From Methylacidiphilum infernorum V4 (GTDB lineage: Bacteria; Verrucomicrobiota; Verrucomicrobiia; Methylacidiphilales; Methylacidiphilaceae), in contig NC_010794.1 in NCBI RefSeq assembly GCF_000019665.1, forward strand, positions 1,860,001 through 1,924,000: a stretch of DNA of 64,000 bases, given 5' to 3'. Position numbers and translations under genes: made by a program. Under the pieces are notes generated by a model. The model was not told where the DNA came from. It worked only from the letters and a program-made list of their open reading frames with translations, and ran no database searches. Position 1 is the first letter of the stretch, and every line of letters starts with the position of its first letter. Below, piece by piece: positions 1 through 64,000 of this stretch.

Positions 1-98
1 GTAAACTCGAAGAGCCTCCGTGAAGGCTTCTCGCTCAGGCGGAGTAAGCCAAAAAAAAGACCGCATGGGATTAATTTTAAAGCCTTCCGCTTTCCTTG

Positions 99-2102
99 TC
101 AGGGAGAAAACGAACCATCCTGTGATAATTGGAAGAGGTGAGCGGGACAGGCTTCAGGATCGAGCTTCACAAAGTTCCATTCTCCATGCCAAGTGTAGGT
201 CACATCCGCAAGAAGATCGGTCAGCTGGTAAGGCTTGGAAGGATCTAGTCCAACCGATTCAGGTTGGAAATGAATCCAACCCATCTCGGTATTTCTACTC
301 ATGTTCACCACGATCAGGAGGGGATCTCCATGTCCCGGCAGTTCCTTGACATAGGCAAGCAGCCTTGGGTTATCCCCCTGAATAAAGCGGATGTTTTCCG
401 TTCTCTGCAAGGCGGGATGGAGCTTCCGAATATGGTTGACCTTGGCAATGAATTCTTTTATGTTGCCGGGAGCATTCCAGTCCCAAGTTTTAATCTCGTA
501 TTTTTCAGAATCCTTGTATTCTTCCTTCCCGGGTTCAAGGGGAATGTTGACGCAGAGTTCAAAGGCAGGGCCATAAATTCCATAATTGGAGCTGAGGGTG
601 GCCGCAAGCACATGACGCATTTTAAAAACAGAGGGGGGAGCATACTGCAGATAGCCGGCAAGGATGTCCGGGGTGTTAGGCCAAAAATTGGGCCTAAAAA
701 ACTCCACTACCGGGGGAGAGGTCAACTCTTCCATGTAAGCCTTGATCTCGGAGGCTTCAGATCTCCAGGTAAAATAGGTATAGCTTTGAGAAAACCCCCG
801 CTTGGCTAAACCATAGAGCAACTTAGGCCGCGTAAAGGCTTCAGAAAGAAAGAGAGTATCGGGGTAATCCCTCTTGATTTCCCATATGACCCAGCGCCAG
901 AACGCTAAAGGCTTGGTATGAGGATTGTCTACCCTGAAAATCTTGACTCCCTGGTTTATCCAAAAAACGAATATGCTCTTAAGTTCTTCCCATAAGGCTT
1001 GCCAATCTTCAGTCTCAAAATCAAAAGGGACAATATCTTCGTACTTCTTGGGGGGATTTTCAGCATATTGGACGGTCCCATCGGGTCTCCATTTAAACCA
1101 GGCAGGATGCTCAAGAAGGTAAGGATGATCGGGAGAACATTGAAAAGCGATGTCTAGGGCTACTTCTATACCGTAGTCGGCAGCCTTTTTGACGAAGTGC
1201 CGGAAATCTTCCAGGCTGCCTAGACTGGGATGAATGGATTTATGTCCTCCCTCTGCCGAACCAATAGCCCAAGGGCTACCCACATCTTCCGGTGAAGCGA
1301 TCAAGGCATTGTTTTTGCCTTTCCTGGCCTTTTTACCGATAGGATGGATGGGAGGCAGATACACCACGTCAAAACCCATCGCGGCGATGTCGGGAAGAAG
1401 TCTTTCGCATTCCTTGAATGTCCCATGCTTGCCGGGAACCGAACTCCAGGACCTCGGGAAAAATTCATACCAACTGCTAAATTGGGCTTTAGACCGTTCC
1501 ACGAAGATAAACAATGGAGATTCGGATTCAACTGATAAACTCCTATCCGGGTTCTTTTGAACGAGTTCCTCCAAGTAAGGATTTTTAATCAGCTGCAACC
1601 TTTGATGGAGGGAAAGTCGTTCATCCTTGAGACGGTCAATCCAGTCTTTTAACTCCTGACTGCGGCTAAACGCCCAATTTTTTTCGAGCAGCCCTATCCC
1701 GATGGATAATTCTACAGCGATATCCTTGTCATTTTCAGCCAACTTATGCAGCTTTTCCAACCAATTTTGAAAATGATCGATCCAACCGATGATCTTAACC
1801 TCGTATATCCCCAGCTTCTCCAAAGGAAAAGAGGCTTCCCATTCATCGTTGCCGAGCTCCTCCATGGAGATTTCAGTCCATTGGCTGTCGGCTATATGCC
1901 TGTAGGCGAGATGAACCGAAATCCTTTCATGCCCATCAGCAAAGACGTAAGCACGGACAACCATGGTTTGACCGATAACCCGCTTTAGAGGGAAATCAGA
2001 GCAATCCACCGAGGGGAAAATCCGCTCTATGACTATCCTTTTTCTGCCGTCAACAGGCAGAAAAGATTTTTCGACTTCGTATCCAAAGGAAGGCATTTTC
2101 AT
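99..2102 (-). CDS. glgE: alpha-1,4-glucan:maltose-1-phosphate maltosyltransferase
   Basis: GlgE is a GH13 enzyme that extends alpha-1,4-glucans with maltose from maltose-1-phosphate in the cytoplasmic trehalose-to-glycogen route. The 667-residue length is normal for the family. An N-terminal all-beta domain (about 1-130) is followed by the catalytic barrel. The nucleophile is in RVDNPHTKP (Asp392) and the acid/base in FLSEAF (Glu421), both GlgE signatures. The first methionine is followed two codons later by another, so the start could be at either. The usual partners TreS/Mak and GlgB would be beyond the left edge, because nothing readable remains in positions 1-98. Confidence 0.93.
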   Translation of the reverse strand: MKMPSFGYEVEKSFLPVDGRKRIVIERIFPSVDCSDFPLKRVIGQTMVVRAYVFADGHERISVHLAYRHIADSQWTEISMEELGNDEWEASFPLEKLGIYEVKIIGWIDHFQNWLEKLHKLAENDKDIAVELSIGIGLLEKNWAFSRSQELKDWIDRLKDERLSLHQRLQLIKNPYLEELVQKNPDRSLSVESESPLFIFVERSKAQFSSWYEFFPRSWSSVPGKHGTFKECERLLPDIAAMGFDVVYLPPIHPIGKKARKGKNNALIASPEDVGSPWAIGSAEGGHKSIHPSLGSLEDFRHFVKKAADYGIEVALDIAFQCSPDHPYLLEHPAWFKWRPDGTVQYAENPPKKYEDIVPFDFETEDWQALWEELKSIFVFWINQGVKIFRVDNPHTKPLAFWRWVIWEIKRDYPDTLFLSEAFTRPKLLYGLAKRGFSQSYTYFTWRSEASEIKAYMEELTSPPVVEFFRPNFWPNTPDILAGYLQYAPPSVFKMRHVLAATLSSNYGIYGPAFELCVNIPLEPGKEEYKDSEKYEIKTWDWNAPGNIKEFIAKVNHIRKLHPALQRTENIRFIQGDNPRLLAYVKELPGHGDPLLIVVNMSRNTEMGWIHFQPESVGLDPSKPYQLTDLLADVTYTWHGEWNFVKLDPEACPAHLFQLSQDGSFSP

Positions 2103-2229
2103 TAGAGCTGAAAGGAGAGCCCTTTAAAACCCTGGGCTGTTTTCAAGCTTGTCGAAGTTAAAATCCAAGAAGGAAAAAAACTTCTCTTTTGGTGTTATCG
2201 GCACCCAGCCCGGCATTCAAAAAGAGCCT

Positions 2230-2667
2230 TCAAGAAAGCCCAAAGGGGAAAATCCCATCTTCGCCTCGAAAACGGGGCTTCTGCCTATCGTCCATGAACT
2301 CTTTGTTTTCAGCGGGCAGGTCTTCTTCAAAAAAATCTTCCCCTTCTTCGCCAGGCAAGACTTGATAACTTGAAAGTTTCATGTCGATCTGTTCCAGTTT
2401 CTGTTCAATCCTATCGAACCTTTCGTTAAGATGGTGATCAAGCTGATCGATTCGATCGAGCACCATTTTTACAAGATATTGGAATTCTTCCTGGGGATGT
2501 TGACCGGCTGTAAAATTCTCATTCCAAACACGGTTCAAAATATCGATACGTCTTTTCAAGGAAGAAAGGCGATGATTGAAGTACCACCAGAGCCCGGCCA
2601 ATAAAACAAAACCTAAACCCAATAACCAATACCCCAAGCCATAGGAATCAAAAAGAAAAGACTTCAT
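2230..2667 (-). CDS. small membrane-anchored coiled-coil protein, unknown
   Basis: I do not recognise a family. The 145-residue product has one N-terminal membrane segment (about 10-30, rich in Gly, Leu and Trp). A basic stretch and a helical region (about 32-100) with heptad-like spacing in RIDQLDHHLNERFDRIEQKL follow, then an acidic, low-complexity tail. This suggests a membrane-tethered coiled coil facing the cytoplasm. It lies 127 bp upstream of glgE on the same strand and could share its transcript. Confidence 0.6.
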   Translation of the reverse strand: MKSFLFDSYGLGYWLLGLGFVLLAGLWWYFNHRLSSLKRRIDILNRVWNENFTAGQHPQEEFQYLVKMVLDRIDQLDHHLNERFDRIEQKLEQIDMKLSSYQVLPGEEGEDFFEEDLPAENKEFMDDRQKPRFRGEDGIFPFGLS

Positions 2668-2719
2668 AAAATGTTCCTTACATCGATAATATTAAAAAAA
2701 ATTATAAATTAAAGATGTT

Positions 2720-3184
2720 TTGAATTTTTTTTTGTCATTCCCCTCCAAGGCTCTTTATTGCTTGATCCACAGGCAAAGAATCTTTTATTCTAAGCTTGTG
2801 CACTTTCAAAGCTTGATCCCTTTAGCCCTCTTTTTCTTGCTGCCGGTCCTTGTAGGGGGATGCAGCGGAGAACAAAGAGCGCATTTTGCCAAGGATAAAA
2901 TAGAAGAATACAAGCAAAACCCGACAAAAGAAAATAAGCAGGAAGCTCAAGCCGCCCTTGCCGAGCTTGATGCTTCCATACATAGGCTTGAAGCCCAAGT
3001 ATCCAGGGAAAGCGGGGAAACGAAAAGATCCGACCAACAGAGACTAAACGAGCTAAAGAAACAAAGATCGAAGCTCAACACCGACTTTACGAAAGCCGAG
3101 GCGGAAACGCTCTTGAACAACTTGAAAAACTTTTTTCAAAACCCTCCCCTCTTGGAAAACAAGAAGGACAACAAAAATCCCTGA
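2720..3184 (+). CDS. putative small lipoprotein with helical periplasmic part
   Basis: A hydrophobic segment ending in a lipobox (LVGGC, Cys near residue 48 of the longest reading) suggests an exported lipoprotein. The mature part is charged and helical (Lys/Glu/Gln rich, roughly 60-140). I do not recognise a family. The longest frame begins with TTG and gives an unusually long n-region. A GTG at 2798 would give a normal-length signal peptide and may be the true start; no Shine-Dalgarno sequence decides. It converges with the exported cysteine-peptidase-like gene on the other strand. Confidence 0.5.
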   Translation: MNFFLSFPSKALYCLIHRQRIFYSKLVHFQSLIPLALFFLLPVLVGGCSGEQRAHFAKDKIEEYKQNPTKENKQEAQAALAELDASIHRLEAQVSRESGETKRSDQQRLNELKKQRSKLNTDFTKAEAETLLNNLKNFFQNPPLLENKKDNKNP

Positions 3185-3234
3185 TTTTTTAAAAAGAGCT
3201 CCAACAAGCAAAGAGATCTTTCATTGAGAAGCGA

Positions 3235-3819
3235 TTAATAAACGGAGGATTGGGCAAAGCGTTGCCCAACCTTGGGGCTTTTCCCTCGGGTTGGACTTGG
3301 ACTGGGAGCAAGGCGCTCATAGGCCAGCCGATAGAGCCTGATCCTATGGTATTCCTTGGGCCAAAGTTGCCACAAGGAAGCGGGTTGATAAAAATCGGAA
3401 TACCACCTGCCCTTGTAAAAAATCTCCATATGCCCGTAATGGCTTCTTTTCCTGGGATAAAGGATGTGGACATCGAAATCCCTGGGTTGCAAGTGGGCAG
3501 GCACCTCCCTATAAAAGCCTGTTTTCACCAGGACTTCTCCATACTCCTTGGCGTAGTCTCTTCTTTCCAAGGGTCTGCCGATAAGCTTTTCAATACATGT
3601 CCTGACAACTCGGGCGCAGAGTCCCCTTGAACACTTTTTTTTCTTGGGTAGGGCAGCCTCAAACTCCTTTTTATTGATGAGGATAGCCTGGGGGGCGGAA
3701 AAAGAAGAGCCTTTTTTGATCGCTTCCTTCGAAGCCTTTGCCCAGAGTCGTTCCCCTTTGAACGAAAGGCAAAAGAAGAAAAAAAGGAAAAAAGGCACAA
3801 CGATCCATTTTGAACCCAT
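3235..3819 (-). CDS. exported papain-fold (NlpC/P60 or CHAP-like) protein
   Basis: A signal peptide (about 1-27) precedes a compact domain with the order seen in papain-fold peptidoglycan amidases and endopeptidases. A Cys sits at the start of a helix (CARVVRTC, Cys68), then comes an AKEYGEVLVKTGF segment, then a His in a beta strand (HYGHMEIF, His130), and then WYSDF (Asp142). The proposed triad is Cys68-His130-Asp142. It is probably periplasmic and could trim peptidoglycan. The similarity is by motif only, so related transglutaminase-like or Tae-type amidase families remain possible. The basic C-terminal tail (about 165-194) is unexplained. Confidence 0.5.
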   Translation of the reverse strand: MGSKWIVVPFFLFFFFCLSFKGERLWAKASKEAIKKGSSFSAPQAILINKKEFEAALPKKKKCSRGLCARVVRTCIEKLIGRPLERRDYAKEYGEVLVKTGFYREVPAHLQPRDFDVHILYPRKRSHYGHMEIFYKGRWYSDFYQPASLWQLWPKEYHRIRLYRLAYERLAPSPSPTRGKSPKVGQRFAQSSVY

Positions 3820-4109
3820 GAAATTGGATTAATTGCCAAAAATTTGTTCCGTTGGCAATCTTTTTTTCCATTCTCAATGCTTATCTGCAACCAATGACTT
3901 CTGAAAAAGGCTGGTATAAAAGGCATGCAAACCCCGGGCTAAATCATGCCTCCTTTGTTAGAGCCCGGCTAAATCTATACCCTGTAGCCCAAGACCGGTT
4001 TCCAAGACGGCACAAGCTTCCTTAAGAGAGGGAAGGACAAGGCAAGTGCCTCCTCAAGCGGGATTTAGACTTTTCGAAATCAATATGGCATGAAAAAGAT
4101 GTTGAAAAA
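3820..4109. other. intergenic stretch with inverted repeat
   Basis: No gene is visible. Positions 3934-3940 (CCGGGCT) and 3962-3968 (AGCCCGG) form a 7-bp inverted repeat with a 21-nt loop. Each arm lies within or beside a repeated GGCTAAATC word. No T-run follows, so a terminator is unlikely. Confidence 0.4.
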
Positions 4110-4230
4110 CCGCTGCGTCAGGCTTACTCGTTTTTGCCTAAACAATAGCGAAGCCTGCTCTGGTCATTAATCCCTTTGCCAGGGGATGCCTCGGCAGCGG
4201 GCTTTCCTCACCACACCAGGGAAGATTTAA
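4110..4230 (-). pseudogene. relic of a TnpB C-terminus / IS200-IS605-type right end (copy C)
   Basis: Read on the minus strand, this short block gives a degenerate TnpB tail (LPWCGEESPLPRHP... then a stop at about 4138). It ends in GAGTAAGCCTGACG. The same tail and terminal word occur in relics near 35.8 kb and 41.8 kb. The rest of the gene is gone and an in-frame stop precedes the tail. In TnpB transposons this end also encodes the omega-RNA scaffold. The block lies immediately 5' of mauB. Confidence 0.5.
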
Positions 4231-4272
4231 TCAGCGGTCCGTATAGTCCATGGGTTTGACTTTTGCCCGCGG

Positions 4273-5352
4273 GTGAGCTTATTCTTAATTTCTAAAACAA
4301 AAGAGAAAGGAATCGTTATAGAAAACTTCAAGACTCTTTCTCTTCCCCCGCTTACTCCCTACCAGCTATTTACCGTGGCCAACCACAAGGCTTTCTTTAT
4401 CGATGTTCAAAGCCAGCAGGTTCTAGGCATGATCGACTTGGGTTACCTTGGGAATATCGTTCTTTCACCAGGCGGTCAATTCGTCTATGCCGTAGAGAGT
4501 TTTTATAGCCGAGGCACGCGAGGGAAAAGGACAGATGTGATTACCCTCTACGACGGGAAAAATCTATCGGTTGTCGGAGAAATCATCATTCCTCCGAAAC
4601 GTTTTCTTTGCGTTATCAAGAAGAACACCCAGGCTTTGAGCGGAGAGGGCCGTTTCCTTCTTGTCTGCAACATTACTCCGGCCAGTTCCATAACGGTAGT
4701 TGATCTGCATCAAAGAAAGTTCTTAAGAGAGATTCCTACTCCCGGCTACGTTTTACTCTATCCCTACGAAAAGAGAAGGTTCATCATGATCGGCCGTGAT
4801 GGGAGTCTCTTGGTCTTCTCCATTGACGATGAAGGGCATCTTGAGCAGCGTCGCAGGTTTCCAGCCGGATTCTCGATGAACGATCCGTTGTTCGAACATG
4901 GCCTTTATCTCAGAAAGACCAACCAATACGTCTTTATCTCCTATGAAGGCCTGCTCAATTTCCTACAGCTCGAAGGCCCGGCGGTCCAATGGGGGAAAAA
5001 AGAAGATATCTCCCAAGGAAGCGGATGGAGACCGTGCGGTTGGCAACTTCTCAGTTGCGATCCCCTGGAAAAAAACCTCTATATTCTCATGCATAAGGCA
5101 GGCAAAGAGGGGCATAAAGATAGCGCCGAGGCGGTTTGGGAAGTGGACATGACGAATCAAAAATGCAAAAGAACGATTTCCTTGGAAAGACCGGTCGATT
5201 CGATACAGGTCGCAGCCCAACAAAAAACTTATCTTTGTTGCCTGAGTCGAAAAGGTTATCTTGATATCTATGATCTTCAAAAGGGCACAAAGATCGGATC
5301 CATGGAAGAACTTGGAGAAGGGGCTCTTCTTCTTTTAAGTTACTGCTCTTAA
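4273..5352 (+). CDS. mauB: methylamine dehydrogenase-like heavy chain
   Basis: This is the beta-propeller heavy (alpha) subunit of a TTQ-dependent amine dehydrogenase. It normally works in the periplasm, where two heavy and two light chains oxidise primary amines to aldehyde plus ammonia. Diagnostic segments are FYSRGTRGKRTDVITLYD (77-94) and the GWRPCGWQ...YILMH block (about 250-290). The propeller appears complete, starting near LPPLTPYQLF (24-33). The 359-residue product starts with GTG and has no signal peptide, unlike known MauB proteins. The frame is open only back to a TAA at 4228 and offers no better start. mauE follows after 4 bp. Confidence 0.85.
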   Translation: MSLFLISKTKEKGIVIENFKTLSLPPLTPYQLFTVANHKAFFIDVQSQQVLGMIDLGYLGNIVLSPGGQFVYAVESFYSRGTRGKRTDVITLYDGKNLSVVGEIIIPPKRFLCVIKKNTQALSGEGRFLLVCNITPASSITVVDLHQRKFLREIPTPGYVLLYPYEKRRFIMIGRDGSLLVFSIDDEGHLEQRRRFPAGFSMNDPLFEHGLYLRKTNQYVFISYEGLLNFLQLEGPAVQWGKKEDISQGSGWRPCGWQLLSCDPLEKNLYILMHKAGKEGHKDSAEAVWEVDMTNQKCKRTISLERPVDSIQVAAQQKTYLCCLSRKGYLDIYDLQKGTKIGSMEELGEGALLLLSYCS

Positions 5353-5356
5353 GCCT

Positions 5357-5902
5357 ATGGTCGATCCTCTGATCCATGATACAATCGTTTATTTTCTTGC
5401 CGCCCTTTTTTTTTATTCCGGGCTGCAAAAATGGATCCATCATCGTTACTTTATTTTATCCCTCGCAGGCTACCGTCTTTTCCCTGGGAAGCTCGTTTTG
5501 ATTCTCTCCTTTCTGATTCCCTTGAGCGAATGGGCAGCCTCCCTATGCTTATTCTTTCCTGGGGGGCAAACCTACGGTCTTATCCTGGCGCTTGGCCTCC
5601 TTGGAGTTTTTTCCCTTGTAATATTCATCAAGCTTCTCCAGGGTGAAGAACCGGCCGATTGCGGCTGTTTTGGTCCGGGGTTAAAACTGGAACTATCCTG
5701 GATTCTTCTTTTGAGAAACTTGGTCTTGCTTGGGATGTCGGCTCTCTCGCTCTGTCCCCAGTCTCACCGGCCCTTGACCTTTTGGGATCAACTCTTTTCT
5801 CCATGGATAACTTTCGTTTTTTGCCTTACCTTTGCCGCCTGGAATCGGATTCTCAGCAACAACTCTCTTCCCTTGTTGAAAAAAAAGAACCTTTATGAAT
5901 GA
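5357..5902 (+). CDS. mauE: methylamine utilization integral membrane protein MauE
   Basis: MauE is a membrane protein needed for maturation of the disulfide-rich MauA light chain and is related to DoxX/VKOR-like redox partners. The 181 residues form about four hydrophobic segments. The conserved DCGCFGPG motif (about 100-107) supplies the cysteine pair expected to pass electrons to or from MauD. The start is ATG, 4 bp after mauB, and the end overlaps mauD by 8 bp, so the genes are translationally coupled. Confidence 0.85.
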   Translation: MVDPLIHDTIVYFLAALFFYSGLQKWIHHRYFILSLAGYRLFPGKLVLILSFLIPLSEWAASLCLFFPGGQTYGLILALGLLGVFSLVIFIKLLQGEEPADCGCFGPGLKLELSWILLLRNLVLLGMSALSLCPQSHRPLTFWDQLFSPWITFVFCLTFAAWNRILSNNSLPLLKKKNLYE

Positions 5903-6509
5903 ACTGCTTGTCTTGCTGCTTGCCCTGGCCTGGATCATGATCGGTTTTCTTGCCCTCGGCCTTTTTGCCCTGGCACGGCAAATCGGTATCCTTCACGAAA
6001 GGATCAGCCCTCTTGGAGTCCTCCCCTTTCAGGGAGGAATAAAAGTAGGGGAAAAAACCAAGCCTTTTGAGTTAAAAGACATTGACGAGGGCAGGTCTCC
6101 CGTTCGAATAGGTGGGGAGCATCCCCTCAAAAAAGACAGCCTTGTCTTGTTTATCTCTCCGCGCTGTCCCTTATGCAAAAAGCTTCTGCCCGGCATCTCC
6201 ACTTTAAGCCGTTCATTGAACGACATCGAGCTTATCTTTGCCAGTGACGGAGAAGACAGGTCCGAGCATGAGAAAATAAGGAATTTAAAATATGTATCTC
6301 CTTTCCCTTATGTCGTTTCCCGGGAGCTTGGCGTTTTCTTTGGAGTAGCCTCGCTTCCCTATGCCGTTTATATTAATGCCGAAGGCAAGGTTATGGCCAA
6401 GGGGCTTGTCAATAGCATCGAACAGCTTGAAGGATTAATCGAGCATGGGCGAAGCCCGAAGAATGAACGGGGAAGGTGGCCTGATTCAACCTTGAGTCGA
6501 GAAGGCTAA
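5895..6509 (+). CDS. mauD: methylamine dehydrogenase accessory thioredoxin-like protein MauD
   Basis: MauD is a membrane-anchored thioredoxin-fold protein proposed to form or isomerise the disulfides of MauA in the periplasm. It has an N-terminal membrane helix (3-30) and then a thioredoxin-like domain. The redox motif CPLC is at 91-94, with the cis-Pro region near SLPYAVYI. The length of 204 residues fits the family. It overlaps mauE and precedes mauA by 36 bp. Confidence 0.87.
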   Translation: MNELLVLLLALAWIMIGFLALGLFALARQIGILHERISPLGVLPFQGGIKVGEKTKPFELKDIDEGRSPVRIGGEHPLKKDSLVLFISPRCPLCKKLLPGISTLSRSLNDIELIFASDGEDRSEHEKIRNLKYVSPFPYVVSRELGVFFGVASLPYAVYINAEGKVMAKGLVNSIEQLEGLIEHGRSPKNERGRWPDSTLSREG

Positions 6510-6545
6510 AGGCCCTTCAACGGACAGAGCAGACAGCCGGCTGAT

Positions 6546-7133
6546 ATGAAAGCAATTGACCGTCTCGTTGAGTTTTTTTGCCGCCATCTTGCCTTACGCC
6601 TGCCAAGGAGAAGTTTCTTCGCTTCTTTTGCCCTTTTTATAGGGGCGGCTAAGAACATCATGGCGGTCCCGGTTGAACGTCCCAGCCTTCTAAAGGATGA
6701 TGCGGAAGAAAAAAAAGGAAAAGAACCGCCTGCAAGCAACGATCCTGCCACTTCCTGTTCCTATTGGAGATACTGCAGCCTAGACGGTTTTCTCTGCAGC
6801 TGCTGTGGAGGGGGGGCCACAGCCTGTCCTCCCGGCACCTTCCCCTCTCCCACTCATTGGGTTGGAAGTTGCAGGAATCCCGAGGATGGCAAACATTACC
6901 TTGTTTCCTATCGGGATTGCTGTGGCAAAGGATACTGCGGTCGCTGTTACTGCCGCCAGACCGACGCAAAGGAAATGCCCGTCTATCAACTGCTCCGCAA
7001 CAATGATACAATCTGGTGTTTTGGAGCTCCTAACATGATCTATCACTGTACGGGAGCCGCCGTTCTTGCCCCTGCTCAAGACAATCCCCGGGAAGAAAGA
7101 GAACCGGTATCGCAGCACAAGGAAAAGGACTGA
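6546..7133 (+). CDS. mauA: methylamine dehydrogenase light chain (TTQ subunit)
   Basis: This is the catalytic beta subunit carrying tryptophan tryptophylquinone. A twin-arginine signal (LPRRSFF, 19-25) indicates export by Tat. The mature region is rich in Cys (14 between 71 and 168) for the dense disulfide network. The two cofactor tryptophans are present: Trp105 in THWVGSC and Trp157 in DTIWCFGAP. The acidic residues expected for TTQ formation and catalysis match Asp80 (SLDGFLC) and Asp124 (YRDCCG). A charged tail (180-195) extends beyond the usual end. Substrate could be methylamine or another small amine; sequence alone does not decide. Confidence 0.92.
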   Translation: MKAIDRLVEFFCRHLALRLPRRSFFASFALFIGAAKNIMAVPVERPSLLKDDAEEKKGKEPPASNDPATSCSYWRYCSLDGFLCSCCGGGATACPPGTFPSPTHWVGSCRNPEDGKHYLVSYRDCCGKGYCGRCYCRQTDAKEMPVYQLLRNNDTIWCFGAPNMIYHCTGAAVLAPAQDNPREEREPVSQHKEKD

Positions 7134-7152
7134 AGAAAAAAAGGGGGATTTG

Positions 7153-7608
7153 ATGCGTTTCCTATGCCGGTTCATTCTTCTTATGGTTGCGATTGACCCC
7201 CGTTTTTCATGGAGCTTGTCCAAGGAAGAGGAGCTATACTGGCTTCACTGCTCGGGTTGTCATGGTTTAAAAGGAGAGGGCGTTGCCGGGGTCTCTCCTC
7301 GGATCAACGAAACGATCGGCTACTTTGCCAGTACCGAGAAGGCAAGAAAGTATATCATCAAGCTTCCCGGGGTGGCCCTATCCCCCATGAGCGACGAGGA
7401 ACTTGCCGATCTTCTCAATTGGATGGTCGACTCTTTCAGCCCGCAGAAATTCCCCTTTAAAAAATTTACGAAAGAGGAGATAGCCCGGCAGAGAACAGAA
7501 CCTCTATGGGAAATAGAAAAAGAAAGGTTGAGCCTGCTCAAGACCCTGCCTCAAAAAGAGGCCTTAAGCCGATCCTGGAAAAAATTCCGGCTCGATTCCT
7601 CCCCATGA
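7153..7608 (+). CDS. monohaem c-type cytochrome, probable electron acceptor
   Basis: The frame opens earlier, but ATG 7153 is preceded by a G-rich ribosome site and gives a clean signal peptide (1-21), so I use it. The haem motif is CSGCH (33-37) with a likely axial Met79 (ALSPMS). The rest is a small class I-like fold plus a charged helical tail to residue 151. It is 19 bp after mauA in the same operon. It may take the place of amicyanin (mauC) as electron acceptor for the amine dehydrogenase. It has only one haem motif, so it is not MauG. Confidence 0.75.
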   Translation: MRFLCRFILLMVAIDPRFSWSLSKEEELYWLHCSGCHGLKGEGVAGVSPRINETIGYFASTEKARKYIIKLPGVALSPMSDEELADLLNWMVDSFSPQKFPFKKFTKEEIARQRTEPLWEIEKERLSLLKTLPQKEALSRSWKKFRLDSSP

Positions 7609-7778
7609 TGATTAAATTCCCTCGCTTTCCCCATCAGCCCTCGGAGTGGTTCTCAAAGAAAGGATCGGCCAATCCTGCTTGCAAGAAAAAGAAGGCGTCT
7701 TTAAAACAGATTTTCGTTGTATTCGGTTGTCGATAAGGCCAAAATAAATCATTTCTTTAAGAGGGGTACTTTTAAAGA

Positions 7779-7864
7779 GCCCTCGTGGCGGAATGGCAGA
7801 CGCACAGGACTTAAAATCCTGTGAGCTTAAAAAGCTCGTGCGGGTTCGAGTCCCGCCGGGGGCA
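7779..7864 (+). tRNA. tRNA-Leu (anticodon TAA)
   Basis: A seven-pair acceptor stem (GCCCTCG with CGGGGGC), an anticodon stem CAGGA/TCCTG around the loop CTTAAAA giving anticodon TAA, a long variable arm, and a GCGGG/CCCGC T-arm with TTCGAGT loop are all present. The discriminator is A and CCA is not encoded. Confidence 0.95.
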
Positions 7865-7886
7865 CATCAAGTTTATTAGCTGCAAC

Positions 7887-8876
7887 TCAACCCGCGGCCA
7901 TTTGTTCTTCGATATAATGCAGCGCACCGTAAAGTCCTAGACAAGGGGTTAATACAACTTTCAGGGGAACTTCTTTCAAGAAAAAGGAAAGTCTTCCTTT
8001 GTCGCAAAAAGACTCTATAAAAAAAGGTTCTTTGAGCTTTTCTACAATATGCGGAGCAATTCCCCCCCCGATATATACCCCGGCCGACGCCAAAAATTTC
8101 AGGGCTAAATTTCCCGCTTCAGCCCCAAGCAAAGAAACAAAAAGATCGAGTGCTTTTACACACAGCATGGAATCTTTTTGGAGGCCGTGCAAAGAAATGA
8201 GCCGTGGAGGATCTTCGCTATTTTCCAGTTCGGTTTCCAGCCCGTTGTGGTCCACGGCGGTTTGAGTTTCCTTCAAAAACCTGTAGATATTCAAAAGGCC
8301 GGGTCCAGAAAGCACCCTTTCATAACTCACATGCCCGTAAAGGTTGTGTAAATACCTAAAAAGTTCGATTTCCTGTTCATTCCTTGGAGCAAAATCGACG
8401 TGGGCCCCTTCAGAAGGGAAAGGAACGTAGCGGCCGTTTTCCCATCTTAATCCCGCTTCACCCAGGCCGGTTCCGGGGGAAATAAGGGCTTGACAGCCCC
8501 TCGGCTGGGTTTTCCCTTCCTGGATGACCATGAGCTCTTTTTCGTCCAGGACAGCTAACCCATAGGCTGCAGCCTGGAGGTCATTGATAAGATAACAGTA
8601 TTCCGTTCCGCAAGTATCCCGTAAAACTTCTTCATCGACGACCCAGTTTAAATTCGTCAGTTTTGCTTTGCAATCGACAATGAGACCGGGAAGGCCGAAA
8701 CAAGCCGCCTGGACTTTAAGCTTCCTCTTTTCCAAGAAAAGGCGGACAAAGGTTGTAAAATCGGCTATATCTTTGCTCTTGAAATATTCGATCGGGTAGA
8801 GCAACCGCCTTGATGTTATAGATTCAAAAAGGGCGAAACGAGTATGGGTTCCCCCCACATCTCCAACAAGAATCAT
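7887..8876 (-). CDS. glk: glucokinase
   Basis: This ATP-dependent hexokinase of the bacterial Glk family phosphorylates glucose to glucose-6-phosphate. The phosphate-1 loop GDVGGTHTRF (5-14) is at the N-terminus. The sugar-binding region includes LINDLQAAAYG, and SPGTGLGEAGL gives the adenosine-side loop. At 329 residues it is full length. The upstream methyltransferase gene ends only 3 bp before this start, so the two form an operon. Confidence 0.88.
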   Translation of the reverse strand: MILVGDVGGTHTRFALFESITSRRLLYPIEYFKSKDIADFTTFVRLFLEKRKLKVQAACFGLPGLIVDCKAKLTNLNWVVDEEVLRDTCGTEYCYLINDLQAAAYGLAVLDEKELMVIQEGKTQPRGCQALISPGTGLGEAGLRWENGRYVPFPSEGAHVDFAPRNEQEIELFRYLHNLYGHVSYERVLSGPGLLNIYRFLKETQTAVDHNGLETELENSEDPPRLISLHGLQKDSMLCVKALDLFVSLLGAEAGNLALKFLASAGVYIGGGIAPHIVEKLKEPFFIESFCDKGRLSFFLKEVPLKVVLTPCLGLYGALHYIEEQMAAG

Positions 8877-8879
8877 TTT

Positions 8880-9893
8880 TTAATCCTTAGACCCGACAAA
8901 GACGAAGTCGGTTCCATTATCCAGCACGAATTTCTGAACATTCAATCCGCATTCTTCCAAGAAAGTTTCGATCTGGTTTTCTCCGAGCAACTGGTTTCCT
9001 TCTACAAATTCATGCAGGTTTTGAAAGGCAAGGACCTGCCTATTTTCTTCCCTTAATTGCTCGAGCTTTTCCGGCCAAACCGGCTCCCAAACCAGGACCT
9101 TTGAATGAGGGTTCAAGGCGGACTTGAGTTTCTCTACCAGCCTTGATCTTGATGACCAAAGATGATGCAACGACCGACTAAAGGTAAATAAAGAAACCTG
9201 TTGGGGCAAGGGATATTCAAAAAAGTCCGCAGCAACGAATTGAACTCTGTCTTTGAGGCCGCCCGCACGTTTTTGCGCCTCGGCAATACCTTCCTGGCTG
9301 GAATCGATACCGAGTCCACGTAATGTTTGAAAGTGGGTTAAAAGGGCTCGCAACAACCAGCCGTTTCCGCAGCCGACGTCAACGACAATTCCCCCTCCAG
9401 GACCGATTTCCTCGACGAAAGCAAGCCTGGGAATAATTTCCTTTTGGAAAAGGATAGAAAATTTATCTTCCATCATCGTCCACATAAACGGGAAAACGGC
9501 CGTATCTTCAAAAGGAGGGAAGGCATGAACATGGCCTCCTGTTTTAGACAATTTCGCAACTTGGCTGGTGATTAAGGGATAAAAAACCGATTGCAAGGCC
9601 AAGGGTAAGGTTTTGTGCCTGTCTTTTTCATCCGCGAAGAGGGTCCCAAGGGGGGATAGAACATACAAGGAGTTCTTTTCATCCATAAAACCAAAAGCAT
9701 AGGCGGCAAGACAAAACCTTCGTAGATACTCGGCATCAACGGCCGTTTTTTGCTGGAGTTCCTCAAAAGAGAGAGCACCCTCTGCATGCAAGGTCTTGAA
9801 AACTCCCATGCTTATTCCAAGGTAAGCCACGTTAAGCGCTTGAAGGGTGGGAATGAGGTCATTGCCCTGTAAGAGAAATCGGTCTGGTTGCAT
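8880..9893 (-). CDS. class I SAM-dependent methyltransferase with N-terminal winged-helix domain
   Basis: The N-terminal helical/winged-helix part (about 15-75) resembles the dimerisation domain of plant- and polyketide-type O-methyltransferases. It is followed by a Rossmann domain with the SAM motif VVDVGCGNGWLL (about 170-181), acidic motif II near GIDSSQ, and a SRSLHHLWS segment. The substrate is unknown. It is the first gene of a two-gene operon with glucokinase, with no obvious functional link. Confidence 0.75.
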   Translation of the reverse strand: MQPDRFLLQGNDLIPTLQALNVAYLGISMGVFKTLHAEGALSFEELQQKTAVDAEYLRRFCLAAYAFGFMDEKNSLYVLSPLGTLFADEKDRHKTLPLALQSVFYPLITSQVAKLSKTGGHVHAFPPFEDTAVFPFMWTMMEDKFSILFQKEIIPRLAFVEEIGPGGGIVVDVGCGNGWLLRALLTHFQTLRGLGIDSSQEGIAEAQKRAGGLKDRVQFVAADFFEYPLPQQVSLFTFSRSLHHLWSSRSRLVEKLKSALNPHSKVLVWEPVWPEKLEQLREENRQVLAFQNLHEFVEGNQLLGENQIETFLEECGLNVQKFVLDNGTDFVFVGSKD

Positions 9894-9947
9894 AATCCAA
9901 AAGGTAGTGCAAATCCCAAGCGATGAAAAAGTTTTTTTCTGTCGTGG

Positions 9948-10613
9948 TTAATCATTTAAAAGCTTGAACCGTATAGGAACGATCACGTAGGAGGTGACGG
10001 GTATACCGGCCATTTTGGCGGGATTAAATTTCCACCTTTGAACCGTCTCAAGCGCTGATCTATCCATGGCCGTGAATCCCGAGCTTTTTGACAGTTGCAC
10101 GCTCACCGGCCTGCCTTCCGGAGATACACACACTTTTAAAACGACCAATCCTTCTTGACCCCGACAGCGGCATTCTTCGGGATAAGGAGGAATAGGGTTG
10201 TGAAGGTAGTCGGGGGAAGCGGCGGTCGTTGTGCCTCCACCCCCGCTAGCGGTTCCTCGAACAAGGGTCCTTGTATTTTTGCCTTTTCCCGTCCTTCCCT
10301 GTCCGTAATTCGCAGAAGGCTTCGTAATGGCAAGAGCGGGCTTTGGTTCTTCCTTTTTCTTTTCTAGAAGAGAAAAATCCTCCTTCTTGGGAATCTCTTC
10401 TTTTTGGGGTTGAGGAACGACGGGGGATTGAGCCTGGGGTTCGTCAACCTTGCCGCTGCTTCCCTCCACGAGCTCGATCTGCGAATAGCCTATAGCGCCA
10501 CCCATGGCGTACTCGGCCTTCTTGTAAAAGAGGGAACCCACCCCGAACAAGAGGACGAAATGAAATACCAGCGAAGCAACCAATCCAATGATATCCTTTA
10601 TTTCCATACGCAT
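9948..10613 (-). CDS. tonB: TonB-family energy transducer
   Basis: TonB couples the inner-membrane proton-motive force to outer-membrane receptors. One N-terminal membrane helix (about 8-28) is followed by a Pro/Lys/Glu-rich linker (55-130), a Gly/Thr-rich stretch, and the C-terminal TonB domain (about 135-221). That domain carries PPYPEECRCRGQEGLVVLKV and the ALETVQRWKFNPA segment. ExbB, ExbD and a receptor gene are not in the window. Two possible starts (Met1, Met3) differ by two residues. Confidence 0.88.
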   Translation of the reverse strand: MRMEIKDIIGLVASLVFHFVLLFGVGSLFYKKAEYAMGGAIGYSQIELVEGSSGKVDEPQAQSPVVPQPQKEEIPKKEDFSLLEKKKEEPKPALAITKPSANYGQGRTGKGKNTRTLVRGTASGGGGTTTAASPDYLHNPIPPYPEECRCRGQEGLVVLKVCVSPEGRPVSVQLSKSSGFTAMDRSALETVQRWKFNPAKMAGIPVTSYVIVPIRFKLLND

Positions 10614-10748
10614 CGGCTTTTCCCCAAGGGTCTATAATTATGAATCTTCCGGGTCGTCAAGTTGTCTAAAACAGAAGCAAAAAGAAAAAGCGGTAAGCCC
10701 TTCATCAATCCAACCAGAGGACATCCAATGGGCTAATACCCTTCTCGA

Positions 10749-11138
10749 TCAGCACGATAGAACTTTGAACTTCGGAGGAGGAGTAGGAGGAGGTTCTCCC
10801 GGGGAGCAGCTAAAAGAAATCGGGCTGTAGCTTACGTAAGAATCCAAGATAAGCTCATGTCTAGAAAGGCCGGGAGCAAGGCAGACAAACATCAGTTCTT
10901 TATCCGTAGGCTGAACTTGGCTTTTCAGGGGGGAATCCCTGAAGGAGCGGGGAATCTTTTCACAAATCCGGCAACTTTCTTTGCCCGATAAAGTTTTTTC
11001 GACCGCTTTATACCAAGGAATACTCTGGGAATAATGACTGATCATCCGGCTCCAAGCGATGGATTGAAGGATAAGCAGATGTCCCCCTCCAATAAAGATC
11101 ATCGCTACGGCAACCAGGCACCATCCCACTTTTTTCAT
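10749..11138 (-). CDS. small membrane-anchored protein with CxxC motif, unknown
   Basis: The 129-residue protein has a signal or anchor helix (4-27), a segment with KTLSGKESCRICEKI (Cys pair about 57 and 60), and a proline-rich tail (PPPTPPPKF). The layout recalls small proteins encoded beside TonB systems in Verrucomicrobia and Planctomycetes, possibly for metal handling, but that is from memory and weak. It lies 135 bp upstream of tonB on the same strand. Confidence 0.55.
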   Translation of the reverse strand: MKKVGWCLVAVAMIFIGGGHLLILQSIAWSRMISHYSQSIPWYKAVEKTLSGKESCRICEKIPRSFRDSPLKSQVQPTDKELMFVCLAPGLSRHELILDSYVSYSPISFSCSPGEPPPTPPPKFKVLSC

Positions 11139-11251
11139 TTCTTCTTTTTATTTTAAGGGTTATGGAGTCAAAGAACAACTCGTATCCTTGCAGAAAAATT
11201 TCTAAAGGAAAAAAACTTTTTGTTGTTTTGGCATTTGAATTATAAGCAGCT

Positions 11252-11306
11252 CCCCTCGATTCGGGGAATTGAATTCTAACCCAGGAATAATTTTAACCCA
11301 GGAATA
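11252..11306 (+). promoter_or_regulatory. hairpin and direct repeats in the slp leader
   Basis: Just before the first slp gene there is a CCCC-TCGATTC-GGGG hairpin (11252-11266), then two copies of TAACCCAGGAATA at 11277-11289 and 11294-11306. The second copy holds the AGGA ribosome site. That AGGA can pair with TCCT a few bases later, which would mask it. This suggests translational or protein-mediated control; it is unproven. Confidence 0.35.
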
Positions 11307-11314
11307 TATCCTCA

Positions 11315-11881
11315 ATGGCTAAATTTGTTTCTTTACTTTTTCCTTCCCCGGCCTGCTTCTTGGCAATCCTTTTAGTGCTTGTTTTCTTGAGTTCCTGCAG
11401 CCCTATATCGGGTCGCATTATGAAAGAAGCCCAAGGAAGCCCTTCTTTTACGGAGATTAAAAAGAATCCTAACCGCTACAAGAATAAAATGGTGATACTC
11501 GGGGGCACCATTGCCCAAGTCAAAAACCTGAAAAACAAAAGTTACATAGAAATTATTCAAAACCCGTTGGACAATACCGATTATCCCTTGGACAGTTCAA
11601 AATCCTCGGGTCGATTCCTTGTCCTAACAAGCCGTTTTATCGATCCCCAGCTTTACAGCGTCGGCAAAAGGATAACGGTTGCAGGCAGGATCATCGGTGG
11701 CCAGCCTGGAGTCATAGGTCAAAGAACTTATGTCTATCCCTTGATTGCCGCTTCCCAAATCCACCTCTGGCCATCCTATTCCGCATCGGAATACGACTAC
11801 CAGGCTCTAGGCATGGGCATGGGTCCGTTTATGGGTCCATCCTGGGGGTGGGGAGGATATGGACCGGGATTTTTCTGGTAG
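11315..11881 (+). CDS. Slp-family outer-membrane lipoprotein (first copy)
   Basis: The Slp/YeaY family comprises outer-membrane lipoproteins induced by starvation or acid in enterics. A signal peptide ends in LSSC (Cys near residue 28). The mature domain has the family's IKKNPNRYKNKMVILGGTI start and the SGRFLVLTSRFIDP...YSVGKRITVAGRI core (about 80-135). The tail is rich in Gly, Met, Trp and Tyr. A second copy follows after 72 bp. Confidence 0.8.
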   Translation: MAKFVSLLFPSPACFLAILLVLVFLSSCSPISGRIMKEAQGSPSFTEIKKNPNRYKNKMVILGGTIAQVKNLKNKSYIEIIQNPLDNTDYPLDSSKSSGRFLVLTSRFIDPQLYSVGKRITVAGRIIGGQPGVIGQRTYVYPLIAASQIHLWPSYSASEYDYQALGMGMGPFMGPSWGWGGYGPGFFW

Positions 11882-11953
11882 TTTTTTCTTGCATGCCCAT
11901 TTAAAACATGGGAAGAACAGGAAACCAGTTAAAAGAATTCTGATCTCCATCCT

Positions 11954-12529
11954 ATGAATTCCCCTAGCCTTGGGTTTAGGATTCTCTTCCTTCCGGTTCT
12001 TCTTTTTGGATTGATTTCCTGTAGTCCTTTTTCAAGCACGGTAAAAAAAGAAACCCGGGGCCAACCTTCCTTTTCCCAGCTCATACGAAATCCCCAAGCC
12101 TACAAGGGAAGGACCGTGATGTTCGGGGGAACCATAGCCCAAACGAAAAATTTAAAAAATACCACGCTGATCGAGGTAATTCAAAAGCCCTTGGATAGTT
12201 CAACGGACAGGCCCCTGGATACGGATAGAAGCGGAGGCCGGTTCCTGATCGCCTCAAAAAAATTTCTCGATCCCTCTATTTACAGTAAAGATAGGGCGGT
12301 GACGGTTGTCGGCAAAGTCCTGGGTGTTCAGCCCGGAGTGATCGGGAAAAGATCCTACGCCTACCCGGTCATCGGGGCAACCCAGATCCATCTTTGGTCA
12401 GAGTCCTATTATTACCCCGGGTACTACTACCCCGGTTATTTCTGGGGCCCAGGTTGGGGCTGGGGTTGGGGCCCAGGCTGGGGGTGGGGCTGGGGTCCAG
12501 GTTGGGGTTGGGGCTGGGGCTGGTGGTAA
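11954..12529 (+). CDS. Slp-family outer-membrane lipoprotein (second copy) with Gly-Trp tail
   Basis: This is a paralogue of the preceding gene with the same lipobox type (LISC), the NPQAYKGRTVMFGGTIAQ opening and the GRFLIASKKFLDP...RAVTVVGKV core. It differs in a tail of about 28 residues built almost only from Gly, Trp and Pro. The pair probably arose by tandem duplication and is probably co-transcribed. The tail could sit at the cell surface or bind a ligand or ions. Confidence 0.8.
   Translation: MNSPSLGFRILFLPVLLFGLISCSPFSSTVKKETRGQPSFSQLIRNPQAYKGRTVMFGGTIAQTKNLKNTTLIEVIQKPLDSSTDRPLDTDRSGGRFLIASKKFLDPSIYSKDRAVTVVGKVLGVQPGVIGKRSYAYPVIGATQIHLWSESYYYPGYYYPGYFWGPGWGWGWGPGWGWGWGPGWGWGWGWW
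12440..12526 (+). repeat. Gly-Trp coding repeat
   Basis: The 3' end of the second slp gene is a run of near-identical GGTTGGGGCTGGGG-type units encoding GPGWGWGW blocks about three times. Such G-rich arrays change length easily by slippage, so strains may differ here. Confidence 0.7.
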
Positions 12530-12636
12530 GGATAAGAAGAAAAAAGCTCTCCAACTTAGCCGGGGAAGCTTGCTCCCGGTGGGTAAGAAGGGAAAAATCG
12601 GCTTAAAAAAAAAGGGACCGATGAACCCGGGCAGGC

Positions 12637-13695
12637 TTACTCAAAGAGCTCCAGTTGTTGATTGAGGGGAGAGTTTATACCCGGTTTTTTCTTTTCCCCA
12701 TATCCATACTTACGGAGAAAGCATCCAAACCACTGGTTAAATTCTGCGGCCGCTTTCCCGCTGCCGGTCATCCTCGTCCCAAAGCGGCTGTCGCTAAGCT
12801 TGCCTTCCCTATAATCCTTGATGCGGTTTAGGATTTTTTCTTTTTTTCCTGGAAAATGGGCCGAAAGCCACTCAACAAAAAGATCCGCTACCGACCACGG
12901 CAACCGCAACAAGGAATACCCTGCAAATGAAGCTCCCGCTTCGGAAGCAGCCTTCAAGATAGAAGGCATTTCACAATCGTTCAACCCGGGAATGACCGGG
13001 GCGATCATCACTCCCACCGGAATACCTTCCGAGGAAAGGGCCCTGATGGCTTCAAGCCTCAACTGCGGCTTGCTTGCCCGTGGTTCAAGAACCGAGGCCA
13101 AGGCAGGATCCAGGGTCGTCACGGAAAGAGAAACGTTCACTAAATTATGCCGGGCAAGCTCCTTTAATAGATCCATGTCCCTGCATACAAGACGGTTTTT
13201 CGTAATCAGCGCAAGGGGTTGGCGATATTTTAAAAAAATTTCCAAGCACTGCCGGGTGAGTTTAAAATGGGATTCGCAAGGTTGATAACAGTCGGTTACC
13301 CCGCTAACCAAGATCAGCTTGCTTTTCCACCGCGGCGAGCGGAAAACTTTTTCCAATAGAAAAGGAGCCTTGGTTTTGACAAGAATCCGGCTTTCAAAAT
13401 CGACTCCAGCAGAAAAGCCCAAGTACTCATGGGTTGGACGGGCATAGCAGTAAATGCACCCATGCTCGCATCCCCTATAGGGATTAAGACTCAGCTCAAA
13501 ACCGAGATCAGGGCTCTTGTTATAGGACAAGATTTCGGAGGTGGGATCCTCGTAAAAAAGCGTTTTCCTCACCCCATGGCCTGTTTGATACTCCTCTTCC
13601 CATTCTAGCTTTAAGGATTCAAACCTGTTAGAAGGATTGGAGAGTGCTCCTCTACCCTTCCATCCCCTTTCGACCTTTTGAACTGATTGCTGCAC
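12637..13695 (-). CDS. PA0069-family radical SAM protein
   Basis: This is a radical SAM protein of the SplB-like/PA0069 group. The [4Fe-4S] motif is CEHGCIYC (Cys76, Cys80, Cys83), preceded by the family hallmark LNPYRGC. TIM-barrel elements follow, including SGVTDCYQPCE and LITKNRLV. The reaction is unknown; the group is distantly related to spore photoproduct lyase. The length of 352 residues is typical. Confidence 0.85.
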   Translation of the reverse strand: MQQSVQKVERGWKGRGALSNPSNRFESLKLEWEEEYQTGHGVRKTLFYEDPTSEILSYNKSPDLGFELSLNPYRGCEHGCIYCYARPTHEYLGFSAGVDFESRILVKTKAPFLLEKVFRSPRWKSKLILVSGVTDCYQPCESHFKLTRQCLEIFLKYRQPLALITKNRLVCRDMDLLKELARHNLVNVSLSVTTLDPALASVLEPRASKPQLRLEAIRALSSEGIPVGVMIAPVIPGLNDCEMPSILKAASEAGASFAGYSLLRLPWSVADLFVEWLSAHFPGKKEKILNRIKDYREGKLSDSRFGTRMTGSGKAAAEFNQWFGCFLRKYGYGEKKKPGINSPLNQQLELFE

Positions 13696-13711
13696 GACAC
13701 CCTTCTTGGCC

Positions 13712-14725
13712 TTAAGCGATATTACCCAGCATGTCGTTTTCTTTCAAATGTTCGCTTTTGACTTTCTTATCCATGAGTTTATGGCTCATCTGCATGCACA
13801 AATCGACCAGTGCCTGGGTAGCCCTGCTTTTCATTTTATCAATCGGCTCAATGATATTTATCCACCATTCGATACCACGGGGAGGATCGATTTCACAATA
13901 GAGAAGATCGCTGTTCCCATGCTCGAGAACCCGCCTGGCGACAAAACCGATACCCATCTTTGCTCTTACCGCTTCTTTGACCGCGTCGGCCCCACTGACC
14001 TCGAAACAGAGCTTGAAACGCAATCCTTTTTTTTCTATCGCCTTTTCAACCGTTTTTCTTACGCCTGATTCGGGTTCCCTCCAAATAATGGGATAATCAA
14101 CGAGTTCTTCAAGCATTACCCCATTTTGCCATTTTTCAGACATGGGATGATCTTTCCAATAAATCAAAACAATTTTATCCTTCCACCATTTCTTGACTTG
14201 GAAAGTCTCGGGAATATCTTCCTCTATCGGGTCTTCCACGAAACCCAGGTCCAATTCCGTCATGCGGCGGAACAATTCATGGGTAGGAGCCGTTTCTACG
14301 GAAATACGAATGCCGGGGAACTTTTTCTGGAATTCTACCAGGGAGAGGGGAATATAATAATTGGAAGCGGTTACCGTCGCTCCAATGCGTAGAGTCCCCG
14401 CTGACAAACCTTTTAGCCGCCGGATATAGCCTTCGGCTTTTTTCATGTTTTCCTCGAGGGCAACGGCATAGACCATGAGCCCTTCACCCGCTGGAGTAAG
14501 GACGACTTCATGTCCCTTTCTCCGGTATAGAGGCTCTCCCACGGCGAGGTTCAATTGCCTGAGCCTGGCCGAAATGGCAGGTTGACCCAGGTTCATGAGC
14601 TCGGCAGCCCGGGTCACGCTTTTTTCTCTAATCACTTTCAGCAAGGTTAACAGGTGGTTGGGATTGAGTTCGACGGTATCGGCTCCCTGCAGTTTCTGAA
14701 AAAAATAATCATTATCATTTTCCAT
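13712..14725 (-). CDS. LysR-type transcriptional regulator
   Basis: The N-terminal winged helix-turn-helix (about 20-80) contains VIREKSVTRAAELMNLGQPA and the SARLRQLN recognition region. A LysR substrate-binding domain follows (about 110-310). There is no divergent partner: IS607 copy 1 lies between it and the next gene. The target is therefore unknown. An AT-rich leader with an inverted repeat precedes it. Confidence 0.88.
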   Translation of the reverse strand: MENDNDYFFQKLQGADTVELNPNHLLTLLKVIREKSVTRAAELMNLGQPAISARLRQLNLAVGEPLYRRKGHEVVLTPAGEGLMVYAVALEENMKKAEGYIRRLKGLSAGTLRIGATVTASNYYIPLSLVEFQKKFPGIRISVETAPTHELFRRMTELDLGFVEDPIEEDIPETFQVKKWWKDKIVLIYWKDHPMSEKWQNGVMLEELVDYPIIWREPESGVRKTVEKAIEKKGLRFKLCFEVSGADAVKEAVRAKMGIGFVARRVLEHGNSDLLYCEIDPPRGIEWWINIIEPIDKMKSRATQALVDLCMQMSHKLMDKKVKSEHLKENDMLGNIA

Positions 14726-14808
14726 GATTTTATAATTTTTTTTGTTTAGGAGTAAAAGTCAATAAAAATTATCAATAGATTTTAAAAAAAACTTCATTTT
14801 CTGAACAT

Positions 14809-14847
14809 AAGGATAGACTTATAATTTTTAAAACATAAGCTATCCTT
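14809..14847. promoter_or_regulatory. imperfect 13-bp inverted repeat upstream of the LysR gene
   Basis: AAGGATAG (14809-14816) pairs with CTATCCTT (14840-14847). Just inside, CTTAT pairs with ATAAG, leaving a loop of about 12 nt and one bulged base. It lies about 84 bp upstream of the LysR start and could be an operator or an RNA hairpin. Confidence 0.35.
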
Positions 14848-15038
14848 TCAAATAATCGATTATCACCGCAATGCATCGGCTGCTTTCCAGAAGAAATTCC
14901 GATGCTTCCAACACCCAATAAAAGCCATGACCAAAACGGCCAAGGGACTTGCTATCAAGCTATTTTAATAGCTTGCCGGAAAAAAAGGAGCTAAACTCTA
15001 GTATTGCAAATAGTGCGTAATGGTGTATTATGTAGGGC

Positions 15039-15671
15039 ATGGAAAGCACTATGAGCACGGGCCGGGCGGCCAAGCTGCTGGGGGTCTCGGTCAAGACCAT
15101 GCAGCGATGGGAGCGTGAAGGCCGACTAATTCCTGCGGCGCGGACCGACAGCAACCGAAGGCTTTACACCGAATCACAGCTTCGTGATTTTCTCGGCCTG
15201 CGCCATGCGGTGTCCGAGCCGACGCGGCTCATCGCGTACTGCCGCGTCTCCAGCGCCGCACAGAAGCCCGATCTTGTTAATCAGCGCAAGGTGCTGGAAG
15301 AGTTCGTGGTGGCAAAGGGACTGGCGAACGTCGAGTTCATCGAAGAGGTCGGTGGCGGACTGAACTTCAAGCGCAAGCGCTTTTTGGAACTCATGGACGC
15401 CATTGGACGGCGAGAGGTCAAAACCCTGATCCTTGCCCACCGCGACCGGCTCACCCGGTTTGGCTTCGAGTGGTTCGAGCATTTCGCCAGTAGGAATGGG
15501 TGCGAACTTCTCGTGCTCAACCTGGAGCGGCTGTCGCCCGAACAGGAAATGGTGCAGGACCTGATGACCATCGTGAATTGCTTCTCGTCCAGGCTCTACG
15601 GTTTGCGCAACTACCGAAAAAAGCTCAACGAAGCGCTGAAGCTGGACGCGACCAACGCGACACAGGTGTGA
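15039..15671 (+). CDS. tnpA: IS607 serine recombinase TnpA
   Basis: The transposase combines an N-terminal MerR-like helix-turn-helix (AAKLLGVSVKTMQRWEREG, about 10-28) with a resolvase catalytic domain beginning AYCRVSSAAQ (Ser71 or Ser72 is the nucleophile). At 210 residues it appears intact, so it could mobilise this copy and the damaged one near 51 kb. A second ATG at 15051 is a possible start. Confidence 0.92.
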   Translation: MESTMSTGRAAKLLGVSVKTMQRWEREGRLIPAARTDSNRRLYTESQLRDFLGLRHAVSEPTRLIAYCRVSSAAQKPDLVNQRKVLEEFVVAKGLANVEFIEEVGGGLNFKRKRFLELMDAIGRREVKTLILAHRDRLTRFGFEWFEHFASRNGCELLVLNLERLSPEQEMVQDLMTIVNCFSSRLYGLRNYRKKLNEALKLDATNATQV

Positions 15672-15675
15672 AGCC

Positions 15676-17010
15676 GTGCAACTGACCCACAAAATCGCCC
15701 TTCGTCCGACGCCCGAGCAGGCAGACTACTTTGCCCGCGCCTGCGGCACCGCGCGGCGCGTCTGGAACTGGGCGCTGGACGAGTGGAAGCGCCAGTATGC
15801 CGCCGGGTGTAAACCCAACGCGATGGCGCTCAAAAAGCAGTTCAACGCCATCAAGTACCGCGACCCGCAGTGGCTCGACGAGGACGGGCAGCCGTGGTTC
15901 AAGACCATCCATCGGGACGCCCACGCGCAGCCCTTTGCGTACCTGGAAAAAGCCTGGAAGCGCTACTTTGCCGACCGCAAAGCGGGCAAACCGGTGTCTG
16001 AACCGCAATTCAAGAAGAAAGGCCGCTGCCGCGACAGCTTCGCCTGAGCCAACGACAAGTTTCGGGTCAGCGGTAAGACGATTCGCCTGCCCAAAGTGGG
16101 CGAAGTCGCCATGGCCGAGGCGCTGCGCTTTGAGGGCAAGATTCTCGGCGCCACCGTCTCTCGCACGGCGGATCGCTGGTTTGTGGCGATTCAGGTCGAA
16201 GTGCCAGACCGCATATTCCATCGCCGCCGCACGGGCGATGGTGTTGTGGGCCTTGACTTTGGCGTCAAAGCAGCAGCCACCCTCTCAAGTGGCGAAGCGA
16301 TTGATGCTCCCAGACCGTTGAAAGCCGCTCTGCGCCGATTGAGAATCCGTAGCCGACGCTTAAGCCGCAAGATCGAAGCCGCCAAGGTTGCCGCCGGATT
16401 TGCTCCTCAAGCTCGTCTGCCCAAAGGCACCAAACTTCCCGTCTCCAACAACCGCAGGAAGTCTGCTGCGACATTGGCAAGGCTGCACGCCCGCGTTGCC
16501 AATGTCAGAGCGGATTTCACCCACAAGCTCACGACCCGGCTCTGCCGTAAAAACCAAGCGGTGGTGATCGAGGATTTGCACGTCAAAGGCATGTTGGCAA
16601 ACGACCGACTGGCCCGTGCCATCAGCGACGTGGGCTTGGGGATGTTTCGCGAGCAGATCGAGTACAAGGCGAGGCGCTACGGCACGCGGCTCATCATCGC
16701 CGATCGCTGGTATCCGAGCAGTCGCCTGTGTTCGGTTTGCGGGTGGAAGAACGAGGCGCTGACGCTCAAGGATCGGAGCTGGACGTGTCCCGAGTGCGGC
16801 GCGCGCCACGACCGCGACTTCAACGCGGCGCTCAACCTCAAACGGCTGGCAACCGCAACTGCCCTACCCGTGGCGAGTCCGTCTGGTAACAGCGGCGCTG
16901 CGGCAGAGATGGTCTCTGCCGTAGTCGGGAAAGTTACGCCTGTCAGAGACGATTCCGTTGAGGAATCGGGGCAGGAAGAGAACAGTGCGCACCTTTGCGC
17001 ACGTTTTTGA
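15676..17010 (+). pseudogene. tnpB: IS607 tnpB interrupted by an in-frame TGA
   Basis: TnpB is the RNA-guided RuvC nuclease ancestral to Cas12. The frame starts with GTG and runs 445 codons, with one TGA at 16045-16047 (codon 124) where copy 2 reads Tyr-Val. Downstream, all catalytic residues survive in the same frame: Asp194 (VGLDFG), Glu299 (VVIEDL) and Asp381 (DRDFNAA), plus a CxxC...CxxC zinc finger. The downstream part could restart at ATG 16111, but the N-terminal RNA/DNA-binding region would be missing. Confidence 0.85.
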
Positions 17011-17016
17011 TAGCAG

Positions 17017-17319
17017 GCTTGTCTTTCTTCCACGGCTCCTTGAAGTGGATTATTCTAAAAAAAGAACAGCGAGGGATGAGCTAAAGAAGGAAAATTTTTT
17101 TCCCCAATTGAATATTTTTAGTTAGATTCCAACTGTAAAGCTCTGGAGAAGACACTCCCAGCAGGGGTAGAGACAAAGCGATAGCTTTATGGGAAGCCGA
17201 TCCCCTTCCCGCTTCGGTTCTAGCTCGGCTTTTTGCCAGCTAATACCGCGGCTTTTAGATAGCCAAACATCTTGAAAAGTTGACCTGGGGCATGGGAGGG
17301 CGACCCAAGATGAGATCGG
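17017..17319. other. intergenic stretch, no gene
   Basis: No open frame of note. An AGCCGA...TCGGCT pairing followed by TTTTT (about 17200-17235) could be a weak terminator for plus-strand transcription leaving the IS. I see no known riboswitch core. Confidence 0.3.
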
Positions 17320-17730
17320 TTACCTTTTGATCGCCCACCAGTAACGAAATTCACTGAAGCGCAGGGTGCCACGATGCCTTCCCACCCAGCGGGGAACATA
17401 GGGAATTTCTTCGCGCTTGAGCAAAACAATACCGTTTGCCCCATGTTCAACGGCCACCCTTGCCGCATGTTTTCTTTGCCTGTTTGTTTCTATCAGGCCC
17501 AAGATCCGGTAAGGATAGGAAGGGACAGAATCCACCCACACATCCACGGGGACTTTGCCCCCATCAACAACGATATTGATCGTTTCCGGTTTTGCCTTTT
17601 GATTTCCCGCTTTATGCCACTGAGGCTTAGGGGAAGCAAAATACTCCGTTTTGGCAAGAAGGGGAGAACAAAAAAGGAAAAAACCCAAAAAGAAATAACC
17701 AGCTCTTCTTATTTCTCTTGATTTTAGCAT
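17320..17730 (-). CDS. exported protein of unknown function
   Basis: A signal peptide (about 1-26) precedes a 110-residue domain. The segment YRILGLIETNRQRKHAARVAVEHGANGIVLL recalls small exported or YbjQ-like alpha/beta folds in which a helix precedes a hydrophobic strand, but I cannot assign a family. It ends with an aromatic, basic tail. It is divergent from the Lon-like gene with 95 bp between starts. Confidence 0.55.
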   Translation of the reverse strand: MLKSREIRRAGYFFLGFFLFCSPLLAKTEYFASPKPQWHKAGNQKAKPETINIVVDGGKVPVDVWVDSVPSYPYRILGLIETNRQRKHAARVAVEHGANGIVLLKREEIPYVPRWVGRHRGTLRFSEFRYWWAIKR

Positions 17731-17825
17731 GGTTCTTAGTAATGAAAAAGAAAACTATAAACAAGAAAAAAAGCGCAAAAAAAACATCCTTATTGCTAAT
17801 TTTACCCTGTTGACAAAAAGACTTT

Positions 17826-20294
17826 ATGACTTCCCCCATCCCGTTGTCCAGGCAGCAGATTGAAATTCCCTTGGATTTCCATGACATTCCCTATAACACT
17901 ACCGATGAAATTCCTCTAGGAACCGATTATTTTGTCGGTCAACAAAGAGCGGGAGAGGCCTTCGACTTTGGCCTTTCCATTTTAAAACCGGGCTACAATT
18001 TTTTCGTCATGGGTCCCCCGGGAATCGGCAAAAGGACATTCCTGGAAAGGGTATTGAAGGAAAAGGCCGCTCGGGGCCCCACTCCCCTTGAGTGGTGTTA
18101 TGTTTTTAATTTTGAAGAGGAAAACAAGCCCAAGGCCCTCTCGTTCCCCGCGGGGAAAGCTTCGGAATTTTCTGAAGACATGGCTAGGCTTGTCGACGAT
18201 CTCAAGATTGGAATTCCTGCTATTTTCGAAAGCGATGAATATAAAACCAGGGCCCAGGAAATAGAACAGGAGTTCATAGACAGGAGAGAAGAGGCTCTTA
18301 GCCGACTCAGGGAAAAAGCCCAAAAAGAAGGAATAGCCCTTCTGCAAACACCCGCAGGAATCGCCTTTGCTCCCTTTAAGAACGGGGAGGTCCTCGATCC
18401 CGAAAGATACAATGCATTGCCCGAGGAAGAAAAAAAGAGGATAGAGACGGCGATTCGTTTACTCCAAGAAGAACTGACGGCCATTCTCAGGCAGATTCCA
18501 AAGTGGCGAAAAGAAGCCCAAAACAAGCTCAGGGAACTCAACCGCAGTTACATCCAGGGAGTTGTATCGGGTCTCCTCGAAGAGCTCAAATCGAAATACA
18601 AAAACAGTGAAGAGGTACTTAAGCACCTGGAAGAGATTCAAAAAGATGTTTTAAAAAATGCCGAGAGTTTTCGCTCTCCAAGGGAGACTGAAATGCCGCC
18701 CTTGCCCGGAATGGGAACGATCGGCAGAGAACCCTTGGAAGCCTTGCTTAAACGTTATAAAGTCAACGTTATCGTGGACAATTCCCAGTTGCAGGGTCAG
18801 CCGATCGTCTTTGAAGATAATCCCACCTTCGTCAACATCGTGGGAAGGATCGAACACATAGCCCAGATGGGAGCCTTGGTTACCGATTTTTCCCTGATTC
18901 GGCCTGGAGCCTTGCACCGTTCAAACGGAGGCTACCTTATCCTTGATGCCTTGCGGGTTCTTTCCCATCCCTTCTCCTGGGAAGGACTCAAAAGAGCCCT
19001 GCGCACGAGGCAGATCAAGATAGAACCCCTGGGTGAAGCTTTAGGATTAATCAGCACGGTTTCTCTAGAGCCCCAACCCATTCCTCTCGACCTCAAAGTG
19101 ATCCTCGTGGGAGATCGGCTGATCTACTACCTGCTCTATCAATTCGATCCCGAATTCAAAGATCTCTTTAAAGTAAGCGTGGATTTCAGCGAAGAATTCG
19201 ACGCTCACCCTCAAAACCTTCTTCCCTACTGCCAGCTCATTGCTTCCCTTTGCCGCCACCACGGCATCGGCCCCCTGGATAAATCGGCCTTGCGGCTAAT
19301 CCTAAAGCAGAGCCTAAGGCTTTCCCAGGACTCCAAAAAATTCTCCCTGCAAAGGGGAAGAATACTCGAGCTGCTTGAAGAAAGCGATTACTGGAGAAAA
19401 AAAGAAAAGGCGCCAACAATTACCGCCAGGCACGTTCAAACCGCCATCGTATCTTATTCCAACCGGATAAACAGGGTGCAGGAAAAAATTAAAGAATCGA
19501 TTTTGAGGCAAATCCTGCTCGTTGAAACCGAAGGGAGCAAAGTCGGGCAGGTGAACGGGCTTGTCGTCGTCGACATGGGCAATTTCCTCTTCGGCTATCC
19601 GACAAAAATAACCGCTCGGGTGCGGTTTGGCAACGGACATGTCGTGGATATCGAAAGAGAAGTTAAGTTAAGTGGACCTATCCATTCCAAAGGGGTCTTG
19701 ATCCTTTCGGGCTTCCTGGCGGGCAGGTATCTTCCCGATGAGCCTCTTTCTTTGAGTGCCTCCTTGGCTTTCGAACAGTCTTACTCGGTTGTGGAAGGAG
19801 ACAGCGCTTCGGCTGCGGAACTCTGTGCCTTGCTCTCCGCCCTTTCCGAACAACCCCTATGGCAATCGATCGCCATCACCGGCTCGATTAATCAACTCGG
19901 AGAAATCCAGGCTATTGGAGGAGTCAACGAAAAGATTGAAGGCTTTTTTGATATCTGTTCTTCTCGAGGACTCAATGAACGATCCGGGGTGATCATTCCC
20001 CAGTCCAACCTCCAACATCTCGTACTCAAGGAGGAGGTCCTGGAAGCTGTAGAAAAGGGACTCTTTAAAATATATTCGGTCAAAACGATCGACGAGGCGA
20101 TGGAAATCCTTACCGGGATCCCCGCCGGGGAAAGGGGACCGGATGGGAAATATCCTCCCTCGAGCCTTAATGGAAAAGTTGAAGAAAAGCTCTCTCAATT
20201 CGCCCGTCGCGCTCAAAAATTCGCCTCCTCTCTTCCGAAAGCGGCCGTTGAATCCCAGGAAGGAAATAATGATAAGCAAAATTCTTCTCTTTGA
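17826..20294 (+). CDS. Lon-like ATP-dependent protease (LonC/YcbZ type)
   Basis: This protein has an AAA+ domain fused to a Lon-type serine protease. Walker A is GPPGIGKRT (63-71), interrupted downstream by a long helical insertion (about 130-290) typical of the AAA_32/YcbZ group. The proteolytic dyad is Ser660 (EGDSASAAE) and Lys703 (GVNEKIEG), 43 residues apart as in classical Lon. There is no N-terminal Lon substrate domain and no membrane segment, so it is a cytoplasmic protease distinct from LonA and LonB. Its last 26 bp overlap the next gene. Confidence 0.88.
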   Translation: MTSPIPLSRQQIEIPLDFHDIPYNTTDEIPLGTDYFVGQQRAGEAFDFGLSILKPGYNFFVMGPPGIGKRTFLERVLKEKAARGPTPLEWCYVFNFEEENKPKALSFPAGKASEFSEDMARLVDDLKIGIPAIFESDEYKTRAQEIEQEFIDRREEALSRLREKAQKEGIALLQTPAGIAFAPFKNGEVLDPERYNALPEEEKKRIETAIRLLQEELTAILRQIPKWRKEAQNKLRELNRSYIQGVVSGLLEELKSKYKNSEEVLKHLEEIQKDVLKNAESFRSPRETEMPPLPGMGTIGREPLEALLKRYKVNVIVDNSQLQGQPIVFEDNPTFVNIVGRIEHIAQMGALVTDFSLIRPGALHRSNGGYLILDALRVLSHPFSWEGLKRALRTRQIKIEPLGEALGLISTVSLEPQPIPLDLKVILVGDRLIYYLLYQFDPEFKDLFKVSVDFSEEFDAHPQNLLPYCQLIASLCRHHGIGPLDKSALRLILKQSLRLSQDSKKFSLQRGRILELLEESDYWRKKEKAPTITARHVQTAIVSYSNRINRVQEKIKESILRQILLVETEGSKVGQVNGLVVVDMGNFLFGYPTKITARVRFGNGHVVDIEREVKLSGPIHSKGVLILSGFLAGRYLPDEPLSLSASLAFEQSYSVVEGDSASAAELCALLSALSEQPLWQSIAITGSINQLGEIQAIGGVNEKIEGFFDICSSRGLNERSGVIIPQSNLQHLVLKEEVLEAVEKGLFKIYSVKTIDEAMEILTGIPAGERGPDGKYPPSSLNGKVEEKLSQFARRAQKFASSLPKAAVESQEGNNDKQNSSL

Positions 20295-21072
20295 GAATCT
20301 GACCGTTTCGATCAGCAATGCGGCATTACTAGCAGCAAAGCTGGAAGCCGAGCTACTGGGGCTTTTCGTCGAAGATGTCAACCTTTTACGGCTCAGCAAC
20401 CTTCCCTTTGCCTGTGAAACCGAGATTCATTCGACCCTCACAAGATCGATAGAGCCCGAATCCCTGCTAAGAAGATTCCGTACGCTGGCTGCCCAGATGG
20501 AGGAAAGATTGTCCCATGCAGCCCACAAGCTCCATGTTTCATGGTCATTCCAGGTTTCCCGTGGAATCCTCTGGATGGAACTACTCGAAGCGGCAAAAAA
20601 ATGTGACCTTCTTGTGGTTTCCGCAAAAGGTCAATTTTCTAATTTTTTACCTTTCTTTGACGATCCTTTGTGTCGTTTACTTGAAGAGGTCCAGAAACCC
20701 ATCCTTTTCCTTCCTTCCGAAAAGCAACTCCAATCTCCTTTTGGGTTGCTGCTCGATCCTTCCAAGGATTTCCTCCCTATTCTTAGGCTATCGGCGGGGA
20801 TTGCAGAAAAATTCTCCGCGGCCTTGACAATCTTTGCATTAAACAAGCCTCTTGAAGCGGCTCAAAGCCGCCTTGTCGAAACCATGACGGAAGGCATTCC
20901 CAAGCTGTCCCTTATTCAAGGGGTGAGGAAAGAGCCCACGGTGATCGGCTCTCTTATCCACAAGGAAAAAATAGGTCTTTTATTTTTTTCCCTGAAAAAC
21001 TTAAGCTTGCCCAAAGAAAGATTAAAAGTCCTGATGCGCTTATTGAGCTGTCCGGTTTTATTATCTCCTTAA
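20269..21072 (+). CDS. universal stress protein-like protein
   Basis: The longest frame starts at 20143 inside the protease gene, but ATG 20269 has a good AGGAAGGA ribosome site and begins MISKILLFENLT, so I use it. The 267-residue product has a UspA-like alpha/beta fold: LLAAKLEAELLGLFVEDVNLL near the start and DLLVVSAKG near residue 115. The second half is diverged and lacks a clear ATP-binding G-2x-G-9x-G motif. Overlap with the Lon-like gene suggests coupled expression under stress. Confidence 0.65.
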   Translation: MISKILLFENLTVSISNAALLAAKLEAELLGLFVEDVNLLRLSNLPFACETEIHSTLTRSIEPESLLRRFRTLAAQMEERLSHAAHKLHVSWSFQVSRGILWMELLEAAKKCDLLVVSAKGQFSNFLPFFDDPLCRLLEEVQKPILFLPSEKQLQSPFGLLLDPSKDFLPILRLSAGIAEKFSAALTIFALNKPLEAAQSRLVETMTEGIPKLSLIQGVRKEPTVIGSLIHKEKIGLLFFSLKNLSLPKERLKVLMRLLSCPVLLSP

Positions 21073-21079
21073 GGCTACC

Positions 21080-21099
21080 CAGCTAAAATGCTTTAGCTG
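21080..21099 (+). terminator. possible terminator hairpin
   Basis: CAGCTAAA-ATGC-TTTAGCTG is a perfect 8-bp inverted repeat 7 bp after the stress-protein stop codon. The following sequence is only moderately T-rich, so termination is uncertain. Confidence 0.4.
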
Positions 21100-21172
21100 A
21101 TATTCCCTTTTCATTAATCTTAATTCTTGCAAGGATAGGTTGAGCTTGTTAAAAAAATAAGGAAATTTTTCC

Positions 21173-23653
21173 ATGAATCCTGAAGGTCTCACTCCCTTTT
21201 GTCATCCCATTTTATCCCTCTATCCGGAAAGGTTGAACCCTGAGTCCCTCTGGCACGGACATATTCCTTTTGCATTCTGGATTACGGCGGCCGTTCAGCC
21301 CCAAATTTTTGTCGAGCTTGGGGTTTACAAGGCCGATTCTTACTGTGCCTTCTGCCAGGCTGTAAAATACCTCCATTATCCCACAGCCTGTTATGGCATC
21401 GATCATTGGAAGGGAGACGAAACAACCCCTCCGCTGAGTAGGGAGCAGTTCGAAGAACTCGAATCTTACCATTATCCCCGGTATGGTTCTTTTTCAAAAT
21501 TGCTTTCTTTTAGCTTCGATGAGGCGCTGGATTACTTTAAAGATAGTTCCATCGATCTCCTCCACATCGATGGATCTTCAACCTATCCCTCCGTCCGGCA
21601 TAATTTCGAAAAATGGCTTCCCAAAATGACCGACAGGGGAATAATCCTCATCCATGGGACGAACGCCCGGGAAAAAGAATTCGGAAGCTGGCTTTACTGG
21701 GAAGAAATCAAGGAGTCCTACCCTCACTTTAACTTTCTCCACGGCCATGGACTGGGAGTGCTTGCGGTGGGCAAAGATATTCATCCTTCCCTGAAAGCTT
21801 TGTTAAGCTTAGAAAAAGAAGAGACCGATATCGTCCGTTCCTTCTTTTTGCGCCTGGGAGAAGGAGTCGCTTCTCTGGCGAAAAACGAAAAACTCAGAAA
21901 AGAAAAAGAAAGCCTTCTTTCCAAGATAAGAGAGCTTGAAGAAAAACTCCAAGAAAGCGCCCTTTTAAGCCTGCAGTTAAAAGAAAAAGAAAAAGAAGCG
22001 GCCGATTTTTTTGCCCGCCTCCAGCAGCTTGAGGACAAAGAAAAGGAATTTTACCGGGATCTAGGCCAGCTCTTCAAAGTCTCTCCCGATCAATCTGCCG
22101 ATCCTCTTTCCCTCCTGGCCCTCGTAAAGGAAAAATGGGAGGAAGAACAAGCTCTCGTCGCTTCTTTAACCAACCAGCTCAGGCAGGTTGAAAAAGAAAA
22201 AGAAGATCTTCTGCGCAAAGAAGAAGAAGAAAAAAATAAAAGCAAGGCTGCCGCTTGTGCTGAAAAGACAGTTTTAGAAAACCCGCTGAAGCCGACCCAA
22301 GACACTTCCGCCGTAGAAAAGCTTCGTGTCGTTGTAGAAAAAGAACCTTCCGGCTTTGATGCTTCAGAAAACTTAAAAAAGGTTCAACTGAATTTAGCCA
22401 ACTTAGAAAAGGAATTTCACACCTATCAAAACCGGTTGATAGAAGAAATCCGAAGGATAAACTGCCTGGATGCCAAGAGGTTAGAACAGCAATACAAATC
22501 CTATAAAAAGAGCGCAAAGAAAAATTCTTTCTTCGCCTGCCTTTTTAGTCCCAAGGCTAGGGAAGAAAACAAGCTTTTTGAAAAGGTCCTCGAACTCAAT
22601 CTCTTTGACCCGGATTTTTATATCCTTCAAGCACCCGATGTATCGAGAGAGGAAGCCTTACGCCATTATTTCAGGGAAGGCTACATTGCCGACCTCAATC
22701 CCAATCCCTATTTTGACACCGCTTATTATGTAAAACAAAATCCCGAGGTAGTCCAACAAAAGATAAATCCTCTTATTCATTTCATTGAAAAGGGAGCTTT
22801 AAACCGTAGGAATCCCAGTCCCTACTTTGATATCCAGTATTACCTGGAACAATATCCAGAAGTCGCCGAGCAAAACTTAAACCCCCTTTCCCACTTCCTT
22901 ATCCAGGGAAGGAAAGAGGGAAGATTAAGCCGACCTATTCTTAAAATCAGCTCCCGGATACGTCCCAACCTTATGCTTAAAGAACCGCGTCCAACAAGGA
23001 TTTGCACGGTCTGCGGCAAGGAACTCCCTCTTCAATCAAGCGAAAAAACACCTCCGGACCCTATTCTTTGTCCCTACTGCCGTTCCAAGGAGCCCGAAAT
23101 AGAGCTCGGTAAAACTCTTATCCAGGCCCTAGGCTTGCCTACATCTTCCCTTCGAGAAGCTGCCGTAAAGCTTGAGAATAGACGCATTCTTCTCCTAGGG
23201 CCGATCCAAGCGATCCGGGAAGTTCTATCCCCAAGCTCTACTACCGAATTCTTCACCGATTTTGATCCCCAAAAGCTTGCTTCTTTCCCTAAAGAATATT
23301 TCGACCTTGTTCTAGGACTTCTTCCTGAAAATTTTTCTCTCCAAGATAAAGAGCCCTTTGAGGGGATATTCGAAAGACTGAAGCCCCAAGCTCAATTTCT
23401 CCTCTCTTTTTCTCTTCTTGGCGTTTCTTCCAAGGAACCGTCCAACGAAGCCCAAGTCCAGTGTCCATCCCCTTTACCTACCGATCTAACCTCCCAAAAC
23501 GGTTCTCCCTCTTCCCTAGCCATGCAAATTTTAGAAGTACTCAAGGAATGCGGCTTTAGGCTTCTCCCTTCCCAACCAGCAGCCCCGCCGCCGTCAACCC
23601 CGACCGTGGTTGTTCTTGAAAAACCCCGGCTCGCCGAGGAGAAAAAAAGTTAA
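21173..23653 (+). CDS. methyltransferase / coiled-coil / repeat multidomain protein
   Basis: The 826-residue protein has five parts. (1) An N-terminal class I methyltransferase of the cephalosporin-hydroxylase/Methyltransf_24 type (about 1-215), with VELGVYKADSYCAF and IDLLHIDGSSTYPSV. (2) A long Lys/Glu-rich coiled coil (about 235-450). (3) Three copies of an FDxxYYxxxxPxV repeat (about 480-583). (4) A zinc-ribbon-like CTVC...CPYC (about 611-635). (5) A diverged second methyltransferase-like domain (about 655-760). The same repeat opens the GT4 gene at the right edge. A role in surface-glycan assembly is likely but inferred. Confidence 0.65.
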   Translation: MNPEGLTPFCHPILSLYPERLNPESLWHGHIPFAFWITAAVQPQIFVELGVYKADSYCAFCQAVKYLHYPTACYGIDHWKGDETTPPLSREQFEELESYHYPRYGSFSKLLSFSFDEALDYFKDSSIDLLHIDGSSTYPSVRHNFEKWLPKMTDRGIILIHGTNAREKEFGSWLYWEEIKESYPHFNFLHGHGLGVLAVGKDIHPSLKALLSLEKEETDIVRSFFLRLGEGVASLAKNEKLRKEKESLLSKIRELEEKLQESALLSLQLKEKEKEAADFFARLQQLEDKEKEFYRDLGQLFKVSPDQSADPLSLLALVKEKWEEEQALVASLTNQLRQVEKEKEDLLRKEEEEKNKSKAAACAEKTVLENPLKPTQDTSAVEKLRVVVEKEPSGFDASENLKKVQLNLANLEKEFHTYQNRLIEEIRRINCLDAKRLEQQYKSYKKSAKKNSFFACLFSPKAREENKLFEKVLELNLFDPDFYILQAPDVSREEALRHYFREGYIADLNPNPYFDTAYYVKQNPEVVQQKINPLIHFIEKGALNRRNPSPYFDIQYYLEQYPEVAEQNLNPLSHFLIQGRKEGRLSRPILKISSRIRPNLMLKEPRPTRICTVCGKELPLQSSEKTPPDPILCPYCRSKEPEIELGKTLIQALGLPTSSLREAAVKLENRRILLLGPIQAIREVLSPSSTTEFFTDFDPQKLASFPKEYFDLVLGLLPENFSLQDKEPFEGIFERLKPQAQFLLSFSLLGVSSKEPSNEAQVQCPSPLPTDLTSQNGSPSSLAMQILEVLKECGFRLLPSQPAAPPPSTPTVVVLEKPRLAEEKKS

Positions 23654-23710
23654 ATCCCTTTACTTTTGCCAACCCGGACCGCTACCGGCCCCTTGCTTTA
23701 GTCGATTTTA

Positions 23711-24886
23711 ATGTTAGTTTATTTACCGAATCCCATGACAGGTTCCGGTCTCGAAAAACTCCCTTTTTACAGCCATGCCGACAGCCGGCTTTTATCGAAG
23801 TTTTCGGCACTGATTGCTCCTAAAAACGATAGGGAGCTCGATTGCTTAGCCCATGAAGCTCGCAGGCTCACCCAACTTTACTTCGGCAAAACTCTTCGGC
23901 TTTATGCCCCTCTTTATCTTTCTAACGAGTGCATTAACAGCTGCGTTTACTGTGGATTTTCTAGGGAAAACCCGATCCTAAGATTGACACTCAGCCCCGA
24001 AGAGGTGTACCAAGAAGCCTCTTATCTCTGGAACCAAGGCTTTCGATCGATTCTGCTCGTCGCCGGGGAACACCCGAAATTTGTCTCTCTAGGCTACCTG
24101 GAAAGTTGCATCGATAAAATACGCCCCCTTTTTCCCTCTATCTCCATAGAGGTTGCTCCCATGGAAACAGCGGATTACGAAAGGGTCGTCAACGCCGGGG
24201 CCGAAGGGGTTGTCGTCTACCAGGAAACTTATAATTTCGATCTGTACAAGCTCTACCACCTTTTTGGTCCTAAAAAAGATTTTTTCTGGAGATTGGAATC
24301 CGCCGAGCGAGCCTATGCCGCAGGAGCACGCCGCTTAGGCATAGGTGCGCTTTTCGGCCTAGCTCCATGGAGGGAAGAAGCTTTAAGCTTGGCCGCCCAT
24401 ACGGCCTACCTTCTAAAAAAATGCTGGCGGGCTACTATTACCGTCTCCCTTCCGCGTTTGCGCCCGGCAGCCGGCGGATTCACTCCCCCTTACCCCATGG
24501 AAGACAGGGACCTCTTCCATTTCCTCTGTGCCTTCCGGATTACTTTTCCCCAGGTAGGCATCGTTCTTTCGACGAGGGAACAACCTCATTTCAGGGAAAA
24601 ATTAATTCCTTTTGGAATAACGGCGATGAGCGCGGGTTCCAAAACAGAACCCGGAGGATACACCGATGCGGGAACCCATTCTTTGCATAGGCGGCTTAAA
24701 GGCAAGGAAATCCGTCTTGATGAAAACGAAAAAAACGGGGCTAAAGCTACCGAACAGTTCGAAATCAGCGATAGGAGATCCCCCGACCAAATTGCGGCCC
24801 TCTTGAAATCCATGGGCTATGAACCGGTATGGAAGGATTGGGAAACATGTCTAAACAGGTTCAAATTACGGTTAACGGAAAAGTGA
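23711..24886 (+). CDS. thiH: 2-iminoacetate synthase ThiH
   Basis: This radical SAM tyrosine lyase makes dehydroglycine for the thiazole half of thiamine. The cluster motif is CINSCVYC (Cys74, Cys78, Cys81), inside the ThiH hallmark LYLSNECINSCVYCGF. The C-terminal region has SAGSKTEPGGY and the ThiH-typical end segment. The gene overlaps thiS by 40 bp. Use of ThiH rather than ThiO indicates the tyrosine-dependent, anaerobic-type route. Confidence 0.92.
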   Translation: MLVYLPNPMTGSGLEKLPFYSHADSRLLSKFSALIAPKNDRELDCLAHEARRLTQLYFGKTLRLYAPLYLSNECINSCVYCGFSRENPILRLTLSPEEVYQEASYLWNQGFRSILLVAGEHPKFVSLGYLESCIDKIRPLFPSISIEVAPMETADYERVVNAGAEGVVVYQETYNFDLYKLYHLFGPKKDFFWRLESAERAYAAGARRLGIGALFGLAPWREEALSLAAHTAYLLKKCWRATITVSLPRLRPAAGGFTPPYPMEDRDLFHFLCAFRITFPQVGIVLSTREQPHFREKLIPFGITAMSAGSKTEPGGYTDAGTHSLHRRLKGKEIRLDENEKNGAKATEQFEISDRRSPDQIAALLKSMGYEPVWKDWETCLNRFKLRLTEK

Positions 24887-25059
24887 TGTCCGTGGCTGAA
24901 AATACTTCTGTTCTTATGCTTCTTAAAGAGCTGAACCTCGATCCCAATGCCGTTTTTGTCGAAATGAACAAAACGGCCCTTTTAAAAAAGGAGTACGGCA
25001 GTATCGTTTTAAAAGACAAGGACAAGATCGAACTAGTGCAGGTCACGGCGGGAGGATAA
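24847..25059 (+). CDS. thiS: thiamine sulfur-carrier protein ThiS
   Basis: ThiS is a ubiquitin-fold sulfur carrier that receives a C-terminal thiocarboxylate. The 70-residue product from ATG 24847 ends in VTAGG, the Gly-Gly terminus needed for adenylation by ThiF. A start at 24829 would add six residues; ATG 24847 aligns better with the family's N-terminus. It overlaps the end of thiH in another frame. thiG, thiE and thiF are not in the window. Confidence 0.9.
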   Translation: MSKQVQITVNGKVMSVAENTSVLMLLKELNLDPNAVFVEMNKTALLKKEYGSIVLKDKDKIELVQVTAGG

Positions 25060-25067
25060 CCTTTTTT

Positions 25068-26240
25068 TCAGCCGTTTCTTTCCGTTCTACTTGGCTCAAG
25101 GTCTTCTTGCAGGATTTTCTGGGCTTGCTTATCCAAGGCCAGAACAGCTTTCAGGTCCTCGCCCTGAAGGCTATAATGGCCCATCTTTCTTCCCGCCCGT
25201 GGATACTTTTTAGCGTAAAGATGGAGCTTGAGACCTGGAATCTTCAACAGCTCGGGCCAATTGGGCGGCCGACCGTCCCGCCAAAGATCTCCAAGCAAGT
25301 TACGCATGAGCACGGGACCTTTTAAAGTCGGCTGCCCCAGGGGAAGCTTGCAGATAGCCCTTATTAACTGTTCAAACTGGCTGGTTATGCAGCTATCCAG
25401 GCTAAAATGACCGGAATTATGGGGTCTTGGAGCCAGCTCATTAACGAGGATTTGTTGGTTTTCCGCAAGAAAAAACTCCACCGTTAAAAGTCCTACGACC
25501 CCCAAGGCTAAAGCGATTTCCAGGGCGATTTCTTTCGCCGCTTCTTCAACCTCTTTGCCTAAGCCAGAGGGAACGATCGAGTAATCTAAAATTCCCTTTC
25601 GATGATAATTTCTAGGAATAGGTAAAAAAGAAAAATTCCTTTCATAGCCTAAAGCCAGGATCACGGAAAACTCGGACAAAAGGTTGATTTTTTTTTCGAC
25701 GATGGCCAGCTTCGGTTCACCCAGTTCTTTCCATCCCCACCGGCAATCCTCGATCGTATCGAGCGGCACCTGTCCTTTACCATCGTAACCCAGTTGCACG
25801 GTTTTCAATACGACCGGCAATCCCAGCTCAACGGCTGAAGCGGTCAATTCGGCCAGGGTACGCACTACCCTAAAGGGGGCCACCGGAAAGCCGTTTTGGG
25901 CTAAAAACTGCTTTTCCTTGACCCTATCCTGGCTGATGGCCAGGACGGCCGCCGAAGGACAAACGAGGGAGTTTTCTTCAAGTTCCTTTACCGATGCGCT
26001 GGGAATATTTTCAAATTCGTAAGTCAGAATATCGACCGAGCGGGCAAATGCTTTTAATCGATCAAGATCCTCGTAGGAATAGCTCCAGTGCCGACTGGAT
26101 AGGCCTGCAGCCGGACATAAAGGATCAGGATCATAGACCTCGACGTCATATCCTAATCTTCTGGCTTCCATGGCCGTCATCCTTCCCAACTGGCCTCCGC
26201 CGAGGATCCCTATGGTGGAACCGGGCAAAATTTCTTTCAT
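25068..26240 (-). CDS. purK: N5-carboxyaminoimidazole ribonucleotide synthase PurK
   Basis: This ATP-grasp enzyme carboxylates AIR with bicarbonate in purine synthesis. It begins with the nucleotide-fold GILGGGQLGRM (9-19). ATP-grasp features include VLKTVQLGYDGKGQ and VNELAPRPHNSGHF, which is diagnostic of PurK. It is 390 residues and full length. The gene is last in a minus-strand operon, 6 bp after purE. Confidence 0.95.
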   Translation of the reverse strand: MKEILPGSTIGILGGGQLGRMTAMEARRLGYDVEVYDPDPLCPAAGLSSRHWSYSYEDLDRLKAFARSVDILTYEFENIPSASVKELEENSLVCPSAAVLAISQDRVKEKQFLAQNGFPVAPFRVVRTLAELTASAVELGLPVVLKTVQLGYDGKGQVPLDTIEDCRWGWKELGEPKLAIVEKKINLLSEFSVILALGYERNFSFLPIPRNYHRKGILDYSIVPSGLGKEVEEAAKEIALEIALALGVVGLLTVEFFLAENQQILVNELAPRPHNSGHFSLDSCITSQFEQLIRAICKLPLGQPTLKGPVLMRNLLGDLWRDGRPPNWPELLKIPGLKLHLYAKKYPRAGRKMGHYSLQGEDLKAVLALDKQAQKILQEDLEPSRTERNG

Positions 26241-26246
26241 GACTTC

Positions 26247-26750
26247 TTACAACGTCTCGTTAAGGACTTTTTGCGTTTGGGCTATCCTGAAAGTCTCCAA
26301 CTTCTTAGCCAACTCCTTGTCCCCGATCGCCAATATAGCTACAGCCAGCAGGGCGGCATTTTTAGCTCCACTTTCCCCGATGGCCAAGCAACCTACAGGT
26401 ATCCCAAAGGGCATCTGCACGATAGAAAGCAGGGAATCCATTCCCCGCAGCACCTTGCTTTCCACAGGTACTCCAAGGACGGGCAGCGGGGTATAGGAAG
26501 CCATCATTCCGGGAAGATGGGCTGCTCCCCCGGCCCCGGCAATAATGACTCGAAGTCCCCTTGCAACCGCCTTCATCCCGTATTCTCTTAAAAGCTCGGG
26601 CGTCCGGTGGGCGGAGATGATTCTTTTTTCATAATCAACGGCGAATTCATCAAGAACATCGGCACAAGCTTTCATGGTCTGCCAATCCGAACGGCTGCCC
26701 ATTACAATGCCCACAACGGGAAGTTTATCTTTTTTAGGTTCGGGATTCAT
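26247..26750 (-). CDS. purE: N5-carboxyaminoimidazole ribonucleotide mutase PurE
   Basis: PurE is a class I mutase that moves the carboxyl group made by PurK to C4 of the imidazole. The signature segments are [13 protein letters not shown] near residue 15 and SAHRTPELL with the catalytic His. [14 protein letters not shown] and GVPVESK follow. The 167 residues are full length. Its start overlaps the end of the CoaC-like gene by 17 bp. Confidence 0.95.
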
Positions 26751-27339
26751 TTTGCAACCTCTTTCTTTGCGAGTCGCCCAAAGGAAAATGGCTGATTATT
26801 TTCGAAAAGATGCCTTCCACAGGCCACAACCTGCCTTTACCCCTATCTCCACAGGCAAGCTCTCCTTCATCGGGGCCAATAAACACTACCCCCCGTTCTT
26901 TCAATAGCTGGACATTCTTCTGCACGGCGGGATGATGCCACATGGCGACATTCATGGCAGGAGCGATCCATACCGGGCAAAGGGTAGCCAGCAAAAGGGA
27001 GGTAAGAAGATTAGGAGCAAGACCAAGGGCATACTGGGCTATGAGATCAGCCGTAGCGGGAGCAAGAAGGACAAGCCTGGCTCGGCGAGCCAGCTCTATG
27101 TGCAGGGGACTCCCATTAAGCAGCTCCGAGAACATCGCATCGGTATAGGCTTTTCTCTTGGTCACGCATTCAAAAGAAAGGGGGGTTATAAACTGGGTTG
27201 CCGCAGGCGTCAGAACGGTATCGACAAGGTATCCTTCTTTTGATAAAGCACTGGCCAGTTCCACCGCCCTAAAGGCCGCAATGGAGCCACTTACCCCAAG
27301 GAGAATCGAAAAAGAATCGTTTTCTTTTTCCCGGTTCAT
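26734..27339 (-). CDS. coaC: phosphopantothenoylcysteine decarboxylase (stand-alone CoaC)
   Basis: This HFCD flavoprotein decarboxylates phosphopantothenoylcysteine in coenzyme A synthesis. It has the FMN region [11 protein letters not shown], an active-site His80 (HIELA), the PAMN motif (127-130) and a substrate-recognition Cys163 ([10 protein letters not shown]). At 201 residues it covers only the CoaC half of the usual CoaBC fusion, so the CoaB synthetase must lie elsewhere. It is 30 bp downstream of gmk. Confidence 0.82.
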
Positions 27340-27369
27340 ATCTGCTTTCCTAAAGGGGATAGGGGGATT

Positions 27370-27993
27370 TTAAGTGGGGTCTTCTACGAGCGTGAGCCTT
27401 CGGCTCAGGTAGCGCTCGGCTCGCATTATCGCCCGAAATTTCGTTAAATCCTCCTCCATTGAACCACTGAGTATGGTATATTTAAATTCGGGCCAAAGCT
27501 TCATTTCTTCCCTGGCGGTCTTAAGCCGCAGCCGAAGTTCTTCCTCGGTTTCTGTCCCCCTTTTGCGCAACCTTCTTTCCAGTTCTTCGAGGGTCGGGGG
27601 CATGATAAAGACATCAACCAGGGCATTCTTTAGCAATGGATCTTTGTTTTCTCTAATCTGCCTGGCCCCTTGAACATCGATGTCTAAAAGCACATCGGTC
27701 CCATTCTTTAATGCGGATATCACGCTACTTTTTAGAGTCCCATAATAATGCCCATGGACGCGGGCATATTCAAGAAATTCCTGGGCCGAAAGTTTTTGGA
27801 AGAATTCCTTTTCCGTTAAAAAAAAATAATCCTCCCCATGAACTTCCCCTACTCGAGGGGGCCGAGTCGTACAGGAGATGGAAAATATAAAATCAGGGGT
27901 TTTCCTTAAATTGGAGCAAAGGGTGCTTTTCCCCGCCCCCGACGGGGCCGATATCACAAACAAGATTCCTTCTCGACGAAAAAACTTTTCCAT
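27370..27993 (-). CDS. gmk: guanylate kinase
   Basis: Guanylate kinase converts GMP to GDP. It has the P-loop SAPSGAGKSTLC, the GMP-binding SCTTRPPRVGEVHGEDYFFL, and the DIDVQGARQIR segment. The 207 residues are full length. It leads the gmk-coaC-purE-purK operon. The commonly adjacent rpoZ is absent. Confidence 0.95.
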   Translation of the reverse strand: MEKFFRREGILFVISAPSGAGKSTLCSNLRKTPDFIFSISCTTRPPRVGEVHGEDYFFLTEKEFFQKLSAQEFLEYARVHGHYYGTLKSSVISALKNGTDVLLDIDVQGARQIRENKDPLLKNALVDVFIMPPTLEELERRLRKRGTETEEELRLRLKTAREEMKLWPEFKYTILSGSMEEDLTKFRAIMRAERYLSRRLTLVEDPT

Positions 27994-28077
27994 TGAAAAA
28001 AATATTCAAAATTGAAGCGGAAAATAAAGAAAATCTTTATAGGAAAACATTTTTTGCAGGAGAAAAAAGCTCGCCAG

Positions 28078-29316
28078 CTACAGGGACTCTTCTCTGCCGA
28101 CAGGGTTGTTTTCGTGCAGGGCAGAGAGCTGGCTCACATCCTTATCTCCCCTCCCTGAAAGGTTTACAGCCACAATAGCTCCCTTCGGGAGCTCCTTGCC
28201 GAGTTTTATGCAGTAAGCCAAGGCATGAGCGCTTTCCAAGGCCGGCAATATCCCTTCGGTTCTCGATAAGAGAAAAAATCCTTCCAAGGCTTCCTCGTCT
28301 GAAACCTTGGTATAAAGGGCCCTTTGCTTTTCCCTCAAAAAGGCATGTTCGGGACCCACCGCCGGATAATCCAGTCCCGCTGAAATGGAATGGGTCAAAG
28401 CGATCTGCCCATCTTCATCCTGGAGAACAAATGTCTTGGTACCGTGGAATATCCCTAGTTTGCCCGAAGCAAAACGCGCCGCATGTTCTCCAAGACTTCC
28501 TCCCTTGCCACCCGCTTCTACGCCGACGAGGCGAACTTGCGGATCGGACAGAAATCCATAGAAAAATCCTATGGCATTGCTCCCTCCCCCCACACAGGCT
28601 ATGGCCACGTCAGGGAGCTTCCCTTCTTGAGCGAGAAACTGCTCACGGCATTCTTCACCGATCACTTTTTGAAAATCTCTGACGATCATCGGGAAGGGAT
28701 GCGGTCCTAAGGCCGATCCAAGAACGTAATGGGTGGTTTTGAGGTTGGTCACCCAATCCCTCATTCCCTCGTTGATGGCTTCTTTTAAAGTTCTCTGTCC
28801 GACCTTCACAGGGCATACTCGAGCCCCCAGCATTTTCATCCGGCTCACGTTGAGAGCTTGTCTTTCCATGTCGACTTCCCCCATGTAGATCGTGCATTCC
28901 AATCCAAAGAGCGCGCAGGCCGTTGCCGTAGCCACTCCATGCTGTCCTGCTCCCGTCTCGGCCACCACCCTTTTCTTGCCCATGCGCTTGGCCAAGAGCA
29001 CCTGGCCCAGCGTATTGTTAATTTTATGGGCCCCGGTATGGAGCAGATCTTCCCTCTTGAGATAAACCTTGACATCTCCGAGTAGGGAAGAAAGCCTTTT
29101 GGCATGATAGAGTGGAGTAGGCCTTCCGGCGTAATTTTTAAGCAGCTCTTGGAGTTCTTCTTTGAACCGGGGATCTTCCTTAGCCTTTTGATACTCGGCT
29201 TCGAGCTGCAACAAAGCTTCCATGAGCGACTCTGGAGCAAACCGTCCTCCATAGGGACCGTAATATCCCAAGCTATCGGGAAGAGTTAACGAGAAAGGGA
29301 ATCGAGTTTTTTGCAT
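28078..29316 (-). CDS. trpB: tryptophan synthase beta chain
   Basis: TrpB joins indole and serine in a PLP-dependent reaction. The PLP lysine is Lys98 in HTGAHKINN, and [10 protein letters not shown] holds the phosphate-binding glycines. The open frame extends far upstream, but ATG 29316 gives the family-typical start (412 residues). This start lies inside trpF, with a 31-bp overlap. trpA is not downstream, so its usual partner is encoded elsewhere. Confidence 0.95.
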
Positions 29317-29942
29317 TTTTCGATAAAATCGATGAGTTTCTTCTTGTCTTTTTTTCCCGGGTAGGTTTCTATCCCGCTGGAAACATCCACCCCAAACGGT
29401 CCGACTTCGTAAAGGGCTTTTTGAATATTGTCCGGGTTCAGTCCACCGGCAAGGATAAAAGGATAGGAATATCGCCGGCTGAAAAGACAAGCTTCTTTCC
29501 AATCAAAGGCTTTTCCCGTCCCTCCCCATTTCTCGGAGGGAGAATCCAGTAAAAAAGCAAAAACGCATTGGCTCCACTCCTTTGCTTTTATTTCAAAAGG
29601 AGGCCTTAGAGCCTTGATAATTTTTCCTTGAGGCAAAACTTGGCCCAGCTCGGGGGATTCTTCTCCATGAAGTTGCCAAAGATCGATAGGAAGTTCCCTT
29701 TTCAAAACTTCGATCTCTTCCAGGGACGGATTGACGACCACCGCTACTTTCAGGACATTGAAGCGGCTGAGAAGATTTGAAGCCTTGGCAAGGGGAACAT
29801 AGCGTGGACTTTTAGGATAAAAAACAAATCCCAGGGCATCCGCTCCATGTTCTATAGCCAGTTGGCCATCTTCATAAGAGGTTATCCCACATATTTTAAC
29901 CCAGATCTTCGAATGGCAGCCACCTTGATCAAGGCTTTTCAT
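29286..29942 (-). CDS. trpF: phosphoribosylanthranilate isomerase
   Basis: TrpF is a TIM-barrel enzyme of tryptophan synthesis. [20 protein letters not shown] near the N-terminus is its hallmark, followed by [12 protein letters not shown] and the C-terminal GVDVSSGIE phosphate-binding turn. It is 218 residues. It overlaps trpC by 4 bp (ATGA) and trpB by 31 bp, so translation is probably coupled. Confidence 0.95.
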
Positions 29943-30787
29943 GGATAGCCAAAAGTTCCCTTGAAAAAAGTACTTTTCCTCGTTCCCCGGGATAAAAAAG
30001 ACCTGGACAATAGATCGGCGATCGCTTTCTGGGGATTGTCTTGCTTCATGAGAAATTCTCCTACCAAGACCGCATCCGCCCCCCTTACCCTTAAGTCACA
30101 GAGGTCATCGCTTGAGCTAATGCCACTTTCGCTCACCACGATTGTCTCTTCGGGTATAAAGGGGAGAAGACCCCGGCTCACCCGGAGGTCGACCTGCAAA
30201 GTATATAAATCCCTGTTATTAATACCGATGAGCGAAGCTCCCGCTTCCAAGGCCCGATCTATTTCAGCTTCGTTATGCACCTCTACGAGTGCCTCTATGC
30301 CCAATTCCTTGCAAAAGGCATACAACTTAAAAAAGTCCCTCACCGGAAGGATCGCCACGATCAACAGCAGGGCATCGGCCCCTCCAAGAAGGCTTTCAAT
30401 CACCTGCAGTTCATGAATGATAAAATCCTTCCGAAGGATAGGAAGGGTTACCGCCTCCCTGGCTTTCTTGAGATCCTCTAGTGAACCCTTGAAAAACTTG
30501 TTTTCAGTGAGAACACTGATACAATCGGCCCCACCCTGCTGGTATTTCGATACCTGCAGCTTTAGATCTTGCGATGAGGAGATAACCCCTGCTGAAGGAG
30601 AATTCCTTTTAAATTCAGCAATCAAACCCATTTTTTTCCTGTGACGTAAAGCAGCCGCAAAAGCCCTCTTGGGTATGGAGCTATTGTAAAGGGCTTTTTC
30701 CATCTTTGCCCTCTGGGGCAGAAGCTTCTTGATTTCCTCTTTCTTTGCGGCGATAACCTCTTCCACCCAGTTCAAACTTCCTTTCAT
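29939..30787 (-). CDS. trpC: indole-3-glycerol phosphate synthase
   Basis: TrpC closes the indole ring in tryptophan synthesis. The segment LIAEFKRNSPSAGVI has the catalytic Lys, followed by ILRKDFIIHELQV, LIGINNRDLYTLQVD and the VVSESGISSSDDL phosphate-binding region. The product is 282 residues. It is the first gene of trpC-trpF-trpB. The 180-bp leader shows no clear attenuator. Confidence 0.95.
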   Translation of the reverse strand: MKGSLNWVEEVIAAKKEEIKKLLPQRAKMEKALYNSSIPKRAFAAALRHRKKMGLIAEFKRNSPSAGVISSSQDLKLQVSKYQQGGADCISVLTENKFFKGSLEDLKKAREAVTLPILRKDFIIHELQVIESLLGGADALLLIVAILPVRDFFKLYAFCKELGIEALVEVHNEAEIDRALEAGASLIGINNRDLYTLQVDLRVSRGLLPFIPEETIVVSESGISSSDDLCDLRVRGADAVLVGEFLMKQDNPQKAIADLLSRSFLSRGTRKSTFFKGTFGYP

Positions 30788-30976
30788 AGGGATTTCCTTA
30801 AAATAGCTAGTTAAGAGTTCTCTTAGGTTTCCTATTATGGGGAAAATTTTAAAGAACCGAAGAAAAATTATATTTTTTTAAACACATTTCCCTTTTTAGG
30901 AGTAAAACCTAATGACCCCCACTTCCATTCAAAACTTATTGACTTTTAAACGAAAAGCGAAAAAAAATTGGCGACG

Positions 30977-32911
30977 ATGCAGCAAGCAAGACAGCTCCTA
31001 TGGCTATTTTCCCTGCTGTTAATCTTTGGATTGAGCCCGCAAGTTTTTGCCGTCATTTCTCCCCAAGATGAGTTTCTGAACATATACCTAGCCTTGCAGG
31101 AAGCCGAGCAGATGGAAAAGAAAGGAGAAGCGGCGGGAGCCTTTCAAAAATACAGCGAATGTTGCCGGCGGCTTGAACTGTTGAAAAAAAACTTCCCGGA
31201 ATGGGAACCGGGCATCGTCAATTTCCGGATCAATTATTCCAAGGAAAAACTCAAGGTCCTTGGCCCAAAGCTGGGTAAAACACCCGAAGAAGTTCAAAAG
31301 GGGCTCAGCTCAGCCCTGAGTTCCACCCGGACCGAACCCCCCACATTGGAATCAAACCGGGATGTGATCAAAAGCCTTCTTTCCAAGCATAATAAAGGAT
31401 CAAGCTCAGAAGAAGAAGTAACCAAGTTAAAATACAGGATAAGCCAGTTGGAATCGGAGCTTGCGCAAACAAAAATGAAACTTGAAGAAGCTGTCACCGA
31501 GGCCAACATGCTGCGGAACAGGCTGGCGGCGACACAAAGAGAACTGGCGATGTTCCGCTCTTCCAATATCGAAAGCAAAATCACCGCTGTCCTCCAGGAA
31601 AACAATTCCTTGAAAGCCAAGTTGGCCCAGGCTGAAGCGAAAATCAGGACACTGCAGGCAGGCAACAGTGAAGCCGGCATAGCCGCCCTGCGTGATCAAC
31701 TTAAAGGAGTCCAGGAGCAACTGACTATTCTAGAAAGGGAAAACGAAGTTTTTAGAAATACGGCCAGCACGCTCAAGTCTCAACTGGAGATTGCCCAACA
31801 AAAACTCGCCGAGTCGGCGCGTGAATTAGCCACTGCACCGAATACCGAGTCGCTAAGAAAAGAAAACGAGATTCTCAGGGGGATTATCAATAGGCAGCTC
31901 CAGGAACAAGCGCGGAGAGATTCAGCCAAAAGACTTGTTCTTGAAGAACTGCAAAACCTAAAAATCGATTCCAAGTTCTTGCAGAAAGAACTGGAATTCT
32001 TATCCTCTCCCGTCGTCAACCTATCTCCCGAAGAAATGGCCTTGCTCAAGTCTCCCTCCCAGCCCGGGCTGGGTGAAATCCAGCAATCCAGTTTTGAAGC
32101 TCAACTGACTAAACCCCAAGAAGAACAACAGCATGCGCTGGGCCAATCCAACACCACCCCCCAGGCGGAGTCCAAGGGGGAAACAACCGCCGACCACGTT
32201 CAATCCAACCCCGCTTTACCCTCTGCGGATGCCCAGCCGGTTGCCTATCAATCCTCCCATGAAGGAAGCGCAGTCCCTGCCGATCCCAAGGCACAAACCG
32301 CGGCTTCTGCTGCAGCCGCCAACGAATCGGCTGCTTCGACCCTCCCAGCTGCCTTGCCCGATGACGTCCAGAAACTTGTTGATGAAGCTTCCACCCTCTT
32401 TTCCGGGCAGCATTACCAGGAAGCGGCTGAAAAATACCGTCAAATTTTAGAAAAATTTCCAAACAGCGTCACCGCTTGGGCCAATTTAGGGGTGATCTAC
32501 TACCAGCAAGGTCAACTGAAAGAAGCCGAAAATGCGTTAGCCCAAGCTTTAAAGCTTAATCCCAACGATGCTTTTTCTCATTCCATCTTGGGAATCGTTT
32601 ATTACCAGGAAGGACTTTTTGATAATGCCGTCACGGAGCTTACCCGGGCGATCGTGATCAACCCCAACGATCCCAAGACGAGGAATTACCTGGGGATCGC
32701 TTGTTCCAAGAAAGGATGGCAGGAAGCGGCCGAAAAAGAGTTGAGGAAAGCCCTGGAACTGGATCCTAACTATGGAGATGCCCATTTCAACCTTGCCGTT
32801 ATCTATGCCACCCAGCGTCCTCCCGCTAAAGAGCTGGCAAAAAGGCACTACCAGGATGCCCTGAGCTTGGGCATACCCAAGGACCCAGGCTTGGAAAAAT
32901 TTCTTGAATAA
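30977..32911 (+). CDS. exported coiled-coil and TPR protein
   Basis: ATG 30977 gives a good signal peptide (to about residue 25); a TTG three codons earlier is less likely. A short helical region, a long coiled coil (about 150-340), a Gln/Pro/Ala-rich linker (about 360-460) and three to four tetratricopeptide repeats (about 470-620) follow. The repeats are clear in AWANLGVIYYQQGQLKEAE and DAFSHSILGIVYYQEGLFDNA. It is probably a periplasmic scaffold in envelope assembly. No partner gene is adjacent. Confidence 0.7.
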   Translation: MQQARQLLWLFSLLLIFGLSPQVFAVISPQDEFLNIYLALQEAEQMEKKGEAAGAFQKYSECCRRLELLKKNFPEWEPGIVNFRINYSKEKLKVLGPKLGKTPEEVQKGLSSALSSTRTEPPTLESNRDVIKSLLSKHNKGSSSEEEVTKLKYRISQLESELAQTKMKLEEAVTEANMLRNRLAATQRELAMFRSSNIESKITAVLQENNSLKAKLAQAEAKIRTLQAGNSEAGIAALRDQLKGVQEQLTILERENEVFRNTASTLKSQLEIAQQKLAESARELATAPNTESLRKENEILRGIINRQLQEQARRDSAKRLVLEELQNLKIDSKFLQKELEFLSSPVVNLSPEEMALLKSPSQPGLGEIQQSSFEAQLTKPQEEQQHALGQSNTTPQAESKGETTADHVQSNPALPSADAQPVAYQSSHEGSAVPADPKAQTAASAAAANESAASTLPAALPDDVQKLVDEASTLFSGQHYQEAAEKYRQILEKFPNSVTAWANLGVIYYQQGQLKEAENALAQALKLNPNDAFSHSILGIVYYQEGLFDNAVTELTRAIVINPNDPKTRNYLGIACSKKGWQEAAEKELRKALELDPNYGDAHFNLAVIYATQRPPAKELAKRHYQDALSLGIPKDPGLEKFLE

Positions 32912-32967
32912 TTTTTTTTCTTAAAGTAGCTCCTCACCCTGCTCCATGTTTAATAAATGATAAAAGG

Positions 32968-34272
32968 ATGATCGCGTTTAACAAAAAGCCTGGTTGCCAC
33001 ACTTCACCGGAAGAAGCAGGAATACTCGAAAGGATTTCCTGGTGCGCTTTTGATTTTTCCAATTCCGCATTCAGCACGGTCGTCGTTGACCTCGTTTTCA
33101 GCCTGTATTTCATAAGGATCATCTGTGCCCATAGAACGGATGCCACTTTCCTGTTAACTTTTACGACTTTTCTCAACCAGATCCTCGTCGGTCTTCTTCT
33201 TCCCCTCGTTGGAACCCTTTCCGATGTTACGGGGAAGAGAAAAGAGATCATTCTTTTTTTCTACAGCCTATGCACCTTGAGCACCGCTTACCTGGGAACG
33301 ACTGTCGAAGGAGAGGTCTGGAAAGGATTGATCACCTACGCTATCGCCCACGTTACTTTTTCCTTTTCTGAAAGCCTGGTGGCCAGTTTCTTGCCCGAAA
33401 TCGCTCCCGAATCGATGCTGGGAAGACTGTCCGGCTGGGCTAGGTCTGCAGGAAACCTAGGGGCTTTCGTAAGCCTAATGGCCATATATCCCTTGCTTTC
33501 AGGAGGTTTCATCCAATCCAACATCGATCGCATCCGGTTATCCTTTCCCCTGGTTGCGGCTTTATACGCCGTGGTCGGTTTACCCTTTTTTCTTGTCACC
33601 CGGCAGAGAACGCCAGGATCTCAAAAAGATTTCTCCCTTGCTCTAAAAAATTTTTACCTCCGTACCGCCCTGATGATTCCTTCCATCCTGAAACAAAAGT
33701 ACGTGTTGCTGTTTTTTCTCGCTTTTTTCCTTTACGGTAGTGGAGCTACGGTAATCATGGTGGTGTTGGCCGTCTTTTCTCAAATGCAGCTTGGGGTAAG
33801 CGGAGCGGAACAGATATGGCTTTTTTTAACCCTTCAGCTCGGCAGCGCCATAGGCGCATTCATTTTCGGATTCATTGAAGACAGCTTTGGACCCAAAAGA
33901 ACACTCCAGCTGAATCTCGCCCTATGGTTTATCTGCGTAGCCCTGACCCTTTTTTTGGAGCAAAAATGGCTTTTCTTTTTGGTCAGTTTTCTTATTGGCA
34001 CGGCAAACGGCTCCTTGTACTCGGTGAGCAGGGCCTTGATGGGACTTATATCCCCTCCTGACAAAGTCGGTGAATATTTCGGCTTATGGGGATTAGTCGG
34101 CCGCTTTGCTTCGGGTATCGGTCCCTTGGTCTTCGGCCTGCTCTTTGCCGTCAACAAGTCATTTCAAACCCCTCTGTTTGCTCCCCTTGTATTTTTTGGG
34201 TGTGGTCTCTGCGTGCTCTTTTTCCTTCCCAACCAGAAACCCCAGAAAATAGAAAACAAGGAAGCCAGCTAG
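32968..34272 (+). CDS. UMF1/Atg22-like MFS transporter (first copy)
   Basis: This major facilitator of the UMF1 type has about twelve membrane segments over 434 residues. The hallmark N-terminus ISWCAFDFSNSAFSTVVVDLVFSLYF is present, with the family loop GTLSDVTGKRKE between helices 2 and 3. The substrate is unknown; relatives include vacuolar amino-acid effluxers. The next gene is a clear paralogue. Confidence 0.8.
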   Translation: MIAFNKKPGCHTSPEEAGILERISWCAFDFSNSAFSTVVVDLVFSLYFIRIICAHRTDATFLLTFTTFLNQILVGLLLPLVGTLSDVTGKRKEIILFFYSLCTLSTAYLGTTVEGEVWKGLITYAIAHVTFSFSESLVASFLPEIAPESMLGRLSGWARSAGNLGAFVSLMAIYPLLSGGFIQSNIDRIRLSFPLVAALYAVVGLPFFLVTRQRTPGSQKDFSLALKNFYLRTALMIPSILKQKYVLLFFLAFFLYGSGATVIMVVLAVFSQMQLGVSGAEQIWLFLTLQLGSAIGAFIFGFIEDSFGPKRTLQLNLALWFICVALTLFLEQKWLFFLVSFLIGTANGSLYSVSRALMGLISPPDKVGEYFGLWGLVGRFASGIGPLVFGLLFAVNKSFQTPLFAPLVFFGCGLCVLFFLPNQKPQKIENKEAS

Positions 34273-34450
34273 GGTTGCATGTTTCCAAGCTAGGTAAATT
34301 TGCTTTGGACATACCATCGGGCGGGTTGAGTCCACGAAACTAAACGGCTGAGGAACCGGCTTGCAATTACAACTTGCTTGTAAAAGAAAATAAGCGGAAT
34401 CTCAATTTTAACCCTGGTCGGTTATCGGTGCAGCAAGGCAGAGAAAGGTC

Positions 34451-35746
34451 ATGAAGGATACTCAAAAGATCACCTTGAAGGAAAACGGCACCGTCGGGCT
34501 CAAGGAAAAATTGTCCTGGGGAATTTTCGACCTGGGCAACGTCTCTTTCAGTATCGTTCTAGTGGACCTTGTTTTTAGCCTTTACTTTGTCCAGATCATT
34601 TGTGCTCGCCGAACCGATGGAACATTCCTATTGAGCTTGGCTGCCTTCTTTACGCAGATTATAGTGGCCGTATTTTTACCCTTCGTGGGAGCACTTTCGG
34701 ATGTGGTTACCAAGAGAAAATTCATCCTGGGATTTTTCTTTTCCCTCTGCATCGCGGCTACGACCTTGCTGGGAACGACCAAGGAAGGAGATGTTTGGAA
34801 AAGTCTTCTTTGTTACTCGGTAGCGAACATTTCGTTTTCTTTTACCGAGAATATCTTTTCGAGTTTCCTCCCCGAGATCATTCCCATGGCCTTCATAGGT
34901 CGATTCTCAGGATGGACAAGGGCTTTTGGCAACCTAGGGGGTTTTCTTAGCCTTCTTGGGGTCTATCCCCTGCTTGCTCCCGGCTTTACGGTAGCCAATA
35001 CGGAACTCCTTCGCCTTAGTTTCCCCATAGTTGCCGCCATTTACATGATGTGCGGTTTGCCCCTGTTTTTTAATCTTGAACTTCAAAAAAAAACCAAGAA
35101 CAGCCTCGGCTTTAGCAAAGCCCTTTTAAAAATCGTTTCCGATCTCAAGGAAACGGTCTTTTTCATGGTCCATAATAAGGCCATCCGGCTGTATTTTGCC
35201 GCTTCTCTCCTTTTTTTCTCGGCAGCCACCATCCTTATGATCATCCTAGCCGTCTATGCCCAGATGGAATACGGAATAACGGGAGCCCAACAAATCGGCA
35301 TTTTTCTCTTAATTCAAGCCGGGGGAACCCTAGGTTCATTTATATTTGGCTTTATCCAGGATCAATGGGGTTCTCGAAGAGCCCTCCAGGTTGATCTTCT
35401 ACTCTGGGTAAGCTGCGTGAGCAGCCTTGTTTTTGCCGACAACAAGCTGGCCTTTTACGGGGCTTCATTCCTGATAGGCCTAGGCAACGGTTCTCTCCCT
35501 TCCCTATCCAGGGCTGTCATGAGCCTTCTTTCCGAAGAAGAAAAAATAGGCAAATATTTCGCCCTTTGGGGTCTTTCCTGTAGGATCGCCACGGGAATCG
35601 GTCCTTTGAGCTTCGGCTGCCTCTTCATCCTCAGCCATTCTTTCAAAACCCCCATGCTCCTCCCCCTGTTCTATTTTCTAGGAAGCCTATTGCTGGTTTC
35701 TTTCCTTCCTAAAATAAGGAAAGACTCAAGGCCAAAAACCTTCTAA
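34451..35746 (+). CDS. UMF1/Atg22-like MFS transporter (second copy)
   Basis: This is a paralogue of the preceding gene along its full length (431 residues), with SWGIFDLGNVSFSIVLVDLVF at the start and GALSDVVTKRKF in the conserved loop. The 178 bp between the copies hold no gene. Tandem duplication followed by divergence suggests different substrates or expression. Confidence 0.8.
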   Translation: MKDTQKITLKENGTVGLKEKLSWGIFDLGNVSFSIVLVDLVFSLYFVQIICARRTDGTFLLSLAAFFTQIIVAVFLPFVGALSDVVTKRKFILGFFFSLCIAATTLLGTTKEGDVWKSLLCYSVANISFSFTENIFSSFLPEIIPMAFIGRFSGWTRAFGNLGGFLSLLGVYPLLAPGFTVANTELLRLSFPIVAAIYMMCGLPLFFNLELQKKTKNSLGFSKALLKIVSDLKETVFFMVHNKAIRLYFAASLLFFSAATILMIILAVYAQMEYGITGAQQIGIFLLIQAGGTLGSFIFGFIQDQWGSRRALQVDLLLWVSCVSSLVFADNKLAFYGASFLIGLGNGSLPSLSRAVMSLLSEEEKIGKYFALWGLSCRIATGIGPLSFGCLFILSHSFKTPMLLPLFYFLGSLLLVSFLPKIRKDSRPKTF

Positions 35747-35818
35747 AAATCCTTTTTTTTAACTTGTTCCTACACAAAAAGGGCTGCAAGAACCCCAAGA
35801 GCGGTTATCCCTGCTTCC

Positions 35819-36044
35819 TTCGTTCCGCGAGACTTACCCACTGCTGCTCAAACAGGGACAAAGCTGACTTCCTGCTTCACAGGGGGGATGCAGCCGACAC
35901 TTACACATCGAGCCAGGGCCTTCTTCTCCGCGCAGGCCTGACTTCCGGCGGAACTTGCCGTAGGGCCGTCTAGGGCGGCAGATACGGGCTAAAATATACA
36001 AGAAAGATCAACTCTTTAATCACCTGTTCAAAGCTCTTTTCATG
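35819..36044 (-). pseudogene. relic of a TnpB C-terminus / right end (copy A)
   Basis: The minus strand reads a degenerate TnpB tail ending PPVKQEVSFVPV with a stop at about 35848, close to the canonical VKQE ending of TnpB. It then ends in a GTAAGTCTCGCGGAACG version of the shared terminus. It aligns over about 225 bp with copy B at 41.8 kb, including non-coding sequence on the far side (AGAAAGATCAA...CTGTTCAAA). It is therefore a short element-like unit rather than a random gene fragment. Confidence 0.6.
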
Positions 36045-36048
36045 ACTT

Positions 36049-36107
36049 CCAGGGACTAGTCCTTGGAGTGACACTCCCAACCCCCTAAAGGGGGCGGGAA
36101 TTCCCGC
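36049..36107. repeat. cluster of four adjacent palindromes
   Basis: Within 59 bp there are CCAGGGACTAGTCCTTGG (36049-36066, one G-T pair), GGAGTGACACTCC (36065-36077), CCCCCTAAAGGGGG (36081-36094) and GCGGGAATTCCCGC (36094-36107). They nearly touch. Transcribed on either strand they would fold into a chain of hairpins. They lie downstream of the czcA stop and beside relic A. Confidence 0.75.
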
Positions 36108-36201
36108 GCCGGTCTTTTAAAAAGCAGCCCAAGGCTTTCTGCTCCCTCTACCCGGGCCCGGATGCAAGGGATGGCCCGGGGAAACCCGCTCATCCTCATT
36201 T

Positions 36202-39200
36202 TTATGGAGACGATCTCTTCCGCCACCGGTTCCAAGCCTCTTCAATCCAAAGGTAAAAAACCGGCAACACCACCAGGTCCAGCAAGGTTGAAGAGACAAT
36301 ACCTCCAATGACTACCAGGGCGAGCGGTCTTTGGACTTCCGCCCCCGGGCCATGAGCAATGGCCATGGGAACAAAACCCAAGCTTGCCACCAGTGCCGTA
36401 GCCAACACGGGTCTCAGCCGCATCAAGGCTCCTTCTTCGATCGCTTCGACGAGGGTCAATCCAGCAGAGCGGCAGCGGTTAATCGCTCCCAACAAAACAA
36501 GTCCCTCGAGGATCGCCACTCCCGAAACTGCGATAAATCCAATCCAGGCTGAAATGCTGAAAGAAAGGCCGGAAAACAAAAGGGAAAAGATCCCTCCCGT
36601 GACCGCCAGGGGAATGGAGAAACAGACGATGAAACAATGCCTGAAGTTTTTGAACAGGAAATAAAGGAGAAGAACTATCGCCAAGGCAGCCATGGGGACC
36701 ACTCCTTTTAGAGTTTCTTTAGCCTCGAGGTAATTTTTGTATTGGCCACCGATTTCGTAATAATAGCCTTTGGGGAAATGGACCTCCTTGGCTATCTTTT
36801 CGGTTGCTTCCCTAACAAAACTTTCCATGTCCCTTCGTTCCAGGTCCACAAGCAGGGCGATCCGACGCAGGCCGTTTTCCCTGGAAATAGACCTCAGCCG
36901 CTCGGCATAACGGGTAGAAGCCAGTTGAGATAAATAGAGAAGCCCGCCGGTCCCCGAACGAACGGGTAAAGAAAGCAAGGCATTTAAATTTTGCCTTTGC
37001 TGATCCGAGAACCTGACAACGATGTCAAAGCGTCGAACCCCGTTGATCAGTTGCCCCACGGTTTTCCCTCCCAAGGCCCCCGAAACCGCCCCGTTAATCT
37101 CTGCAGACTGAACATTGAACCTTGCCATGGCCAACCGGTCGGGAAGAACTTCCAGGGAAGGCGCCACCCCGGATGTCTCAAAGGCTAGACCTACAACTCC
37201 TCGAACTTTTTCCAGCAGCTTCTTTAGAGCTTCGGTCAATGAATAGATGGTCCCGTAGTCCGAGCCGAATACCTTGAAGGCCACGTCGGCTTTAACACCC
37301 TGGAGAATCTCGTTAAAGCGGTTTTCAATAGGTTGAGAAAAGATCATGGCCTGGCCGGGAACCTTCAGTTTGATTTCTTCTTCGATCAGGTCCTCGAGAT
37401 CTTCTTTAGAAAGAGCTTTGCCGTTTATCTTTCTCCATTGAGATTTAGGCTTGAGAAAAATATACAGTTCGGGCTCGTTTGGGCTTGCCGGATCGGTAGC
37501 TATATCGGCCATTCCTATCCGGGAATAAACGTAGCGGATTTCCGGGAAAGATTCGAGAAGGATCTTCTCGGTTTCTTTTTCCATGGCCACGCTGGCCTCC
37601 AAGCCGATCGTATTTTCCCTGAAAATATTGATGTCATAAGCCCCTTCGTCGAGTTTCGGAACAAAGTCCGCTCCCAAGGTAGCGAATTTCATGACGGCGA
37701 TGACAAAAAAGAGCAGGGCAGAAGAGCTGAAAAACCATCCCTTGTTCAATGTAAACCGGATAAAAGGCCGATACATTTTCTGCAGCATCCCAACCAGCCA
37801 ATCCTGCTTTCTTCTCGAGGCTTTCCCGCTTCCAAGCCCCATCACGGCAAGGACGGGAACAGCGGTAAAACTGAAAATAATCGAACCCACCATGGCAAAA
37901 ATGACCGTGAGGGCCATCGGCCTAAACGTCTTTCCGGCCACCCCGCCAAGGCTTAATATGGGAACGTAAACAAAAGTTATAATCAGCACCCCGATAAAGA
38001 CCGATGGACCTACTTCGGTAGCCGTTTCTTGAACTACCTTTTCTTTCTCCTTTCCCGCAAGAGATGGGCTAGCTTGGGATTCACCTTGAGAAAGCTTGCG
38101 CAGGATGTTTTCAACCATGATGACCGCACCATCCACGATCAATCCGAAATCTATGGCTCCAAGACTCATGAGATTGCCGGAGAGATGGCAAAGCTTCATC
38201 CCCAGGAGGGCAAAAAGGAAAGAGAGAGGAATGGTAAAAGAAACGATCAAGGCTGCCCTAAAATCGGCAAGGATAAAAAAAAGGATCACAGTGACCAGAG
38301 TGGCTCCTTCCAGGAGGTTTGAAAAAGCGGTGTGGATGACCTGGTCTGTGAATTCCGAGCGGTTGTAAAGGACTTCTATGTTCACCCCTTCGGGTAACCG
38401 GGCTTGAATCTCCCGGATTTTTTTAAAGACCCTCTGGGAAACCGTTCTGCCGTTTTCCCCGCTGCGCATGAGGATAATCCCCAGGACCGTCTCCTTGCCG
38501 TTTTTCAGGGCTGCTCCAACCCTTATCTTCGCTCCTGCTTGAACCGCCGCCACATCCTCGACAAGAACCGGCTTGACATAGCCGGGGTACTTGATCGGCA
38601 GAATCTGTATTTGACGGATCTCCTCCACCCGGCTTGCCGCCCTTACGGTCATCTGCTCACCCGCTTTTTTGACGTAAGCTCCTCCCACATTTTCCACGTT
38701 CATGCCCACGACATCGGCAAGATCTTTCAAAGTCAGTCCCAGGTTCATGAGTTTTTGCGGATCGGGCATAACGAGGATTTCTTTGTCATATCCACCCAGG
38801 GTGTTGATCTCAACAACTCCTGGAACCATCCGAAGCTGGGGAATAACCTGGTACTGCTGGATCAACTTTAATTCTACGAGTCGTTCAAACTCGCTTGGCG
38901 GCTTGCCCGGGGCATCTTCTTTCCAATCGAGGGCATAGACAAAGACCTCCCCCAGGCCCGTACTCATCGGTCCCAACCGCGGAACCAGGCCAGGGGGGAT
39001 TTTATCCAGGGCCGTCAGCAGCCTTTCGCTGGTCAACTGCCTTGCCCTGTAAACGTCAGTACCGTCCCTGAAAATGAGGGTAAGCTGAGAAATACCGAAT
39101 TTGCTCACCGAGCGCATTTCTTCCAGCCCCGGTATTCCCGAACACTCCCTTTCCAAGGGAAAGGTAACGAGCTTCTCGATCTCTTCGGGGGCATAATCTC

Positions 39201-39360
39201 GAACCGGGGTCATAACCTGGACTTGAACACTGGAAATGTCGGGGACAACATCGATGGAAAGATGGAAGGCGGTATAAAGGGCTGCCCCAAGATAAAAAAA
39301 CAAGCCAAGAAAAACAACCGGCTTGTTTTTTAACAGGATTGCAATGAATCGTTCAAGCAT
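36202..39360 (-). CDS. czcA: heavy-metal efflux RND pump (CzcA type)
   Basis: This inner-membrane RND proton antiporter of the HME family expels divalent metal ions. The TM4 charge relay IDFGLIVDGAVIMVEN is of the Zn/Co/Cd (CzcA) rather than the Cu (CusA) kind. Other hallmarks are PDISSVQVQVMTP near the N-terminus and GPGAEVQRPLA near the C-terminus. ATG 39360 gives the normal MLERF start and about 1,052 residues; the frame could also begin at TTG 39378. The membrane-fusion (CzcB) and outer-membrane (CzcC) genes are not adjacent. Confidence 0.9.
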   Translation of the reverse strand: MLERFIAILLKNKPVVFLGLFFYLGAALYTAFHLSIDVVPDISSVQVQVMTPVRDYAPEEIEKLVTFPLERECSGIPGLEEMRSVSKFGISQLTLIFRDGTDVYRARQLTSERLLTALDKIPPGLVPRLGPMSTGLGEVFVYALDWKEDAPGKPPSEFERLVELKLIQQYQVIPQLRMVPGVVEINTLGGYDKEILVMPDPQKLMNLGLTLKDLADVVGMNVENVGGAYVKKAGEQMTVRAASRVEEIRQIQILPIKYPGYVKPVLVEDVAAVQAGAKIRVGAALKNGKETVLGIILMRSGENGRTVSQRVFKKIREIQARLPEGVNIEVLYNRSEFTDQVIHTAFSNLLEGATLVTVILFFILADFRAALIVSFTIPLSFLFALLGMKLCHLSGNLMSLGAIDFGLIVDGAVIMVENILRKLSQGESQASPSLAGKEKEKVVQETATEVGPSVFIGVLIITFVYVPILSLGGVAGKTFRPMALTVIFAMVGSIIFSFTAVPVLAVMGLGSGKASRRKQDWLVGMLQKMYRPFIRFTLNKGWFFSSSALLFFVIAVMKFATLGADFVPKLDEGAYDINIFRENTIGLEASVAMEKETEKILLESFPEIRYVYSRIGMADIATDPASPNEPELYIFLKPKSQWRKINGKALSKEDLEDLIEEEIKLKVPGQAMIFSQPIENRFNEILQGVKADVAFKVFGSDYGTIYSLTEALKKLLEKVRGVVGLAFETSGVAPSLEVLPDRLAMARFNVQSAEINGAVSGALGGKTVGQLINGVRRFDIVVRFSDQQRQNLNALLSLPVRSGTGGLLYLSQLASTRYAERLRSISRENGLRRIALLVDLERRDMESFVREATEKIAKEVHFPKGYYYEIGGQYKNYLEAKETLKGVVPMAALAIVLLLYFLFKNFRHCFIVCFSIPLAVTGGIFSLLFSGLSFSISAWIGFIAVSGVAILEGLVLLGAINRCRSAGLTLVEAIEEGALMRLRPVLATALVASLGFVPMAIAHGPGAEVQRPLALVVIGGIVSSTLLDLVVLPVFYLWIEEAWNRWRKRSSP

Positions 39361-39378
39361 GCTCGAAGAAGAGGACAA

Positions 39379-39727
39379 AAATGTTTTTTCCCCTAACCCC
39401 AGGTAAGCCTATCCAACGGCGAAGTAAACAAAAAAAATTTCTTCTCCTCCTTCTCCTAAGCGACCCAAACCGAAGGCCTTTTTCATCATCGGCATAGCAT
39501 ACAGGCCTTTTGACTTATCCGCATAAAAAACGGCTTTTCTTTCGGCCGATCCCGGCCAAGACCATGGATGGCTCAAAAATTTCAAAAGCTTTGCTTGCTT
39601 TTTTCCCTCAAAAAAATTATTGTTGGCTAGTTAAGAGAGGGGGGAGGAACAGAAGATAAAACCTTGGATACCATTAAACCGGAAGCTCGGGTAGGCAGGC
39701 TTTAAGTTTTTTGATTTTTATCTTCTT
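39379..39727. other. intergenic region between czcA and a membrane-protein gene
   Basis: This holds the divergent starts of czcA and the membrane protein at 39728. Apart from the 58-residue minus-strand frame described separately, I see no gene or clear operator. Confidence 0.4.
39409..39585 (-). CDS. possible 58-residue ORF upstream of czcA
   Basis: An open minus-strand frame runs from a TAA at 39631 to a TAG at 39409. From TTG 39585 it would encode 58 residues with a protein-like composition (AERKAVFYADKSKGLYAMP ... EEIFFVYFAVG). It ends 49 bp before the czcA ATG. No family is recognised, and the only early starts are TTG. It could be a real small gene, a remnant of a lost partner gene, or chance. 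Confidence 0.3.
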   Translation of the reverse strand: MKFLSHPWSWPGSAERKAVFYADKSKGLYAMPMMKKAFGLGRLGEGGEEIFFVYFAVG

Positions 39728-41164
39728 ATGCACAACCGCGAAAAGAACAACTCTCTTTCTTTCCAACTTTTCAAGTTCCTTTTCTTCCTTTACGTTTCCT
39801 GGTTTTTCCCCTGTGAGCTGTTAACTGTCCGCAAAATGGGCAAAGATTATGCCAATCCAAAACGCTTTCTCGTTTCGTTGACTCTCCTTTTGATCTTGAG
39901 CTGGATCAATAAAACCGCTGACCATAAGAACATAGGCATAATGCTTATATTCTGCGGACTGCTTAGCCTTATCTATCTTTTTGAAGCCCTCGTTCTCTAT
40001 TACGAAGAAGAAAAGAAAAAGATCTTGAGAAATCCTCTTTCCTGGGGAATTCCCCGTTTTGGGTTCCCTGGAAACGAATGGTTCTGGTATCTCTTCCAAC
40101 CTTTAATGATCCTCCTTTTTTCTCTTCTCTCTTCCCTTTTTTGCCCCACCTTATTCTTTTATTTTTTAGTTTCGGCCGTTTTCCTTTGGATCTTTCGTTT
40201 CCTTTCCTTCCGCTTTTATAAAGAGGCAGAAACCGAGCCCCCTTGGACCGACGATTTTCCTTCTGAAGAAGAAGAGGAGGAGGAAGTTATGCCTGGATCC
40301 ACCGAGATTATCCAGGGAACCGAAGGCAGTACCCCTTTAAAGCTGAGGAAACTCAACCCACAGTTCGTATCCCTTGCAATCATCGGTCTTTTGGCTTCCT
40401 GCTCTCTTATTTTCTACGAGAAAGCCTTTTTCTTTTCCCGAATACCCCTTCAGGATTCTCTTGCGAGGGTTTTAGCCCGGGAAGAAGAAAAACTTTCCTC
40501 TTCCATGCCCGAGGGATGGACGTTTAAGACCGCGTTGAGCAAAGAGGAAGATTACTTTACCCTCAGCCACCTCCAAGAGAAATACCACGCTCAGCCCCCT
40601 TCATTCCTCCAACAACTCTGGACTTACTGGAAAGAGCAGAAAGCCGAAGTCGTCAGCGGCCGCTTTTATCCAAAAGCCATAAAACCCTTGTGGGCTCCTT
40701 TCGCAGGAATAATGATCCAATGGGTCCCCGTGGAAGAAAAACAGGACCAAGGTCCCGATACCGAGCTATGGACTTACCTGGAAACTCCCTCATCCCTCTA
40801 CAACAAGCTCTCCCCATTATTTCCAGCTCAAGCTGCCCCGGTTGTTACTTTTGGCAAGGAACTTAAAGCTTACCTTTTCGACGTCACCCCGGTAGGGGCT
40901 AAAACCGTGTTCCATGCGGTCATCCCCTTTTCTTTTACCCTTAATATAGCCGGATGTCCCGTTTCCCAAACCCTTCCAGACTATTACGCTCAAAACGAAT
41001 ACCAACTCCAAGGGCAAAAGATCAAGGCATTGATCATCCAAAGACAACGCGAGCTTTTAGCCGAACTTAAAACGGCTCCCCTGACCAAGGAAAAACTGGA
41101 AGAAATCAAAAAAGAAGCCGCCCTACTGAAAACCAAGCTCGCCGAAATCGAGGGAAAAAGATAA
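39728..41164 (+). CDS. membrane protein of unknown function
   Basis: The 478 residues begin with about four hydrophobic helices (about 12-30, 45-60, 70-90, 115-160). A very acidic linker (EEEEEEEV near 187), one more helix (about 215-235), a large non-cytoplasmic domain (240-430) and a terminal helix follow. The layout, with a membrane bundle, acidic loop and external domain, could suit an envelope assembly factor. I recognise no family. The next gene follows after 9 bp and encodes a secreted protein, so the two probably work together. Confidence 0.6.
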   Translation: MHNREKNNSLSFQLFKFLFFLYVSWFFPCELLTVRKMGKDYANPKRFLVSLTLLLILSWINKTADHKNIGIMLIFCGLLSLIYLFEALVLYYEEEKKKILRNPLSWGIPRFGFPGNEWFWYLFQPLMILLFSLLSSLFCPTLFFYFLVSAVFLWIFRFLSFRFYKEAETEPPWTDDFPSEEEEEEEVMPGSTEIIQGTEGSTPLKLRKLNPQFVSLAIIGLLASCSLIFYEKAFFFSRIPLQDSLARVLAREEEKLSSSMPEGWTFKTALSKEEDYFTLSHLQEKYHAQPPSFLQQLWTYWKEQKAEVVSGRFYPKAIKPLWAPFAGIMIQWVPVEEKQDQGPDTELWTYLETPSSLYNKLSPLFPAQAAPVVTFGKELKAYLFDVTPVGAKTVFHAVIPFSFTLNIAGCPVSQTLPDYYAQNEYQLQGQKIKALIIQRQRELLAELKTAPLTKEKLEEIKKEAALLKTKLAEIEGKR

Positions 41165-41173
41165 AGTCTTCTT

Positions 41174-41755
41174 ATGAGAAAAACGGCTTGGCTCATCAGC
41201 TGCTTATTGTTTATTGGATTATTTGCACAGGCCCAGACCCCGGAATCCGAAGAGCTGGACAAAGCCATCGAACAGGCTCAAAAGCAATTGGAAAAACAAC
41301 AAGGGGCAACCCCCACGGATAGGCAAACGGAAAATAGGAGCCAATCCTCTGGCCCCGAGTATTCTCCCAAACAAGGACGGCTGGTCTCGGCGCAGGATTT
41401 TGCCGGTTACATCAAAAAACACAAAGCTCAGCATCTTTGGGTATACGGTCATTTCAAGGTCATCCAGGTCAAAAAAAATAGGCAGCTTGTCGCCAAGCCC
41501 GTTATCAAGGGTTTCATTCCTCTCATCAGTTCGATCGCTTTACCCAAGACCCATTTTGTTTTTTTAAACCCTCAAAACTTGAAAAACTTTGGCCGTCTCT
41601 CCCCGGGGGATAGTTTTTATATTTCCCCAAGGCATCCCGCCCTGGTTATCCGGATAATTTCTAAAAATAAAATGGAAACCTTGGCCAAGGCCCTATTAAG
41701 CAGCCAGCCTAAAAACCACCTGCTTAGTTCAAAATCCCCTCCCCTTTCTGATTAA
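41174..41755 (+). CDS. secreted protein of unknown function
   Basis: A signal peptide (1-21, ending AQAQ) precedes a Gln/Glu-rich helix and a globular part (about 70-170) with VSAQDFAGYIKKHKAQHLWVY and predicted beta strands. The family is unknown. The 9-bp spacing from the upstream membrane-protein gene indicates an operon. Confidence 0.6.
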   Translation: MRKTAWLISCLLFIGLFAQAQTPESEELDKAIEQAQKQLEKQQGATPTDRQTENRSQSSGPEYSPKQGRLVSAQDFAGYIKKHKAQHLWVYGHFKVIQVKKNRQLVAKPVIKGFIPLISSIALPKTHFVFLNPQNLKNFGRLSPGDSFYISPRHPALVIRIISKNKMETLAKALLSSQPKNHLLSSKSPPLSD

Positions 41756-41762
41756 CTTTTCT

Positions 41763-41984
41763 TCCGTTCCGTCAGGCTTACTCACTGCTGCTCAAACAGG
41801 GGCAAAGCTGACAGGCTTACTCATTAAGGCTGGATGCGGCTGGCGCGTGAGTGCCAGGCCAGAGCCTTCCTCTCCACAGGCCTGCCTTCCGGCGGAACTC
41901 GCCGTAGAGCCGTTCAAGACGGCCAACATGAAGAAAGATTGAAAAAGGTCAAATAATGAATCAACTGTTCAAACCCCTTTCAAG
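41763..41984 (-). pseudogene. relic of a TnpB C-terminus / right end (copy B)
   Basis: The minus strand reads a TnpB-like tail (ACGEEGSGLALTRQPHPAL, then MSKPVSFAPV and a stop at about 41792). It closes with GAGTAAGCCTGACGGAACGG. A second GAGTAAGCCTG lies about 40 bp upstream of the terminal one. Copy A matches over the whole length and copy C over the last 120 bp. No other part of the transposon remains. Confidence 0.6.
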
Positions 41985-42005
41985 CTTCTTTAGAAAGAAA
42001 AGGGG
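41974..42005. repeat. hairpin at the far end of relic B
   Basis: CCCCTTT (41974-41980) pairs with AAAGGGG (41999-42005) around an 18-nt loop that contains a second CTTCTTT/GAAAG pairing. It sits where relic A is followed by its palindrome cluster. It may be a remnant of the subterminal hairpin of an IS200/IS605-type element. Confidence 0.4.
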
Positions 42006-42426
42006 CTGGCCCAATGCACTCCCTGAGCTTTCAAGGACCTTCTCCCCCGGATCCACGGTTAAGCTTTTATACCCGCTCTCGGGTTAACCCCTGGCCCCAG
42101 GTTCTCAAGGCCAGCCTTTCTTCATCGTTTTTTAGGGAAAAAAGCGGGAAGATTAACCCCAAGCCCATGGAGAAGATGAAGGCCAAAGGTAATAAAATCC
42201 AGGGAAAAAACCCTCTTCTTGACCCCCTCCCTTTTCATTCAACAAGAGGAAAGGCAATGAAAAATCCTTGGCTTTTATCATGCCGAGTACTAAAAGTGCA
42301 CCTTTTTCTCCCAAGGGTATTTTTTTTTTAAATCAAGAAGTCTTGCTCAACCGGGAAATATGCCTCTTTTGAACAATGCAAGATCAAGTGGACAAACAAG
42401 GTTTAGAAAAGGACACAAGAAGGGGA
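42006..42426. other. intergenic stretch, no recognised gene
   Basis: A 105-codon plus-strand frame (42014-42331) has a Ser/Pro/Lys-rich, non-protein-like composition and no ribosome site, so I do not call it. I see no other structure before the tRNA. Confidence 0.4.
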
Positions 42427-42519
42427 TGGCGGACAGGGCGGGATTCGAACCCGCGATGGGGTTTTAGCCCCATTCTCGATTTCGAGTCGAGTGCCTTCAT
42501 CCTCTCGAGCCACCTGTCC
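42427..42519 (-). tRNA. tRNA-Ser (anticodon CGA)
   Basis: On the minus strand, acceptor GGACAGG pairs with CCTGTCC. The anticodon stem CTCGA/TCGAG encloses CTCGAAA, giving anticodon CGA. A long variable arm (TGGGGCTAAAACCCCA) and a T-arm with TTCGAAT are present. The 3' end GCCA is encoded (mature CCA at 42427-42429), unlike the tRNA-Leu in this window. Confidence 0.95.
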
Positions 42520-42593
42520 ACGAAAATCCTTCATAAAAAAACACCAAAATCAAAAACAAAAGAAGAAAAAAAAGATTCCGCAACCGTCAAGTA

Positions 42594-43049
42594 TTACTGA
42601 AGCTGTTTTTCATACTCGCTCAAAAGAGAGATGAACTTTTGGGCATTTTTAGCGTTAAGGAGCCGGTTTTTATTTTTAGAGACGATCCTTGCCAGGGAAC
42701 CCACAACCACTATATCGGTCGTGCTGATTTTCTTGGGGGCGCCGATCACAAAAATCAACTGAACCAGGGGAGCATTTTCCCTGAAAAAAACTCCGGGAGA
42801 AAAAAAACCGGCCGCAAGGATAAGTTCCTTAACGAGTTCACTGCGAATATGGGGGAAAGCCACTTCTTGTTCAAACCAAGTTAATCCCGCTCTCTCCGCT
42901 TCCAGGAGGGCATCCAGGAATGCCGCAAAAGATTGAATTTTTGGAGAGTTCGAGAGGAGCTGGGCTACTTTTGTTATGGCCTCGAACCGATCGTTAGCCG
43001 TTAAATTAAAGAGGACTCGATCCTGGGTCAATACATCGGTGAGGTTCAT
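42594..43049 (-). CDS. ptsN: PTS IIA-like nitrogen-regulatory protein
   Basis: This EIIA domain of the PtsN/fructose type is phosphorylated on His67 in the conserved AFPHIRSE segment. The 151 residues correspond to one whole domain. No sugar-transport EIIB or EIIC lies nearby, so a regulatory role, such as control of metabolism or potassium transport, is more likely than uptake. It is 54 bp downstream of nadK on the same strand. Confidence 0.8.
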   Translation of the reverse strand: MNLTDVLTQDRVLFNLTANDRFEAITKVAQLLSNSPKIQSFAAFLDALLEAERAGLTWFEQEVAFPHIRSELVKELILAAGFFSPGVFFRENAPLVQLIFVIGAPKKISTTDIVVVGSLARIVSKNKNRLLNAKNAQKFISLLSEYEKQLQ

Positions 43050-43103
43050 TTGTGCTCTCTCAGTAAAGGATAGCTTAAGAAGGAGCAGTTCGGCAAAATC
43101 CTT

Positions 43104-43970
43104 TTATTCCTCGACCGCGGTCCCACTCCACCTGAGCTTTTTTCTTAAAATTTCAAAAAAATCCCTCTCCTTGAGAAATCCCAAGACGACTCTTTCAGAT
43201 CTAGCTTCGATCTGGATCCAGTCCCCGGGATGAAGATCTCCATAGGCTACCCCGTCATATTCCAACCGCACCGGTCCTCCCCCCAAGGGAATGGAAAAGC
43301 GCAAAACCACCTCTTCGGCAAAGACCAAGGAGCGGTTTGTGAGGGTATGAGGACAGATCGGATTAAGGGTAAAAACCTTGGACTCAGGAACGACTATGGG
43401 TCCTCCCGTCGACAAAGCATAGGCCGTGGATCCCGTCGGGGTAGAAACAACCACCCCATCGGCCTGGTACTCGGTCACAAGCTTTCCCTGGGCAAAGACA
43501 TCGATCATCGTCATGTGGGAATAAGCTCCCCTGAATAGCACGATATCGTTGAGCGAACAGGGAATTTCAAAATCCTTCCCGTAGGCACTTCCTACCGCTT
43601 TAAGAACCATCCGGGGACTTTTCCTAAACCGACCGGTCAAGATCTTGGGCAGTTCAGGAAGAATTTCTTCTCTGCCAACCGCGGTCAAAAACCCCAGGCT
43701 ACCGGTGTTCACCCCGAGAATGGGCACCTGTGAAGGGAAGATTTCATGGGCTATCCGGATAATGGTCCCATCCCCTCCCGCGGCCAGGATCAGGTCCACT
43801 TCTTGTGAAAGCCGGCTCAAAGATAGACCCTCCCGTCCCACAAGCCTGGCCGTCGACTCTTCCAGGAAAAAAGAGACGCCGTATTTCTTGAAATATTCGA
43901 GCAACTCCACGAGAAGTTCATGAGCTCCCCTTTTTTCCTTGTTGACAAAAAGACCAACGCGTAAAGTCAT
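43104..43970 (-). CDS. nadK: NAD kinase
   Basis: NAD kinase phosphorylates NAD to NADP. The GGDGT motif (AAGGDGTIIRIAHE), GVNTGSLGFLTAVG and the DGVVVSTPTGSTAYALSTGGP segment are diagnostic. ATG 43970 gives MTLRVGLFVNKEKRG and 288 residues. A TTG 15 bp upstream extends the frame but is less likely as a start. Confidence 0.93.
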   Translation of the reverse strand: MTLRVGLFVNKEKRGAHELLVELLEYFKKYGVSFFLEESTARLVGREGLSLSRLSQEVDLILAAGGDGTIIRIAHEIFPSQVPILGVNTGSLGFLTAVGREEILPELPKILTGRFRKSPRMVLKAVGSAYGKDFEIPCSLNDIVLFRGAYSHMTMIDVFAQGKLVTEYQADGVVVSTPTGSTAYALSTGGPIVVPESKVFTLNPICPHTLTNRSLVFAEEVVLRFSIPLGGGPVRLEYDGVAYGDLHPGDWIQIEARSERVVLGFLKERDFFEILRKKLRWSGTAVEE

Positions 43971-44153
43971 AAATAAGCCGCTCAATCGTTCCTTGGGCTA
44001 TATCCACAATAAACGCCTTCTATACGAGCGCAATCTTTTTATCCTTTGAAAAGAGAGAAAAACTTTTCTTTGAACCGTAGTTTTGCCCCTTTTTTTCCCA
44101 AAAAGAAGCTTTTTTTACCGCCTTTTTTTCTTATATAAAGATTTCCCTTGGCT

Positions 44154-45068
44154 ATGAAACAGGTAGAAGTCCTTGCCGTTGGTCATAGCTGTTATGACCT
44201 ATCCTTTTTTGTCGAAAAAGATCCGCACAGCGACGAAAAGACCATGGCAAGCGATCTTGTCCTTTGCGGAGGAGGCCCGGCCGCAAACGCCGCCGTAGCG
44301 GTCAGCCGGCTTGGAGGCAGTGCCGCTTTTTGCGGTTATGTCGGTTGCGATCTTTTTGGAGAACTGATCCATAGGGAATTCAGGGATGAAGGAGTAGACA
44401 CCGCCCTCCTGGTAAAAAAAATGTACCCTACCCCTGTCGCCTGCTGCCTGGTTAAACCCGATGGGCAAAGAGCCGTCGTTAATTATAGAAAAAGGACCCC
44501 TCCTTTGAGTCCTGCAGAGGTGGACTTTTCCTTTTACCATCCCCAAGTCCTTCTTTTTGACGGGCATGAACCGGCGGTTTCCTTGGAGTTCATCAAGTTT
44601 GCTAAAGCACGGGGCATCGTGACGGTGCTGGACGGGGGGTCGTTGCATGAAGGCACTTTACTGCTTGCTCCCCAAGTGGATTATGTCGTCGCTTCTGAAA
44701 AATTTACCCTCGAGCTTACCACCAAAAACGATCCTCAAGCCGCTTTTGAAGAAGCCTCAAAAGTATATCCACGTTTCATCGTTACCCTTGGAGAAAAGGG
44801 GCTTTTGTGGAGCTGTCGCGGTCAAAAAGGGATGATGAAAAGCCTGCCCATTATCCCCGTTGATACCAATGGGGCAGGAGACGTATTCCACGGGGCTTTT
44901 TGTCTCGGCCTAGCCCGAGGAATGGATTGGGATAGCCTCCTGCTTTTTGCCACGGTTTCAGCGGGCTTAAGCTGCACCCGCAAGGGAGCCAGGACCTCTT
45001 TCCCCAAAAAAGAAGAACTGGAAGCTAAACTCAAAGAAGTAAAGCTTGAAGATCTTCTTTCATTTTGA
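44154..45068 (+). CDS. PfkB/ribokinase-family sugar kinase
   Basis: The N-terminal GGGPAANAAVAVSRLGG and the C-terminal DTNGAGDVFHGAF (about 236-248, catalytic Asp) are the two PfkB signatures. The substrate, for example ribose, a deoxyhexonate or a nucleoside, cannot be read from sequence. ATG 44154 is chosen over a TTG two codons earlier. It stands alone, divergent from nadK. Confidence 0.85.
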   Translation: MKQVEVLAVGHSCYDLSFFVEKDPHSDEKTMASDLVLCGGGPAANAAVAVSRLGGSAAFCGYVGCDLFGELIHREFRDEGVDTALLVKKMYPTPVACCLVKPDGQRAVVNYRKRTPPLSPAEVDFSFYHPQVLLFDGHEPAVSLEFIKFAKARGIVTVLDGGSLHEGTLLLAPQVDYVVASEKFTLELTTKNDPQAAFEEASKVYPRFIVTLGEKGLLWSCRGQKGMMKSLPIIPVDTNGAGDVFHGAFCLGLARGMDWDSLLLFATVSAGLSCTRKGARTSFPKKEELEAKLKEVKLEDLLSF

Positions 45069-45428
45069 TCGGCGATGGAAGAAACCCTTTCCTCGGCCGT
45101 CCTTCAAGGAAAAAACAAACCCGCCTTTTTTCCCCACCTGCTGTTTAAAGAAGAAAAACCTGGAAGCAAAAACAAGGCTAATAGAAATACCTCCAAGGGA
45201 AAAAAGCGAGCTCATCCCTCGGTGGCTGACCCAAAACCAAAACCCTTTTCCTAATCCTTGCTTTCTCCCAAGAGAAGGCTCCAGGCCGACAAGAAATGCT
45301 CCAAGGGAGGCTTGTTTTCCTGAAAATAAAAGCCAAGTTGCTTATCCAATGCGTCATCTTTTCCTGCTTGACCATCCCTCTTTTGATGGCCAATGGAGGA
45401 AAAAGGACCATGAAAAAGACCTAGAAGG
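45069..45428. other. intergenic stretch, no recognised gene
   Basis: This lies between convergent genes. A plus-strand frame here (45046-45432) starts inside the kinase gene and has a biased Lys/Pro/Phe composition without a ribosome site, so it is not called. No convincing terminator hairpin was found. Confidence 0.4.
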
Positions 45429-46469
45429 CTAATCTTCACGGCTGACTCGACAGCCATAACAGGAAAAACCGGCACCAAAACTAAAAAGCAAGATCTCTTT
45501 TTCTTCGGGTTGGGATTCGATCCCTTTTTGAAAAGCAAATAAAACCGAGGGACTGCTCATGTTCCCATAGAGTCTTAAAATTTCAGCGCTTTCTTCAAAA
45601 CGGCTTTCCGGGAATCTTTTTTGCAGCTCTATAAGAACCTCTTTCCCCCCGGGATGAACGATGAGCCTTTGAGCCGGGGAACCGCCCTTGGCTATAAAGT
45701 CCCTGTAAAGCCCGGCGACAGCTTCCGCGGCTAAAACCGGGACGGAGCGGTGAAGCTTGTTGCGCAGCTTGCCCTGGCTATTCTCAAAGCGCAGCTTTTC
45801 CCGGTCCTGGGGGATATGCAGGGAAAAAAAATCCTTGAACCGCCACCCGAGTCCCCTTTTTGAACTATGCCAAAGGGTCGAACAACAACCATCGGCAAAA
45901 ATGCACAAGCTGACGAGTGTGCCCGGATCGTCATCGACGTAAAAAGCCGTAGAAGAAAGTTCTACGGCCACAGCAGCCGCATAACAGCCGGGATTTTCAC
46001 TCAAGAAGCTTTTTACGGCCCTGAGGGTAGGCAAAGCCGCTCCACAGCCATGTCCCACGATATCGATCAGGAAACTGTCCGGCCGCAATCCTACCCTTTC
46101 GGCGATATGGCTGGATAGCCCAGGGCAGAGATAGCCCGTGCAGGTACAAACAAAAAGCGCGTCCAGTTCAGAAGGCTTCAAATGGGACATTTCAAGGATT
46201 TCACGGAGGGATAGGGAGGCAAGCTTGGGAGCTAATTCTTCAAATTTCCTGTTCAAGCTTTCCGCGGGCAGATCGAAGAGCATTTCTATCGGTTCGACCG
46301 CAAAATGCCTTTTATCTATCCAGCTATTTCCCAGGAGAATCTTCTGTACAAGCTGAAGGGAAGGTTCACGGAGAGCTTGGGCTACTGGGGACCGGCTGAA
46401 AATCTCCCAGCATTCCGACTGTTTATATCCCCGTTCGGGAACCAGGGAAAAGATGGATTGAAGGAACAT
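45429..46469 (-). CDS. type III polyketide synthase
   Basis: This chalcone-synthase-fold enzyme condenses malonyl-CoA onto an acyl starter. The catalytic triad is complete: Cys142 (GHGCGAALP), His272 (IVHPGGKEV) and Asn303 (YGNMSSPSV). It is 346 residues and full length. It ends an operon with a flavoprotein and a methyltransferase gene, the trio expected for methylated alkylresorcinols or alkylquinones (compare the srs genes of Streptomyces). The product is inferred. Confidence 0.92.
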   Translation of the reverse strand: MFLQSIFSLVPERGYKQSECWEIFSRSPVAQALREPSLQLVQKILLGNSWIDKRHFAVEPIEMLFDLPAESLNRKFEELAPKLASLSLREILEMSHLKPSELDALFVCTCTGYLCPGLSSHIAERVGLRPDSFLIDIVGHGCGAALPTLRAVKSFLSENPGCYAAAVAVELSSTAFYVDDDPGTLVSLCIFADGCCSTLWHSSKRGLGWRFKDFFSLHIPQDREKLRFENSQGKLRNKLHRSVPVLAAEAVAGLYRDFIAKGGSPAQRLIVHPGGKEVLIELQKRFPESRFEESAEILRLYGNMSSPSVLFAFQKGIESQPEEKEILLFSFGAGFSCYGCRVSRED

Positions 46470-46551
46470 ACCTTTTTCTTATATAAAATATAAGTAAAAA
46501 GAGGGGTAGCCGGGGCATATTTTTTCTTTTCCTTTTCATTCCCTGCTCAAA

Positions 46552-47571
46552 CTATGCATTCGATCGGGTCAAGCGGTAAAGGGTATTTGCCACCTTTTCT
46601 TGGGAAAGAAGAGGCAAAAGAGGGGAGTTTTCCTTCATGAGCAGGGGATGAATCCATAGGCCAAGATAAAGGCGGCGAAAAAATCGCCTTCTTAGTTTAC
46701 GATGAACGGATGAGACGGTCTTAAGCCAGCTTAATTTTCCTTGGGCATAAAGCAGCAGATCTTCAGAGGCCGCTGCCCCGGATTCCATGGCCATCGCCAT
46801 CCCGTTACCCACAAAGGGAGGAACGGTTGCAAAGCTGTCGCCGATCCGCACAAAAGGCTCCTTTTCCCGGTGAAATCCCAAGCGAAAGGAAGGTATCGCC
46901 GCAAAACTCTCTTCTAAAAACTGGCTTTTTTCAAAGTAGCGGTAAGCCAAAGAAAAGTTCGATTCGAGGAGATAACCCGCCAGGAGATCTTTCCGGGTTG
47001 AAGCCGAAATCTTTTTCTTTTTGAAAAACCCGCAGAGATTCACCGTCTCCCGGCCGCTCCGGCACAACCCCAAGTACCCATGACCGTTGGCATACATTTC
47101 CAGGTCGTAGCGCAGTTTTATCCCCTGGAGATGGGCTTTTAGACCAATCCAATCCCCGGCAATCTTTTTTTTACCCCAGGCAACGACTATTCCTTCTCCA
47201 GGAGAGGAATCGAGCCGGCATAAACTATGCGTATAAAGGGCTCCTCCCCGATCCCGATAAAGGATGGCTAGCTGCGTATCGAGTTCCGCCCTCGGAGCAA
47301 GGTAAACGGGAGAAGGAAACTTTAAAAGAAATCTTTTTTTTTCTCCTACAAAAAAGACGGCTTCCCGGGCTTTAGGGAACCGCTCCAACAGGGCTTCTAT
47401 CCCCAGCTTTTGGACAACCCGGCCGGGGAGTCCCGAAAGGAATTCTCCACAAACTTTTTTCAGGGGATAATCGCCCGCTTCATAAATAGCTACAGGCAGA
47501 TTAAACCGGCGCAAGCAAAGCCCAAGGGAAAGCCCTGCAAGTCCCCCTCCAATGATCGTGATCGGTTTCAT
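46552..47571 (-). CDS. FAD-dependent oxidoreductase of the geranylgeranyl-reductase-like group
   Basis: The N-terminal GGGLAGLSLGLCLRR dinucleotide fold and KVCGEFLSG (about 40-48) match FAD proteins related to geranylgeranyl reductase and aromatic hydroxylases. A second FAD contact lies in VRIGDSFATVPPFVGNGMAMAMES (about 240-263). It most likely hydroxylates or oxidises the ring made by the adjacent polyketide synthase. Its start overlaps the upstream methyltransferase by 4 bp. Confidence 0.8.
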   Translation of the reverse strand: MKPITIIGGGLAGLSLGLCLRRFNLPVAIYEAGDYPLKKVCGEFLSGLPGRVVQKLGIEALLERFPKAREAVFFVGEKKRFLLKFPSPVYLAPRAELDTQLAILYRDRGGALYTHSLCRLDSSPGEGIVVAWGKKKIAGDWIGLKAHLQGIKLRYDLEMYANGHGYLGLCRSGRETVNLCGFFKKKKISASTRKDLLAGYLLESNFSLAYRYFEKSQFLEESFAAIPSFRLGFHREKEPFVRIGDSFATVPPFVGNGMAMAMESGAAASEDLLLYAQGKLSWLKTVSSVHRKLRRRFFRRLYLGLWIHPLLMKENSPLLPLLSQEKVANTLYRLTRSNA

Positions 47572-48251
47572 CGTGCAGTGGCTTCAAGCCTATAAGCTCC
47601 CATCCAGTTAGAAGAGATGTTGCAATACCAATCCCTCTCTTCCAGCTTTAAGAAAGAAACGAGTTCCTCATCCCTAAACCCACTTTTTATGCTCAACCAA
47701 CCGTCATGAAAGGTGACCTCATTTAAGCCCGCTAACCGCAGCAAAAAAAGCTCGATCAAGCTCAGTCGGCTGCGGAGAGGCTCGCAAAAAAACAAAAAGG
47801 AAGGGTTGACCCTCTTTATCCACTTCCCGAGAACGCCCAACTGTCCAGGAGAAAAATGATGAAGGACCATGTTCGCCAGTATTCCTTTAAAATCTTGGCG
47901 ATCAAGCAGGGCTCCGTCGAGAGCTTCAAAAAGATCGCTCTTTATCCAATCCCATTCCTTAGGCCAACACCCGGGTCTAGGAATCCGATCCAATCCGGTT
48001 ATCCGCAACTTTCCTTTAAGCAGCGGCTCACGGTAAAGGTAACTTCCCAAGGAACCGTCTCCTGCCCCGATTTCGAGGACGGCCACTATCCCCCCGAAAG
48101 ATCCGGCAACAGGACCAAGCTTCCTTTTAAACCATGAAAAATTGCCCATGATAAAATTCAATTTTTTAAGCCCCTCCCTTCCCTTTTTCGCTTCAGGGGA
48201 ATCAGGAGGCAAAATGTCAAGGTATTCAACCTCTTCAAGCCGTCTTTCCAT
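47568..48251 (-). CDS. class I methyltransferase in the PKS operon
   Basis: The SAM-binding motif is VAVLEIGAGDGSLGSYL (about 56-72), with the acidic motif GLDRIP and a NMVLHHFSP segment. The length of 227 residues suits a small-molecule methyltransferase. It is first in the methyltransferase-flavoprotein-PKS operon, so O- or C-methylation of the polyketide is likely. It is a class I fold, unlike the membrane SrsB methyltransferase of Streptomyces. Confidence 0.8.
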   Translation of the reverse strand: MERRLEEVEYLDILPPDSPEAKKGREGLKKLNFIMGNFSWFKRKLGPVAGSFGGIVAVLEIGAGDGSLGSYLYREPLLKGKLRITGLDRIPRPGCWPKEWDWIKSDLFEALDGALLDRQDFKGILANMVLHHFSPGQLGVLGKWIKRVNPSFLFFCEPLRSRLSLIELFLLRLAGLNEVTFHDGWLSIKSGFRDEELVSFLKLEERDWYCNISSNWMGAYRLEATAR

Positions 48252-48427
48252 AACCCGCTTTCGTTCTTCTTTAAAAAAAACCTTTTTTTATAAGCTTATC
48301 CGATAGCAAAACAGCTACAACGGGTAAAAAAAGCGGGCAATCTCCTTAAACTACCGCATTTTTTTTAAAACCAAGCAAAATCCCTTGCTTGTGCAAGTCC
48401 ATAACCCAATGACCTGTAAGAAAGGCT

Positions 48428-49681
48428 CTACTTGTTTAAAAAAAGGAAGAGATTTTTTATTCCCTTGAAAAGACCCGGAGGGAACAATCTTTTTTTACCG
48501 CTAAAAAGGCCCCTGGCTTTTGAAATCGGCTCTTTCCAATAGGAACCGAGCTGGATAAAGATTTTTTCAGCCCCGGCCTGACCCCCAGATTTCCCTGCAA
48601 AAGGATGGCCTTGTTTCCTTTTCCTTGCACCGGCCAATGCCAAGGGAGAGTCTCTACACATGAACAAGACCTTTCCCTTTCTTCTGCAGGCTACAAGGTA
48701 ACCCTTTTTCCCAAGTTCCTCCACAAGTTGCGGTCCTTCACTCATCCCCTTGTAATAAAAACTTTCAAATACCCGCTTGTAGGCGCTGAACAGGGTTGTT
48801 TCCGTGGCTCCATCCAGTTCCAGTCCCTCCTTTATTCTCCACTGGATACTTTCATGTAATTTCTTTACCGATTCATAGCCCTGCTCGTGAAAAAAAGACA
48901 AGATCCTCCATTTTTTTTCCCAATTTCTCGTGTATTTTCTTAGCTGGGGGTGATCGTAGAGATAACTCAAAAGGTAGTGATACTTCCCCTTGACCAATTC
49001 CCTTTTACAGATTCCATCAAAACCGGGATTCCTGACAAGGATGCTGCGCGCCTTTTTGTTAAAGAGAACCTTTAACCCGTGGCTCGAAAGCCGCAAGCCT
49101 AGTTCTATATCCTCATGAAACTTGAAAATAGGATTAAATAGCCCATCATGTTCCAACAGAAAAGAGCGTTTTACAGAACTTCTCCCACCCCAAAAAGCCT
49201 GCCAGTCAAGCAGGCTTCCATCTTCAAACAAAGGATAGCAACAATACTGGTATCCCACCGTCGTCACGTAGCGCAACAAAGGATCGGTTTTGAGTTCTTC
49301 GGCCAGCTCGGTATACCCCAAAACAGCGACCGACGGATCGGGATTTTGCTGGTGAGTGGCAAGATGGGTTGAAAGCAGGGACCGGGCAGGAATATCATCG
49401 TCATCTAAAAAGAGGACGACCTTCCCCTTTGCCATGTAAATCCCGAGGTTTTTTGCATCTGCGGGGCCTGAATTTTCCTTGCGCACGTAGCGCAGGTTTT
49501 GCAAGCCGGAAAAAGTGGCCATCTCCCGGGGGGTCTCATCCCTGCTTCCATCGTCAACGACGATCAGTTCAAAAAAATCTTTTTGCAGGTCCTGCTCGGC
49601 AAGGGCCCTAAGCACTTTTTCCAAGTAAGCCCAGCGGTTGAAAGTGGGGATGATGACGCTGAGGAAAGGCCGATCAGGCAT
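48428..49681 (-). CDS. family 2 glycosyltransferase
   Basis: A GT-A fold enzyme, with SVIIPTFNRWAYLEKVLRAL at the N-terminus, DDGSRDETP, and the metal-binding VLFLDDDDIP (about 90-99). The GT2 domain covers about 1-240. The remaining helical part has no assignment and the end is Lys-rich. It is a paralogue of the N-terminal 330 residues of the GT2-fusion gene at 59.9-61.7 kb, including the RNPGF and YYKGMSEGPQLV segments. The acceptor is unknown. Confidence 0.87.
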   Translation of the reverse strand: MPDRPFLSVIIPTFNRWAYLEKVLRALAEQDLQKDFFELIVVDDGSRDETPREMATFSGLQNLRYVRKENSGPADAKNLGIYMAKGKVVLFLDDDDIPARSLLSTHLATHQQNPDPSVAVLGYTELAEELKTDPLLRYVTTVGYQYCCYPLFEDGSLLDWQAFWGGRSSVKRSFLLEHDGLFNPIFKFHEDIELGLRLSSHGLKVLFNKKARSILVRNPGFDGICKRELVKGKYHYLLSYLYDHPQLRKYTRNWEKKWRILSFFHEQGYESVKKLHESIQWRIKEGLELDGATETTLFSAYKRVFESFYYKGMSEGPQLVEELGKKGYLVACRRKGKVLFMCRDSPLALAGARKRKQGHPFAGKSGGQAGAEKIFIQLGSYWKEPISKARGLFSGKKRLFPPGLFKGIKNLFLFLNK

Positions 49682-50379
49682 AAAATTTAAAAATGAAGAA
49701 AGTTTCTCCTTCGTTTAACTTCCGGGGATGAAAAAGAAAAGATCCTTCCTTTTTTTTGGGTTTTTAGGAAAAAAAGAAAGAAAGGCACACTTTCCCAGGG
49801 GAGATTTCCACGCGCGCTTCGCAAGTTTTTAGGAAAACAAGAAAGAACGGTAACCCTGGATTCATGCATACAAGGAAAGACTATCCACAATCTTTCTCTC
49901 AAATCCAGTTTTTTTCCTTCTCCAAGAGCAACAACAAGTCAAATCCTCCACTCAATCCAGCAAAACCAAGGAACAGGTCCCTTTGGCTAAGATAAACCAA
50001 AAGAAGGACTTTTGTAGAACGGCTCAAGGCCCGAGAATTCATTCCCTCCTTGATCGGTCCAGGACAAATAATACAACCTGAAGCCCAAGCGGGGCGAAAA
50101 AGAACGGATTCAACCAGTTGGCTTCCTTTCCGTAGCGCTGGTGGAACCCCATAGAAAGCCCAGGAGTCCCAGGCCAAGCTTTTCAAGGTCAAGATCATCT
50201 TCCCATAGCACTTTGCCCTTTCTTTCCCGGTCAATTTAAACGGCTAGGTTCCCTTCCCAACCCGGTTTATAAAATGAAGAAAGGGGGAGCATGGCCGCCG
50301 CCTTCGGCGCAGGCTCACAGCCGGCTAATAGGTAGAATCAAAAGAAAGGATAAGATTTTCTTCTCTTTTTCCAGCCGTC
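49682..50379. other. probably degenerate DNA beside IS607 copy 2
   Basis: A minus-strand frame at 49899-50234 (111 codons) has no homology I recognise. Neighbouring frames over 49930-50180 look equally protein-like but are broken by stops. This could be a decayed gene. A GC-rich GCCGCCGCCTTCGGCG patch lies near 50300. Confidence 0.35.
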
Positions 50380-50496
50380 TCAGGCGGCTTGGAGCAGGAG
50401 TCTTGTTCCTGCCCCTTTAATAAGCGGCCCAACTCCTTTAGCAATAACCCCTGTAAGCTGGATCAAAGAACCCAGGTCCACTCTCCTGCCGGCCAT
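50380..50496 (-). CDS. possible 38-residue peptide gene
   Basis: From ATG 50496, preceded by GAGCGGGGGATAAAA, a frame encodes 38 residues: MAGRRVDLGSLIQLTGVIAK, a Gly/Leu/Lys stretch and LLLQAA. It is small, cationic and amphipathic-looking, as in toxin, bacteriocin-like or membrane peptides. The stop codon sits in a CCAAGCCG...CGGCTGG hairpin. It starts 28 bp outside the right end of IS607 copy 2. Chance cannot be excluded. Confidence 0.25.
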   Translation of the reverse strand: MAGRRVDLGSLIQLTGVIAKGVGPLIKGAGTRLLLQAA

Positions 50497-50529
50497 TTTT
50501 ATCCCCCGCTCAACCCCCGTTTGCTGCTA

Positions 50530-51870
50530 TCAAGAAAGTGTGCAAACATGCGCACTTTCCTTTCCTGCCCCGACGCGTCTTGCTGACCGATTCGTAGCTG
50601 ACAGGCCTGCCTTTCCCGACTCCGACAGGGACCGTCCCTGTCGTAGTGCCGTCGTTGCCGGTCGGACTCGCCACATGTAGGGTAGTTGCGGCTGCCAGCC
50701 GTTTGAGATTGATCGCCGCGTTCACATCATGGTCATGGGGCGTACCGCACTCGGGGCACGTCCACTCCCGATCCTTGAGCGCGAGCACTTCGTTCTTCCA
50801 GCCACAGACCGCGCACAACCGGCTTCTCGGATAACAGCGGTCTGCGATTGCCCTGCCTTGTTCCGCAGCGCCTGGCCTTGTACTCGATCTGCGATCGGAA
50901 CATTCTAAAGCCCACGAAGCTTGTGGCGCGGGCCAGTCGGTCGTTTGCCAACATGCCTTTGACGTGCAGATCCTCGAGTACCACCGCTTGGTTTTCGCGG
51001 CAGAGCCGGGTCGTGAGCTTGTGGGTGAAATCCGCTCTGACATTGGCAACGCGGGCGTGCAGCCTTGCCAATGTCGCAGCAGACTTCCTGCGGTTGTTGG
51101 AGACGGGAAGTTTGGTGCCTTTGGGCAGACGAGCTTGAGGAGCAAATCCGGCGGCAACCTTGGCGGCTTCGATCTTGCGGCTTAAGCGTCGGCTACGGAT
51201 TCTCAATCGGCGCAGAGCGGCTTTCAACGGTCTGGGAGCATCAATCGCTTCGCCACTTGAGAGGGTGGCTGCTGCTTTGACGCCAAAGTCAAGGCCCACA
51301 ACACCATCGCCCGTGCGGCGGCGATGGAATATGCGGTCTGGCACTTCGACCTGAATCGCCACAAACCAGCGATCCGCCGTGCGAGAGACGGTGGCGCCGA
51401 GAATCTTGCCCTCAAAGCGCAGCGCCTCGGCCATGGCGACTTCGCCCACTTTGGGCAGGAGAATCGTCTTACCGCTGACCCGAAACTTGTCGTTGGCCAC
51501 ATAGAAGCTGTCGCGGCAGCGGCCCTTCTTTTTGAACTGCAGTTCGCGTGCTGGTTTGCCAGCTTTGATGTCGGCGAAGAAGCGCTTCCATGCCTTTTCG
51601 AGGCGCGCAAAGGGCCGGGGATGGGCATCCCGATGGATGGCCTTGAGCCAGGGTTTGCCGTTCTCATCGAGCCACTGCGGGTCGTTGTACTTGATGGCGT
51701 CCAACTGTTTTTTAAGCGCCATCGCGTTTGGTTTCTTGCCCTGGGCGTACTGCTTGTTCCACTCGTACAGCGCTTGGGTTCCAGACACGCCTGGCTGTAC
51801 AACAGGAGGGCTTGAAGTAGTCCACCCGCTCAGGCATTGGGCAGAGGGCGATTTTGTGGGTCAGTTGCAT
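50530..51870 (-). pseudogene. tnpB: IS607 tnpB, frameshifted
   Basis: From ATG 51870 the frame gives the TnpB start (MQLTHKIAL). It shifts near 51780, where CCCA replaces a three-base codon after VWN. The main frame (51788-50733) carries RuvC Asp and Glu motifs ([19 protein letters not shown]). A second shift near 50870 moves the zinc finger (CAVCGWKN...CPECG) and final Asp motif (HDHDVNAA) to another frame. No functional protein is expected. At the codon-124 site it reads Tyr-Val, unlike the TGA of copy 1. Confidence 0.85.
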
Positions 51871-51873
51871 CGC

Positions 51874-52077
51874 TTAGTCGTATTGCTCTTCCGTCGATCG
51901 CCAAACGACCTCGCCTGTTTCCACGCAGATGACACGCACCTCTTGCTCTTCCGGATCGTCCACGCCTTCGATTGCTGTCGCTATGGCAATAGAAATGCTG
52001 TCGTAATGCTGAGTAAATACGTGCGCCGGCAACCAATCGCTGGTTAACACAAAGTCAGATTCAATCCGATAGGTCAT
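51874..52077 (-). CDS. small passenger ORF between tnpA and tnpB
   Basis: The 67-residue acidic protein begins MTYRIESDFVLTSDWLPAHV, overlaps the end of tnpA by 17 bp, and stops 3 bp before the tnpB ATG. The spacing makes tnpA-ORF-tnpB look like one translationally coupled unit. Copy 1 has no counterpart; there the two genes are 4 bp apart. Unlike its neighbours it has no stop or frameshift. The second half (VRVICVETGEVVWRSTEEQ) looks like a beta hairpin. The function is unknown. Confidence 0.55.
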   Translation of the reverse strand: MTYRIESDFVLTSDWLPAHVFTQHYDSISIAIATAIEGVDDPEEQEVRVICVETGEVVWRSTEEQYD

Positions 52078-52411
52078 GTTCTACATCCTTCTTCAACGCT
52101 TCATCCAGCTTCTTTCGGTAGTTCCTCAACCCCTTCGCAACAACGTACTCTTCCACAAACTTGCGTTGATTGGCGAGGTCTTGCTTCTGCGCGGCACTGG
52201 ATACGCGGCAGTAGGCGACGAATCGCGTCGGATGGGATGCCGTATTTCGCAGTCCGATGAACTCGCGGGTCTGCTCCTCGGTGTAGAGTCGCCGATTGGT
52301 GGCCGAGCACACCGCAGGAATCAACCTTCACTCCTGCTCCCACCGCTGCACCGTCTTGACCGTTACGCCCAGCAGCTTCGCCGCCTTGCCGGTACCCATC
52401 GTGCTTTCCAT
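52061..52411 (-). pseudogene. tnpA: IS607 tnpA remnant
   Basis: From ATG 52411 the helix-turn-helix is intact (AAKLLGVTVKTVQRWEQE), then a TGA replaces the Gly codon of copy 1. The same frame resumes with RRLYTEEQTREFIGLRN and the catalytic CRVSSAAQ. It then jumps in frame from VVAKG straight to LRNYRKKLDEAL, missing about 88 residues of the recombinase core. It cannot encode an active transposase. Confidence 0.85.
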
Positions 52412-52513
52412 ATAAACAATTGTAACCTAAAAAGCACAATCGTAAATACTAGAGTTTAGTTCCGACCTTGTTTCTCTTCCCCATAAGAATGAACAAGATT
52501 TCTAGGTTTTTTG

Positions 52514-53467
52514 CTATAAACAAAAGGTTAGTATTGTCAGCTTTCCTCTAAGCTTTTTAGGTATTATAAATCTAACTAAGCTCTTTTTTGGCTTTCTTTG
52601 GTTGTAAGAATCAATAAGAGAAAAGAGTTCCTGGAACGCCGAGAACGACTTGGAAAGGCTATCCATCTGGACTTTTGCTTCCCTGGGAATAGGAGAACAG
52701 GCCATGGCCTTAAAGAGCTTCCAGCTTTCGACCAGGGGATAAAAGGCTGCTTGGTGCCGTTCGAGTTCCCTATCCGTAAAGCGGGCATGACGCAATTCCT
52801 GCTTTAGGAAACTCCTTTTCAAAGCACAGGCAGCCTCTTCATCGTAGACCAGGGAAAAAAGCTCGGCTATCCTTTGAAGCTCTTTTTCGGGATGATCCAA
52901 AAATTGGTCGTAATCGATGACCGCTTTTAAATGGGGCGCATAGAGGGGCCAAGGGAAAACGTTGTGGGAAAGCCAAAGGGAGAAGGACTTGACCAAGGGA
53001 AATCCGTTTCTCCGGAAAAGGGAATACCCCACGGCCAAGGGATTGCGAACGGCCAGTATATAAGAAGGACTGATGTCCAGCTTTTCAAAAACCGCATGCC
53101 AAAAGGGAAGAAGGCGGATGGTCCGGGGATCTTTAAAAGCAAAGTTCTTTTCTTTTAGCTTCTGCTCGATCAAGTCTGCGGCCCTGCCTAGGAGGGAAAC
53201 CATCTTCTCATCCTTAAGAAAGAGAGAAGGAGGAGCAAAACTATCCCAGGAAGAACCGCTCGCCGCAAGAATTTCCTGGTTGATGGCCACGATATCCTTG
53301 TCTTCCCAAAGTCCCGTGGGGTTATAGGGCACAGGATCAAGGAGGCTTTGCCCAAGCGACAATCCCAAGGTCATAAGAGACCTGCTCAGAACGCTTGTCC
53401 CACTGCTGTGCATCCCAAGGACGATGACAAGCTTCCTCTTCTCTCCAGTCTTTTCTCTATGTTCCAT
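52514..53467 (-). CDS. sulfotransferase-family protein
   Basis: The protein has the 5'-phosphosulfate loop VLGMHSSGTSVLSRSL (16-31) and a 3'-phosphate-binding segment with LAVRNPLAVGYSLFRR (about 135-152). The 317 residues form one domain. In this glycan region it may sulfate a surface polysaccharide or lipid using PAPS. Many bacterial members of this family are unproven, so the activity is inferred. Confidence 0.75.
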   Translation of the reverse strand: MEHREKTGEKRKLVIVLGMHSSGTSVLSRSLMTLGLSLGQSLLDPVPYNPTGLWEDKDIVAINQEILAASGSSWDSFAPPSLFLKDEKMVSLLGRAADLIEQKLKEKNFAFKDPRTIRLLPFWHAVFEKLDISPSYILAVRNPLAVGYSLFRRNGFPLVKSFSLWLSHNVFPWPLYAPHLKAVIDYDQFLDHPEKELQRIAELFSLVYDEEAACALKRSFLKQELRHARFTDRELERHQAAFYPLVESWKLFKAMACSPIPREAKVQMDSLSKSFSAFQELFSLIDSYNQRKPKKSLVRFIIPKKLRGKLTILTFCL

Positions 53468-53804
53468 CCACTTTCCCCTTGAAAACTCAGCTTCTTAAGG
53501 ACTTAAACCCAAGATGCTAGCCTTTGTTTTTTGGCATTTCAAGAGAGGAAGGAAAAAGCCTTCTTTTTTTCAAATACCATGGCCTCTAGAAAAAACCCAA
53601 GGGGGCTCTTGTTCATTTCCGTGGTATTATCCGGGCATTTTTAAGGATCTCATTTTCGAACGGCTCCGATGAGTTTCTTATCCTAATCCAACGGCCTTTT
53701 CGGCTCCATCTGCCTATTCCGGGCAAAACCGGCAGCATCAGCCCTAAGCCTTTTGGCCTAATAACCAGCCGTCTTTTTTCCCTTCATAGGAAATTTTTCT
53801 CTTC
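53468..53804. other. intergenic stretch, no gene
   Basis: No open frame above about 50 codons and no clear hairpin terminator. It probably contains the promoter of the sulfotransferase gene. Confidence 0.4.
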
Positions 53805-55358
53805 TCAAGAAAAAGGATAAGAAAAGAGCCTTTCAAGGGTATCTTTTAGCGCCTCTTTTGAAAAATACCTTTCCACGTGTTCAAGGGAAGCCCGGGAGAG
53901 TTTTTCCCAAAGCTCCTTGTCCTTGTAAAGCCTAACGGTCTGGCGGGCAAACTCCGAGGGATCGTCACAAACGAAGGCATTTTTCCCGTTTTCCAACCTC
54001 ATCCCTTCAGCCCCGATGGAAGTGGTGACCACGGGAAGCCCGGAAGCCATCGCCATCCCTATTTTACCCTTCATTCCCGCCCCGTATCTTAGCGGGGCGA
54101 CAAACACCCTTACCTTTTCAAAACAATCCGCCAGCTCAGCCACGTACCCTACGGGGTTTACCCCTGGATAGTTTAAAAGTTCCATAGGCACATTTTCTTT
54201 TAGGAAACTGCCCACGATATCAAAACGGCAACCCGGGATTTCGCCTTGGATTTTTCTCCAAATCTCGGATAGAAAATACCTGAGCGCATCCACGTTGGGC
54301 CTATGGCCGAAATACCCTAAAAAAAGAAGGCCTTGCCGGCTCTCCCAGGAATTTTTAGGCCTATGAATCTCGTGGATGTTGGGAATAACTTCCACCTGCC
54401 TTTCAGGAACAAATCCTTTTATGAGCTCTTTTTCTTCTTCGGTGACGGCCACGACGATATCCACACCCCTGAAGTTGCTTTTATCCCTTTTTTCACTCAG
54501 CCTAGCTTCCTTCTTCAGTTGATCGTTACCCGTCGTTAAGGCTTCCCTTCGCAAGCGCACGAAGGCCAAATCTACCGTGTCGTAGATGACCCTTGCATTG
54601 ATCGCATAAGTTCGAATCAAGGGCAGGAACCGGTAAGCCACCAACTCGTGAAATACGTAAGCTAAAGAAAACTGGGAACCAAAGTTGCTGAGAAATTCCT
54701 CCAGTTCTGATTCGCCATAAAATATGGCTTTTATTCCCAAATCCAAAAGAAGTTTTTCATATCTTTTTAACTCCTCTTCCCACTTCCCTTCTCCAAGAGG
54801 AATCTCGAACCGGCTAAGGAAGGTTGCAAAATAGACCTCCCAGCCCTTTTCAAGGATCATCTTGAGGATCTGGAAAGCCCTAAAATCTGCCCCCTTTTTA
54901 TCAGGGATCAAGAGCGAGTCATTGATCATGATCGCCGCCTTCTTGGGGGAATGGAGATACCAATGCTCGGTTTTTTGGGGAGCATGCAGGTACCAATCTT
55001 CTATCTCGGTTTTTGAAACAAAAGCATAAAAAAAACCAAGTCTCATTTTTTGGCCCTGCTGAAGCTCCGCATAGAGATCGATCCTTTTTAATCCCCGGCT
55101 CAGCTTAAGGACCAATTCGAAACCACAATCTTCATCCACCGCCGGATTCCCCTTGAAGTACTTCAGCAGGACATCGGGACGCCTCGTCTTTTTCGCCCAA
55201 TAGCTCTCCTTTTTTACTTCCACGGTGATCTGCTTTGCCGCCTTCCCCATCGCGTCTATGAAAAAACCTCTGATCCTTACCCTTCTTCCCTTGGGCAAGA
55301 AAAAAATTGACCTGGGTTCTTCAACGACATAAAAACAATTTCCTCTCTGGATTCTCAT
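53805..55358 (-). CDS. family 4 glycosyltransferase with N-terminal extension
   Basis: The C-terminal half is a GT-B glycosyltransferase. FLGYFGHRPNVDALRYFLSE, VAPLRYGAGMKGKIGMAMASG and the donor-site GLPVVTTSIGAEGM are typical of GT4. The N-terminal 130 residues form a separate beta-rich module unlike the repeat module of its paralogue at the right edge, although the two share the GT-B part closely (INDSLLIPDKKGADFRAFQI in this one). The acceptor is unknown. It probably acts on surface glycan. Confidence 0.85.
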   Translation of the reverse strand: MRIQRGNCFYVVEEPRSIFFLPKGRRVRIRGFFIDAMGKAAKQITVEVKKESYWAKKTRRPDVLLKYFKGNPAVDEDCGFELVLKLSRGLKRIDLYAELQQGQKMRLGFFYAFVSKTEIEDWYLHAPQKTEHWYLHSPKKAAIMINDSLLIPDKKGADFRAFQILKMILEKGWEVYFATFLSRFEIPLGEGKWEEELKRYEKLLLDLGIKAIFYGESELEEFLSNFGSQFSLAYVFHELVAYRFLPLIRTYAINARVIYDTVDLAFVRLRREALTTGNDQLKKEARLSEKRDKSNFRGVDIVVAVTEEEKELIKGFVPERQVEVIPNIHEIHRPKNSWESRQGLLFLGYFGHRPNVDALRYFLSEIWRKIQGEIPGCRFDIVGSFLKENVPMELLNYPGVNPVGYVAELADCFEKVRVFVAPLRYGAGMKGKIGMAMASGLPVVTTSIGAEGMRLENGKNAFVCDDPSEFARQTVRLYKDKELWEKLSRASLEHVERYFSKEALKDTLERLFSYPFS

Positions 55359-55834
55359 CCCTCTTTCTCTTGATCTTCCCTTTCGTGTAGGTTTCTTTTA
55401 ATCCTTAGCGCCCTTGTCCGCAAGAACCAAAACGCACATCCTACCCTCCCCAAAACAAATCCCTGTCTTGCCCCACTCCCTTTCTTTCCTGTTTTTTCAT
55501 CCGCTTTTTCCCAAGGAAATATCTTTCCCGCAAGCCGTTCTTTTTACCTCTTATTCCAACCCCCTAGGAAACCTTTTTACTTTTTTTTCTGTAACCCTCT
55601 TTTAAACCGAAAAGCAATGAAAGTTCCCCTTTAATACCCAAGATCAAGTTTTTTAAAAAACTGAAAGCTAAATCCTTGGCTTTCTTTGCCGTATCGCTTT
55701 ATCTCTTTGAATTAGACCCAGTTTTGGACGAAAACCTTTAAAAAAAACTGCCTTCTTTTAGAAGGGATGAAAGGAAATCATTTTTTTTGGGGAATTTACT
55801 TAAAATCCGCCAAGGCCTTTTCTTTTCTTTCGAC
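55359..55834. other. AT- and pyrimidine-rich intergenic stretch
   Basis: Long T and C tracts, no convincing ORF on either strand and no recognised RNA. Confidence 0.4.
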
Positions 55835-56104
55835 TTAAAAAAGCTTTTCTGCTAAGCTCTCCTCCCCATTATAATCAAACCGCACAGGAGAGGAACATTC
55901 CTCCACGGCCCCGTCCACCGCCAAGAAAGCTTTTTTTCCTTCTTTTGGAAACCTAAAAAGTCAATCTTTTTTCCAGCCAAAGAGCTCCAAGCCGTTAAAG
56001 GAAAGGGAAATGGAGAAAGGATCCTAGGCTTCAAGTTCTAGCTTAAGAAAAAGGCCCGCGTATCCAAAAAAAGAACTTTCCTCTTCCAAAAGAAGATTGA
56101 GCAT
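55835..56104 (-). pseudogene. possible decayed gene with two in-frame stops
   Basis: From ATG 56104 one reading frame gives MLNLLLEEESSFFGYAGLFL ... EA, then TAG (56024-56026). It continues with DPFSISLSFNGLELFGWKKD, then TGA (55961-55963), and then LFRFPKEGKKAFLAVDGAVE ... SLAEKLF and TAA. The three pieces read like one beta-rich protein of about 88 residues. I recognise no family. It lies between two surface-glycan genes and fits a decayed or fragmentary glycan-module gene. Confidence 0.3.
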
Positions 56105-56219
56105 CCCCAACACCCGGAGCCTACAAAAAACCCAGGCCCATGCAGAGGAAAAGCCTTCTTTTAGACAATCCCCGCTTCCCCTCCAACCTTTTCCAGGCTC
56201 GGTTTTCCCTATTCCCTGC

Positions 56220-58355
56220 TTATGGGCTCCAAGGAAAGGGACCCACCACCAAGGCGGAAGGATTCAAAACGACCGTGTAGACGGTGGGGTTAGAAGAAGA
56301 AATGGGGCTGACCGCATAAACACCCTCGTTAACCGGGGAAGAAACCGTAACCCGCGTGTTTCCATTTGTAACAAAAGGATAACCTACAGATAGGAAAGGA
56401 GAGGAAAGGAAAATCCCCTGGTAGTTGGTCCCCGCCGAGGGAGAATAACCGTTATCCAGGGAAGCATTGACCGTAAGCGATCCTCCCGCTTTCATGGCGA
56501 TGCCCCCGGGAAATACAAAACCGGGGAAACTTAAAATGTCCCTGCTCATCGCAAACTGGGAAGGACTTCCGGGATTAACCGTCAAGTTCCCGCTGACATT
56601 GAGGAGGAGATTGCCCCCGGCATTGGGAACAGGTAGGGTGAGTCCCTGCACACCGTTAACCATGACCTGTTGCATGAAAGTAGAACTGTTCCCCGAATTG
56701 ACAACCGCGTTGCCACTCACCGCAATATTGATGAACTGCGGTCCTGTTCCATCCGCATTAATCGTGATATTGGTCGAAGGGAAAGGACCGTTGGCTAACT
56801 GGAAACCGTTAAGCAGGGGATTGGTCGACACGACATGATTGACATTGCCGCTCAGGGTAAGATCGATCGACTGCACGGAAAGTATCCCCCCGCCTACAAG
56901 GCTTCCCCCGTTAAAGGATACATTTTGGGCCGTCAGATTGGTCGCCAACTCGAAGGGAAAGCCGGGAGAAAATCCGCTGCCTAAAAAGGCATTGGTAATA
57001 CCCATTTGAGAAGCATAATTGACCGTTCCCCCTAAGTACCCAGGCCCTGTTGCACTCCGGAAAATAAGGGTGGTTGGAGTATCCTCAGCACTAAAAGAGA
57101 TCGTTCCATTAGAAAAGACTCCCCCTTTGGGGAAAGTTCCCGTCCCTGAAGGGTTCGTCGCCGCAATAACGATCGTATCATGGCCGTTTATCGTTCCGAA
57201 GTTGGCGACTCCCCCTTGCCAAGCCTGTAGGGTTACGTTTTGATCAGCATCTTCGTTCAACTCTCCCCCGTTAATGATCCCATAATTGACAATAGAACCG
57301 TTGACGTTAATGACTATGGGTTGTTCGTCAAAGGATACAATCGATCCATAATTGTACAAGGAGCCGCTATACTGCCGGTTGGCGATGGATAAAGGACCGG
57401 AAAAGGCAACCGTAGCGTCATTGACTAGAGTGGTGGACCAGACAAGGCTTCCAAAACCGGGAGCCCCGGTGGGAGGCAAAACCACGCTGCCACCCGTTAT
57501 CCAGATATTACCGTTACTTAGAGCCGTTGAAATCACGAAAGGTTGCTCATCGGTCGATCCATGGATATTCAAGCTAGCCGGCACACTAAAGGCTCCATTG
57601 GAAGGCACCGTAAATCCATAGCCGTTATAACCGCTCAGCGCATAACCGGCAACCAGGCTTACCCCTCCCTTAGCCACGATTCCCCCATCCCCGGGTTCTC
57701 CCTTTAGAGCAGCTATATTGACCGACTGGGGTGCTGCAATAAGAATCATCGCCCCAGGCTTTTCGCTCCGCAGGGTAGCTCCATTCATCACCGTGACGAA
57801 GCTTCCCGGGCTGTCCTTAGCAATGCTCACGGAACCCCCGAAATTCGAGGGGTTTATCGAGTAACCGAAAAGACCGATCCCCGCCGGGGCATTGATCGTC
57901 CCCGAAGGACCCACAATAATACCGCTGCCGTTAGCCAAGAAAAAGATCACGTCCCCGGCAACGGTGATATTCCCATAGACCTGGGAAGGATTACCGCTGA
58001 CGTCCACGTTCAACAAGGCGGCCACCGAAGGCCCGGGAAAATTTTTCACGATCCCGAAATGAGCCTGGGCTCCCACGTTAAAACCGGCCGGCTGATTGGG
58101 GTTTAAATTATAGGAAGGACCTCCCCACATTATAGAAGTAAACTGACTTTCCACTTGAAGCGTGTTTCCGGGAGGATTCAACGTCGCCGCTCCCGTGATC
58201 ACCTGCCCATGGCCGGGCAATTGATTCGGAGCCGGGGGAGGAGGAAGAGGAGGAGGGACAAAGGCTAGAAGTTTCTGGCTATACAGGGCAGAAAAACCTA
58301 AAAAAAGAGAGGCAAAGATCCATTTTCTTAATTTTTTCAAGAATTTCTTATGCAT
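56220..58355 (-). CDS. two-partner-secretion-type exoprotein (filamentous haemagglutinin-like N-domain)
   Basis: After a signal peptide (about 1-32) and a proline run, residues 45-270 resemble the TPS secretion domain: GNTLQVESQFTSIMWGG, DVIFFLANGSGIIVGPSGTI, and ESVNIAAL-type repeats. The rest (about 270-711) is Gly/Asn/Ser-rich beta-helix with repeated short strands. It probably forms a secreted or surface beta-helix adhesin or matrix protein. At 711 residues it is short for a TpsA. No TpsB/FhaC transporter gene is in the window. Confidence 0.7.
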   Translation of the reverse strand: MHKKFLKKLRKWIFASLFLGFSALYSQKLLAFVPPPLPPPPAPNQLPGHGQVITGAATLNPPGNTLQVESQFTSIMWGGPSYNLNPNQPAGFNVGAQAHFGIVKNFPGPSVAALLNVDVSGNPSQVYGNITVAGDVIFFLANGSGIIVGPSGTINAPAGIGLFGYSINPSNFGGSVSIAKDSPGSFVTVMNGATLRSEKPGAMILIAAPQSVNIAALKGEPGDGGIVAKGGVSLVAGYALSGYNGYGFTVPSNGAFSVPASLNIHGSTDEQPFVISTALSNGNIWITGGSVVLPPTGAPGFGSLVWSTTLVNDATVAFSGPLSIANRQYSGSLYNYGSIVSFDEQPIVINVNGSIVNYGIINGGELNEDADQNVTLQAWQGGVANFGTINGHDTIVIAATNPSGTGTFPKGGVFSNGTISFSAEDTPTTLIFRSATGPGYLGGTVNYASQMGITNAFLGSGFSPGFPFELATNLTAQNVSFNGGSLVGGGILSVQSIDLTLSGNVNHVVSTNPLLNGFQLANGPFPSTNITINADGTGPQFINIAVSGNAVVNSGNSSTFMQQVMVNGVQGLTLPVPNAGGNLLLNVSGNLTVNPGSPSQFAMSRDILSFPGFVFPGGIAMKAGGSLTVNASLDNGYSPSAGTNYQGIFLSSPFLSVGYPFVTNGNTRVTVSSPVNEGVYAVSPISSSNPTVYTVVLNPSALVVGPFPWSP

Positions 58356-58553
58356 ATTTCCTCCTGCAACCCCCCTTCTTTATGAACGAGGGATCTATCT
58401 TCCCGGATAGGGAAAAGCGCTAACCATTACATCAAAGGAACCAAAAGGGGTCAACTTTTTTTTACATAGTTTTTCTAATCCGCCCTTGATTTTTTAAAAC
58501 TTTTTTTTTGAATAGGATACCTACTTCAAACTTGTCGAGGAATATCAAGCCCC

Positions 58554-59420
58554 TTAAGCTTTTTTCCTAAACCAGAATGAACCGCCAAGGGGCTTTAGGC
58601 CCTGGAGCTGAGGGGCGGTCCATAACTCATTTAAAACTTGGACGAGCCCAGGTTGCATGGAGATGTAATGAGAAGCAAACAAGATGTCAAATTTCTCTTG
58701 GGCGTAGAGAAACAAGGCGGCCAAGAGGTACTGCTCTGAATAATACCTTTTTGACCATGCTTTGGGGTAATCCACGGGCCAGAATATGTCATGGAGATGA
58801 ACGAGGACACCGGGTTTTACAACCGGCAACACTTCAAGGAAGAAAACCGTCACATCTGAGCCTTGAAGAACCCTATGCGAACCGTCGATAAAAAGAATGT
58901 CCCCGGCCTGGAGCCGTTCAAAAAGAGAGGGAGGAGAGTCCTGGAGAGTTGACTGGATCGCCTCATCGATATAAGGACTCACCTCGATTCTCGGGGCCGG
59001 ATCTATCGTGACAATCTTGGTTGTGGGACTATGAGCTTTCTTGGCCGCGTAGGCAAAGAGGGTGGAGTAGCCTGAACCCATTTCGAGGTATAGTCCCGGT
59101 TTTTCTTGGGCGATCATCCCAAAAAGGGCAACCCCATCCAGGCTAGTAAACCAGCGGTTATGCCAGAAGGCGGAAAGGTTTTCCAGGGGCAAAAAAGAAT
59201 TAATGGAAAGGAGGGCCGGAACAAATTTTTTCCAGGCCCGGAGATAACCCTCGAAGGTTTGGAGTCGAGAGCCTAGAAGATCATCAAGCAGGGGATGCAC
59301 CCTCTTGTTCCATTCCCACCGGGGTTCAAGGCTGGCCCCATAAGGATACCAATCTTCGATCTCTATTGCTCTACTCACTGCTTGCTCTTGATCGTTAGAC
59401 TTTTTTACTCCTTGTTTCAT
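58554..59420 (-). CDS. class I methyltransferase (Methyltransf_24 type)
   Basis: The SAM fold contains LYLEMGSGYSTLFAYAAKK (about 107-125), an acidic strand with VTIDPAPR, and ILFIDGSHRVLQGSDVT. That last segment matches the class of methyltransferases seen in the N-terminal part of the 826-residue protein at 21.2 kb. A metal-type HLHDIFWP follows. Substrate unknown; a surface sugar is likely from context. The length is 288 residues. Confidence 0.8.
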   Translation of the reverse strand: MKQGVKKSNDQEQAVSRAIEIEDWYPYGASLEPRWEWNKRVHPLLDDLLGSRLQTFEGYLRAWKKFVPALLSINSFLPLENLSAFWHNRWFTSLDGVALFGMIAQEKPGLYLEMGSGYSTLFAYAAKKAHSPTTKIVTIDPAPRIEVSPYIDEAIQSTLQDSPPSLFERLQAGDILFIDGSHRVLQGSDVTVFFLEVLPVVKPGVLVHLHDIFWPVDYPKAWSKRYYSEQYLLAALFLYAQEKFDILFASHYISMQPGLVQVLNELWTAPQLQGLKPLGGSFWFRKKA

Positions 59421-59942
59421 TCCCCTTCAATTTCAAAGCCGATTTCTTCATTTTTTTTTTATGCCCGCTTTTCCATGGTTTTGAGCTGTTTTTTCTACGG
59501 ATCTTCCGGCCGCCATGGGAATGTTTTTTTCCCTTGAGCCCACTCTCCTTGGCCGCTTTATACCTTGAAAGTCAAAAAAGGCCTTTAACCTGGAATTTTC
59601 GGCCACGGGGCAAAAGAAAAAAGCGGGGCTTTTCGATCAGAAGCTAATATTGTTCGTTCATCGACTTGGGTGAACAAAAAAGTCTAAACCTAAAAGGCCA
59701 ATCTTTAAAGTTTAAACCGCAATGAAAACAACCGGCATTTTAAACCATCTCTTTGCCCTGATCATCCACTAGGGTCATGGAGTAGATTTTCTTAATCCTC
59801 TTATCCTTGTCGAGCAAGTAAAGCTTTTACATAGAAAAAAATCTGGAGTCAAAGGGGAATTTTTTTCCCGATGGTCCCGGCGTCCCAAGGACACTTCCAA
59901 ACCGGGACTTTTTTTAAAAAAATCCGGTTCTTTTGTTATCTT
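59421..59942. other. intergenic stretch with a short coding-like remnant
   Basis: No complete gene. Minus-strand positions 59740-59826 read KLYLLDKDKRIKKIYSMTLV...GKEMV then TAA, with a TAA directly before it. This resembles the end of a decayed gene. Confidence 0.3.
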
Positions 59943-61697
59943 TCAAGAGTCCTGTTCTCCAATGAAAGTCTCTCTCCAATAAGGACCGACAAGGGTAAAG
60001 GTTTTTTCCTCCCCGGAAAGATCAAAAGCTTTAATGGACTGTCTTTCTTCTTGGGATAGGTTTTTTAACTTTCTAAAGACCATCGATCCCGAGAAGGTTT
60101 TCTCCAGTTTCCACTCCTTTTCCAAGGAAAGCAGGTATTGGCACAAGAGGGAACAACCATAACCAAAAGTATCGTTAACGACAAGCAGTCCCTTTGCTTT
60201 CAACAACTTGGAAAGGAAGAGAAATTCCACGAAAGGATAAGGAAAGCCTTTCTTACCGTGCATAACGGCGGCATCAAAACCCGTTTCTTTAAGCTCGGCA
60301 AGCCTTTCTTCGGTGGGTCCTCTCAATATTTTTAATGAATCAACCTCCCTATTCTTGCTTTTCAAATACTCTTGGAGGATTTCTTCGCCTTCCGCCTTGG
60401 AAAACAAGGCGGTATGATCCATCTTCTTGTTCAAAAAAACCAGGGTAGCGACCACCCCATCGACCTCGATGGTTTTGCTTCCTTGGGGAATCCCCTCCCA
60501 GAGATACTCGGCAAGATCTTTTTCTATTTCAGCTCGGGCTGCCAGCTCTCCAAGCGGGCTAACAGTAAAACGCTTGGGAGAAAACCTGAAGATCTCTTCA
60601 AGAAGGGGATATGAAAAACTCTCCTTGTCAAGGGAAACGGAAGATACGAGAGGCCGGACTCCCCGGGGGAAAGATATAACGAGATTTTTGCCTTGAGATT
60701 CTACAAGATAACCTTTTTTCCCAAGATCCAAGACAAGTTGTGGTCCTTCGCTCATCCCCTTGTAAAAAAAACATTCGAGAAGCTTACGGTAGGCCTCGTA
60801 AAGCAGGGGCCTGTGCTCGTCGATCGATTGGCCCTCTTTTATTCTTAAAGCAAGACAATCGTGAAGTTTCTTTACCGAAACATAGAGATTTTCACTAAAA
60901 GGAGCATACCGCCGCCATTTCTCCCGCCAATTCTCGATCCTTGCATAGCTCTTGATCCGTTCGTCTCGGTAAAGATAACCTAAAAGGAAGTGGTATTTCC
61001 CCTTGTTTCTTTCCCGTTGGCAGATCCCTTCAAAGCCGGGGTTGCGAATGAGAACGCTTCGGGCATTCTTGTTGAACACTACTTTTAAACCAAGCTTGGA
61101 AAGCCGCCATCCCAGCTCTACGTCTTCAAGGAACCTGAAAATGGGGTTAAAGACACCTCCTTCAATAAGAAAAGAGCGTTTGACAGAAATCCTTCCCGAC
61201 CAAAATGTTGTCCAATCGTAAATGCCGCCCTCGCTCAAAGCGGGATAACTGAAGTATTGCCCACCTTCGGTAGTGACGTAGGCCAAAAGAGGATCGGTTT
61301 TCAAACTCTCCGAAAGCTCCGTGTAAGCCAAGACGGCGACCCGGGGATCCGGAAATTGCTCGTGGATTTTCAGATGCTCGGAAAGAAGGGAGCGGGAGGG
61401 AATGTCGTCGTCATCGAGGAACACCAAGATCTCCCCCCTGGACAGGTAAATCCCCAAGTTCCGGGCGGAAGCTTGCCCCGCATTTTCCCTGCGCACGTAG
61501 CGCAAGGCCAAGCCGGATGAAAAAGCTTGGGCAACCTCGGGGGTGTCATCGCTGCTGCCGTCATCGACAACGATCAACTCAAAAAGGGAGCTATCCAGGT
61601 CCTGCTGGACAAGAGCATCAAGCACTGCCCGGAGGTAAAAGGACCGGTTGAAAGTAGGGATAATGACACTCAAAAGAGGATGAGGACGATCAGGCAT
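59943..61697 (-). CDS. family 2 glycosyltransferase fused to a methyltransferase-like domain
   Basis: Residues 1-330 match the GT2 protein at 48.4 kb: SVIIPTFNRSFYLRAVLDAL, DDGSSDDTPE and LVFLDDDDIPSRSL. The added C-terminal part (about 390-584) has a Rossmann-like layout: KTIEVDGVVATLVFL, DAAVMHGKKGFPYPFVEFLF and LLVVNDTFGYG. It lacks a clear SAM glycine motif, so the second domain may be degenerate. It ends the operon of GT4, DUF707 and GT2 (8-bp overlap with the preceding gene). Confidence 0.8.
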   Translation of the reverse strand: MPDRPHPLLSVIIPTFNRSFYLRAVLDALVQQDLDSSLFELIVVDDGSSDDTPEVAQAFSSGLALRYVRRENAGQASARNLGIYLSRGEILVFLDDDDIPSRSLLSEHLKIHEQFPDPRVAVLAYTELSESLKTDPLLAYVTTEGGQYFSYPALSEGGIYDWTTFWSGRISVKRSFLIEGGVFNPIFRFLEDVELGWRLSKLGLKVVFNKNARSVLIRNPGFEGICQRERNKGKYHFLLGYLYRDERIKSYARIENWREKWRRYAPFSENLYVSVKKLHDCLALRIKEGQSIDEHRPLLYEAYRKLLECFFYKGMSEGPQLVLDLGKKGYLVESQGKNLVISFPRGVRPLVSSVSLDKESFSYPLLEEIFRFSPKRFTVSPLGELAARAEIEKDLAEYLWEGIPQGSKTIEVDGVVATLVFLNKKMDHTALFSKAEGEEILQEYLKSKNREVDSLKILRGPTEERLAELKETGFDAAVMHGKKGFPYPFVEFLFLSKLLKAKGLLVVNDTFGYGCSLLCQYLLSLEKEWKLEKTFSGSMVFRKLKNLSQEERQSIKAFDLSGEEKTFTLVGPYWRETFIGEQDS

Positions 61698-62403
61698 AAA
61701 CTTCCAAGATCCGAAAAGCTTCTTCTTTTTTCAAATGAGGGGTAACAGAAAGAAAATACTCCATGTCTTTCCAGGGATTAGACTGTGCATAGTTAAGGAC
61801 GGGAACCCTGAGGTTGTGGACACAAGGAAGACTATCGACGATTCCCATTTTGTAGCCGGCCTTTTCCATGGCCAGGGGCCAGACGAAATCAAATCCCCAC
61901 CCCGAGGGAGGGAATGGCGGAAAAGGGGAAACGAGCTCCCAAGCCCTCCTGCTGAAACACACTACAGGGCCTATTTCCACGTAACGGGTCAGCCTCGCCT
62001 GGATACCGTCTATCCTTTCTGTAAAAGGATGATCGATGAAACTGTCGTGCGAGCGGGCGGGCTGGGAAAGATCAAATCCCCGTTCAAGAACGATTTCCAT
62101 GTACCGGTCCAGAAAACCGTGCGGCAAAACCACGTCGTCATCGCATATGAAAAGGTAGTCAAAAGGGCTATCCTTTTGAATCACTTCGTTGGCAACGGCA
62201 AACTTCCAGAATTGTCCCGTTTTCAAGGTATAAGCTTGCAATTCCAATTCCGGTTCTCCCTCGCCCAAGGCCACCCAGCTCTGCTCGACTGCCCACTCTT
62301 TTGAAGCATTCCATGCTTGAACCAACTGTCGGATGAAAGAGGGCTTATTTAAATAATATACCCCAAAAACCTTGATCTTACCCTTTGGCTTGTTCATAAG
62401 CAA
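61690..62403 (-). CDS. GT-A-like glycosyltransferase (DUF707-like)
   Basis: The 237-residue protein contains an acidic metal-binding triad in FICDDDVVLPHGF (about 88-100). GWGFDFVWPLAMEKAGYKMG and IGPVVCFSRRAWE resemble DUF707 and related small glycosyltransferases. There is no signal peptide. It overlaps both neighbours (10 bp with the GT4, 8 bp with the GT2 fusion), so the three are one transcript and probably one pathway. Confidence 0.7.
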   Translation of the reverse strand: MLMNKPKGKIKVFGVYYLNKPSFIRQLVQAWNASKEWAVEQSWVALGEGEPELELQAYTLKTGQFWKFAVANEVIQKDSPFDYLFICDDDVVLPHGFLDRYMEIVLERGFDLSQPARSHDSFIDHPFTERIDGIQARLTRYVEIGPVVCFSRRAWELVSPFPPFPPSGWGFDFVWPLAMEKAGYKMGIVDSLPCVHNLRVPVLNYAQSNPWKDMEYFLSVTPHLKKEEAFRILEVYA

Positions 62404-64000
62404 TGAAAAGAAAAAAGCTTCTTTAAGGTTTCCTTGACGACAGCCTTGGAATAGCGACTCTCCACGTGCTCAAGGGCGGCTTGCGAGAGTCTCTCCCAAA
62501 GCTCCTTTTCCTTGTAAAGCCTCACTACCGCCTGGATAAACTCCTCTTTATCATCGCAAATAAAGGCATTTTTCCCGTTTTCTAGCTTCATCCCTTCAGC
62601 CCCAATGGAAGTGGTGACAACGGGCAGCCCGGAAGCCATCGCCATCCCGATTTTCCCCTTCATTCCCGCTCCGAACCTGAGGGGAGCCACGAACACCCTT
62701 GCTTTTTCAAAGCAGGGGACAAGATCTGGAACGTAACCCACCGGCTGGATCCCCGGCCGGTTTAACAGTTCCTCCGGCACGTATTCTTTAAGAAAACTAC
62801 CCACGATCTCGAAGGAACAGCCCGGGATGTGTTCCCGGATACTTTCCCACATTTCCAGAATAAAATAGCTTAAACCGTCCACGTTAGGCTCATGACCGAA
62901 ATAGCCAAGGAATAGAATACTCTTGCGATTTTCCCAAGGACTTTTCGGTTTATGGACCTCGTGGATGTTGGGGACCACCTCGACCCGGCTTTGGAGAGAA
63001 AGCTCTAGTATTTTCTCTTTTTCTTCCTCGGTAATCGCAACAATGGCATCCGAAGCCACGAAGTTGGTGGTATCGATTATCTTTGCTTGTTTTGCTTCTT
63101 CTATCACTAAAGGATCTTTTGAAAGGGCCGCTTTTCTCTCTAGCCTAATGAAAGCTAGATCCACCGGATCATAGATGAGCTTGGCATTGACCGCATAACT
63201 CCTGATCAAGGGAATGAAATGATAAGCAACGGTTGGGGAAAACACGTAAGCTACTGAAATCTCTTGTCCCTGTCGGCTCAGAAAGGTTTTTATCTTTTCT
63301 TCTCCAAGAAGGATCTCTTTCACCCCCGCTTCAAAAAGAATCCCTTCGTAGTGTTTGAACTCTATATCGAGATTATCTTCTTGCAGCACTTTCCCATGGT
63401 TTTCCCGGTCATTTAGAACGGCTAGGTTCACTTCCCAACCCAGTTCCCGAATGATTTTTATAATCTGGAAAGTCCTGAAATCTCCCCCTCGGCGATCTGG
63501 CACTAGCAAGTAATCGTTAAAAACAAGGGCTTTTTTCCGCGGAGCCATCGAAGGGGAGATCTCCCAAGGCGGTGTACTTTTTCCCTTGGTGATCCTGTTT
63601 TCCTTTTGCCCGTAATGGAGATAATGCCAAAGGGGGTTAACCTGGGCTTGCTTGACATCGGGATAACGCTCTAGGTAAGAACGAAGGTCAAAATCCGGAT
63701 GCGGGTTGCGTCCTTCCTTCCAACCATTCTCGATAAAATGAAGAAGCGGGTTTACGCCCGCCGCTTTGACGTCGGGATTCTTTTCCAAGTAATAGGCAGA
63801 ATTAAAATAGGGATTGGGATTTCTTCCCTCTTTCCAACCGTGCCGAATGTAATGGAGCAGGGGATCGATTCCTGCTTCCTGAACGTCGGGATATTGTCCC
63901 AGGTAATAAGCCTTGTCAAAAAGGGAAGAACGCAAAATTTTCAAGTACTGGCCGCGTTCCGGAGTGCCTTGCCCGGGCGCTGTCCCCCCTTCCAAGGACT
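62394..64000 (-). CDS. family 4 glycosyltransferase with N-terminal FDxxYY repeats (partial)
   Basis: The C-terminal half is a GT-B enzyme close to the one at 53.8 kb: FLGYFGHEPNVDGLSYFI, VAPLRFGAGMKGKIGMAMASG and GLPVVTTSIGAEGM. The N-terminal 130 residues hold three repeats of about 35 residues of the form FDxxYYLxxxPDVxxAGxNPLLHYxxxGxKEGR. The frame is still open at the right edge, and the only start in it is a doubtful TTG at 63995. The gene therefore probably begins outside the window. It is first in the visible operon. Confidence 0.85.
   Translation of the reverse strand, partial: SLEGGTAPGQGTPERGQYLKILRSSLFDKAYYLGQYPDVQEAGIDPLLHYIRHGWKEGRNPNPYFNSAYYLEKNPDVKAAGVNPLLHFIENGWKEGRNPHPDFDLRSYLERYPDVKQAQVNPLWHYLHYGQKENRITKGKSTPPWEISPSMAPRKKALVFNDYLLVPDRRGGDFRTFQIIKIIRELGWEVNLAVLNDRENHGKVLQEDNLDIEFKHYEGILFEAGVKEILLGEEKIKTFLSRQGQEISVAYVFSPTVAYHFIPLIRSYAVNAKLIYDPVDLAFIRLERKAALSKDPLVIEEAKQAKIIDTTNFVASDAIVAITEEEKEKILELSLQSRVEVVPNIHEVHKPKSPWENRKSILFLGYFGHEPNVDGLSYFILEMWESIREHIPGCSFEIVGSFLKEYVPEELLNRPGIQPVGYVPDLVPCFEKARVFVAPLRFGAGMKGKIGMAMASGLPVVTTSIGAEGMKLENGKNAFICDDKEEFIQAVVRLYKEKELWERLSQAALEHVESRYSKAVVKETLKKLFSFHCL

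Follow-up and report, generated by a model that had tools for sequence, protein, structure and literature searches.

Methylacidiphilum infernorum V4 is a thermophilic, acidophilic, methane-oxidizing bacterium. Here, we describe a five-gene operon in a 64,000-nucleotide stretch of its genome (hereafter, the window), with all features on the forward strand. The complete set comprises a mauB/aauB-like heavy chain of 344 codons without a signal peptide, counted from a proposed start (4318..5352; PF06433, E = 7e-48); mauE, encoding a membrane redox accessory protein (5357..5902; PF07291, E = 3e-26); mauD, encoding a membrane-anchored thioredoxin-like protein (CPLC; 5895..6509; Pfam E = 1e-7; TIGR02661, E = 2e-39, with 135 bits below the cut-off of 189); a mauA/aauA-like light chain with a twin-arginine-type signal, PRRSFF (6546..7133; PF02975, E = 4e-45); and a secreted monoheme cytochrome c that starts at ATG 7153 (7153..7608). 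Pfam profiles thus confirmed mauB, mauE, mauD, and mauA where a previous sequence-only reading had placed them. The operon position is conserved in all five Methylacidiphilum species, with dN/dS of 0.05-0.17, and the only RNA element detected in or near the operon is a tRNA. Hou et al. (2008) had already reported the cluster, under the designation mauBEDAmoxG.

The residues of the light chain are those of a TTQ amine dehydrogenase. Trp105 (codon 6858..6860) and Trp157 (codon 7014..7016), the equivalents of MADH beta-Trp57 and beta-Trp108, align with the TTQ tryptophans of MADH and AADH, and Asp80 and Asp124 align with the active-site aspartates of both enzymes. All four residues are invariant in 91/91 homologs, and the mature protein contains 14 cysteines in the AADH pattern, so that the PF02975 domain carries two tryptophans, two aspartates, and the cysteine network, as had been claimed from the letters alone. 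The heavy chain, in turn, is a beta-propeller by both profile (PF06433) and fold: the AF2 model of MauB (pLDDT 91) matches the MADH heavy chain 2bbk with Z = 44.5. The operon very likely belongs to the AADH-like BEDA-cytochrome type and encodes a TTQ amine dehydrogenase; in view of its genes, residues, fold, and purifying selection, the enzyme is probably functional and periplasmic.

The label “methylamine” dehydrogenase that was initially attached to the cluster is not supported, given that the heavy chain scores 178 bits against the MADH equivalog TIGR02658 (cut-off 454), the light chain scores 158 bits against TIGR02659 (cut-off 197), and V4 did not grow on methylamine (PMC2474590). The mauFBEDACJGMN cluster of Paracoccus and Methylobacterium encodes homologs of MauB, MauE, MauD, and MauA with identical TTQ residues, but the V4 cluster lacks mauF, mauC, mauJ, mauG, mauM, and mauN and appears to belong to a separate clade. 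The V4 genes resemble not the mauFBEDACJG operons but the aauBEDA-cytochrome operons of Alcaligenes faecalis and Pseudomonas, with which they share the identical B-E-D-A-c order, the absence of mauG, mauF, and mauC from the vicinity, the 14-cysteine light chain (54% identity to that of AADH), and a cytochrome with the same loop deletion; V4 differs in lacking an azurin-type cupredoxin. The AADH cluster is reportedly the subject of a 2001 paper by Chistoserdov. In the phylogenetic comparison with AADH that had been proposed as a check, the B+D+A tree places V4 on the AADH side (SH-aLRT 99), but the branch that carries it measures 1.6 changes per column, and the MauA-alone tree does not resolve the AADH from the MADH placement.

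The cytochrome encoded downstream of mauA contains a CxxCH motif (CSGCH, 7249-7263) and has the c552 fold. Thermus thermophilus cytochrome c552 is both its best sequence-profile match (84 bits) and its closest fold match (AF2 model, pLDDT 87; Z = 11.3 to 1c52), but the operon protein lacks 18 residues that include the axial methionine, such that the segment R65-N89 spans 25 residues compared with 43 in Thermus c552 and an LPG tripeptide (7363-7371) stands in place of the methionine loop. The deletion extends throughout the aligned family, in which no methionine is conserved and 9 of 84 members have no methionine at all after CxxCH; in two-cytochrome operons, the paralog keeps a KMPSF-like methionine. 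A Thermus c552-type cytochrome with the axial-Met loop deleted, the operon protein is identified as such for the first time here, and the monoheme cytochrome c noted earlier after the cluster is not an ordinary one. Asn89 and Arg65 were considered as a new axial ligand and dropped as not specific, both being present also in Met-ligated c1/c552 cytochromes. The loss of the axial-Met loop probably leaves the heme iron five-coordinate and accessible to H2O2/O2, as in the reactive heme of MauG. The missing methionine is at least as compatible with a role in catalysis or maturation as with simple electron transport; by itself, it shows neither a five-coordinate nor a catalytic heme.

No PF00127 cupredoxin is encoded in the V4 genome, and the sole Cupredoxin_1 match is cytochrome-oxidase subunit II; the replacement of amicyanin by another cupredoxin was rejected, given that only CoxB was found. 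The cytochrome could be nothing but the electron acceptor that replaces amicyanin or azurin, with TTQ maturing autocatalytically or through an unlinked, unrecognized oxidase. We regard this as a serious possibility, although not the one we prefer: the lack of a cupredoxin in V4, the conservation of the cytochrome in the operon, and its conserved c552-like scaffold all agree with it, but electron carriers do not usually show the deletion of the axial-Met loop that runs through this aligned family, many of the operons additionally encode a c1 cytochrome of the Met-ligated kind, and the A. faecalis AADH crystallizes with azurin as its partner (entries 2h47, 2h3x).

The association of the cytochrome with mauA extends far beyond V4. 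It is encoded downstream of mauA at 83 of the 87 loci examined, and the surveyed loci show the B-E-D-A-c anatomy without mauG, mauF, mauC, or mauJ nearby. Among 30 mauA plasmid records, which are phylogenetically clustered, 15 contain the cytochrome and 15 contain an adjacent MauG, with none containing both and none neither; conversely, all 15 plasmid matches of the cytochrome are mauA records. Across 62 genomes of the order, strong matches to the cytochrome were obtained only in the 5 with mauA. Other conserved operon neighbors were sought as maturation candidates, and none emerged apart from the cytochrome and mauB, mauE, mauD, and mauA, from a neighbor clustering made noisy by antisense ORFs in GC-rich loci. 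MauG and amicyanin are, as a rule, lacking across the entire BEDA-cytochrome branch and not just in V4, and MauG, although the textbook TTQ-maturation enzyme, is confined to one branch of the sampled family. Alcaligenes faecalis, a host with a biochemically proven AADH, encodes a Tyr-type diheme protein, so AADH there is no proof of MauG-independence.

A “MauG homolog” was reported elsewhere in the V4 genome (Minf_1905; Hou et al. 2008). This protein, encoded ~85 kb from the operon, is a bCCP, that is, a classical cytochrome c peroxidase, scoring 341 bits to bCCP versus 97 to MauG; V4 encodes no other CCP_MauG protein. In the alignment, it has a methionine at the position of the MauG heme ligand Tyr294 and is missing the hopping residue Trp199, from which we conclude that MauG is absent from V4, while the inter-heme Trp93 is present. 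The published assignment is thus corrected: Minf_1905 is a Met-ligated bCCP, and V4, which has no Tyr294-type member of the superfamily, has no MauG ortholog. The operon cytochrome, a single c552-type domain, is not a diheme peroxidase either. MauG was judged by residues and total absence, replacing the TIGR03791 cut-off, which was dropped as a test because the proven MauG of P. denitrificans reaches just 94.6 bits; the CCP_MauG search still detected this divergent protein, with E = 1e-27. The possibility that mauG is simply located elsewhere fails also in a congener, Methylacidiphilum sp. Yel (99% complete), where MauA is present and two models gave no CCP_MauG match; altogether, CCP_MauG proteins were not detectable in 16 mauA hosts including Yel (10 of the 16 being isolates). 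With MauF likewise yielding no match in V4, in a search without a positive control, the absence of mauG, mauF, and mauC first noticed in the window holds genome-wide. A substitution of Minf_1905 or another diheme peroxidase for MauG, as suggested by Hou et al., appears improbable: one bCCP is present in four of the five Methylacidiphilum genomes and shares Trp93 with MauG, but it has the methionine ligand and no Trp199, is missing in Yel and the 15 other hosts, and is also encoded by Methylacidimicrobium-like members of the same family, which have no mauA.

The explanation that we favor, with some reserve, is a MauG-free periplasmic TTQ amine dehydrogenase operon, with the cytochrome as the most likely helper. 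MauA would be exported via the twin-arginine-type signal, acquire its disulfides with the help of MauD and MauE, and pair with the beta-propeller MauB; Trp105 and Trp157 would then be converted to TTQ, which would oxidize a primary amine to an aldehyde and ammonia. Because the V4 genome and most relatives' operons have no MauG, TTQ would form without it, and such MauG-independent formation is, in our judgment, likely. The operon's own cytochrome would be the best candidate to drive the oxidative cross-linking, and electrons would leave through it or another soluble cytochrome because V4 has no cupredoxin. Of the two options originally offered, that of a different TTQ-maturing enzyme, with the cytochrome in the place of amicyanin, survives in an altered form, the cytochrome without an axial methionine itself fitting a maturation role. 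That it is a peroxidase-like TTQ maturation enzyme is a tentative proposal, rather unlikely as it stands; the six-electron chemistry might be beyond a monoheme protein. The favored explanation as a whole is weakened by the failure of V4 to grow on methylamine and by modest transcripts in strain SolV (PMC3404531, PMC5623727). If the maturation proposal is true, TTQ can be made by a second route that does without MauG, and the loop-deleted cytochrome is a concrete candidate for TTQ formation in the MauG-free branch that can be knocked out. Our search of the open literature, with subscription journals outside its coverage, found no paper on MauG-free TTQ formation or on the loop-deleted cytochrome.

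Of the bounds originally given to the cluster (4273-7608), the genes stand, but the GTG at 4273, from which the mauB open frame extends, is probably the wrong start. Alignment of the mauB starts of the five Methylacidiphilum species shows no ATG, GTG, or TTG common to all; an SD-like AAGGA and ATAGAA are common to all, and the third-position bias of mauB sets in at ATA 4318-4320. We propose this AUA, with the SD-like AAAGGA ahead of it (4306..4320), as the start codon. A frameshifted signal peptide upstream was rejected, because no upstream frame is conserved and single-base indels occur immediately before the ATA. Methylacidiphilum MauB is newly found to have neither a signal peptide (none in 5/5 species) nor a shared ATG/GTG/TTG start, and it differs from the AADH heavy chain also in missing an N-terminal segment of ~7 residues; the lack of a signal peptide runs counter to the proposed periplasmic site. 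That Methylacidiphilum has ceased to produce a TTQ enzyme from this operon, its proteins decaying or serving another role, would account for the lost signal peptide and start and for the failure of V4 to grow on methylamine but is quite improbable, given that the frame stays intact for 344 codons after the proposed start in each of the five species, with dN/dS of 0.05-0.15, that the third-position bias runs from the ATA onward, and that all active-site residues are retained. A putative sigma-70-like promoter, TTGACT-18-TATTCT (4256..4285), overlaps GTG 4273; with 9/12 matches and 2 sites compared with 2.8 expected by chance, it is weak alone, and it aligns in a sister species (L018).

Genes for MauB, MauE, MauD and MauA were confirmed in the window of Methylacidiphilum infernorum V4 (B-E-D-A-c with the following cytochrome c gene, window 4273–7608), a cluster already published as mauBEDAmoxG, Minf_1997-2001, in the reviewer discussion of the genome paper (PMC2474590). 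The same paper describes V4 as devoid of amicyanin, MauF and MauL, names Minf_1905, outside the cluster, a "MauG homolog" and records no growth of V4 on methylamine (PMC2474590), so that the missing MauG and amicyanin stressed by the sequence-only reading were partly known. As an observation, that reading was largely right; the system itself is ordinary for its branch. We conclude that the MauG-free condition is real and general in the BEDA-cytochrome branch, with one specific candidate helper, the operon cytochrome. Neither V4 MauB nor V4 MauA reaches the cut-off of its equivalog model for amicyanin-type methylamine dehydrogenase (MADH; 178 versus 454 bits and 158 versus 197 bits, respectively), and the best PDB match of the light chain is aromatic amine dehydrogenase (AADH; 150 bits, against 127 bits for Paracoccus denitrificans MADH chain 3l4m_C), the light chain of which shares 54% identity and a 14-Cys pattern with V4 MauA. 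The two tryptophans that form the TTQ cofactor and two aspartates are invariant across 91 MauA homologues. MauA was found in all five Methylacidiphilum species searched, and the 57 remaining genomes from the order lack it; within Methylacidiphilum, pairwise dN/dS of mauA and mauB is 0.05–0.17 where computable, and the genes are therefore under selection.

Among the best 80 mauA loci from 84,980 species, the main anatomy is B-E-D-A-cytochrome without mauG, F, C or J, at times with two cytochromes, and a few genomes hold extra B-A-only copies. Such additional mauB-mauA pairs, lacking mauE and mauD, occur at L023, L025, L026, L034 and L035, and HR39 and HR40 carry a complete B-E-D-A-c copy on a separate contig beside the extra pair; at L038 and L057, the operon is rearranged, with A-c on one strand and D-E-B on the opposite one. 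An unrooted tree built from the joined MauB, MauD and MauA sequences groups the MADH sequences that come with MauG into a single clade; its deepest split (SH-aLRT 99) places Methylacidiphilum with AADH, but on a long branch. When the V4 cytochrome (window 7153–7608) was searched against 72,556 plasmids, it matched 15 records, all among the 30 with mauA and at most 1.4 kb from that gene; the remaining 15 encode MauG within the mau cluster (13 Paracoccus, Methylobacterium, Indioceanicola), and none of the 30 has both or neither. Kinship among these records deprives the nominal probability of this split of meaning, but several genera are represented on each side. Strong matches in the host's order are confined to the five mauA genomes. 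This split is the pattern expected of non-orthologous replacement; a swap of electron acceptor, with the cytochrome in place of amicyanin, would yield the same one.

The lost axial Met of the operon cytochrome mildly favours a catalytic haem. Downstream of mauA, a homologue is present at 83 of 87 loci; the four without one are loci with B-A-only copies. Among proteins of known structure, Thermus thermophilus c552 is the closest to the operon cytochrome (84 bits by profile; Z 11.3 for the AF2 model, pLDDT 87). The span between the conserved Arg65 and Asn89 is 25–26 residues in this family versus 43 in Thermus c552, whose axial-Met loop falls in the missing stretch and is replaced by (V/L)-P-(G/N). 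The alignment has no conserved Met column, and nine operon cytochromes, including four of the five from Methylacidiphilum, lack any Met after CxxCH. In two-cytochrome operons, the companion cytochrome retains a normal ...KMPSF... ligand, and in Ferruginivarius (L065, 10411–11200) a fused dihaem protein has a Met-ligated c1 domain and, after it, another cytochrome haem domain.

The option of a mauG elsewhere in the genome fails because the genome-wide search gave a single CCP_MauG protein, G000:C1:1780691 (L001, 1180–2379), which scores 341 bits as CcpR versus 97 as MauG, has Met at the position of the axial Tyr294 of MauG and lacks Trp199. Judged by these scores and residues, it is a classical Met-ligated bacterial cytochrome c peroxidase, not a MauG, and, as the only such protein in the genome, it is probably the Minf_1905 of the paper. 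Methylacidiphilum sp. Yel (G027, also listed as L022/G062; a 99% complete draft), which is close to V4 and carries mauBEDA-c, has no CCP_MauG superfamily member by TIGR03791 or PF03150. TIGR03791 found no match in 17 of 47 hosts of mauA loci, and PF03150 none in 16 of these, ten of which are isolates (Methylacidiphilum sp. Yel, Modicisalibacter luteus, Novosphingobium beihaiensis, N. cyanobacteriorum, N. nitrogenifigens, Alcaligenaceae CGII-47, Marinimicrococcus flavescens, Sandarakinorhabdus sp. AAP62, S. oryzae and Sphingomonas spermidinifaciens). The sensitivity of this search is adequate, given that the proven, very divergent P. denitrificans MauG was still detected at E 1e-27; the same control, at 94.6 bits, is missed at the NCBIfam TIGR03791 cut-off of 443.85, which is thus unfit for calling absence. 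Alcaligenes faecalis, from which the AADH crystal structures come, encodes an unlinked Tyr-type dihaem protein (L106), neither bCCP nor clear MauG, and is therefore no clean MauG-free case.

No ATG, GTG or TTG start of mauB is shared by the five Methylacidiphilum species (window 4256–4320 and L018–L021), the GTG at 4273 included. All five share an SD-like AAGGA, a spacer of 6–7 nt and ATA-GAA, and on this conservation we propose that mauB starts at AUA. Read from the ATA, the frame spans exactly 344 codons in all five species and its changes are biased towards third positions, and single-base indels disrupt it upstream; the ATA is close to the mature-chain start of relatives, and the first 15 residues of the GTG-frame model are mostly disordered (pLDDT <50). 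A hydrophobic N-terminus begins 77 of 86 MauB matches, the others being the Methylacidiphilum copies (with one duplicate count), a match truncated at a contig end, a match marginally below threshold and that of P. denitrificans, whose signal our script missed. No MauB signal peptide was found in the five Methylacidiphilum species, and the protein may be exported without one, perhaps along with MauA, which has a twin-arginine-type signal. The Methylacidiphilum heavy chain is also short of ~7 residues near the segment that in MADH holds alpha-Phe55, the substrate-gating residue (Phe55 is named in the title of entry 1mg2).

Directly 3' of the operon lies a tRNA-Leu (TAA) gene (window 7779–7865). 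Farther along are two similar lipoprotein-like genes in tandem, which look Slp-like on visual inspection (window 11315–11881 and 11954–12529), and G+C peaks at 0.57 in window 50001–52000 versus ~0.48 around it.

Follow-up and report, generated by a model that had tools for sequence, protein, structure and literature searches.

Altae-Tran and co-workers are said to have reported, in 2021, standalone omega-RNAs for IscB in Ktedonobacter racemifer. ISXfa1 of Xylella fastidiosa, an IS607 element, uses GGG as its target-adjacent motif (TAM), and in its omega-RNA a pseudoknot between a loop and the 3′ end has been shown to matter; IS607 transposes as double-stranded DNA (PMC10711439). Other IS607 TnpBs, with RAGATH-18-derived RNAs, have the TAMs AGGAG and GAGGG (PMC11061315). 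A PATE-like element (PATE, palindrome-associated transposable element) of Halanaerobium, present as a single 271-nt copy, has retained 58 nt of tnpB together with a right end of 160 nt (PMC7290912).

The short repeats described here, from Methylacidiphilum infernorum V4, are very probably non-autonomous IS607 elements carrying a complete omega-RNA. The window, that is, the whole 64,000-nucleotide stretch that was analyzed, comprises bases 1860001-1924000 of a single-contig chromosome (2,287,145 bp, 2.29 Mb). In the window, the original prediction had marked three blocks as dispersed relics of TnpB 3′ tails with a common terminal sequence and had placed them in the IS200/IS605 group. Two of these, block A (35819-36044) and block C (41763-41984), both on the minus strand, are homologous to one another from end to end (72% identity, E 5e-26 within the window); block A also terminates in VKQEVSFVPV-stop, as claimed. 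Both are true members of a family that in fact comprises about 20 complete copies plus partials, and they share the 3′ end GAGTAAG-(C/T)CT...GGAAC. The third, block T (4110-4230), matches well over its last 20 bp only, where 18 of 20 positions are identical to the other copies. The window features are listed below, the borders of copies A and C being those fixed by a multiple alignment that included the flanks.

41764..41976, minus strand: copy C, interpreted as a complete non-autonomous IS607 element, 213 bp, running from its left end at 41976 to its right end at 41764, from the 19-copy alignment
41960..41976, minus strand: left-end terminus of copy C, GGGTTTGAACAGTTGAT, common to autonomous IS607 elements; GG is the crossover dinucleotide
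41764..41926, minus strand: predicted omega-RNA scaffold of copy C, positions 1-162 of covariance model R1 (189.5 bits); P1, P2 and pseudoknot strands all intact
41744..41763, minus strand: predicted 20-nt guide of copy C, host flank AAGAAAAGTTAATCAGAAAG, positioned by reference to ISXfa1 (PMC10711439)
35820..36035, minus strand: copy A, interpreted as a complete non-autonomous IS607 element, 216 bp, running from its left end at 36035 to its right end at 35820
35820..35982, minus strand: predicted omega-RNA scaffold of copy A, 155.8 bits with R1; pseudoknot GTTCC/GGAAC intact, TnpB C-terminal remnant retained
35800..35819, minus strand: predicted 20-nt guide of copy A, AGGAAGCAGGGATAACCGCT
4110..4170, minus strand: block T, probably an isolated, decayed right-end remnant; last 20 bp alone align well

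The repeat family and its parent element

In the chromosome, blocks A and C each match 26-27 additional places. Nineteen copies are complete, each 208-228 bp long, and a 20th (1614515-1614745), with a variant left end, extends the range to 208-231 bp. Aligned, the complete copies have sharp borders, reading GG-GTTTGAACAGTTGAT... at the 5′ side and ...GTAAGTCTGACGGAAC-GG at the 3′ side, at which similarity stops; the flanks of the 19 copies are unrelated. Because copy-to-copy identity within the family is 68-92%, the family is not the product of a recent burst.

An intact autonomous IS607 element with the same left and right ends is located at approximately 2197086-2198999 of the genome and encodes a serine-recombinase TnpA plus a TnpB. 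The TnpA, an intact 214-aa ORF that scores 216.5 bits with NF033518 (cut-off 110), is an IS607 serine recombinase with the MerR-type HTH characteristic of this group, and the TnpB is an RNA-guided TnpB according to NF040570 (311 bits), with RuvC and zinc-ribbon motifs that appear intact by eye. The statement that no matching full element is present is correct for the window and not for the chromosome. The assignment to IS200/IS605, for which a Y1 (HUH) transposase would be the expected partner, is wrong, since the intact element delimited by these ends encodes an IS607 serine recombinase. Copies consisting of tnpB only occur at 1773816 (intact) and 1400878 (broken), and relatives of the parent TnpB are common in Proteobacteria, several of them sharing this left end.

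Two IS607 elements also lie inside the window but belong to a different subfamily, with a TnpA that is 40% identical. In the one at 15039-17010 tnpA is intact and tnpB is frameshifted; the one at 50510-52324 is decayed. Seven mini-elements of this second subfamily (G000:C1 50577-50903, 347632-347958, 575305-575631, 614131-614454, 1062727-1063026, 1432856-1433182 and 1838958-1839284) have an open frame of 164-170 codons, free of internal stops, encoding a fusion of the helix-turn-helix of TnpA with the zinc ribbon of TnpB. These are possibly a second, protein-coding class of miniature.

Outside this chromosome, three homologous short elements (hereafter solos) are found in G007, which belongs to the same family but to another genus (C1 1369853, 1551778 and 1840351). 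A stringent pattern search of 62 genomes of the order returned solos in the present genome (G000) and G007 only, and the same pattern applied to a 387-genome phylum sample, in which G007 is not listed, returned them in G000 only. The other phylum matches, together with 15 in viral contigs, appear to be chance hits, the highest R1 score among them being 13 bits, and matches inspected in G001-G003 were rejected as solos, being tails of tnpB remnants.

Block T is single-copy, with no DNA-level match elsewhere in the chromosome, and its standing as an equivalent third copy is not supported. Outside the last 20 bp, the rest of the block has only a slight advantage over shuffles in alignment (48/1000), but with the RNA model the block reaches 28 bits (genome-wide E 8e-8), so that it is probably the decayed right end of such an element. 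Other relics are scattered through the chromosome. A divergent second set of three solo-like elements (G000:C1 26429-26583, 1240196-1240342 and 2176399-2176564) consists of a left end, ~50 bp and an omega-RNA tail, and its members align with one another well above shuffles. Decayed composites of a TnpA N-terminal and a TnpB C-terminal part, with an omega-RNA tail, reside at G000:C1 80651, 1130895, 1350783 and 1715274. A dispersed repeat, 91-92% identical among its copies and containing the hairpin CCCGCCC-TTTA-GGGCGGG (G000:C1 1725980-1726095, 1116703-1116818 and ~1396910-1397026), directly adjoins solo L058 on its right, is also present in the relative G001, and looks like the right end of a different TnpB family.

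Anatomy and insertion sites of the solos

The short element corresponds to the parent's left end (~60 bp) joined to the parent's last ~160 bp. Positions 1-17 of the left end have a mean pairwise identity of 93% among copies, and the left ends of miniature and full elements align gaplessly over ~55 nt. Segment 18-62 likewise aligns without gaps to the tnpA leader of full elements, and in it the miniature's TTGATC-17-TACATT occupies the place of TTGCTA-17-TATATT, which in the full element L216 lies just before tnpA. In its position and partial consensus this segment is promoter-like in most copies, the 17-nt spacing being kept in 13 of 19 and broken in six, both window copies included. A sigma-70 scan of two copies found no promoter in copy C nor within the element of L052. 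The third part, the ~160-bp tail, is composed of the end of tnpB plus the right end. The junction coincides with the 5′ limit of the RNA fold. The solos are not MITEs in the strict sense, having neither a terminal inverted repeat nor a duplication beyond GG, and they are not PATEs, given their IS607 partner and the internal location of their conserved hairpins (P2 is ~85 bp from the left end and ~125 bp from the right end).

GG is present at both ends of 16 of the 19 copies, with no longer target duplication, as is typical of IS607. Copy A, in which the crossover dinucleotides are now AG and GA, is on that account probably immobile. In 17 of 19 copies a purine precedes the GG (p 0.0015), and C never stands there (p 0.008), a preference that fits the GGG motif of ISXfa1. 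The right border reads CGG, and hence the empty site is a predicted target whereas the occupied site is not.

Occupied and empty sites can be compared for three copies (L012, L056 and L057), which are absent from relatives in which the orthologous regions run uninterrupted across the insertion point. At the empty point a single GG is present for L057 (in G002); for L012 it is displaced by 1 bp, and for L056 none is seen. The left ends of L012 (genome 989764-989989) and L076 (2197086) fall where a gene ends and provide that gene's stop codon, and the gene ended by L012 looks, by eye, like mnmA.

The omega-RNA fold and its constraint

The element tail is described by R1, a covariance model with stems P1, P2, P3 and P4, which matches 95 places across 96 loci, nearly all directly after the TnpB zinc ribbon, and thereby the 3′ tails of ~90 TnpB loci. 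In these mostly full-length loci, 98% of P2 cells are paired and there are many double changes, with C-G/G-C at 41/41 and U-A/C-G at 63/22. The whole-structure covariation score of the R1-matched loci is 0.309, compared with 0.168 for shuffled and at most 0.121 for slid structures, in an alignment that was fitted to the model and is hence biased toward it. A predicted RNA of ~150 nt with covarying stems, as is characteristic of omega-RNAs or reRNAs, thus lies at the 3′ end of tnpB. In addition, the GTTC of the P2 loop complements a 3′ GAAC just before the final GG (94% of cells paired), giving a predicted pseudoknot whose strands are nearly invariant, so that covariation lends it little support.

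Among the solos the same fold is less well kept. The 19 copies alone give a covariation score of 0.103 versus 0.088 for shuffled alignments, 24 of 500 of which reach 0.103, and 14% of their P2 cells are unpaired, as opposed to 2% in full elements; many copies consequently look decayed. By arm-swap energies, covariation of P1 is confined to the comparison of solos with full elements, that of P2 is found within solos and that of P4 is marginal, P1 being GCCGT/ACGGC in solos and GAGCGC/GCGCTC at the same place in the resident full element. The fold is therefore proven by the TnpB family and not by the solos themselves. A long-range helix between left and right ends, proposed by RNAalifold for the whole element, was dropped, as the tail is better accounted for by the R1 structure together with the pseudoknot known from the literature. 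At the Rfam gathering threshold the window yielded two tRNAs only, and no guide-RNA family of the RAGATH-18 kind reached threshold.

Substitutions common to at least two solos are depleted in the block formed by P2 and the core, ~100 bp from either element end (34 of 416, versus 22% expected; p 4e-14). Those private to one copy are evenly spread (27 of 121 in the core, against the same 22%), and so there is no detectable selection on individual insertions. We read this as lineages that were probably constrained in the RNA core while spreading, each insertion drifting later, on the assumption that shared changes mark older branches and with recombination as a caveat. The three G007 solos (L104, L124 and L115) are mosaic, with a 5′ half that is 81-83% identical to solos of G000 and 38-43% identical to G007's own full elements, and a 3′ half that is 91-97% identical to the latter, which suggests recombination or co-adaptation of the right end. 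In a tree of tail sequences, resident full elements fall among the solos, and L057 groups with these full elements; a single solo clade is marginally rejected (AU p 0.049) because of this 3′-half recombination.

Proposed behavior, alternatives and known systems

These features could be explained by an internal deletion that removed tnpA and nearly all of tnpB, joining the left end to the omega-RNA and right end; with the left end would have come the site for TnpA and also, in the majority of copies, the promoter-like segment. The shared ends would be recognized by an IS607 serine recombinase that another locus of the chromosome supplies; these ends together with the GG borders suggest that the miniatures moved between GG dinucleotides. 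Mobilization by TnpA in trans is, on the same sequence features, likely. Each copy would then be a short omega-RNA gene whose last ~16-20 nt, the guide, are flanking host DNA. Beyond this point we infer transcription, TnpB binding, guided cutting and retention: TnpB from resident IS607 copies would load the solo RNA in trans and cleave the insertion site in its empty state, where the guide sequence comes directly after a purine-GG, and repair from an element-bearing copy would restore the element at the cut site. Function of the omega-RNA in trans is about an even prospect for the family as a whole, and is rated lower for the two window copies because the promoter spacing is damaged in both. 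Taken as a whole, the reading in which TnpA moves IS607 miniatures whose standalone omega-RNA is usable by TnpB in trans is the one toward which we lean slightly. That each solo is a self-standing mobile guide-RNA gene, consisting only of promoter and omega-RNA, served by TnpA and TnpB in trans, retaining itself at ~20 loci and acquiring a new guide with each insertion, is put forward tentatively, as somewhat short of probable.

The main rival holds that the solos are plain non-autonomous IS607 elements, MITE-like hitchhikers moved by TnpA in trans and lacking a working guide RNA, in which the omega-RNA was kept through overlap with a long right end or renewed by recombination with tnpB. Though doubtful, this is a serious contender, and it would accommodate the drift of individual copies without visible selection on the RNA, and the resemblance of the G007 solos to the resident full element in the 3′ half as opposed to the 5′ half, which is recombination of this region. 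The broken promoter spacing in six of the 19 copies and the null scan in two count against the favored reading. The rival sits less easily with the position of P2 and the core, the internal block under the strongest constraint, which is ~100 bp away from both ends and has retained a pseudoknot of the RNA type, and with the promoter-like segment found in most copies. Moreover, as IS607 moves as double-stranded DNA, hairpins are unneeded for its transposition, unlike that of IS200/IS605.

Two other explanations concern the origin of the short form. Repeated internal deletions of different IS607 copies, in place of spread of the short form, would agree with the marginal rejection of one solo clade and with the full elements found among the solos, but recombination mosaicism accounts for the tree, and the copies share a left-end sequence (18-62) that occurs in no full element of the genome; this origin is very unlikely. 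Still more improbable for the family is random decay of full IS607 copies leaving right ends by chance. Block T and several partial tails have this look, whereas 19 copies have their two borders in common and are all joined at one point, ~60 bp in from the left end. The original prediction, that the blocks are non-autonomous elements or solo omega-RNA units and not products of random decay, is thus supported for A and C, given the fixed borders of 19 copies, their unrelated flanks, the lack of the element at orthologous sites, the homologues in a second genus and the fold shared with ~90 TnpB loci; for T it is not supported. Two of the outcomes named beforehand as refuting it, a lack of further copies and of conserved structure, were not observed. 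Decay is refuted for A and C, and stands for T.

If the copies do make RNA under the favored reading of TnpA-moved miniatures, ~20 extra guides, which the RNA gene would have spread by transposing itself, would serve a small number of TnpB proteins, and multiplication of guide RNAs in trans could arise without CRISPR. The solos would then separate the two supposed roles of TnpB elements, namely moving and enforcing retention. This chromosome, with one intact autonomous element and ~20 dependent copies, would also put to a natural test the idea that a TnpB retention system is open to exploitation by an RNA-only parasite. A literature search that covered few subscription journals found no paper describing solo omega-RNAs of IS607/TnpB.

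Like the omega-RNAs of IscB reportedly found in K. racemifer, the solos are scaffolds away from the nuclease gene, which suggests action in trans; in that case, however, the nuclease is of another family, and here the solo RNA resides inside its own mobile element with defined ends. PATEs (PMC3119063) are likewise short, transposase-free and retain the ends of a TnpB-type transposon, but derive from IS200/IS605, with its Y1 transposase and terminal palindromes, and were not analyzed as guide-RNA units, whereas the solos are IS607, multicopy and tested for an RNA fold. The RAGATH-18 systems share an IS607 TnpB, a right-end guide RNA and a G-rich TAM beside the left end, and unlike the solos are full TnpB loci (PMC11061315). 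The resemblance to ISXfa1 extends to the serine-recombinase partner, GG crossover, G-rich target-adjacent motif and ~150-nt right-end omega-RNA with stem-loops and a loop-to-3′-end pseudoknot (PMC10711439); unlike ISXfa1, the solos lack tnpA and tnpB, consist of a left end and the omega-RNA/right end only, and are present in ~20 copies.
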